Source: a virus. Taken from it: a stretch of 29,034 nt of DNA. Made by a program: the position numbers and the translations under genes. This document shows, piece after piece, positions 1 to 29,034 of this stretch; position 1 is the first letter of the stretch, and each line of letters starts with the position of its first letter. The DNA is taken from positions 1 through 29,034 of IMG/VR virus record IMGVR_UViG_3300046006_002742; one strand, 5' to 3'. The notes under the pieces are model-generated. The model did no database searches. It had not been told where the DNA came from and saw nothing but the letters and a program-made list of their open reading frames with translations.

Positions 1-3000
1 CAGGCAATTCAGTAAATCTAGGATCCGTTGCATCTTGGAATTGTGCACAAGATGGAGCATTAAGTAATGCTAAACATTGCATACGATTCATTGCTAATCT
101 ACTTAATACTTGTTTTGGACCCATGTGAGGTTCAAGACCGCCATTAAATGTATCAATTATATAACGGAAAGATATTACATCTTTATCTGCTAATGTAACT
201 GCAAGGTTAGTATTCTCAAGAACTCCGTAGATTTTTTCTAATTGAGCAGGAGTACCAGGTAAGTGGTAGTCTGTTAATTTGAAACCTGAAAGTTTTGTGA
301 ATTGGAAACGATCACAGAATTTTTGTATTGGTGCGAATTTTGTAATTCTACCAGTTCCTGTTGTAATATCAACAGCAGGAGTGTCAAGAACGGTATATTC
401 ATAAAACGGTAATCCAGTAGATGGGTCAAGTTTTTTAACTTTAGCAGTTACTCTGATTAACACAGGATTAGCAATGTCGTTGTTTACAACGTAATCACCA
501 ATTTCTAAGTTAACGGCATTTGCTGGTGTTAACTTGAATTTTTTACCACCACCGTAGATTCCAGGAGCTTCAATTGCTATCTGTTGGCTAAGGTTTTTAG
601 CAAGAGACGAATAAATTGCTGCGTCGTTAGTGTAAGATAAACCGTCAGTATAAACATTAGCGCCATCATAAGTTAAATTAATGTCAGCGTATGTAGAATC
701 AGCTCTATCTTGTAATGCATTAGTTGTGTATTGCTCAAGTTTTGCTCCAGTTAAACCGTAAGCAATTTTAGTATATATGTCTTTATCATATGACCATGAT
801 TGGAAAGCATTTACGTAATTATATTGAGACGATCCTGTGTTGTATTTGATTCTATCATTATCAACTACAAGGCTGCCTGCAATATTTTTAGCAAGTTTAT
901 TACCTGGGTATGATTCGTAAAGAGCAAGAGACGCAATAGAGTTTCCTGTTGCAGGCGCCTTACCATTATAAAATCCTAAAGTTACGTTAGCACCTGTTGA
1001 ATATACGCCAGTATAAAACTGTTGTCCTCCAGGTAATGTTACTTTAATCAAATCATTTACAAGTAAACCGTTAAATGGGTTAGTGTTTGTACCATTTGTA
1101 ATTCTCACAGATTTAAAAGTACCACTACCTTGTGTAATATTATAAGCAGGAACTCCACCGGCAGTAAGATCATCAATCATATACCAATTTTGAAGAGGTA
1201 ATAGAGGAACCCAAACTGAATTAATTGTATCGTATGTTTGAAGAGTTACTTTATTATTTTTTGTGCTTATTGTTTGTGTTTGACCTAAACCTGCAATTTT
1301 AGAATATAGAACATCTACAGAAGCAATGTAACCAAATTCATTATTACCGTTGATGTCAACATCTGGTATTAGATAATCTCCAGTTGGCTCATTAATATCA
1401 AATATTGTAACTGCAATATCTGATGGCTGTAAGTATGAAGCAAAATCGTCAGCAGGGAAACCAGCTACACAATATTTGTTTAAGAAGTATTTACCACCTA
1501 CCGTAATACCTGTAGTTTTAACAGTTATTGTAGTTGTAGAAGTACCTACAGCAGCAGCACTTACTTCAAAGTATTTAGCATAACCAGGAGCTTGAATTAA
1601 TAGTATGTCTCCAGTATTAATTGAAGGACCAGTTGTTACAGCTGCAACATTATATGAATAAGCTCCAAAAGATACTACATCACCTCCAGTATAACCAGAT
1701 CCACCTGCATTAACTACAGTAGTAACTAATCCAGCAGCTGAAACTGAAACTGTAACATTGGCGCCGTTTCCGGTTCCACCCGTAAGTGGTCCAGTAGATG
1801 CAGCAATAGGTACATAAGTTCTTGCACCAATAGTTATTGCAGTAGCACCAGCACCGTCCCAGTTAGCAGCAACAGTAATTGTGCTTGTTGGGTTATAACC
1901 TGAACCTGCAGTTGTAACAACGATTGCCGTAATTGCTCCAGGAACTGGCGCAGTAGCCTCGGCCACAGTAATATCAACTACACCAGCAGCGCCACCACCA
2001 GTAGCAAGAAGAGGTGCAGAAAAAGTAGTAGGTACCGCAGGAGGAGTTGAAACCACCCCACCTGTAATAGAACCAAGGGTAATAGTAGCAAGACCTTGTC
2101 CTGGTGAAAGTGTTGGTGAAGATAAAGTATTAATAGAATCACCAGTTCCAATTGGGTTATTAATTGTAATCGTATTTGCAGTAGTAGGTATTACAGTTGC
2201 AGTAGATTTTAGAATGTAGTTAGATTCAGCGCCATCACCAGAAGTATTATAGTACTCGGTATCTACGTGATTTGGAGAACTCAATTGTAATTCCAATGAA
2301 GACCCAGTATCAATTACATTAGCAATTTTAACAAAATCATTTGGATGCGCATTATCATTAATAGTAGCTGTTCCTAACGTTTTGATTAATGAATTATTTG
2401 TTAGAGTTGCAGATAATGCATCATATTGAGAAACAGTAAAAGTTGTGTCTGACGGATACGGTTTTGGTATAACAAGCACGTTATTAAATAATCCTTTATT
2501 TCCGCCAAACGGATATGACTTAACATAAACAATTGGAGAAACTGTAATATCAGTAGGTTGAAGTTTTGGTTCAAATCCATCTGTAGTATTACCACTTACA
2601 GGTTTTAATCCTGAGAATGTTAAAAGGGTTTTAATTGGTGTGTTGTATGATAAGAAGTCAATAATATCATCAGTTGTGTTAATTAATGAGTTACCAACCA
2701 TGTCAACTTTATAAGTTGAGTTATCATAATCATCAAGAGCCTCTTTGTTTAAATTACAGAAAGTTCCAGTTAAAGCAACAGCTGAATTAAGGATAACATC
2801 AATTGATTGGTTAGAACCATTGTTATCAATAAAGTCAGGAATTATTGTACCTGTGAATGAACCTAACATTGTAACTCCATCAAGTCCTAAGAACTCAAAA
2901 AAGTTTGTTGATCTGATACCTCTTAAGTCAAAGTATTTAGAATACGTTGGATCTTGAGAAAGTAATTGAAGATTAGTCCAGTCGCCTTTCACAATATAAA

Positions 3001-3643
3001 CATCAACGAAATAATCTGAAAGATAATCGTTTGGTTGTATAAATGAAGGTACATTACCTCTTCCATAGTAATCATCTGCGGTAATGTTGTAAAGAGCAGC
3101 ATTATCTGACTTACGTACGATAACACTTTGTACCTCTTGTCCAAGATTTACAAAGTTGAATAAACGACCACGGTTAGCAGGCTTGCTATCCACAGTTGCT
3201 TGTAAGTATGAGGTATCTGGGAACCAGAAACGCTCTTTATTGTAAAAAGATGAAAGAAGCGCTCTTGTTATGTTACCGTTTTGCTCGCTTGCTGAAATAG
3301 CAAATGAACGGTAGTCAACTGCGTCTCCACCTTCGTTTACCGGAATATTATTCAACGGTAGTAGATTTAATCCGAATACCGGTGCTGTCTGCAAACAAGT
3401 TTCGATTGCTCTGTGAAAGAAAGATCCTCTTTTCTCAAGGAACGAGTCAACTGCACCAAATACTTTACGAGATGATGCTACATCACGTAGGAATACTGGG
3501 GCGTTAAACGGTCCTTTACGAGAGAAACCTACTACAAGACGGATAGTCTGTGTAGTCACAACGATTCTTTCTGAAGCGTCAAACTCTATGGTGTAGACAC
3601 CAGATGCCTTAAATCTGTTAAGATCAAGTGTGATTTTGGCCAT
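1..3643 (-). CDS. 18: Tail sheath protein (T4 gp18-like), very large, C-terminus beyond window edge
   Basis: Contractile sheath subunit that surrounds the tail tube. The first 100 residues are typical of T4-type sheaths: an early TQTIRLVVGFSRKGPFNAPV segment is followed by the FGAVDSFLEKRGSFFHRAIE region. Near the left edge a conserved-looking stretch (FNGGLEPHMGPKQVLSRLAM) resembles the sheath C-terminal domain. At least 1214 codons are present without a stop, against about 659 residues in T4 gp18. The excess lies in the middle: roughly residues 460-700 are rich in Gly, Thr, Ser and Ala and carry the repeated motifs GSGYNPTSTITV (about residue 581) and GSGYTGGDVVSF (about residue 648), which look like an inserted beta-rich decoration domain. 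The gene follows the terminase, as in T4. The ATG at 3643 is the first start and gives the expected sheath N-terminus. The true C-terminus cannot be seen. Confidence 0.9.
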   Translation of the reverse strand, partial: MAKITLDLNRFKASGVYTIEFDASERIVVTTQTIRLVVGFSRKGPFNAPVFLRDVASSRKVFGAVDSFLEKRGSFFHRAIETCLQTAPVFGLNLLPLNNIPVNEGGDAVDYRSFAISASEQNGNITRALLSSFYNKERFWFPDTSYLQATVDSKPANRGRLFNFVNLGQEVQSVIVRKSDNAALYNITADDYYGRGNVPSFIQPNDYLSDYFVDVYIVKGDWTNLQLLSQDPTYSKYFDLRGIRSTNFFEFLGLDGVTMLGSFTGTIIPDFIDNNGSNQSIDVILNSAVALTGTFCNLNKEALDDYDNSTYKVDMVGNSLINTTDDIIDFLSYNTPIKTLLTFSGLKPVSGNTTDGFEPKLQPTDITVSPIVYVKSYPFGGNKGLFNNVLVIPKPYPSDTTFTVSQYDALSATLTNNSLIKTLGTATINDNAHPNDFVKIANVIDTGSSLELQLSSPNHVDTEYYNTSGDGAESNYILKSTATVIPTTANTITINNPIGTGDSINTLSSPTLSPGQGLATITLGSITGGVVSTPPAVPTTFSAPLLATGGGAAGVVDITVAEATAPVPGAITAIVVTTAGSGYNPTSTITVAANWDGAGATAITIGARTYVPIAASTGPLTGGTGNGANVTVSVSAAGLVTTVVNAGGSGYTGGDVVSFGAYSYNVAAVTTGPSINTGDILLIQAPGYAKYFEVSAAAVGTSTTTITVKTTGITVGGKYFLNKYCVAGFPADDFASYLQPSDIAVTIFDINEPTGDYLIPDVDINGNNEFGYIASVDVLYSKIAGLGQTQTISTKNNKVTLQTYDTINSVWVPLLPLQNWYMIDDLTAGGVPAYNITQGSGTFKSVRITNGTNTNPFNGLLVNDLIKVTLPGGQQFYTGVYSTGANVTLGFYNGKAPATGNSIASLALYESYPGNKLAKNIAGSLVVDNDRIKYNTGSSQYNYVNAFQSWSYDKDIYTKIAYGLTGAKLEQYTTNALQDRADSTYADINLTYDGANVYTDGLSYTNDAAIYSSLAKNLSQQIAIEAPGIYGGGKKFKLTPANAVNLEIGDYVVNNDIANPVLIRVTAKVKKLDPSTGLPFYEYTVLDTPAVDITTGTGRITKFAPIQKFCDRFQFTKLSGFKLTDYHLPGTPAQLEKIYGVLENTNLAVTLADKDVISFRYIIDTFNGGLEPHMGPKQVLSRLAMNRMQCLALLNAPSCAQFQDATDPRFTELP

Positions 3644-3650
3644 TCTGCTT

Positions 3651-3717
3651 ATTAGTTATTTTTCTTTGATTGTTAATATTTCAATCCGTAGTATATATCT
3701 TAGTAAAACTATCTAAT
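3651..3717 (-). promoter_or_regulatory. Candidate late promoter in an imperfect AU-rich hairpin upstream of the sheath gene
   Basis: The 85-bp gap between terminase and sheath contains AGATATATAC (complement of 3691-3700), a variant of the ATATATA motif found before other virion genes here. It is bracketed by segments 3705-3717 and 3651-3663, which can pair over 11 of 13 positions. The start codon lies 8 nt beyond the 3' arm. The pairing is AT-only apart from one pair and could be chance, so this is the weakest member of the group. Confidence 0.35.
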
Positions 3718-3728
3718 TTTAAAAGATA

Positions 3729-5552
3729 TTACCTCATTCTATAGTTGTGCGACATAGGGTCTTTTGGCAAAACATAAGGGGTTGGAGACTCAAAAGATTT
3801 AATTGTTTTAAATGCGGCTAAAAAATCATCTTCACCTTTATTACCTTGAGACATTACATGCTCAACTGCTAGTTTATATATTTGAGATGTATTATCATAT
3901 TTTTCCTCTACCATCTCGTAAAAGTCTGTTGTGTCAAATAGAGATACTAAATTTACGCAAGTCATAGCAACATCATCGTGAGCAAGCTGAGATTCATATC
4001 TACCAGTTGAACTAATACCAAATGAACTTAATTCATCAAAAGATCTTTTCTCGTTCATTACGATTTTTTTGTCTTTCACTAGATTACGTAATTCTCGACA
4101 AAAGGTTTCACGGTTATCTTTTTGAATTTTAACTCCCATCTTAAGATTTTCATTTGCCATTGAATGACGTGTGTATAAAAATATCTCTGGGAAGAACTCT
4201 TCATTTCTTGACATTTTTTCAAAAATGATATTTCCTTTAAAGTTAATTTCTAAAACTACTTTACAGTTTTCAGGTTTAAATAAATTAAAGACTAAGAGTT
4301 CTAATACTTTTGCAAGCTCCTCAACTGATTGTAAGTTAGAACGGAACATACCTACTTGATTAAGTCTAAAGAAACTTGTTTCATCTTCCCAATCTCTAGT
4401 CTTTTTAACTGAAGCAACAGATTGCGGTACCAAGTTAAAAATGTTAATAACTGAAAAGTCTCTACCTACGCCATCTCCAACATCAACAGCAAGTACATAT
4501 TTATCATTACAATTATATGGATCTCCTGGATCAAATGATGGTAACCATTTTAAGTAATTATTAAAGTCAGGGTAATCTAAGAATGGGTCTGTCTCTTTAC
4601 ACATAAATTCTTTAGCCGTTCGCTTCATTAACATTAAGGTGTTGCTATCAAAAAGAAGTCTAGACGATGCTAAGAATTGATTCCCGTATTCCTGGTTAAA
4701 TAATTCTTCTGAACCAAGGTTACCAATTTCTCGAGCTTTCCACGCTTCATCTCTGCCAGGAACTTGCCACCAGTCAACTCGGATTGGGAAGTAACTATTC
4801 TTTCTTTCAATTGCTCCTTGATAAATTTCATAGAATAAGTTCATTCCATTTGGCGTAGAACATATAATGATTCTTGAAATTTGTGAAGATGCAAGCGTAG
4901 GGTAAATAGAACGGTAAAATGGCAACAAGAAGTTTGAGTGAATGTGCGCGAACTCATCGGCAAATAATAAGTGGATGGTAAATCCAATTGCCGCTGTTTT
5001 TGTTGTTGCTTGTGAGAATAGACGACATCCATTATCAAAACGCATACCTGTAACTCCACCGGCCACAACACCAGGTTTCATAAAGAATGGCAAATTCTTA
5101 AGAACAGTTTTAATTTTATCAACAATCTCAGAAGTGGTAGCTAACTTATTTGCAACTACCATGATATTTCTATCGGAGTGAAAACATAAATACCAAGCAA
5201 TGAAAATTGATGATGTTACCGTTTTACCAATCTGACGAGACGCAAGCATTACAACAAAACGATTGTCTTGGAATGCCGCAAGCATGTCTTCTTGATACGG
5301 TCTTAATTGAATTAAACGAATACCCTCATCGGTCATCGAGTAACAGTACTTGTTACCAAAGTAAACTACGTCATTAGCGCATCTTGCTAATTCTTCAAGC
5401 TCTTCTCTTGTATATTCATATACAAGATCCGCTGCTTTCATATCTATCTTACCTTCAGAGAACGGAGAATAATCAGCATAAACACCGCGTTCAATTCTAT
5501 CTACCTCTTCGGCAATTTTCTTACTGTTCCAAACCTTACCTCTATTCGACAT
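3729..5552 (-). CDS. 17: Terminase large subunit (T4 gp17-like packaging ATPase/nuclease)
   Basis: DNA-packaging motor and headful nuclease that docks on the portal. At 607 residues it nearly equals T4 gp17 (610). The ATPase domain shows the Walker A variant SRQIGKT (105-111), Walker B LLFADE (195-200) and the coupling motif CSTPNG (231-236). The C-terminal RNase H-fold nuclease shows VLAVDVGDGVGRDFS (353-367, D357 as first metal ligand), VVLEIN (E435) and HDD (525-527), matching the three acidic positions of the gp17 nuclease. The start overlaps the small-terminase gene by 11 nt, suggesting translational coupling, and the sheath gene follows. No truncation is seen. The assignment is secure. 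Confidence 0.97.
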   Translation of the reverse strand: MSNRGKVWNSKKIAEEVDRIERGVYADYSPFSEGKIDMKAADLVYEYTREELEELARCANDVVYFGNKYCYSMTDEGIRLIQLRPYQEDMLAAFQDNRFVVMLASRQIGKTVTSSIFIAWYLCFHSDRNIMVVANKLATTSEIVDKIKTVLKNLPFFMKPGVVAGGVTGMRFDNGCRLFSQATTKTAAIGFTIHLLFADEFAHIHSNFLLPFYRSIYPTLASSQISRIIICSTPNGMNLFYEIYQGAIERKNSYFPIRVDWWQVPGRDEAWKAREIGNLGSEELFNQEYGNQFLASSRLLFDSNTLMLMKRTAKEFMCKETDPFLDYPDFNNYLKWLPSFDPGDPYNCNDKYVLAVDVGDGVGRDFSVINIFNLVPQSVASVKKTRDWEDETSFFRLNQVGMFRSNLQSVEELAKVLELLVFNLFKPENCKVVLEINFKGNIIFEKMSRNEEFFPEIFLYTRHSMANENLKMGVKIQKDNRETFCRELRNLVKDKKIVMNEKRSFDELSSFGISSTGRYESQLAHDDVAMTCVNLVSLFDTTDFYEMVEEKYDNTSQIYKLAVEHVMSQGNKGEDDFLAAFKTIKSFESPTPYVLPKDPMSHNYRMR

Positions 5553-6201
5553 TTGTTACATTGTTGTCATTTGGAGTAGAACCCGCTCTACGTTCAGGTA
5601 TTGCGTCTCTAAGAGTTTCAATTAGCGCTCGACCGCCTCTCATTTGATACGTGTTGGTACTGGTCTCAACTTCAGCATCTTGGTCAATTAATAAAGGTTC
5701 ATCAGACATCTTAACTCGATAGTCTTCTTTAAGATTCTTGTAATTGTTTTCCATGATCACCATGAATTGCGCTAAATGTTTAACGATTTCCATTTTAGAT
5801 CGCTGTAATGAAGCTAAAACTTCAAATGTACGTGGGTGTAAATTACCACCATCAATTTCTTCAAGAAGTTTAATAATTGCGTGTTCAGCAGTTTTCATTT
5901 GGAAAAGCAAATTTGAAACTGTGATTTTATCAACTACACTTTTTTGATGTACGTAGGGAATAGTCTTAATGATTTCTTGGTTAAGATAAAACTCAGCAAT
6001 AGAATTTACAATCGTTTCCGAGTTGCTATCTGCATAAGTTTTGACTTTTTCATAGTCCATGAAATTACCTTCACGCGCTGGCAATAAATCTGTAGCGCTT
6101 TCTATACTAAGCTGTATGTCCTCAATTCCGTTTGATAACATTTTTTCCAGCTCATCACGGAGTTCCATCTCACGTTTTCTGTCTTCTGGTATTTTTCTCA
6201 T
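5542..6201 (-). CDS. 16: Terminase small subunit (T4 gp16-like)
   Basis: Predicted regulator of packaging that forms oligomers and stimulates the large terminase. The 219-residue protein is mostly helical and charged. Residues 123-132 (PRTFEVLASL) followed by a helix of Lys, Met and Asn resemble the central PR-x-x-EVFATL helix of T4 gp16. A C-terminal segment (TYQMRGGRALIETLRDAI) aligns by eye with the C-terminal tail of T4 gp16. It is about 55 residues longer than T4 gp16, with the extra at the N-terminus. Its position directly before, and overlapping, gp17 is the T4 arrangement and is the strongest support. The 1-nt gap after the neck gene suggests one transcript. Confidence 0.82.
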   Translation of the reverse strand: MRKIPEDRKREMELRDELEKMLSNGIEDIQLSIESATDLLPAREGNFMDYEKVKTYADSNSETIVNSIAEFYLNQEIIKTIPYVHQKSVVDKITVSNLLFQMKTAEHAIIKLLEEIDGGNLHPRTFEVLASLQRSKMEIVKHLAQFMVIMENNYKNLKEDYRVKMSDEPLLIDQDAEVETSTNTYQMRGGRALIETLRDAIPERRAGSTPNDNNVTNVE

Positions 6202-6202
6202 A

Positions 6203-8206
6203 TTATTTAGTTTTGCCTATCCACGGAAGTCTTAATCGTGGGATTGCGTTGTCAATGATAATTCCAAATTGTGCGTCTTGTACAATAGTTTCATTTAGTA
6301 TGATAGATTGTTTTACTTGGTCAGTTTCAGTTTTGTCAAATAATCTTATGTTGGTAATTGCTAAATTGCCAGCTAAAAGATTATACTTATCTGCAGCACT
6401 TCTATCTATTGCATTAAATGGCATGATTGTATTACTGTATATATTCTCAAGATCTGTTGTTTGTTCAGGCTGTGGATTTTGATCATTCCATTTTCTAACC
6501 CAAAGATCTACGGTTAACTGTCGGTAAAAATTCGACATGTTTACAAATATTGCATACCAATAATCTTCGACTAGAGATGTACCTAAAATATTTAAGTATT
6601 CTTTAGTTGAATCTGTAAAGATTAAGTAACGACTAGCAAAAAGAGAAACTTTCCAGCCGTTACCAGCAAAATATCCGTTGAATAAAATTTGTTCATTGGT
6701 TGCTTCCGCAACGTAACCTGTACTAGTGAATGAAGATGCCCAGCTTGTGAAGTACGTATCTAAGTATTGAATGATTTCATTCTTAACATTAAGTGTATAC
6801 GTAAACACAGATCCTGACGGACTAGTGGTTACTGACGCAATATCACCATATAATGATAATCCGTTAAAGCGTGTAATTTTTATATTAGTTCCAACTGCAT
6901 AATGTCTTTTAGCAGTAATGCTATAAGAGAGCTCTGTTGTTTCTGGACCCACCGCGCCTTTAATAAGATAACCTTTTACATTATCTCGAGGCATAGCAAC
7001 GACAGGTTTAAGTTCTTTAAACCACATACATAAAGATCGTTCTTCGGTAGACGGAAAATCTACATTAGCACGGTATTCAATAGCTGGTATTTGAACTGGT
7101 AGTTTAGAATCATAAATAGATCTTAAATCATATTGTGATTCTGATAGTGTGTTTGTATAATTTGGTAATTTCAATTGTGATATGACAAGATTATTATCTA
7201 TGTTTAAACGAGTTGGATCATAGTCAACTGAACCAATCTTTGGATCATATTGTTGTGGGTCAGTTGTTTTAACCGCTTCCAATCTAACTTCTTCTCCAAA
7301 TCTTTCTTCCGAATCCCAAGTAAGTGTGTCAAAAGTTTCACGTAAATCTTGAGGCTCATAACGATTAGCTTTAGGAGCATATTTCTTAAGAGCAATTTTC
7401 CAATAGACTTCTCGTTGCATAAAATCTTTGAATAGATAAGTACTGTCTATTTCATATATTCTATTTGTAAGTGGAAAGTAAATGATATCACGTTTCTGTG
7501 GTCCAGTTCCAATTCCAAATATTTCTTCATAGTATTCTTTAACTATTTGAATTTCAAATGGCATTTCAAAGTCAAGACCCATTGGATTAAATAAGATCTT
7601 ATTATCTGGAAACTCATTATTAGGAACTACAACTTTAACACACTTAGGATCGTCAACATCGTATAAAGTCCATTCATGTAATGTAACGTCTTTACCAATT
7701 GCCATAGGAACAGCTCTTGCGTACATTACATCATGCCCAAATAATTGATTAATTGTATAGCTTAGTTGTTTAAGTAAAACAATAGCAGGATTAACTTGGT
7801 AAGGCTTAAAAGAAAAGTTTTCAATTTTTGTTAAGTTGCTAACATTACCTCTTTCAGAAACAAGCATAGCTGGTCTCCATCCTAAGTAAGGATCTGCTGC
7901 ATCAGCAGATTGTATGCAGTTAACTTCTATATCTTCAATTGTGACAGGTCCACCGCTAATAAGTGTTAAGCGGAAGTCAACGAATAAATCATTAGCAGGA
8001 TCTAAGATTATTGATTGTAAATTTTGTGTGGTAAGTTCAACCCAAGAAGCACGAACTCTGTTTGACGTGCCCCATCGAAATTCTTTTTTCAAGATGCCCA
8101 TTCCAGTGATGGTATCGCACCACCCTGTAAGTTGAGTAACGTATCGAAAAGGCTTATCCTGAGTTATCTTAACGAAGTCTCCGGGTTGTGATAAAATTGC
8201 CAGCAT
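6203..8206 (-). CDS. Neck protein (T4 gp14-like) with C-terminal LamG/concanavalin-like domain
   Basis: The N-terminal part resembles the T4 neck protein gp14. A region ending FGIGTGPQKRDIIYFPLTNRIYEID (motif residues 237-254) corresponds to the gp14 segment EGDLIYFPMDNSLFEI, and is followed by an aromatic-rich stretch ending VYWKIALKKYAPKANRYEP. The protein has 667 residues against 256 in T4 gp14. Residues about 370-640 look like a LamG/concanavalin A jelly roll: SLCMWFK, GNGWKVSLFASRYLIF, YWYAIFVNMS, LTVDLWVRK and a terminal LAITNIRLFDKTET strand are spaced as in that fold. The gene precedes gp16-gp17-gp18, the place of gp13-15 in T4. I infer a neck protein carrying a carbohydrate-binding or fibre-like decoration. 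The gp14 match is moderate and the LamG call is by fold pattern only. Confidence 0.6.
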   Translation of the reverse strand: MLAILSQPGDFVKITQDKPFRYVTQLTGWCDTITGMGILKKEFRWGTSNRVRASWVELTTQNLQSIILDPANDLFVDFRLTLISGGPVTIEDIEVNCIQSADAADPYLGWRPAMLVSERGNVSNLTKIENFSFKPYQVNPAIVLLKQLSYTINQLFGHDVMYARAVPMAIGKDVTLHEWTLYDVDDPKCVKVVVPNNEFPDNKILFNPMGLDFEMPFEIQIVKEYYEEIFGIGTGPQKRDIIYFPLTNRIYEIDSTYLFKDFMQREVYWKIALKKYAPKANRYEPQDLRETFDTLTWDSEERFGEEVRLEAVKTTDPQQYDPKIGSVDYDPTRLNIDNNLVISQLKLPNYTNTLSESQYDLRSIYDSKLPVQIPAIEYRANVDFPSTEERSLCMWFKELKPVVAMPRDNVKGYLIKGAVGPETTELSYSITAKRHYAVGTNIKITRFNGLSLYGDIASVTTSPSGSVFTYTLNVKNEIIQYLDTYFTSWASSFTSTGYVAEATNEQILFNGYFAGNGWKVSLFASRYLIFTDSTKEYLNILGTSLVEDYWYAIFVNMSNFYRQLTVDLWVRKWNDQNPQPEQTTDLENIYSNTIMPFNAIDRSAADKYNLLAGNLAITNIRLFDKTETDQVKQSIILNETIVQDAQFGIIIDNAIPRLRLPWIGKTK

Positions 8207-8246
8207 CCTGAATGTATTTTATGTATATATTCATGGAGGCTGGCAA
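8197..8246 (-). promoter_or_regulatory. Late promoter motif inside a 16-bp hairpin that covers the neck-gene start codon
   Basis: On the minus strand, arm TTGCCAGC (8246-8239) pairs perfectly with GCTGGCAA (8204-8197). Pairing continues through TCC/GGA and TGAAT/ATTCA, giving 16 bp with one C·T mismatch and one bulged A around a 15-nt loop. The last G of the ATG (8206-8204) lies in the outer stem and its A pairs too. The motif GAATATATACAT (8232-8221) sits at the top of the stem and in the loop. RNA started from this motif would lack the 5' arm and leave the ATG free. RNA read through from the upstream gene would hide it. The hairpin could also act as a weak terminator, since TTTTA follows. 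Confidence 0.65.
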
Positions 8247-8249
8247 GTA

Positions 8250-8657
8250 TTATTGTGTTATGAGAGATTCATATTGTTTTACTTCTGTAATGAATTCTTC
8301 ACCAAGAATTAAAACCGAAGTGTCAAAATCACGGCGGGACATTTGAAACTTATCACAATACCATTTTACAGTTTCATCTGTAAACTCTTGCTTGGCTTTT
8401 TTGTCCTCTTTAGCCTTTTTAGTTTTGACGTACATCCAAGAAGGAGTACGGGAATACATTTTACTCCAGTTATCTTGCCAGTATGAAACAGTCTGTCCTG
8501 GATTAATTCTTAAATGATTAAAGTAAGCAGCTTGCACCGGAAACTTAATTGACGCAAACCGATTAATCATAAAGAAATGCTTTGCTCGTTCATGCATAGC
8601 AATCTTTTTAAAATCTTGCGGTTTGAACATTGTATTTATAAATTCGAACAAATCCAT
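8250..8657 (-). CDS. Probable clamp-loader small subunit (T4 gp62-like)
   Basis: A 135-residue basic protein. The pattern FFMINRFASIKFP...YFNHLRINPGQTVSYWQDNWSKM...PSWMYVK, followed by a helix containing WYCDKFQMSRRDFDTSVLIL and a final acidic helix, resembles the short clamp-loader small subunits (gp62) of T4-like phages. Those carry an FMVNR-like N-terminal segment and end in a bundle placed after a Lys-rich linker. That protein joins gp44 to load the sliding clamp. Here it lies about 9 kb from gp44, downstream of RNase H, whereas in T4 it follows gp44 directly. Alternatively it is an unrelated conserved phage protein. The similarity is from remembered motif layout, not an alignment. Confidence 0.45.
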   Translation of the reverse strand: MDLFEFINTMFKPQDFKKIAMHERAKHFFMINRFASIKFPVQAAYFNHLRINPGQTVSYWQDNWSKMYSRTPSWMYVKTKKAKEDKKAKQEFTDETVKWYCDKFQMSRRDFDTSVLILGEEFITEVKQYESLITQ

Positions 8658-8744
8658 TGAGTAGATGTTTATTAGATGACCGTAGAGGTATTATTATTTG
8701 TTAGTTATATTTGCTACTGATAAGATAGTTTTAATCTTTTAGAA

Positions 8745-9851
8745 TTACATTCCAAAATCCTTAAAAATATCAGATTCAATAACTATCTTAGGTCCGTTTA
8801 CAAAACTTGTTCCTGCAAGTAAAAAAGACATATCATAATTTGCTGCAGGCAACGAATCGTTTTTATGTTTAGCAAATGAGATCTTGAAATTATCTTGTAT
8901 GTCTTGTGGTATAACTCGTTCATCAAGATAAACTAAAGTGATATTACGTTCAATACGTTTTTTAAGTAACTCGACCGGAGCAGTCTGTTTACAAGTTGCG
9001 GCAATACCGTTAGCAATTTCTAAAGCACGTTCAGGTAAAAGGTAGATATCGTCAATGAATTTTGTACGATTAACGATTTCATAAATCCGTTCTGCTTTGG
9101 CAGGAGTAACTCTGTAAGTTTTATCTTTTGCTTGCCAAGTCCATACAGGTGGTACCGCGTCTCCAGCGTCTCCAGTAATTACTTTACAGAAAATCATATA
9201 TGCAGGATCTATTTCTTCAACAGGAATAGCGTGCATAGCCTCAGCAATTAAATCCTTGTTGCTACCCATATAAGTAGAAGCATCGAATAAATCATAGCTT
9301 TCAGTAGTAAGCCAATTTTTAAATCCAATAGGAGCAACGATCTTACGGTTTTTAGAATTTGGATTAAAGCAAACTATAAAGTTTTTCTCGTTCATGCGAA
9401 CACATTGAGTTAAATCACCATCACCAGTAATAATAATGCTATCTTCACCTTGTTGAAATAAATGATCCGCCCATAAATGCATAAGATCATCACCTTCAGC
9501 GCGATCTTCACGAGAAACAATAAATCCTTTACGAGATAAGATCTCACCGAACTCATTCATCATTTTATAAAACTGGTCCCAGTTAATTTTGGATTCGTCT
9601 TTAGTACGAGTTCCTTTATAATCACCGTCTTCAATGATTACGTCTTTTCTCCATGATCTTGCGTCAATTGTAAAGATGATCTTGTTTGGATTTCCAAAAT
9701 TACGGATTGCGTGCGACATGTCAGTAGCAACTTTTCTCATAAACATGTCTTGGTCTTTTTTGTCATCAAGCAAACGTTTGCCGCCGCCATAACCACCGAA
9801 GATAAACAGTGTTTTGTAGAAAAAGTAATTTCCGTCGAATATTAAATTCAT
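8745..9851 (-). CDS. rnh: RNase H / 5'-3' exonuclease (T4 Rnh-like, FEN1 family)
   Basis: Removes RNA primers and 5' flaps during lagging-strand synthesis. Acidic metal ligands appear in family order: D6 in FDGNYFF, D63 in FTIDARSWRKD, E119-D121-D122 in AEGDDL, D144 and D146 in ITGDGDLTQ, then the helix-hairpin site TGDAGDAVPP (D228, D231). The conserved basic patch RSWRKD and YKGTR (78-82), which contacts the 5' end, is present. It is 368 residues long, about 60 more than T4 RNase H, with extra length in an acidic insertion around 185-220 and at the C-terminus. A promoter-like block shared with two accessory genes lies just upstream. The product probably works with the gp44/gp62 clamp system encoded nearby. 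Confidence 0.92.
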   Translation of the reverse strand: MNLIFDGNYFFYKTLFIFGGYGGGKRLLDDKKDQDMFMRKVATDMSHAIRNFGNPNKIIFTIDARSWRKDVIIEDGDYKGTRTKDESKINWDQFYKMMNEFGEILSRKGFIVSREDRAEGDDLMHLWADHLFQQGEDSIIITGDGDLTQCVRMNEKNFIVCFNPNSKNRKIVAPIGFKNWLTTESYDLFDASTYMGSNKDLIAEAMHAIPVEEIDPAYMIFCKVITGDAGDAVPPVWTWQAKDKTYRVTPAKAERIYEIVNRTKFIDDIYLLPERALEIANGIAATCKQTAPVELLKKRIERNITLVYLDERVIPQDIQDNFKISFAKHKNDSLPAANYDMSFLLAGTSFVNGPKIVIESDIFKDFGM

Positions 9852-9877
9852 AAGTAGTGTATTTATTATTATATGGT

Positions 9878-9910
9878 AAAATTAACCAATAGTTTTCACA
9901 TATGCAAATT
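9878..9910 (-). promoter_or_regulatory. Promoter-like block upstream of RNase H, shared with the prs and NAMPT leaders
   Basis: The plus strand reads AAAATTAACCAATA, then 12 nt, then GCAAATT. Exactly this pair of blocks with the same 12-nt spacing occurs upstream of the PRPP-synthetase gene (16284-16316). It also occurs with two changes in the first block upstream of NAMPT (13908-13940). On the transcribed strand it reads AATTTGC, then N12, then TATTGGTTAATTTT. Three copies in front of three non-virion genes argue for a shared early or middle promoter or an operator. Confidence 0.5.
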
Positions 9911-9930
9911 ATTGTCCAATTATTTTTGCA

Positions 9931-10407
9931 TTATTTTAATTGTTTTATTCTTGACCTTAACGCAGCAATTGCAGTTTCAAAATCATTAAACAGTGGAATG
10001 TTAAATCTGTGACAAACGATTTCAACATTGCCTTTACGATAAAACCCATCAGGACAGCAAACAATTAAATTAGCTTCTTCAGCATGTAGTCCTAATTCTA
10101 ATAAAGTAATTGGTGATTTAGACTCTGGCAAGATATTCATAAAGATTATATCAGCATCTTCCAATTTATCCATTTCCCAATTTACTTGACCGTTAAACTC
10201 TGGATTGGTAGCTCTTTGTTCCCATGAAGAATCCCATTCATCTCTTCGAGGATTAAAGAATGTTACTTCACAATCACTAAGTAGTGCTTGAGTTGCAGTT
10301 TGCCAATCGACAGACGAACCCATATCTATGGAACCAGCTAAAAAAATCCCAGGGTAATGTTCCTGGGATTGTTTAGAGCTAGTAGGTTTAATTACTTGGC
10401 TTTTCAT
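9931..10407 (-). CDS. Nucleoside 2-deoxyribosyltransferase-like protein
   Basis: A 158-residue Rossmann-like protein with the family signature: IFLAGSID (21-28) in the first strand, FNPRRDEWD (51-59), WEMDKLEDADIIFMNI (77-92), and SPITLLELGLH (98-108), in which E104 matches the nucleophilic Glu of N-deoxyribosyltransferases. Known members move deoxyribose between bases or hydrolyse nucleotide N-glycosidic bonds. The substrate here cannot be read from sequence. The first 18 residues (Ser, Lys and Gln-rich) precede the fold. The gene begins 3 nt after SPFH and contains a terminator-like hairpin in its 5' part. Its place at the edge of the NAD/ADP-ribose island makes a nucleotide-salvage or signal-degrading role plausible, but that is inference. 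Confidence 0.8.
   Translation of the reverse strand: MKSQVIKPTSSKQSQEHYPGIFLAGSIDMGSSVDWQTATQALLSDCEVTFFNPRRDEWDSSWEQRATNPEFNGQVNWEMDKLEDADIIFMNILPESKSPITLLELGLHAEEANLIVCCPDGFYRKGNVEIVCHRFNIPLFNDFETAIAALRSRIKQLK
10340..10370 (-). terminator. Strong intrinsic-terminator-like hairpin inside the deoxyribosyltransferase gene
   Basis: On the transcribed strand AATCCCAGG pairs perfectly with CCTGGGATT around an 8-nt loop and is followed at once by seven T (part of the last arm). It lies about 12-22 codons into the deoxyribosyltransferase frame, 40-70 nt after the end of the SPFH gene. It therefore looks like the terminator of the NAMPT-SPFH transcript, or an attenuator for the gene that contains it. 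Confidence 0.7.
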
Positions 10408-10410
10408 ATA

Positions 10411-12306
10411 TTACGATTGAGCTGGTTTTTCACCTTTAGCAACTTTTTCAGTTTTCACTGGTTCAGTTACAGCAGGTTTGGTTTTCTCTTGTACTCTGTT
10501 TAACAATTCCATTCCAAGTAATCCAGAGATTGGACCGTTGGCACCATCACCGCCTGAGATTAAAATCTCTGGGATAATTTTGATGTTGTTAATACCGATA
10601 GACTCAACTACCTTTAATTGCCCAAAGTTATCAGCGCCCATTGCTTGTACTTGTTTCTCGTACGCTTCAGCGGTAGCCTTACCGATTGCTTCAATTTTAC
10701 CAGCCTCTGCTTTACCGTTAACATCAGTTTCATATGCAGCAGCCTCGGCGTTTAATTTTTTGGCTTTGGCCTGAGCACCTGCCTTAAGCTCCATAGATTT
10801 AGCTTCACCTTCCGCTTCCTTAACTTTAGTTTGAGCAACACGGTCGGCAATCATAACTGATTGTTCTGCCTTCACGATTTCAGGCTGCATGTCAGCAAGG
10901 GCTCTTGCAGAAGCAAGTTTTTGTTTTTCTTCCTGAGCTTTTTGTTGCACGTTAAAGGTTTCTTGTTCTTCCTGAGCAATCTTACGGTCAGTTAACGTTT
11001 TCATCAATGATTCAGGCGGAGTAATATCTCCAATCAAAGTATCCACGGCATGTACGTTATATTCATCAAGTACCTTAGAGATTGATTCCTTAGCAGCGTT
11101 CTGTCTGTTTTGACGAGTAGTTAAGAAAGCAATAACGTCAGAGTCCTGAGCAGAGTTACGGAAGTAGTTACCAATTGTTGGTTCAAGAACTTGAGATACA
11201 AGATTCTGCATAGAACCGAAACGGGCAATTACCTTTGGTGCCTCAGTTGATGGTATGTGGATAATCTGTGATACGTCAAGATTAAAAGGGAAACCATCTT
11301 TAGATCTTACGGTAATTGTTGATAATCCTTTATCCAAGTTGTGTGATTCAGTTCGAGCATTTGCCCAGTTAAGAACCAAGTTTGTAGTTGGAACCACCTC
11401 AATTTTATGAGTGTACGGATTGATTGCGTATTTACCTGGGTCAAGCGGAGTAATACATACACCTTTTTGTCCTTTCTTAACAATGTTACCGTGTTTAAAT
11501 GTTGCACCGGTTGTATCCTCACCTTCATCACCTACATAAGATATGATAACACCTACATGACCGATAGGAATTTGCGTCATAGCAACTTTTTCAATCTCAA
11601 CCGCCCAAGGGTTAAACGAATAGTTACCAGCTTGTACTACCTGTATCTGCAAACCACGTTGACCACCTGCATCTAAGAATTTATCAAAATCTTGATAGTT
11701 GTTATGTCCTGTTATAACAGAACCAGCGATTGATCCTTGTTCAAGTGGTGTACCGTCAAGCGCTGTAATAATTCCGACAGATCCATCTTCAATATTTGTA
11801 ATGTCAGCAGCAGAGATTTCAAATAAGTGTGTGTTAATACGATAAACTCCGTTATTTAAGTAACCCACCTGTTTACCTCTTTGGCCGCCATTAGTTAAAA
11901 ATTCTCGAGCATTTTGGAAGTTATCAGAATCAACGTGACGAGCTAAGATAGCACCAGTTGGTAGCTGTGCTCCATCTTTTGAAGATAGTAATCCAATTTT
12001 ACCTTTTGGTATAACCGTTAGCGGTGCTTGGTCAATTGCATATTGCCAAGGCCAGTAGAACCAATAAAGACCCGGTGCCAATGTATCTGCTTGATACCCT
12101 GGTTCCCCGTTAAGAGCAATAATCTTACCGTCTGGTAAACTTTTGTTTGCGCCAAACAAGACGAATTTCTTGGTTACTAAACCAATTTTGTCTTCGGGGA
12201 TTATTACCATACCGAAGAATACTCGAAGAGTGAACTTGTAAAAAATTGTTGCTAAGATAGGTAACAAGACCCAGGCATAGCTAAAAAGCGTAGAAACTAA
12301 TTCCAT
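10411..12306 (-). CDS. SPFH/Band 7 (flotillin-like) membrane protein
   Basis: A 631-residue member of the SPFH superfamily. One N-terminal transmembrane helix (about 5-35) is followed by four related repeats (about 35-100, 100-168, 172-245, 246-312). Each contains an IGLV/VGII strand and a late PGLYW/GVYRIN/GNYSFNP/GKYAINP element. Repeats 2 and 3 share the xNFQxARxFLxxGGQRG-type segment. A Band 7 domain (about 330-450) is followed by an Ala/Glu/Lys coiled coil (440-555, many EAEG, KAEA and NAEA units) and a Gly-rich C-terminus. This matches large bacterial flotillin-like proteins that form membrane-associated oligomers, suggesting capture from a host. The gene lies 43 nt downstream of NAMPT, probably on the same transcript. 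Its role in the phage is unknown; organising the infected-cell membrane or modulating host lysis or defence is speculation. Confidence 0.88.
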   Translation of the reverse strand: MELVSTLFSYAWVLLPILATIFYKFTLRVFFGMVIIPEDKIGLVTKKFVLFGANKSLPDGKIIALNGEPGYQADTLAPGLYWFYWPWQYAIDQAPLTVIPKGKIGLLSSKDGAQLPTGAILARHVDSDNFQNAREFLTNGGQRGKQVGYLNNGVYRINTHLFEISAADITNIEDGSVGIITALDGTPLEQGSIAGSVITGHNNYQDFDKFLDAGGQRGLQIQVVQAGNYSFNPWAVEIEKVAMTQIPIGHVGVIISYVGDEGEDTTGATFKHGNIVKKGQKGVCITPLDPGKYAINPYTHKIEVVPTTNLVLNWANARTESHNLDKGLSTITVRSKDGFPFNLDVSQIIHIPSTEAPKVIARFGSMQNLVSQVLEPTIGNYFRNSAQDSDVIAFLTTRQNRQNAAKESISKVLDEYNVHAVDTLIGDITPPESLMKTLTDRKIAQEEQETFNVQQKAQEEKQKLASARALADMQPEIVKAEQSVMIADRVAQTKVKEAEGEAKSMELKAGAQAKAKKLNAEAAAYETDVNGKAEAGKIEAIGKATAEAYEKQVQAMGADNFGQLKVVESIGINNIKIIPEILISGGDGANGPISGLLGMELLNRVQEKTKPAVTEPVKTEKVAKGEKPAQS

Positions 12307-12349
12307 GTTTAAAAAAGTGTTAATGAATAATTAAAGTTAAAATTTATTT

Positions 12350-13879
12350 TTAGATAGCAGATAATTCGTTAACCTTAGCTCTGATTGCTGTCAAAGTAGT
12401 TTGGTTATGGAAGTTTCCGTTTTCGTATATTGTTTGTAATAAACCAGAGTTCTCTTGAGCATCAGTACATTGTGTTTGTACAACGTATACGCCGTTTGCC
12501 TCAATCACAGCACATTTACCTTTTAATGATTTTTTTGTTCCATCATCAGTTACAGGTTCTTTGTAGATGTTATGAGCATTTCCGTTTTCTTGGAACCAAG
12601 CACCTTTTGCAGCGTACCCAAAGGTATCACGTGTAGTGAATTGGTATGTGAATGAACCTACACCTAATACGATATTAGTTGAAGCAAATCCTTTAGCTTC
12701 CAATCTTGTGTAGATTTCAATTTGACGGTCAAGTGTAATTGAATCTCCATAGATTGCTCCAATGTGAGAGTCTAATACTTTGTAACCTTGAGCATTAATG
12801 GTGCCACCGAATGTTTCCCATAAGCACTCAATTAATCCTTTGGTATAAAACTCTGGATAACCGGCTCTTAATTCTTGTTCGGTTAATTCAGTTCTTCCGT
12901 GCCCACAAAGAATTTCCACTGGATCACCTGAGTCAGGACGAATTACAAGTTTACCTGCGCGGTTCATAATTAAATCTTTTTGGTTGTAGCAGAAACCGCC
13001 TGGACCTGGTTTAGCAACCAAGGTTACATCAAAGGTGTCGGCAACCATTGAGAAGATACCTTCGTTAAAATCCGTTAACCAATCCACCATCATTTGTTCC
13101 TCACCTACAGTAAAGATTTTAGTAGTTGACACAGAGTGCTCAGAAGCATTTACCGAAGCTATGCAAACTTCATCCTCAGATTCATCATAGAAATAACGAG
13201 ATGCTGGAATTACCACGATTGAGTCAGAACCCATAAAAGAAAAGGCATGACCAAGACCAGATGATAAACTATCCCAAGGAGATAATCCACGGGCTGAGAA
13301 ATCATGGCATAAGTAAGGAATTAACCAAGCATTTGCAGGGTCAGTTTTAGTTACCCATTTTACAAGGTTTCTACGATACTGTAATGCAATGGTTGCAGAA
13401 GTAGCTGGTTTCCATGCTAAAGATGAAATGATTGTTTCAAGATACAATGTTAACCAGGCAAAACCAGGCACAGTGTTAATGAAAGTCATATGAGGAATAT
13501 TTGCGTCTGTCTCAATTCCTTCAGGTAAGGCTTTAATTTTAATAGGCAAGTATCCTAAATCATGTAGTGCTTCAAAGTGCGAAGCATCATATGGCATACC
13601 TAAGTATTTTGCCATGTCAGTTCCAAATTTGGTTGCAGTTTCTTTTGGCATGTCAAAGAAATTCTCTTGCCATTCAGCGTGTAACCAACGAACAGTTAAT
13701 TGATGACCAATAGAAAGAATTTTGTTAATTCCTTTTGGCGCATGTTTTGTACTTCTTGGGATCCAAGTTCCGTATAAGAAATCCGTGCCTGGAGCAAGCA
13801 TTCTTTTATGCCCAACTTTATATCCATCAGAATAATAAGGAGCAGGGGCTCTAAACGATTTTTGTAACTTAGTTATCAT
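12350..13879 (-). CDS. nadV: Nicotinamide phosphoribosyltransferase-like enzyme (NAMPT/NadV family)
   Basis: Joins nicotinamide to a phosphoribosyl donor in NAD+ salvage. The 509 residues show the family landmarks: YYSDGYKVGH (15-24), HDFSARG (192-198), NASEHS with H249 aligning to the phosphorylated His247 of human NAMPT, VADTFDV (D281), IRPDSGDP (313-320) and YGDS (377-380). The loop corresponding to human GSGGGLLQ reads GVGSFTYQ (406-413), so two of the glycines that contact the donor phosphate are replaced by Ser and Phe. Other features look intact. The gene is preceded by a 59-bp element also found before the PRPP-synthetase-like gene, implying co-regulation. It may act as a classical NAMPT. 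Alternatively it may be the nicotinamide ADP-ribosyl transferase of a NARP1-type pathway, which shares this fold. Sequence reading cannot decide. Confidence 0.93.
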   Translation of the reverse strand: MITKLQKSFRAPAPYYSDGYKVGHKRMLAPGTDFLYGTWIPRSTKHAPKGINKILSIGHQLTVRWLHAEWQENFFDMPKETATKFGTDMAKYLGMPYDASHFEALHDLGYLPIKIKALPEGIETDANIPHMTFINTVPGFAWLTLYLETIISSLAWKPATSATIALQYRRNLVKWVTKTDPANAWLIPYLCHDFSARGLSPWDSLSSGLGHAFSFMGSDSIVVIPASRYFYDESEDEVCIASVNASEHSVSTTKIFTVGEEQMMVDWLTDFNEGIFSMVADTFDVTLVAKPGPGGFCYNQKDLIMNRAGKLVIRPDSGDPVEILCGHGRTELTEQELRAGYPEFYTKGLIECLWETFGGTINAQGYKVLDSHIGAIYGDSITLDRQIEIYTRLEAKGFASTNIVLGVGSFTYQFTTRDTFGYAAKGAWFQENGNAHNIYKEPVTDDGTKKSLKGKCAVIEANGVYVVQTQCTDAQENSGLLQTIYENGNFHNQTTLTAIRAKVNELSAI

Positions 13880-13907
13880 AATTTATATTTGTTTTTAATT
13901 ATAGAGC

Positions 13908-13966
13908 AAATTTAACCAAAATAAAGAAGCAAAGCAAATATTTTGGTAAAAAGTTATTAACAATTA
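13908..13966 (-). repeat. 59-bp intergenic element, copy A (upstream of NAMPT)
   Basis: It aligns without gaps to 16284-16342, with 50 of 59 identical bases by my count. It spans from the stop codon of the NADAR gene into the NAMPT leader. The best-conserved parts are AAAGAAGCAAAGCAAAT (13923-13939) and AAGTTATTAACAATTA (13951-13966). In this copy a perfect 9-bp inverted repeat, ACCAAAATA/TATTTTGGT (13915-13923 and 13939-13947), brackets the central block. On the transcribed strand TAAATTTG at 13915-13908 fits the Bacteroidota TAnnTTTG element. It is probably a promoter/operator. Confidence 0.7.
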
Positions 13967-14437
13967 TATAAGTTCTTGTTTAACTATTGTAATTGCTTGG
14001 CCTAAAAGATTAAGTCCTTTCCAACACATAGGGTGCTCGACATTAGGATCGTCTTCAGCCATACCGATACCCCAGATATTATCAAGTGGTGATGCCTCAA
14101 CCATGATTCGTTTACCTGTAAGTAATAGCGCAGCTTTAAGATCACTGTTTTGAGAAAACTTAAAGTAGTTTCCTTTAATTACAATACCTAAGGAAACTTT
14201 ATCCCAAACACTTTTGTCAAAGTTTCTAATCATACGGCCGTATTTCTTTTGCTCTCTTGGATTAGTTTCTTCCATTATAAGTTTAGCAATTTCCGTGTCA
14301 CCAAACGTTAAGGCTTTTTGGTGCATCATATATTGTTCACATGAATTGTAAGTGATACCGTCAATAGTCATATTTGCTTTATGCCATTGAGAGTAAATAC
14401 CATTCCAGAAGAATACATATTTATTTGTAGTTTTCAT
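13964..14437 (-). CDS. NADAR-domain protein (YbiA/DUF1768 family)
   Basis: A 157-residue single-domain protein with the NADAR signature: FFWNGIYSQWHKA (9-21), SCEQYMMHQKALTFGD (32-47, containing the conserved Glu E34), VEASPLDNIWGIGM (113-126) and WKGLNLLGQAI (139-149). Members are N-glycosidases acting on riboflavin intermediates or ADP-ribose derivatives. Some remove ADP-ribose from guanine in DNA and oppose DarT-type toxins. The gene ends a tightly coupled run behind the prs-like and macrodomain genes, starting 1 nt after a 62-codon gene. Together with the macrodomain protein this suggests ADP-ribose removal or recycling. The precise substrate is inferred from context only. Confidence 0.88.
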   Translation of the reverse strand: MKTTNKYVFFWNGIYSQWHKANMTIDGITYNSCEQYMMHQKALTFGDTEIAKLIMEETNPREQKKYGRMIRNFDKSVWDKVSLGIVIKGNYFKFSQNSDLKAALLLTGKRIMVEASPLDNIWGIGMAEDDPNVEHPMCWKGLNLLGQAITIVKQELI

Positions 14438-14438
14438 T

Positions 14439-14627
14439 TTAGTTTTGTGGTTTACGTTCTTTTAATAATAGTTGTTTAGCTCGTTCAAATAAAGTATCAA
14501 AATATTCTCCGAATTTTTCATCAGCAACTACTTTATCAAAAAAATCATTGAAGCACAGAGGCTCTGTAGTTTCTGATACGTAAATGGTGTATGCTCTTTC
14601 AAATATTAATTCTCCTTGAGGACCCAT
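14439..14627 (-). CDS. Small unknown protein in the ADP-ribose operon
   Basis: A 62-residue protein, acidic in the middle with a basic C-terminus, probably two or three helices (FNDFFDKVVADEKFGEYFD, then FERAKQLLLKERK). No family is recognised. The start codon overlaps the macrodomain stop (TAATG) and the next gene follows after 1 nt, so it is translated as part of the operon. The tight packing supports a real gene. It could be an adaptor for its enzyme neighbours, but nothing in the sequence shows this. Confidence 0.7.
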   Translation of the reverse strand: MGPQGELIFERAYTIYVSETTEPLCFNDFFDKVVADEKFGEYFDTLFERAKQLLLKERKPQN

Positions 14628-15349
14628 TATTGTGGTAAGATTACGATTGTTACTTTACAATCAATTAATTCTGTTTGAATAATTTTTTTAATTCTGTCCC
14701 AATCTCCGCCAGCAAGACCAGCGCCAATTTTAGGAAGACCAATATGTTTACCTTTAAAGGCTACATTCATCTTTCTCATGCACATTGTGATTGCTTCATA
14801 ATCCACAGGTTTGGCAACACCGTCTTTATGATTAGCACCGTAGTTATATTGTGTATAAGCATTCACAACGATTAAATCTTTAACATCAGGTTGACCTGGT
14901 GATTTTGAGTTCATTGGAATGGCGAGGCCGTCTTCTTTAACGTATGGATGTTTAAACCATAGATACATATGTTGATAATCAATGTTACCAAGTTTATTGA
15001 TGTCACCGCGGTTTTTAGTTTTTACCACATATTCATTCCCATGATCATCGTACTCTGGATATTCAGTTATTTCTAAGTTAAACTGATTTGCACCAAATTC
15101 TCTTGCCATGTGTGGAGCAATTCCTGCGCCCATTGTGCAAAAGCAATTACAACCGTGAGCAATAACATCAAACTCACCTTGCTTTGCTAACGTAATAAGA
15201 TTACCTGTAACCTCAGAGTATCTTGCTTTTAATTTTGCTTCCGCAGCTAAGTCAGTAAATGGAGATTCTTGACACATGTCTTCTTTGCAAATACCAGTGC
15301 AAGGGCCATGTTCACAATACCAACAGTGGAGTCCAATACCTATTCCCAT
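14627..15349 (-). CDS. Macrodomain protein with Cys-rich N-terminus (ADP-ribose binding/hydrolysis)
   Basis: Residues 45-240 form a macrodomain: VTGNLI (47-52), HGCNCFCTMGAGIA (65-78) as the first ADP-ribose loop, a mid-region ending VVNAYTQYNYG (161-171), and GLPKIGAGLAGGDWDRI (204-220) as the phosphate loop. Such domains bind ADP-ribose and many remove it from protein or DNA, or process ADP-ribose-1''-phosphate. The DarG/TARG1-type Lys expected in an MGKG loop is Ala here (TMGAG), so catalysis may differ. The first 26 residues hold five cysteines (9, 12, 17, 21, 26) in a pattern that could bind a metal. The start overlaps the prs-like stop as TAATG, indicating coupled translation. The N-terminal extension is unusual for the family. 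Confidence 0.88.
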   Translation of the reverse strand: MGIGIGLHCWYCEHGPCTGICKEDMCQESPFTDLAAEAKLKARYSEVTGNLITLAKQGEFDVIAHGCNCFCTMGAGIAPHMAREFGANQFNLEITEYPEYDDHGNEYVVKTKNRGDINKLGNIDYQHMYLWFKHPYVKEDGLAIPMNSKSPGQPDVKDLIVVNAYTQYNYGANHKDGVAKPVDYEAITMCMRKMNVAFKGKHIGLPKIGAGLAGGDWDRIKKIIQTELIDCKVTIVILPQ

Positions 15350-16263
15350 TAGAATACGTTATAAACGTTAAGTTTATGTAATTCATTATCGTTTTGGATT
15401 GAGAACTCTGGATCATTCTCAGGACGGATTGAATTAGTTGTATAGATACCGTCAAAAAGTTTATTTAATTCCTTTAGACCGCTTGAAAAGATACCGTGTG
15501 TGATTACTAATGTTATAGTATCATTTGTTTGTGCCTGTGGTCTAACTGTACGAATTGCTTTTGCTAATTCTATAAAGGTTCTTCCACCATCACAGATATC
15601 ATCAACGATTAGAAAATGTTTAGCAACATTTTGTGTAGATAAGCCAGGTACGTCAGTATGAGTGATTTTTCCTGTTTTGATATCTCTGTGTTTAGATGCA
15701 ACAACGATATCTTCAATACCAAATTGTTCAGCAACATCATAGATCTTTTTCAGAGCACCAGCATCAGGAGAGACAAGAGTAACTTGTTTACATTTTTCTT
15801 TAAATGTAATTGCTGCAGATGAGCTCTTAACGATTGCGTGACTAACCAAAACATGATTAGAAGTTTTCTTGTAGTTATTTAAACATGCCTCAAGAACATC
15901 GGAATGAGGATCCAATACATGCACCTCAGTAAAATTCTGAGCATTAATAATTGGGCAGATTACTGTCTTAAGATAATTAGAAGCTCCTTCTAGAAATTTT
16001 CTATCTGATCTTGCACCTAAGAAGTACGGAACATATAAGTAAACTTGTTTTGCACCCATTTCAAGCAAGGCTTGGTTTGCGCAAATGATTAATTCTAAAT
16101 CACGAAACGAGTTTAATCTTGATTTGATTTCTACGTTTTTGATTTTAGTACTGAACGAATAGCCTTTAGGTTCAATCGTAATAGATTGTTGACCGTCAGG
16201 AAAATTTGAGATTTTAAAATCGATGTCAGATTTCTCAGGATCTGCTAAATTAAGTATGTTCAT
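15349..16263 (-). CDS. prs: Ribose-phosphate pyrophosphokinase-like enzyme (Prs family)
   Basis: A 304-residue PRPP-synthetase homologue of near-normal length (bacterial Prs is about 315). Visible motifs are FPDGQ (21-25), YFLGARSDRK (80-89) for ATP, DPHSD (118-122), SPDAGALKK (165-173), KHRD of the catalytic flexible loop (191-194) and the PRPP-type loop VDDICDGGRT (220-229). Canonical Prs makes PRPP from ribose-5-phosphate and ATP, the donor needed by NAMPT. In the phage NARP1 pathway a homologue of this family instead pyrophosphorylates ADP-ribose. The gene heads a coupled operon with macrodomain, small unknown and NADAR genes. Its leader carries the same element as NAMPT. Substrate choice cannot be told from motifs alone. 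Confidence 0.93.
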   Translation of the reverse strand: MNILNLADPEKSDIDFKISNFPDGQQSITIEPKGYSFSTKIKNVEIKSRLNSFRDLELIICANQALLEMGAKQVYLYVPYFLGARSDRKFLEGASNYLKTVICPIINAQNFTEVHVLDPHSDVLEACLNNYKKTSNHVLVSHAIVKSSSAAITFKEKCKQVTLVSPDAGALKKIYDVAEQFGIEDIVVASKHRDIKTGKITHTDVPGLSTQNVAKHFLIVDDICDGGRTFIELAKAIRTVRPQAQTNDTITLVITHGIFSSGLKELNKLFDGIYTTNSIRPENDPEFSIQNDNELHKLNVYNVF

Positions 16264-16283
16264 ATAGTTTTTATTTGATAGTT

Positions 16284-16342
16284 AAAATTAACCAATATAA
16301 AGAAGCAAAGCAAATTTAATTCCAAGAAGTTATTAACAATTA
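16284..16342 (-). repeat. 59-bp intergenic element, copy B (upstream of prs)
   Basis: Ungapped partner of 13908-13966, again beginning at the stop codon of the upstream gene and ending in the leader of a NAD-metabolism gene. On the transcribed strand it contains TAAATTTG (complement of 16311-16318), matching TAnnTTTG. It then has the conserved TTTGCTTTGCTTCTTTA tract and ATTGGTTAATTTT, about 20 nt before the ATG. Because the stop codon TAA lies within the duplicated unit, the copy arose by duplication or both copies are kept by selection. Confidence 0.7.
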
Positions 16343-16627
16343 GTAATTTTCACTTCCTTCAAGATCCGTTGGCGGTTCAGTTGGTTTGATTGGCATTTCT
16401 TCAATCATTTTAACAATAGTCTCACCAGCAAGTTTAATGCCATGTTCTGTGCCTTTTCTATACGCATTGTAATTTGTAATAGCAACACCTATGATTATCA
16501 TAAACATTCCAATAGCATGCCAAGGTCTTTCACACTTAAAAGTAAATGGTGAAAAAGTAATTGTTGTATTTGCTAACCAAAAGAAGCAAATAACAGTTAA
16601 GATTATTGTAAAGATCATATATTTCAT
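16340..16627 (-). CDS. Small two-helix membrane protein, unknown
   Basis: A 95-residue protein with two hydrophobic segments (about 3-25 and 39-57) separated by a short loop with Lys, Glu and Arg. A polar C-terminal tail ends in Pro/Glu/Thr-rich sequence (KPTEPPTDLEGSE). No family is recognised. It follows an 81-codon gene by 2 nt and is the last gene before the prs promoter element. Small inner-membrane proteins are common among phage accessory genes (exclusion, lysis control), but no such role can be assigned. Confidence 0.7.
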   Translation of the reverse strand: MKYMIFTIILTVICFFWLANTTITFSPFTFKCERPWHAIGMFMIIIGVAITNYNAYRKGTEHGIKLAGETIVKMIEEMPIKPTEPPTDLEGSENY

Positions 16628-16629
16628 AA

Positions 16630-16875
16630 TTAGTTATTAAAGTTCCACTTATTCATTATTTCTTCAACCCGAGTATCAAGTTGCTTGCGTAAGATTGCCA
16701 ATTCATTAACCATTGGTAGCGGTCCTTGCCAAACGATTTCTCGTTGTAAATTATTATCATGGTCAATAAAATAGATATACATTCTAGGACCAATCTTTGC
16801 AATATCAAACTTGGTAGGTTTTAAAGCTGGATATGTTTCAGCAATAAATTTCTTTAAGTCTTTAGCGCTATTCAT
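16630..16875 (-). CDS. Small unknown protein
   Basis: An 81-residue soluble protein with a Lys-rich helix at the start, a beta-like centre (KIGPRMYIYFIDHDNNLQREIVW) and a C-terminal helix (LAILRKQLDTRVEEIMNKW). No family is recognised. Its start overlaps the preceding KTSC-like gene by 8 nt and the membrane-protein gene follows after 2 nt, so all belong to the gp44 transcript. The tight overlap supports translation. Confidence 0.68.
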   Translation of the reverse strand: MNSAKDLKKFIAETYPALKPTKFDIAKIGPRMYIYFIDHDNNLQREIVWQGPLPMVNELAILRKQLDTRVEEIMNKWNFNN

Positions 16876-17182
16876 TATCTTCGATTTTTACCATGTCTTT
16901 GCCATCCTTATACGTATTACGTACTTCAGCTAAAAAGAATTTACCTTGAGATTCAGCAGAGCAAAATTCTTTATATGTTTCAGGCATGAATTTAGAATAC
17001 TTATACTTCTTATCATTATTAAAAGTAACTGTAAACTCATACTTTAAAGCATCGTAAGTAGTTTCTTTTAACAATGAAGAAGTCCACGTTTTAGTTTCAG
17101 GAACATATTCACGTGCATAGTCTCTCATGATTTGGTCTAATGAAACGTGTTCATCAGAACTTACTGGTATAGGATTTTCCAT
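16868..17182 (-). CDS. KTSC-domain-like small protein
   Basis: A 104-residue protein. Residues about 34-92 look like a KTSC domain: a YDALKYEFTVTFNNDKKYKYSKF beta-hairpin, then MPETYKEFCSAESQGKFFLAEVRNTY, matching the usual VPxxVYxxFxxAxSKGxFFxxxIRxxY pattern. The N-terminus (about 30 residues) is extra. KTSC domains are widespread in phages and bacteria, sometimes attached to lysyl-tRNA synthetases, with unclear function. It starts 1 nt after the gp44 stop codon, so it is co-translated with the clamp loader, where T4 has gp62. Confidence 0.68.
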   Translation of the reverse strand: MENPIPVSSDEHVSLDQIMRDYAREYVPETKTWTSSLLKETTYDALKYEFTVTFNNDKKYKYSKFMPETYKEFCSAESQGKFFLAEVRNTYKDGKDMVKIEDNE

Positions 17183-17183
17183 A

Positions 17184-18131
17184 TTACGAATTTAAAATGA
17201 TTTGAGTTTCAAATACCGCAGCAAGCATCGTAATACAAGGATCAATCACATGTACTCGTTGTGCTTGGTAATGTGCAATCTTAATTAAGATTTGTGGCAC
17301 CTTAGCAAATTTGGTAGGATGATTATCTCGAATGTAATCAGGAAGCTCTTGTCCTAATGCATGAAGCACATCATCAACTTTGCTGCTATAATTTGTCATT
17401 AAGAATTTATAGTTCTCTTGCGAATTTGGAGCTCCAAGTACAAGATCAAAAACATCACGATATGAATAGTTTAATTTCCTAACATCTTCAGGTTTAATTT
17501 CCTTAACACCTTGAACATGGAATGTTTGAATTTTGTTTACGATAGAACGCATATCAGGAAAATTTCTTTTCACAAATTCTATTACTGCTTCTTTACTAAT
17601 TTCAATACCGCAAGCTCTAAAGATTTGGTATGATCTTTTAATAAACTCAACCATTACTTCTTTTTCTTCTTCTTTACTTAAAAAGTCAAAAGGTATACAA
17701 GTAAATCTTGATTGAACCGGGTCTGGTACTTTATTAATGTAATTACAAGTTCCAATGAATCTTGCGTTATTAGCAAATTTCTCAATCGTTGCTCTAAGAG
17801 CTTTATAGAATTGATCACTTGCTCCGTCCATCTCATCAAGAATAACTACTTTAAATTTCTCAGCGCCATCAAGAAGACTTATGGTAGAACACCATGTAGA
17901 GATCTTATCACGGATTACATCAACCGAGCTTTCATCGGATACATTGATATAAAGTGTTGGGAATGATTGTGCTAATACTTTTGCTAAAGAAGTTTTTCCT
18001 AATCCTGCCGAACCATAGAACAAATAGTTCTGATGTAATTCGCCATCTCCTAATGCTTGTCTGATTCTTAAAGGAAGAATCATCTGGTCCAAATTCTTTG
18101 GACGATACTTTTCTGTAAATAGTTGTGCCAT
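17184..18131 (-). CDS. 44: Sliding-clamp loader large subunit (T4 gp44-like AAA+ ATPase)
   Basis: Uses ATP to open the gp45 clamp and load it at primer-template junctions. The clamp also activates late transcription in T4. The 315 residues compare with 319 in T4 gp44. It shows EKYRPKNLDQMILP (7-20), Walker A GSAGLGKT (40-47), Walker B VVILDE (95-100), sensor 1 TCN (128-130) and the SRF arginine finger (141-143), then the helical lid and collar domain. The gene order exonuclease, gp44, KTSC protein differs from T4. The small subunit is not adjacent; the best candidate is at 8250-8657. Confidence 0.95.
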   Translation of the reverse strand: MAQLFTEKYRPKNLDQMILPLRIRQALGDGELHQNYLFYGSAGLGKTSLAKVLAQSFPTLYINVSDESSVDVIRDKISTWCSTISLLDGAEKFKVVILDEMDGASDQFYKALRATIEKFANNARFIGTCNYINKVPDPVQSRFTCIPFDFLSKEEEKEVMVEFIKRSYQIFRACGIEISKEAVIEFVKRNFPDMRSIVNKIQTFHVQGVKEIKPEDVRKLNYSYRDVFDLVLGAPNSQENYKFLMTNYSSKVDDVLHALGQELPDYIRDNHPTKFAKVPQILIKIAHYQAQRVHVIDPCITMLAAVFETQIILNS

Positions 18132-18133
18132 GT

Positions 18134-18157
18134 AATTTATATACTTTAGGGTATACC
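18134..18157 (-). promoter_or_regulatory. TATA-like element and GGTATACC palindrome upstream of gp44
   Basis: The 41-bp gap before gp44 contains AGTATATAAATT (transcribed strand, 18145-18134), which resembles T4 TATAAATA, and just upstream the 8-bp palindrome GGTATACC (18150-18157). The element ends 2 nt before the ATG, so a transcript starting from it would be leaderless. It may simply be an AT-rich translation leader. Confidence 0.25.
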
Positions 18158-18172
18158 TTAGTTCTTAATTTC

Positions 18173-18853
18173 TTAATATTGTTTTCTTAATAATTCAATT
18201 ACGTCCCAAGCATCTTCAACTGCATTGTGTGTAACTATTTCAGGTAAACCTGCTCTGCTTTTACATTCCGATAAGTTAGGTAAAGAATTGTCTTTAGTCC
18301 AGTCAACGAATAAAACTGCAGGATCTATAACTCGTTGTTGGATACGAATAAGTTTTTTCCAATTAGGTAGTCTTTCAAGGAATAACTTATCAAATGTTCC
18401 GAAGTTTTTACCAGCCACTGTAATCACAACAGGTTTAGTTCTTAAGTTAACCATCGGCACTATTTTCCCACCAACTAATTTAACTTGTTGCCCAACGTTA
18501 ATATCTTGAGTTCTTTCACTTGAGATTCCATTTAGATATAAGAATTGGAATATTGCTTCAGCAACTGCTTCTTCTTGTAAAAATTGCATACCTGTAAAAT
18601 GAACCATGTCGTTTTTCTCATCTTGGTCAACTGCAGTCTGATAACTGTTAATCGTTTCGATTAAATCAGCATTCATATTAATTGCATACGGAGATCCAGA
18701 GATTCTATCTCTTAAGATTGCTATATGTAATTTTGGAATTTCATCAAACGGAAGTTTCTTTGATGTATCCTCTAAGATTATCCCAACGGATAAAATCTGG
18801 TCATTCTCTGAGTCAATTCCAGTAGTCTCGATATCTATGCTTAGATATTTCAT
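18173..18853 (-). CDS. DnaQ-like 3'-5' exonuclease
   Basis: A 226-residue DEDD-superfamily exonuclease of the DEDDh type: Exo I IDIETTG (6-12; D7, E9), Exo II AGKNFGTFDKLFL (147-159; D155) and Exo III THNAVEDAWD (208-217; H209, D214). Likely roles are trimming DNA or RNA 3' ends, proofreading in trans, or degrading short RNAs. A long stretch between Exo I and Exo II (about 45-140) includes a beta-rich segment (NVGQQVKLVGGKIVPMV). The gene lies between the portal terminator and the clamp loader, so it probably belongs to the replication transcript. Confidence 0.87.
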   Translation of the reverse strand: MKYLSIDIETTGIDSENDQILSVGIILEDTSKKLPFDEIPKLHIAILRDRISGSPYAINMNADLIETINSYQTAVDQDEKNDMVHFTGMQFLQEEAVAEAIFQFLYLNGISSERTQDINVGQQVKLVGGKIVPMVNLRTKPVVITVAGKNFGTFDKLFLERLPNWKKLIRIQQRVIDPAVLFVDWTKDNSLPNLSECKSRAGLPEIVTHNAVEDAWDVIELLRKQY

Positions 18854-18877
18854 ATATGTATAGTTTTAAATTATATG

Positions 18878-18885
18878 CAAATATA
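18878..18885 (-). promoter_or_regulatory. Candidate TAnnTTTG promoter element for the exonuclease/gp44 transcript
   Basis: The transcribed strand reads TATATTTG directly after the portal terminator and 24 nt before the exonuclease ATG. It fits the Bacteroidota -7 consensus. I see no convincing -33 TTG at the usual spacing, because the terminator stem lies there. Confidence 0.35.
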
Positions 18886-18886
18886 A

Positions 18887-18919
18887 ACAAAAAGTTCCGT
18901 AGTATTGCTACTACAGAAC
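18887..18919 (-). terminator. Intrinsic terminator after the portal gene
   Basis: On the transcribed strand GTTC-T-GTAGTA, loop GCAA, TACTAC-G-GAAC forms a stem of 4 + 6 bp with one mismatch. It is followed directly by TTTTTGTTT. It starts 26 nt after the portal stop codon and ends the late portal transcript before the exonuclease promoter. Confidence 0.85.
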
Positions 18920-18944
18920 CAAAAGTTTTTAACAAATGTTTTAT

Positions 18945-20564
18945 TTAGAATCCACCAGCTCCGCCGCCTTGGCCTGCTTGTATATCTTGTTGTTGTTTCA
19001 TATAAGCAAGATCTTCAATTTCTTGTTTCTTATTTAATCTAGCGTTTTCTGTAATATCAGAAGGATCTAATTTAAGATATTTCTCAACTACAAATTGTGC
19101 ATTAAAGTAAGGCACATCAACGTCCATTCCTGAAGCATCTTTACGTTTAATCATAATACCCATCATTTCAGTTACAAATTCAATTCTTTGCTTCATGATT
19201 TCCATTGTTTTTAATTCTTCGAAGATATTATCAGCGTTGAATTTTAAAGCAAGTGTAGATTTGAATAATTCGTCTTCAGCAAGTTCAGGGTGTAAAAGAC
19301 CTATTTGAATAAATAAAGGCTTAAGAAGAACTTCTTGGAATACAGATCTTAAACGGTTAACGAATTTAGCAAAACGGATTTCATCACGATTTGTACTATC
19401 CGCGGACATACTGATATTACCTCCACCAGACTGTTGGTCAAAACGTGAGAACGGTATTTTAGAATCTTCTTGAAGTTTAACTTTAAAGTATCCAACGATA
19501 TCATTATTACTAAGGTCATAACCTTCACCACCCATAACTGAGATATCTGGTTGCTCGCCATTCTTAGATGGGAACAGGTAGTTTTTGTAAAACTGCATAG
19601 ATGGAGAACCATTTACTGAAAGTTCACCAGATTCATAGTTTAAATTAATGTCCTCTTTGTAGATTGACATCATTTCAGCTAATGATTCTTTCGCTTTCTG
19701 TGGAGATTTTGTACCAATTGGAACAACCATCTTCATACGGAATGATGAGTTCATGATATTCCAAATGATACGTGAGTTTTCCATTATACGTAACAAGTTG
19801 AAAGAACGAACTAATCTTTCTACATAAGATACACGAGAAGTAAAGTTACCTTTAGCATATGATATGTAAATAATCTGAGAGTCAAGAAGTACTCTTTTCA
19901 TTGAAGGAATATCTTCGTACTGAACCCAAATCTTTTTATAATTTCCGTCTCCTGATTTTTCAACACCAGGTCTAAGTGATGTAGGGTCTAATTCTTTAAA
20001 ACCTACAATGTTTTTCCCGTCCGGGTCAAAAATAATCTCAAAGGAAAGGAAACCGTCAATTAAAAATTGTCTAAAGTAACCCCAACCATCATGACCTTCA
20101 TTAAAGTGAAAGTGAGAATAAATCTTTTTAAACTCTGTATTAATTTCGTTGCAGATATCATCAACCTTGTCTGGCGATAGTATTTCTTTTACCTTTGAAA
20201 CGTCAGGACGAACAAAGTAATTTCCTTCATCATAAACAATTGCTTCATCAGAAAGCGTATCAAGAATAAATTCTATCTCACCATTCATTGCAAATTTACG
20301 TAAGTAATCTCTACGAGATTTGTAATCTTTATCAAAGAAGGCAATAAACTTCTTAGCTCCTACATCGGATAATGCAAGTGAGTATAAAAATTCTTCGGGC
20401 AAATAACCCTGATTTCCAAATTCTGCTTCAGTTACACCGACAGCCCTAGACTGTTTGATAACCATATCCTCGTACCTCATTCCAAGGTTTGCGAGGTTTT
20501 TCAGACTTTTAGATAACTGTCCGAAAATAGGATTGACTCCAACTCTATCGATAAAACCTGCCAT
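18945..20564 (-). CDS. 20: Portal protein (T4 gp20-like)
   Basis: Dodecameric head-tail vertex protein through which the terminase packages DNA. The 539 residues compare with 524 in T4 gp20. Portal-type features include the N-terminal GVNPIFGQLSKSLKNLANLGMRYED, the SFEIIFDPDGKNIVGFKELDP clip/wing region (about 175-195), and the tunnel segment MQFYKNYLFPSKNGEQPDISVMGG, typical of the gp20 YWLPRREGG-like site. A QQSGGG loop and a helical C-terminus ending in a Gln/Gly tail follow. The gene is separated by about 15 kb of replication and accessory genes from the terminase-sheath block, unlike T4 where gp20 closes the 17-18-19-20 run. Its start is flanked by a late-promoter hairpin and its end by a strong terminator. 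Confidence 0.92.
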   Translation of the reverse strand: MAGFIDRVGVNPIFGQLSKSLKNLANLGMRYEDMVIKQSRAVGVTEAEFGNQGYLPEEFLYSLALSDVGAKKFIAFFDKDYKSRRDYLRKFAMNGEIEFILDTLSDEAIVYDEGNYFVRPDVSKVKEILSPDKVDDICNEINTEFKKIYSHFHFNEGHDGWGYFRQFLIDGFLSFEIIFDPDGKNIVGFKELDPTSLRPGVEKSGDGNYKKIWVQYEDIPSMKRVLLDSQIIYISYAKGNFTSRVSYVERLVRSFNLLRIMENSRIIWNIMNSSFRMKMVVPIGTKSPQKAKESLAEMMSIYKEDINLNYESGELSVNGSPSMQFYKNYLFPSKNGEQPDISVMGGEGYDLSNNDIVGYFKVKLQEDSKIPFSRFDQQSGGGNISMSADSTNRDEIRFAKFVNRLRSVFQEVLLKPLFIQIGLLHPELAEDELFKSTLALKFNADNIFEELKTMEIMKQRIEFVTEMMGIMIKRKDASGMDVDVPYFNAQFVVEKYLKLDPSDITENARLNKKQEIEDLAYMKQQQDIQAGQGGGAGGF

Positions 20565-20618
20565 ATATGTTTAGTTTGTTTAGTTTATATATTCATTATC
20601 ATCCACCGGGCGTTTTAT
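20551..20618 (-). promoter_or_regulatory. Late promoter motif inside a hairpin adjoining the portal start codon
   Basis: On the transcribed strand ATAAAACGCC (20618-20609) can pair with GGCAGGTTTTAT (20562-20551): 7 bp, a 2-nt AG bulge, then 3 bp that include the last G of the ATG. The loop holds GAATATATAAAC (20594-20583), which ends 18 nt before the start codon. It has the same architecture as the neck-gene leader. The 5' arm lies in the end of the upstream gene. Confidence 0.5.
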
Positions 20619-21336
20619 ACTTCTTTTGCGCCGTTAATGCCTTAGTGGAATCTTTATTATTAAGTTCACTCCTGTTTAATATCTCCATTCTTGACTTTGC
20701 ATAAAGCTGATACACATAAGCAACTGCTTTACCTGCTAATTCACGCGGAACAAAATACGGAACCATCTCAAAATCTTCAACTTCAATTAAGACTGGGTTT
20801 TTAATTTGTGTGATATCATAATTTCTTACAGCAAAAGCTAATCCAATCTTAGAATTTTTATCAAAGTTACTAGCCATAAAAAACCAATTAGTAACCAACT
20901 TATTAATTACTTTCATAGAAGCTAGTCTATCATCGTCACTCATTTCATCTGCAATCTTGTATGCGTCTCCAAAGATTCGGTAAGCTGTATCTATAAACTG
21001 TGCTTTTGCTTTCTCTGGAAGGAAATTAAGGTTCACACCTTGAACTATGTGCATGCCTGATGATGGTGATATAAACTCTCCTATAATATAAACCATAGGA
21101 CGTTTATCATAAAAATCTAATACATCGGCACCGTGCGGCATATACTGATATGTATAAATTCGGCCGGGCATAAAAAATTTAAGTTGTCTTGCCTTAAATC
21201 TTTCAGTTTGCTCAATGATCCAATAGTTTGTAAAAGGTTCTTTAAAGTACTTATCATTAAAGTATTGAAAAGATTCCTTGCGCAGCTGTTCTTTATCTTG
21301 AGCATCATCATAACGCTCCATGAATGTCTTTTTCAT
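20599..21336 (-). CDS. Unknown probable virion or head-tail assembly protein
   Basis: A 245-residue protein with N-terminal charged helices. The core PGRIYTYQYMPHGADVLDFYDKRPMVYIIGEF (57-88) is followed by GVNLNFLPEKAKAQFID (100-116), helices, and a short basic tail. The pattern of a YxY-xP-x(n)-YDxxPMV strand followed by GxNLxFLP recalls a conserved T4-like phage family, which I think has been labelled DNA end protector gp2 in some genomes. I am not sure of that name. In T4, gene 2 is next to gene 4, and here it overlaps gp4 by 4 nt (ATGA), which fits. Treat the function as unassigned. Confidence 0.55.
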   Translation of the reverse strand: MKKTFMERYDDAQDKEQLRKESFQYFNDKYFKEPFTNYWIIEQTERFKARQLKFFMPGRIYTYQYMPHGADVLDFYDKRPMVYIIGEFISPSSGMHIVQGVNLNFLPEKAKAQFIDTAYRIFGDAYKIADEMSDDDRLASMKVINKLVTNWFFMASNFDKNSKIGLAFAVRNYDITQIKNPVLIEVEDFEMVPYFVPRELAGKAVAYVYQLYAKSRMEILNRSELNNKDSTKALTAQKKYKTPGG

Positions 21337-21830
21337 CGTGGTACTGCTTTAAATAAGAAATCTTCAGTTACGATGATAAATTTATAACCGATGGACTCAG
21401 CATGTATTTTTGCTGCTGAAAATTTTGCTGTGTTAATGATAAAAGTTTTAGCCGCATAGTTAAAACTTTTAAGTTTACTTGTAGTCTGTATGCCTTCATA
21501 CACAGGGCGGAGTAAAGAAGCAGCTGGTTTAACTTCAACTAAATAGTCTTGTTCAACTTCGTCTTTAACTGCTCTCATATAAAAGTCTATATAATAATCA
21601 TGAGTCTTTCCATCTATAGGACTAACATATTTAATAGGGAATGGTTCTGATGACCATTTTAATACGTTAGTAGAATCATCACAATACCTACAAAACTTAT
21701 ATTCCCATGAGGAGCGATAGATGATCTTTGTGGGATCACCTATATACTTCTCTGGGTTATTTAGTGTGTAATAGCCTTGGCGGAATTTGCTTTTAGCTGT
21801 AGGCTTGTTTGATTTTATATCAGATGCCAT
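21333..21830 (-). CDS. 4: Head completion protein (T4 gp4-like, TnsA-type nuclease fold)
   Basis: The 165-residue protein matches the gp4 (gp50/65) family. NPEKYIGDPTKIIYRSSWEYKF (25-46) corresponds to the NPxKYxGDxxKIxYRSSWE motif, followed by VLKWSSEPFPIKYVSPIDGKTHDYYIDF (57-83) and YLVEVKP (96-102). The acidic residues E43, D82, E99 and K101 fit an E...D...ExK nuclease centre of the TnsA/PD-(D/E)XK type. In T4 the product is needed to finish packaged heads. The gene overlaps the sigma-factor gene upstream by 11 nt and its downstream partner by 4 nt. Confidence 0.85.
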   Translation of the reverse strand: MASDIKSNKPTAKSKFRQGYYTLNNPEKYIGDPTKIIYRSSWEYKFCRYCDDSTNVLKWSSEPFPIKYVSPIDGKTHDYYIDFYMRAVKDEVEQDYLVEVKPAASLLRPVYEGIQTTSKLKSFNYAAKTFIINTAKFSAAKIHAESIGYKFIIVTEDFLFKAVPR

Positions 21831-22164
21831 AGAAATTTTCGTTGTTAATAGAAACTTGGTCTAAAGAACTTAATGGGTGTAATTTCCTCCATCCTTTAGC
21901 AAACCCATTCTTCAACATTTGCGTGTAATACGCAAAAGGATATTTAGATTTCTCTGGATTGTAGCTTTTCCAATATCGGATAACATCCATCATCGCAAAC
22001 GCAATACAATCTTTTCTATCTTCTTCATCTTTATATCGAAATTTCTTTGACATTTCTTTTGCCATTCTTTGAAAGATTTCGATAGCGCGTGGAGTTAATA
22101 CTCCCTTTTCTAATGATAATAGAACTTCTTTTTTAAGTTCTTCGGGTTCTACGTAATTTGCCAT
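21820..22164 (-). CDS. 55: Late-transcription sigma factor (T4 gp55-like), minimal form
   Basis: A 114-residue helical protein. Residues 36-92 resemble the core of T4 gp55: MSKKFRYKDEEDRKDCIAFAMMDVI aligns in layout with its [25 protein letters not shown] helix, and YNPEKSKYPFAYYTQMLKNGFAKGW with [25 protein letters not shown]. This is the sigma region 2-like part that directs RNA polymerase to TATA-only late promoters. T4 gp55 has 185 residues, so this one is short. Its C-terminus ends in NENFYGI, which could be a clamp-binding tail, though that is speculative. A late sigma agrees with the shared ATATATA motifs upstream of virion genes in this window. Confidence 0.8.
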   Translation of the reverse strand: MANYVEPEELKKEVLLSLEKGVLTPRAIEIFQRMAKEMSKKFRYKDEEDRKDCIAFAMMDVIRYWKSYNPEKSKYPFAYYTQMLKNGFAKGWRKLHPLSSLDQVSINNENFYGI

Positions 22165-22797
22165 TTATTTGTTGATTATGGTAGATGCTCCCTCTGCTTC
22201 GCTTTCAAGACTTTTTACGTATGTGTTTAATTCACCCATGCACTTATCAATAGATTCATGTGATAACGCAGAATTGTCTTTAACAAATAATTGTAGCTCT
22301 TCAAGGTTTGAGACGATTTCTTTTATACGCTCAGTTAACCTATCAATTACAGCCCCAACTTTATCAGGCGTATTCTCTCCGGTTTTTGGATTATTAGTTG
22401 CATCAATTTCAGAATTATATACACCAGTTTCAAATAGTTCTACAGGCACGATAAATGCTTTCTTAACTTTAAGTTTTGTATCACCATGAAGTATTTCGAT
22501 AGAGTCTTCATCTCCACCTTTTGTAAAGTCTAAAGCATTAATCATAATCTCGGTATCAGGAACTAAACCAGCGCCTGCGCCGTTTACACCAATCTTACCT
22601 TTTACATACTGCTTGGCCTCTCGAACTCCAACCGATCCACCGTCTTGCTGAGTATTCAGCTCGAGGTCATTTCCCGGTTTAGCTTGAGAGGCCTTTTTAG
22701 TTACTTCTATTTCTGTTGGATCTACAATTGCTGTAGAGCCGTCTTCATATTGTATAGTTAGAGATCGGTCTGCTGTGTTAGTACCTGTTACTCTTGC
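22165..22797 (-). CDS. Downstream frame reached by candidate -1 frameshift (C-terminal extension)
   Basis: This frame is open for 210 codons from the slippery site to TAA. The first 84 codons contain no ATG, GTG or TTG, and an in-frame TGA lies just upstream at 22815-22813. The first available start is the ATG at 22545, which would give a 126-residue protein lacking a well-formed upstream half. That upstream half looks coding: ARVTGTNTADRSLTIQYEDG resembles a small beta-barrel strand pair, followed by a Gln/Gly/Asn linker. The C-terminal part is a charged helix (DRLTERIKEIVSNLEELQLF) likely to form a coiled coil. I read it as the extension of the 528-codon gene, produced by frameshifting, transcript slippage, or a homopolymer error in the sequence. 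Confidence 0.7.
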   Translation of the reverse strand, partial: ARVTGTNTADRSLTIQYEDGSTAIVDPTEIEVTKKASQAKPGNDLELNTQQDGGSVGVREAKQYVKGKIGVNGAGAGLVPDTEIMINALDFTKGGDEDSIEILHGDTKLKVKKAFIVPVELFETGVYNSEIDATNNPKTGENTPDKVGAVIDRLTERIKEIVSNLEELQLFVKDNSALSHESIDKCMGELNTYVKSLESEAEGASTIINK

Positions 22798-24374
22798 TTT
22801 TTTTTTAAGTGCTCAACTTCATCGTCAACATTTGCACCAACGCCTTCAGCAATTGATGTATAGTCTCTAAGTTCTTGTTGTGCAGTAGCGTAAGATTCTT
22901 TAAGTGTAGCAATTTCTTCGTTGATTGCTTCATAGATGCTAGTCATTTCTTCAGATTCTCTAACCTCTTGGTTTTGGATTCCGTCGATTTTAGCTTTACG
23001 TGCTTCAAGATAATTTATGGCTTCAAGAATTTCTTCTTTCTTAGCCTCTAGAACTTTAATTTGTTTTTCATCTTTACTAAGTAAGTCTCCAAAAGATTCA
23101 GCTAAGTCGTAATTCATAAATTCTAATACTGCGTTACGAGATTGTACTCCATTACATTCAGCAATGAATACATTCTCTCCCATCATAGTGTCAAGTTTGT
23201 TCATGTGCATTTTATCTCCAGTACGGAATAAATCTACACGACGGTTAGGGTTTGAGTGCGAAAAGATTGATTTTACAAAGTCAAGCTCAAAGATAGTATC
23301 CCAGTTTTCAACAATTTTGTAAACTGCTGTAAGAACTTCTCTTTCCTCAACTCTGAAAATTCCTGAGTTTAAGTATACTTTTTCAAAATCAGCGTTAGTA
23401 ACGGTTCTTCCGTTAATGTTTACGGTTGGGACTCCGTTTTCATCAATGATTTCTACTTTCTTATCACGAGAGAATATCTTAACAGTAGACTCTGTGATTT
23501 CAACATTAGGTTGTGTAAGGTAATTTGCTAACCACATGAAGTTTTCAGGAAGTGATTGCATTTCAGCTTCAGTTAATGTATTAACATCTTCACCTTCTTT
23601 AACAAATGCTTTACCATAAACAGTAAAGAATTCTTTTCCTTCATTAACATAAACAGGTGAATACACTTGTTTAAAGTAAGCATCTTTGCTGTTTGCTTTG
23701 ATTTGGAAACCATTTGCAGATTCAGCAATTACATTATAAAGTTTTTTGATACCTGCATCAAAAGAAAACTTATTAAGTTGCTCCATAAGGTGAGCACGAT
23801 TCGTAGCAGTTCTACGGTTTAGGTAGTTGTCAATTGGTTTTTCTAAACCAGACATAAGATACGAAGAGTTTGTACTATTAGCTTCAGCAACTGCTTTAAA
23901 GATTTTAATGTCTTCAGCATATTTTGCGGTGTTTGCTTTAAGTATTCCCAAATGTTCTTTAACGATTGGTGACCATTCAAACTGTGAAAGAGCTTCAACA
24001 GCGGTTTCAGCGGCAATCCACTCAGGAACTTCCTGAAGACGACGTAAATTCTCTATGATATAGCGAACAGATACGTGTTTTGATAAATCATCTTCTAGTA
24101 CTGCATTGATTGCGTTACGAACTCCAAGGTTATTCATTCCTAAGATACGGCTTTCAACCGTAAGGAAATCTTGTGTAACAGTTTCATCAATACCACTAAG
24201 CGATTCAATCAATGAATTTGCTATAGTTTCTTCAATAATACTTCTTTGACTGTATGGTGATGTTGACACGATACTGCCTTTAAATTTGGCGATTGCTTCT
24301 GTGCAAACTTCACGAACATCTGATATTTGTGTTGCGCCAAGAAGAGTTTCTACTCTTTTCTTAAGATTTGACAT
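22788..24374 (-). CDS. Large unknown protein, probable virion component; zero-frame product of the frameshift locus
   Basis: A 528-residue mostly alpha-helical protein with no family that I recognise. The N-terminal half is Ala/Glu/Leu-rich. A middle beta-containing part (about 225-345, with IKANSKDAYFKQVYSPVYVN and EFFTVYGKAFVKEG) is followed by helices. A long coiled coil (about 440-515: KDEKQIKVLEAKKEEILEAI and later ATLKESYATAQQELRDY) precedes the slippery site. It has its own ATATATA leader, as other virion genes do, and lies between the tail terminator and gp55/gp4. A structural or assembly role is therefore likely but inferred. With the frameshift the product would be about 736 residues, so two forms sharing one N-terminus are expected. 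Confidence 0.75.
   Translation of the reverse strand: MSNLKKRVETLLGATQISDVREVCTEAIAKFKGSIVSTSPYSQRSIIEETIANSLIESLSGIDETVTQDFLTVESRILGMNNLGVRNAINAVLEDDLSKHVSVRYIIENLRRLQEVPEWIAAETAVEALSQFEWSPIVKEHLGILKANTAKYAEDIKIFKAVAEANSTNSSYLMSGLEKPIDNYLNRRTATNRAHLMEQLNKFSFDAGIKKLYNVIAESANGFQIKANSKDAYFKQVYSPVYVNEGKEFFTVYGKAFVKEGEDVNTLTEAEMQSLPENFMWLANYLTQPNVEITESTVKIFSRDKKVEIIDENGVPTVNINGRTVTNADFEKVYLNSGIFRVEEREVLTAVYKIVENWDTIFELDFVKSIFSHSNPNRRVDLFRTGDKMHMNKLDTMMGENVFIAECNGVQSRNAVLEFMNYDLAESFGDLLSKDEKQIKVLEAKKEEILEAINYLEARKAKIDGIQNQEVRESEEMTSIYEAINEEIATLKESYATAQQELRDYTSIAEGVGANVDDEVEHLKKKQE
22797..22803 (-). other. Slippery heptamer A AAA AAG (candidate -1 ribosomal frameshift site)
   Basis: Near the end of the 528-codon frame the codons read CAC TTA AAA AAA AAG CAA GAG TAA, so A AAA AAG lies in the correct phase for -1 slippage, as in E. 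coli dnaX. After the slip the frame reads GCA AGA GTA and stays open for 210 codons. The run is nine A, so transcriptional slippage is also possible. A small AGTA/TACT stem lies a few bases downstream and is too weak to count as a pseudoknot. Confidence 0.65.
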
Positions 24375-24378
24375 TTTC

Positions 24379-24422
24379 TATTGATATTTTTAATCTATAC
24401 TATATATTCACCTTCTTCAATA
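24379..24422 (-). promoter_or_regulatory. Late promoter motif within a short inverted repeat upstream of the 528-codon gene
   Basis: GAATATATAGTA (24409-24398, transcribed strand) lies 23 nt before the ATG. It is in the loop of TATTGA/TCAATA (24422-24417 and 24384-24379), a 6-bp AT-rich stem whose 3' arm ends 4 nt before the start codon. The motif is convincing by comparison with its siblings. The stem alone could be chance. Confidence 0.45.
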
Positions 24423-24430
24423 CATTTTTA

Positions 24431-25972
24431 TCATTGTATTTCAAAGATAGCAATTTGTGGCTCAAGCGTATATTCTCCATCTGTGACTAGTAAAGAAGGC
24501 GCAAGATCCAATTCAACTCGATTATTTCCAGGATCTGGTGTTATAATTTTTGTTCCTATTGTCACACCTGGCCCATTTACCGTGCTATCAAAATTAACAC
24601 CAAGCGAAACCATTTCAGAAACGGATGGAACAAGATTTGATATTTGAAACGGGGTAACTTGTGGGTCAGTGTCACCTGTGAATTTTTGTGCAGTTTGTAT
24701 AATTTGATATTGTGTATCGTCAACTGCGTTTTCAATTTTTATTTCTATTGAATGTTGTGGCGTGGTATCAAAACCAGAGCCAGCATTATGTATTGTAAAC
24801 CCAACTACTCTACCTTCTGCTACGTTTGCTGAAATGTTTGGGGCAACAAACGGTGGTACACCAGGTGGCGGCTGAATTAGAGGAGAAACTTGAACTGTTG
24901 CATTATTTGAATAACCGTAGCCTCCGTTAAATAATATGATTCGTTCAACTTCACCATTTGCATTAATGATAGCTCTAATTTTTGCACCTTTTCCTGTTGC
25001 ATCTATAACAGTAGCACGAATGGGATCGTTAGCAATTACTTTAGTGTTAGTACCGAAGAACGGTAAATTCCAGTCGTAAGCTCCATTGTTTTCAACGGAC
25101 CTTGCTATCATTGTCCAATCTTGAACGCCATTAAATCTGTAATACAAGTTAACTCTTAAGATAGCTCCACCATTAGTCCATCTTATCGGCATTGTTGAGC
25201 CAGACAAATACGTACCATTTGGTGTAGGATATGTAAATTCAAATACAACTGGCGGGTTCTCATTAATAATATCTATAGCAGATCCAGGACCAGCTGTAGA
25301 TGTCATACGGTTAGCGTTGTTTCTTTCCGCTGTTGGATCTGTTACTGGTAAGTATGTTTCTACTGATAATGTAAATGATATTTCAATTTTATTCTCAGTC
25401 TGATACGTAAACTCAAATGTTTTATCTATTCCGTAGTCTTCAGGAAATCCTACTTGACATGGAACTCTAAATCCTTTAAAACCAACTGAATAAACTTGTG
25501 TCTTATAAAAAGTTTCAATAATTGCTTGTTGAATTTTAAAAGCATCAAGATTTGTATCAGTTTCAATCTTAACATCAAATCCCATAGTTAATGGGATAGA
25601 ATTAATAAATGAATTGAAAGTCTGTAACTGCCCATTCACTTCTTTTGTGTAACTACCACGAACGAATCTATGGGTCATTGCTGAAGTGTTAATGGCATTT
25701 GATGTGAGTGTAACAATTCCTCTTGGTATAACATCATAATTACCGTCAGCATGCTTTGGGTGTAAGCAGTCATTCCATTCTAAAAAGAAATCTTGAAGAA
25801 ATCTTTCGTCGCCTGTCATGCTATAAAAGAAAGGCACTGTAACTTGGTCTATTGAGTTATCTCCTAAAACGTTGTCATATTGGACTACCGTATTAAGAAG
25901 ATTAACAAGACCAACGATTACAGCTCTTGAGTGTACGTTATCTGTGTTATGTTTATGAAGAAATTGTCCCAT
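24431..25972 (-). CDS. 15: Tail terminator/sheath stabiliser (T4 gp15-like) with Ig-like and GSGY-type extension
   Basis: Residues 1-212 follow the plan of T4 gp15: a start with a Phe and His/Arg segment and VGLVNLLNTVVQY (20-32), VTVPFFYSMTGDERFLQDF (45-62), a central IPLTMGFDVKIETDTNLDAF (126-145) with the QQAIIETFYK helix, and ISFTLSVETYLPV (198-210) as the closing strand. In T4 this protein caps the tail tube and sheath. The rest is extra: an Ig-like domain (about 242-305, YPTPNGTYLSGSTMPIRWTN to AYDWNLP), then a domain with GGYGYSNNATVQV (350-362) and GSGFDTTPQHSIEI (398-411), the same motif type as in the sheath insertion. Total 513 residues against 272 in T4. The start follows the gp46 stop after 10 nt. 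Confidence 0.68.
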   Translation of the reverse strand: MGQFLHKHNTDNVHSRAVIVGLVNLLNTVVQYDNVLGDNSIDQVTVPFFYSMTGDERFLQDFFLEWNDCLHPKHADGNYDVIPRGIVTLTSNAINTSAMTHRFVRGSYTKEVNGQLQTFNSFINSIPLTMGFDVKIETDTNLDAFKIQQAIIETFYKTQVYSVGFKGFRVPCQVGFPEDYGIDKTFEFTYQTENKIEISFTLSVETYLPVTDPTAERNNANRMTSTAGPGSAIDIINENPPVVFEFTYPTPNGTYLSGSTMPIRWTNGGAILRVNLYYRFNGVQDWTMIARSVENNGAYDWNLPFFGTNTKVIANDPIRATVIDATGKGAKIRAIINANGEVERIILFNGGYGYSNNATVQVSPLIQPPPGVPPFVAPNISANVAEGRVVGFTIHNAGSGFDTTPQHSIEIKIENAVDDTQYQIIQTAQKFTGDTDPQVTPFQISNLVPSVSEMVSLGVNFDSTVNGPGVTIGTKIITPDPGNNRVELDLAPSLLVTDGEYTLEPQIAIFEIQ

Positions 25973-26012
25973 ACTTTATATATCATCCTATTTTTTCCAC
26001 CAATAAGTGGGA
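25967..26012 (-). promoter_or_regulatory. Late promoter motif within a hairpin covering the gp15-like start codon
   Basis: On the transcribed strand TCCCACTT (26012-26005) can pair with AAGTATGGGA (25976-25967): 3 bp, a bulged TA, then 5 bp that contain the G of the ATG. The motif GATATATAAAGT (25984-25973) overlaps the loop and 3' arm and abuts the ATG. A transcript starting from it would have almost no leader. The 5' arm is in the end of gp46, so read-through RNA from the recombination genes would form the hairpin. Confidence 0.45.
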
Positions 26013-27659
26013 GAAACCGTTGTTCTTTTCAATTTCCAATTTATAATCAAATATCTCAGTTGGTAATTGACTATGATTAATAACAAATATGTTTAAGTTA
26101 AGTTCTCTACAAGTTTTATGAAGAACTTTTAAGATATGATAAATTCCGTCAGAATCAATTGAAGAAAAGATTTCATCAAGAAAAGTAAGGTTAAGACCTG
26201 CGAACCTAATCTTCATTAAACGTATTAAAGCAATCAGCGTAGCAAAATCTATTTTCTTTCTTTCACCCGTACTTAATTGGTCTGGAGAAATCTTAAATCC
26301 TAAATGTTGAATATCCACGTCAAACTCTTCATTAAAAGTTACACGATAATCCATGTTTAAGTCAACCATTACTTTTCGGATCTCTGCGTTTAATAAAGGA
26401 ACGATTCTTTTTAATGCAGATAGCTTAACACCTTTATCTCCAAAGATTTCTTCAACGATTTTAAAGAAGTTTCCTTTTTTCTCTTCTTCACTCTTTTTAA
26501 CTAAAGCAGTTTGTTTTTTAGCATTGGTATCAGTAATAAGATTTTCTAAAGATTGCGTTTGAGCATCATTAATATTACCAGTGTTTAGTTTAGCTAGTTC
26601 ATTTCTTAAAGAACTTAATTGTGTATCTGCTGCTACCTTTTTAGTATTTACATCAGAATACATTGAACGAATCTTAGTTTTCTTTTCAGTTAATTCATCT
26701 TGCTTTATTTTAATGTCAGCCATTAATTTTTTTGTAAGATCATTCTTTTCAAGAAAATCATGCAGCATAGTTTTATGAGACTCATCAGTTAAATCAGTTT
26801 CACAAGATGGGCACTTACCACTTTCAAATAAATGTATCTTTTGAGTACATATACTTGTGTCTGTTCTGTATTCACTCATCTTAGAAGATAATGTATTTAA
26901 GATATCTTGAATCTCTCTTTCTTTTGCTCCAATCTCAAGTAGACGTGCATTTGCTTTTGTAATGAAATCTTGAAACTGTAAGATTTTAGTTTGCAGCTCT
27001 AACCGTCTTTCCTCACCAACAGTTATCAGTTTTTCATTTAAGCTGTCAAGTTCTGCGTTTGTGTCCTTTATACTTCTTTCCAATACAGAGATTTCAGTGG
27101 AAACGTTGTCAAGATAATCTTTAAGAAGTTTAAGTTTCATTTTTACTTTCCACTTAATTCTTCCAATGATTTCTAATCCAAATAGTCTATCAATGATTTG
27201 ACGTTTATCATTCACACCCATACTAATGAAACTCTTAAAATCATTAATGGATAAAGAAATCATATTGTTGAAAACATAAAAAGGTATTCCTAAGATTTCT
27301 TCTTCAATGTATTCTTGTACGTTTTTCTTTCCAGCTTGGTCATACTCAACTCCGTTAATTGCAAGTTTGAAAATACCGGGTCTAAGGCCACGTTCAATTG
27401 TGGCAATCACACCTGGGGTTTTCTCAATAACAATTTTGACTTTCATGTTACCATTAAATCTGTTAGGAAGATCGCCCATCTTTTTACTATCAACTCTGCC
27501 ATATAGACCAAACTTAATTACATCAGATATAGTTGACTTACCTGCGCCGTTACTTCCAACTATAAGATAAAAGTTACCTTGTGTTTCATCAAATACTATT
27601 TCCTGTGGTTTATTTCCGTATGAACCGAAATTTTGCCATGTTATTGACTTAATCTTCAT
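25983..27659 (-). CDS. 46: Recombination endonuclease subunit (T4 gp46-like, Rad50/SbcC ATPase)
   Basis: SMC-type ATPase that partners gp47 in resecting DNA ends for recombination-dependent replication. I choose the ATG at 27659 (MKIKSITWQNFGSYG), which gives the usual Rad50 N-terminus and an 11-nt overlap with gp47. An earlier ATG at 27710 would add 17 basic residues inside gp47. With this start (558 residues; T4 gp46 has 560), Walker A is VGSNGAGKST (34-43), coiled coils flank the zinc hook CPSC (283-286), the signature is LSTGERKKIDFA (462-473), and Walker B LTFLDE (491-496) is followed by a D-loop-like SSIDSDG. All catalytic elements are intact. Confidence 0.95.
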   Translation of the reverse strand: MKIKSITWQNFGSYGNKPQEIVFDETQGNFYLIVGSNGAGKSTISDVIKFGLYGRVDSKKMGDLPNRFNGNMKVKIVIEKTPGVIATIERGLRPGIFKLAINGVEYDQAGKKNVQEYIEEEILGIPFYVFNNMISLSINDFKSFISMGVNDKRQIIDRLFGLEIIGRIKWKVKMKLKLLKDYLDNVSTEISVLERSIKDTNAELDSLNEKLITVGEERRLELQTKILQFQDFITKANARLLEIGAKEREIQDILNTLSSKMSEYRTDTSICTQKIHLFESGKCPSCETDLTDESHKTMLHDFLEKNDLTKKLMADIKIKQDELTEKKTKIRSMYSDVNTKKVAADTQLSSLRNELAKLNTGNINDAQTQSLENLITDTNAKKQTALVKKSEEEKKGNFFKIVEEIFGDKGVKLSALKRIVPLLNAEIRKVMVDLNMDYRVTFNEEFDVDIQHLGFKISPDQLSTGERKKIDFATLIALIRLMKIRFAGLNLTFLDEIFSSIDSDGIYHILKVLHKTCRELNLNIFVINHSQLPTEIFDYKLEIEKNNGFSHLLVEKIG

Positions 27660-28752
27660 ATGATCGCTTTTCTTCAATTTCAACAAGTGCTTCTTGATAA
27701 AGCCTTGCACTTACATTTTTTAATGACTGCTTAACGTTTTCAGAATACGGTAACGAATCTATGTGTTTGTCAATTAAGTTAGATAAATTGATTTCTTCAT
27801 AAGCTCCAATAATTTCACCGTCTTCTGTTGTGACATCTTCATCACTTGCAGTTATGATAGGGTTTATTTTGCGGTACCCTGTAAACTTATCAGCAAATAT
27901 ACCGAAAGGAAACTTTAAGGACCACTGAGGTGTTACCATGATATCTACATAATTGTTTTGAAACAACTTTTGAAGTTTCTCAATAGGTTGCTCTAAAACC
28001 CAATCAAGTTTGTACTTGACAAATTTTGGAGAATGATCATTAATAAAACTAACTTCCTCATCAGTTTCTAAATCCAACCTCCATAAAGATTTTATGTTAC
28101 TGCTATCAGAACGGGTAAGTTCATAAGGGCAACCAAGCATTCTAACGTTTTTGTATTTTTGAGCATAATGAATATGACCAGAATAAACTCTATGAAAGTG
28201 CGCAAATTTGTCAGGATCACTTCCTTCTTCAATCTTTACAAATTTATTAAAAGACATTCCTTTAATATCTGTATGGCAAAACATGATTTCTGCTTTGTAC
28301 TCAGGAAGTGTAACGATTTCAGCAAATTCTTCAGGACTATCCACCCACGGCATAAACAAAACTTTACGTGGCCCAAGTTGAGCTACTGTCGGCTTTTCAA
28401 ATATATGAATGTCTGGTATATGTTTAAATACTTTCAATGAATTAATGTCATTAGAGTATTTCATGAAGATGTCGTGATTACCAATGATCATATAGATAGG
28501 CATGATCTTAGTAATCTCTTCAAATATAGACATTCCTTTATTCAGTACATAAAGATTAATTGACTGTCTTGAGTCAAACACATCTCCACAATGAACAAGA
28601 ACGTCACCAGGTTGGTATTCTCTTTTTATGATAGGAATAAAATGGTTCATGAAGTAATCTTCAATCGTATCCATCCATTCCCTAGAATTTGTTCTAACTC
28701 CTAAGTGTGTATCAGAGATTAGCCAGATTCTTTTAGCATCGATTTTTAGCAT
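27649..28752 (-). CDS. 47: Recombination nuclease subunit (T4 gp47-like, Mre11/SbcD phosphoesterase)
   Basis: Two-metal nuclease that acts with gp46. Calcineurin-like motifs appear in order: SDTHLG (13-18; D14, H16), GDVFDSR (56-62), GNHD (91-94), FCHTD (H160) and SGHIHYAQ (191-198). The 367 residues compare with 339 in T4. The C-terminal 100 residues, past the phosphoesterase domain, probably cap the active site and hold the gp46 coiled coil. The gene follows the edge gene after 3 nt, and its end overlaps gp46, implying coupled translation of equal amounts. Confidence 0.95.
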   Translation of the reverse strand: MLKIDAKRIWLISDTHLGVRTNSREWMDTIEDYFMNHFIPIIKREYQPGDVLVHCGDVFDSRQSINLYVLNKGMSIFEEITKIMPIYMIIGNHDIFMKYSNDINSLKVFKHIPDIHIFEKPTVAQLGPRKVLFMPWVDSPEEFAEIVTLPEYKAEIMFCHTDIKGMSFNKFVKIEEGSDPDKFAHFHRVYSGHIHYAQKYKNVRMLGCPYELTRSDSSNIKSLWRLDLETDEEVSFINDHSPKFVKYKLDWVLEQPIEKLQKLFQNNYVDIMVTPQWSLKFPFGIFADKFTGYRKINPIITASDEDVTTEDGEIIGAYEEINLSNLIDKHIDSLPYSENVKQSLKNVSARLYQEALVEIEEKRSYED

Positions 28753-28755
28753 ACA

Positions 28756-29034
28756 TTAAAATAATCGTTTAATATTCTTTTTACGAAAGATGTCGTATTT
28801 GCCATCTAATTCTTTAAGTAACGCTTCTTTGTATGTTGGGGCAAGTTCTTCGTATAATAAATCGTATGATATGCTCATAAACTCTGCAACCGCAACAAAC
28901 TTTTCTACTGCTGCCATTCCTTTTGAGTTTTTTAAGTTATCATCAAAGTAATAATAGATACGAGCCACATCACTACGAACTACTTTTTTGTTTTTAGAAT
29001 AGTCTTCATAGAAGTCAGATGCTTGAAAGATTTC
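28756..29034 (-). CDS. Unknown protein, N-terminus beyond the right edge
   Basis: The frame is open to the window edge, giving 92 residues plus stop. A GTG at 28968 could start a 70-residue protein, but the preceding codons (EIFQASDFYEDYSKNKKVVRSD) read on in the same style, so I treat the gene as cut. The visible part is helical and acidic in the middle and ends in a basic tail (KYDIFRKKNIKRLF). No family is recognised. It lies 3 nt before gp47, so it is part of the recombination transcript. Confidence 0.65.
   Translation of the reverse strand, partial: EIFQASDFYEDYSKNKKVVRSDVARIYYYFDDNLKNSKGMAAVEKFVAVAEFMSISYDLLYEELAPTYKEALLKELDGKYDIFRKKNIKRLF

Follow-up and report, generated by a model that had tools for sequence, protein, structure and literature searches.

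The window analyzed here, a 29,034-nucleotide stretch of viral DNA (IMG/VR record IMGVR_UViG_3300046006_002742), carries on its minus strand an island of genes with predicted roles in ADP-ribose and NAD+ metabolism. From upstream to downstream its features are:

16340..16627, minus strand: orf95, a small membrane protein upstream of the island
16284..16342, minus strand: promoter-like 59-bp element (TTTG-N20-TAATTTTA) ahead of adps
15349..16263, minus strand: Adps-type (Prs-family) kinase, predicted to convert ADP-ribose to ADP-ribose pyrophosphate (phrog_619, motifs, tree)
14627..15349, minus strand: predicted ADP-ribosyl hydrolase, a macrodomain that belongs to the TARG1/DarG structural class and is extended at its N terminus by a Cys-rich segment
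14439..14627, minus strand: orf62, a lineage-specific accessory gene without family match
13964..14437, minus strand: NADAR, YbiA-type, predicted N-glycosidase releasing ADP-ribose (PF08719, catalytic residues)
13908..13966, minus strand: promoter-like 59-bp element (TTTG-N20-TAAATTTG) ahead of namat
12350..13879, minus strand: predicted Namat-type nicotinamide ADP-ribose transferase (signature, clamp residues, PDB match, clade)
10411..12306, minus strand: SPFH/band-7 protein (PF01145, 1e-28), an optional member between the Namat and NDT-like genes
9931..10407, minus strand: predicted NDT-like glycosidase (PF15891, 2e-32), a recurrent island member

All five open reading frames listed in a preliminary description of this DNA are present at their positions on the minus strand, and the coupled run that it had claimed, from the Prs-like gene through the macrodomain and 62-codon genes to NADAR, with the NAMPT-like gene following, is borne out by the coordinates. 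The Prs-like (16263-15349), macrodomain (15349-14627) and orf62 (14627-14439) genes overlap one another in turn by one base (TAATG), NADAR (14437-13964) starts 1 nt after orf62, and the NAMPT-like gene (13879-12350) starts 84 nt after NADAR. Three genes (macrodomain, orf62 and NADAR) lie between adps and namat, which are not adjacent. The duplicated 59-bp element reported ahead of the prs and NAMPT genes was likewise recovered, its copies being 85% identical, with a core that turned up in none of 100 shuffles. These copies look like promoter elements, a reading that we base on their position and not on pattern enrichment, as the strict promoter pattern occurs 2 times in the whole window against 1.9 expected. 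Given two such promoter-like copies, the island probably comprises two transcription units. The coupled set runs on past the NAMPT-like gene into the SPFH gene and then the NDT-like gene (12306-9931); this extension and the promoter-like look of the 59-bp copies were missed in the preliminary description.

Some of these genes are optional members of the arrangement. Profile searches returned no family match for orf62, whose relatives are confined to two near-identical contigs, and it is missing from two other loci (L002 and L005) in which the flanking genes remain coupled. The second of these also lacks the SPFH gene, its Namat and NDT genes overlapping by 14 nt. The NDT-like protein has an invariant E104 in the alignment and fold matches to 4mcj, MilB and DNPH1, while relatives of orf95 adjoin the macrodomain in other phages.

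The NAMPT-like protein matches the NAPRTase family (PF04095, 4e-30) and phrog_448 (2e-149), and was assessed by the Namat-versus-Nampt criteria of PMC12774641. It contains the published selectivity-clamp signature GSFTYQFTTRD, in place of which canonical Nampts have GGALLQ or GGGLLQ; the canonical motif GG-[AG]-LLQ is absent from the window protein in the alignment. The clamp residues F410, F414, T416 and D418, as well as S195 and S409, align with those of Namat, the Phi3 clamp position being Thr and not Asn or Val, and all nicotinamide and ribose contact residues of SPbetaL1 Namat are kept. A further Namat criterion concerns the stacking position of the SCL, where Arg, or Lys/Tyr and then the stacking residue, is expected; in this loop, where the alignment is uncertain, K45 is followed by H46. 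The best PDB matches are the crystal structures of SPbetaL1 Namat (9w5w/9w5x), a protein with which it shares 41.5% identity. In the tree it falls into a 45-row Namat clade (SH-aLRT 100) together with the SPbetaL1, Bas62 and Staphylococcus proteins, and the Nampts of KP15, ValKK3 and Xcc fall outside. Judged by signature and clade, the "NAMPT" is of the Namat type and not a PRPP-using NAMPT.

The Prs-like protein matches PF00156 (5e-9) and phrog_619 (1e-67), and scores 87.8 bits against TIGR01251, under the cut-off of 113 for that model. The motifs DPHS-D-V, SPDAGA and DDICDGGRTF are common to it and to the neighbors of Namat genes and are missing from E. coli Prs, and in the tree canonical Prs forms a clade (support 99) separate from the Adps-type proteins. 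It is 29% identical to SPbetaL1 Adps and shares 35% of its residues with the Adps homologue of Bas62. By motifs and phylogeny, then, the "Prs" is of the Adps type. With the Namat signature and clade on one side and an Adps-type Prs on the other, the core of the island is, on the sequence evidence, NARP1, predicted to build NAD+ from ADP-ribose and nicotinamide. The proposal that the island rebuilds NAD+ by a NARP-type, ADP-ribose route is thereby strengthened.

The macrodomain scores 20.3 bits against Pfam, just under the 22-bit cut-off, and matches phrog_335 at 3e-42. Its AlphaFold model (pLDDT 85.5) has TARG1, BT1257, DarG and Poa1p as its top Foldseek matches, ranks 1-8 including TARG1, BT1257 and DarG with TM-scores, normalized by target, of 0.60-0.74. 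Invariant residues in the alignment are H65-GCN, G76/A78 and K119, the last being a candidate for the role of catalytic Lys. The modeled fold thus belongs to the TARG1/DarG class and a hydrolase role is predicted. NADAR is recognized by PF08719 (2e-49, 168 bits against a cut-off of 35), and its E34, K41 and E114 occupy the positions of the catalytic E/K/E in the alignment. A reading in which the third catalytic acid is lacking, the last strand being ITIVK, was rejected, the alignment with E. coli YbiA placing Glu at the conserved E114; at this position the catalytic Asp that is the hallmark of DarT1-linked NADARs is not found in the window protein.

The island genes recur together far beyond this window. 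Viral loci were gathered with NADAR alone as the query, and within 10 kb of 25 distinct viral NADARs we found Namat in 19 cases, prs in 16, macrodomains in 18 and NDT in 16, with all four core genes in 14 of the 25. The genes of these viral islands lie on a single strand, with their order shuffled between contigs; in two loci (L066, L041) the macrodomain is wedged between adps and namat via short overlaps. Among the fetched loci, prs lies within 5 kb of 30 of 42 Namats and of none of 4 canonical Nampts. Macrodomains of this family are not confined to NARP1, as two loci (L078, L096) have one next to canonical Nampt and no Adps, and in many phages, such as Staphylococcus phage JA1, NADAR is far from NARP1.

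Kindred clusters are present on chromosomes of marine bacteria; those of Flavobacteriaceae and Clostridium carry them. Among 200 Flavobacteriaceae genomes NADAR occurs in 11, Namat in 16 and both in 8, far above chance (Fisher p about 3e-8). Each of the 16 genomes with Namat, and no other, has an Adps-type gene (partial in G076) in addition to a housekeeping Prs. NADAR and Adps are separated by 29-164 bp in four genomes, by about 0.5 kb in G075 and by 3.3 kb in G152. The sampled phages are related among themselves, as are the bacteria, so that these counts are not independent. In the four bacterial clusters that were examined closely, an NrtR-type regulator comes first, recognized upstream by Pfam in three and by sequence likeness in the fourth; it probably senses ADP-ribose. 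Two clusters (L155 and L161) hold an ADP-ribosylglycohydrolase, a phosphoesterase, NADAR and the NrtR-type regulator, the former also having macrodomains. The phage set looks like a pared-down version of these Flavobacteriaceae and Clostridium clusters, which would be a cellular relative, and perhaps the source, of NARP1. The coupling of salvage to ADP-ribose-releasing hydrolases, suggested from the window alone, thus gains support from its context, as it recurs across many phages and on the chromosomes of bacteria.

We therefore favor, with a probability of roughly 0.6, a larger version of the NARP1 island, carried by a T4-like phage, in which the hydrolases free ADP-ribose and Adps and Namat make NAD+ from it. 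Host NADase defenses would cleave NAD+ to nicotinamide and ADP-ribose, and adducts or signals would also tie up ADP-ribose; the macrodomain and NADAR would cut ADP-ribose from adducts or soluble derivatives; the Adps-type enzyme would pyrophosphorylate it using ATP; and Namat would join the product to nicotinamide, yielding NAD+ in two steps without NMN. The last two steps are assigned through diagnostic residues, phylogeny and gene linkage, while the hydrolase step and its feeding of Adps are inferred from the fold, the catalytic residues and a linkage that is strongly conserved. Nucleic-acid adducts may release too little ADP-ribose to matter for NAD+, and a second promoter-like element ahead of namat could leave it uncoupled from the upstream genes. 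If the recurrent larger module, common to large phages and to chromosomes of Flavobacteriaceae and Clostridium, holds, NARP1 would be the last stage of a pathway for recycling ADP-ribose with NADAR and macrodomains upstream, and, both being widespread phage families, the module would offer a route to their natural substrates.

Ordinary NARP2-like salvage, with Prs making PRPP, NAMPT making NMN and a host enzyme completing NAD+, is very unlikely: the generic Prs and NAMPT annotations and the partial PRPP activity that Namat retains in vitro (PMC12774641) are consistent with it, but the Namat-specific residues and clade and the Adps-type motifs are not. The preliminary description had noted the lack of an NMN adenylyltransferase and, for a PRPP route, a need for one unless supplied by the host or elsewhere; no such family was found among the window ORFs scanned, and the need disappears because the predicted Adps and Namat would bypass NMN. 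The 103-kb and 106-kb close relatives, records that may be incomplete, also have no CTP_transf_like match, which counts against ordinary salvage; CTP_transf_like matches in larger relatives fall in a 155-aa protein and in long frames (337-687 aa), and the ones inspected do not resemble NadM or NadR. On residues, phylogeny and linkage we reject canonical PRPP salvage, the ADP-ribose route being much likelier. Hardly credible either is synteny inherited vertically within one phage lineage without a functional link between the genes. The closest relatives do have the same gene order and T4-like neighbors, but order varies between contigs, portal identity drops as low as 48-52% where a portal match exists at all, and the same association is seen on chromosomes of Flavobacteriaceae and Clostridium.

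A possible, though doubtful, alternative is that two separate counter-defenses stand side by side, NARP1 restoring NAD+ and the macrodomain and NADAR erasing ADP-ribose placed on phage DNA or RNA by DarT-like toxins. Counter-defense genes generally cluster in phages, which favors it, as does the nearness of the macrodomain fold to TARG1 and DarG, which are known, among other things, to remove ADP-ribose from thymine. NADARs take off guanine-ADP-ribose (PMC11125620, PMC11543638), those tested being inactive on thymine-ADP-ribose (PMC11125620); in vivo, DarT1 toxicity was rescued by DarT1-linked and EPEC NADARs only (4 types) and not by the phage type (PMC11125620). Simple clustering, however, does not account for why NADAR adjoins Adps and co-occurs with Namat on the chromosomes of bacteria, and no ART/DarT was found among the window ORFs scanned. 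The DarT-eraser role is only a candidate one, soluble derivatives of ADP-ribose being just as plausible a substrate. Within the favored recycling route, we tentatively suggest that NADAR and the macrodomain might hydrolyze ADP-ribose-based Thoeris-type signals, which for NADAR would be N-glycosidic compounds (cADPR variants or His-ADPR, for instance), with the freed ADP-ribose passing to NAD+ via Adps and Namat. Were this so, the phage would turn an alarm molecule into the lost cofactor, and the cellular clusters with NrtR-type regulators would be the bacterial counterpart, serving general ADP-ribose recycling.

Several known systems bear comparison with the island. DarT-NADAR and DarT-DarG toxin-antitoxin pairs share with it the NADAR family and the DarG-like macrodomain fold, but DarT1-linked NADARs have the catalytic Asp and an adjacent DarT, whereas here a YbiA-type Glu is present and DarT is lacking from the scanned ORFs. 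ARG-centered host ADP-ribose systems with Nudix (NrtR-like) regulators (Iyer et al. 2022) are alike in gene content to L155 and L161, which also hold Adps and Namat, not mentioned in the section of that paper on these systems. NADAR has been described in phage neighborhoods with NadV/NadM (Iyer et al. 2022, PMC9503650), likewise beside NAD+ salvage genes; those include an NMN adenylyltransferase of the PRPP/NMN route and were described before Adps and Namat were known. In the RyDEP-NARP1 operon of mycobacteriophage DyoEdafos (preprint, PMC13232231) an ADP-ribose-releasing hydrolase is similarly inserted in the NARP1 set and supplies ADP-ribose to it in vitro; RyDEP is a RyR-domain O-glycosidase for 2'/3'cADPR, whereas the hydrolases of the window are a predicted macrodomain and NADAR. 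In view of these precedents from 2022 and 2026, the pairing of salvage and eraser genes is not new in itself, contrary to the novelty first claimed for it. NARP1 itself (Bacillus phage SPbetaL1, Bas63) is matched in the Namat signature and contact residues and the Adps-type Prs relative; the known form is a two-gene operon, whereas in the window three genes and a second promoter-like element separate Adps from Namat.

The window covers the entire 29,034-base virus record and derives from a T4-like phage; the island is flanked by a T4-type terminase, a gp15-like tail sheath stabiliser, a portal, a clamp loader and an SMC-like/metallophosphoesterase pair similar to T4 gp46/47. The preliminary description was right on the five genes, on how they overlap and on the 59-bp repeat. 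Features of the window include:

9931-10407, minus strand: NDT-like gene
10411-12306, minus strand: SPFH/band-7 (flotillin-like) protein, encoded between namat and the NDT-like gene
13908-13966: 59-bp repeat, copy upstream of namat
14627-15349, minus strand: macrodomain gene
16284-16342: 59-bp repeat, copy upstream of adps
16340-16627: orf95, a small membrane protein (relatives in fetched loci L007:9278-9586, L107 and L114)
21333-21830: phage gene with a TnsA-like endonuclease N-terminal domain (PF08722, 2e-16)

In other phages orf95 directly adjoins the macrodomain gene, which suggests that it belongs to the island. Relatives of orf62 were found only in near-identical contigs. Both 59-bp copies contain the pattern TTTG-N20-TAnnTTT[GA], 51 nt before adps and 59 nt before namat, which we take to resemble the Bacteroidota promoter consensus and which would thus define two transcription units; the third and last gene with it among 26 tested is an exonuclease starting at 9851. 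As the pattern is not enriched across the whole window, the promoter reading is only suggestive, and since similar cores occur elsewhere in a 103-kb relative, the 59-bp element is not island-specific.

The Prs-like protein is of the Adps type. Against the canonical Prs model (cut-off 113 bits) it scores 87.8 bits, a value within the span of SPbetaL1 Adps (106) and the Staphylococcus (75) and Bas62 (118) homologues; E. coli Prs scores 423. It shares PHS-D-V and GGRT-type loops with its Namat-linked relatives, whereas E. coli Prs has DLHA and TGGT instead; the second loop of the SPbetaL1 and Staphylococcus Adps-type proteins is GGT. The NAMPT-like protein is Namat, a family marked by the helix motif GS-X-Phi-X-Phi-X-Phi-TRD and by aromatic residues stacking on adenine (PMC12774641). 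It reads GSFTYQFTTRD at this motif, keeps all nicotinamide and ribose contacts mapped on SPbetaL1 Namat, and has F410, F414, T416 and D418 as its adenine clamp; the Nampts of Klebsiella phage KP15, Vibrio phage ValKK3 and Xanthomonas have G/A and E/Q/K at the two aromatic positions, and Gly at those of S195 and S409. Its top structure matches by sequence, 9w5w and 9w5x, both carry the SPbetaL1 protein sequence. The phylogenies bear out the likeness to NARP1 drawn in the preliminary description, with canonical Prs in a separate clade and Namat (45 rows, SH-aLRT 100) apart from Nampt. In the fetched loci an Adps-type gene lies within 5 kb of 30 of 42 Namats and of none of four canonical Nampts; of the other 12 Namats, several sit at the end of a contig, and for others the gene is 5-10 kb off. 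Judged from these sequence comparisons, the island core is very probably NARP1 (probability roughly 0.9).

A virus search with NADAR alone recovered 30 loci with 25 distinct NADARs, within 10 kb of which lie Namat (19/25), prs (16/25), the macrodomain (18/25) and NDT (16/25), all four together in 14; the SPFH/band-7 gene is near 8 of the 25. Linked island genes keep to a single strand throughout, in at least five different orders, on contigs of 4 to 434 kb, and in the records whose portal was compared, it shares 48-93% identity with that of the window, is very distant, or went undetected. More distant NADARs are without this linkage. In L041 and L066 the macrodomain gene is wedged between adps and namat through short overlaps. 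The NDT-like gene is a member of the island, because it recurs near NADARs, overlaps Namat by 14 nt in L005, which lacks the SPFH gene, has its putative nucleophile E104 conserved in 20/20 relatives, and has a fold resembling 4mcj (a putative deoxyribosyltransferase) and the nucleotide glycosidases MilB and DNPH1. Also seen near the island were a Thg1-like tRNA-His guanylyltransferase (within 10 kb in 8 contigs; L107:1689-2537 and relatives) and a second DUF1937/DUF4406-annotated family (7 contigs; L112:3159-3728 and relatives).

The window NADAR matches its Pfam family with 168 bits and retains E34, K41 and E114, counterparts of residues required for guanine-ADP-ribose hydrolysis (PMC11543638); its acidic position is Glu, like that of YbiA and unlike the Asp of DarT1-linked NADARs or the His of phage gp30.3. 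The macrodomain is too divergent to reach the Pfam cut-off; its PHROG match and structure model are clear, the closest folds being TARG1, a Bacteroides macrodomain, DarG and Poa1p. Its residues 1-40 form a Cys-rich extension (CWYCEHGPCTGICKEDMC) present in only a few relatives, possibly a metal site, in a part of the model of low confidence.

We somewhat favour a single pathway, in which free ADP-ribose released by the macrodomain or NADAR would be the substrate of Adps, the hydrolases thereby feeding NARP1. Removal of ADP-ribose from nucleic acids as a function separate from NARP1 appears rather unlikely. In published experiments, guanine adducts were NADAR substrates and thymine adducts were not, and the phage NADAR tested gave no rescue from DarT1 toxicity (PMC11125620).

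A bacterial genome scan with NADAR gave 14 loci, in four of which (Maribacter, Aquimarina, a Tenacibaculum MAG and Clostridium) Adps genes and genes with the Namat signature lie nearby. These clusters of NrtR-type regulator, Adps, Namat and NADAR are:

L162:7264-11264
L161:6927-16968
L155:3408-12452
L153:6370-10531

A Nudix regulator lies upstream in all four, with the NrtR winged helix detected by Pfam in three; that of Tenacibaculum (L155:3408-4097) was assigned by sequence only. Some add ARG, KptA, macrodomains and a phosphoesterase: in Aquimarina, Pfam identifies ADP-ribosylglycohydrolase, KptA and phosphoesterase genes, and the Tenacibaculum gene content looks similar. The four clusters are likely to constitute a cellular ADP-ribose recycling regulon. 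A survey of 200 Flavobacteriaceae species genomes found NADAR in 11 and Namat in 16, with 8 carrying both (Fisher p 3.4e-8, or 3.1e-7 after dropping the genome used as centre, kinship being ignored in both). The genomes with Adps-type matches (E <1e-33, one partial) are precisely those 16 with Namat; the distance between NADAR and Adps is 29-164 bp in four genomes and at most 3.4 kb in two more. The Maribacter and Aquimarina Namats branch off basally to the phage group that includes the window (support 98-100), a tree position that makes exchange between such bacteria and phages, whichever way it went, likely.

NARP1 and Namat are already known. The combination of salvage and eraser genes, which the preliminary description took for the novel point, has precedents: NADAR has been noted beside phage salvage genes (PMC9503650), and RyDEP is a published ADP-ribose-releasing enzyme within NARP1, in a paper naming neither NADAR nor macrodomain (PMC13232231). 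We found no paper describing the Adps-macro-NADAR-Namat-NDT set in the open-access literature, as far as its incomplete coverage extends. What is new is the assignment of the salvage pair in such neighbourhoods to Adps/Namat, the recurrence of this set, and its chromosomal counterpart with an NrtR-type regulator.
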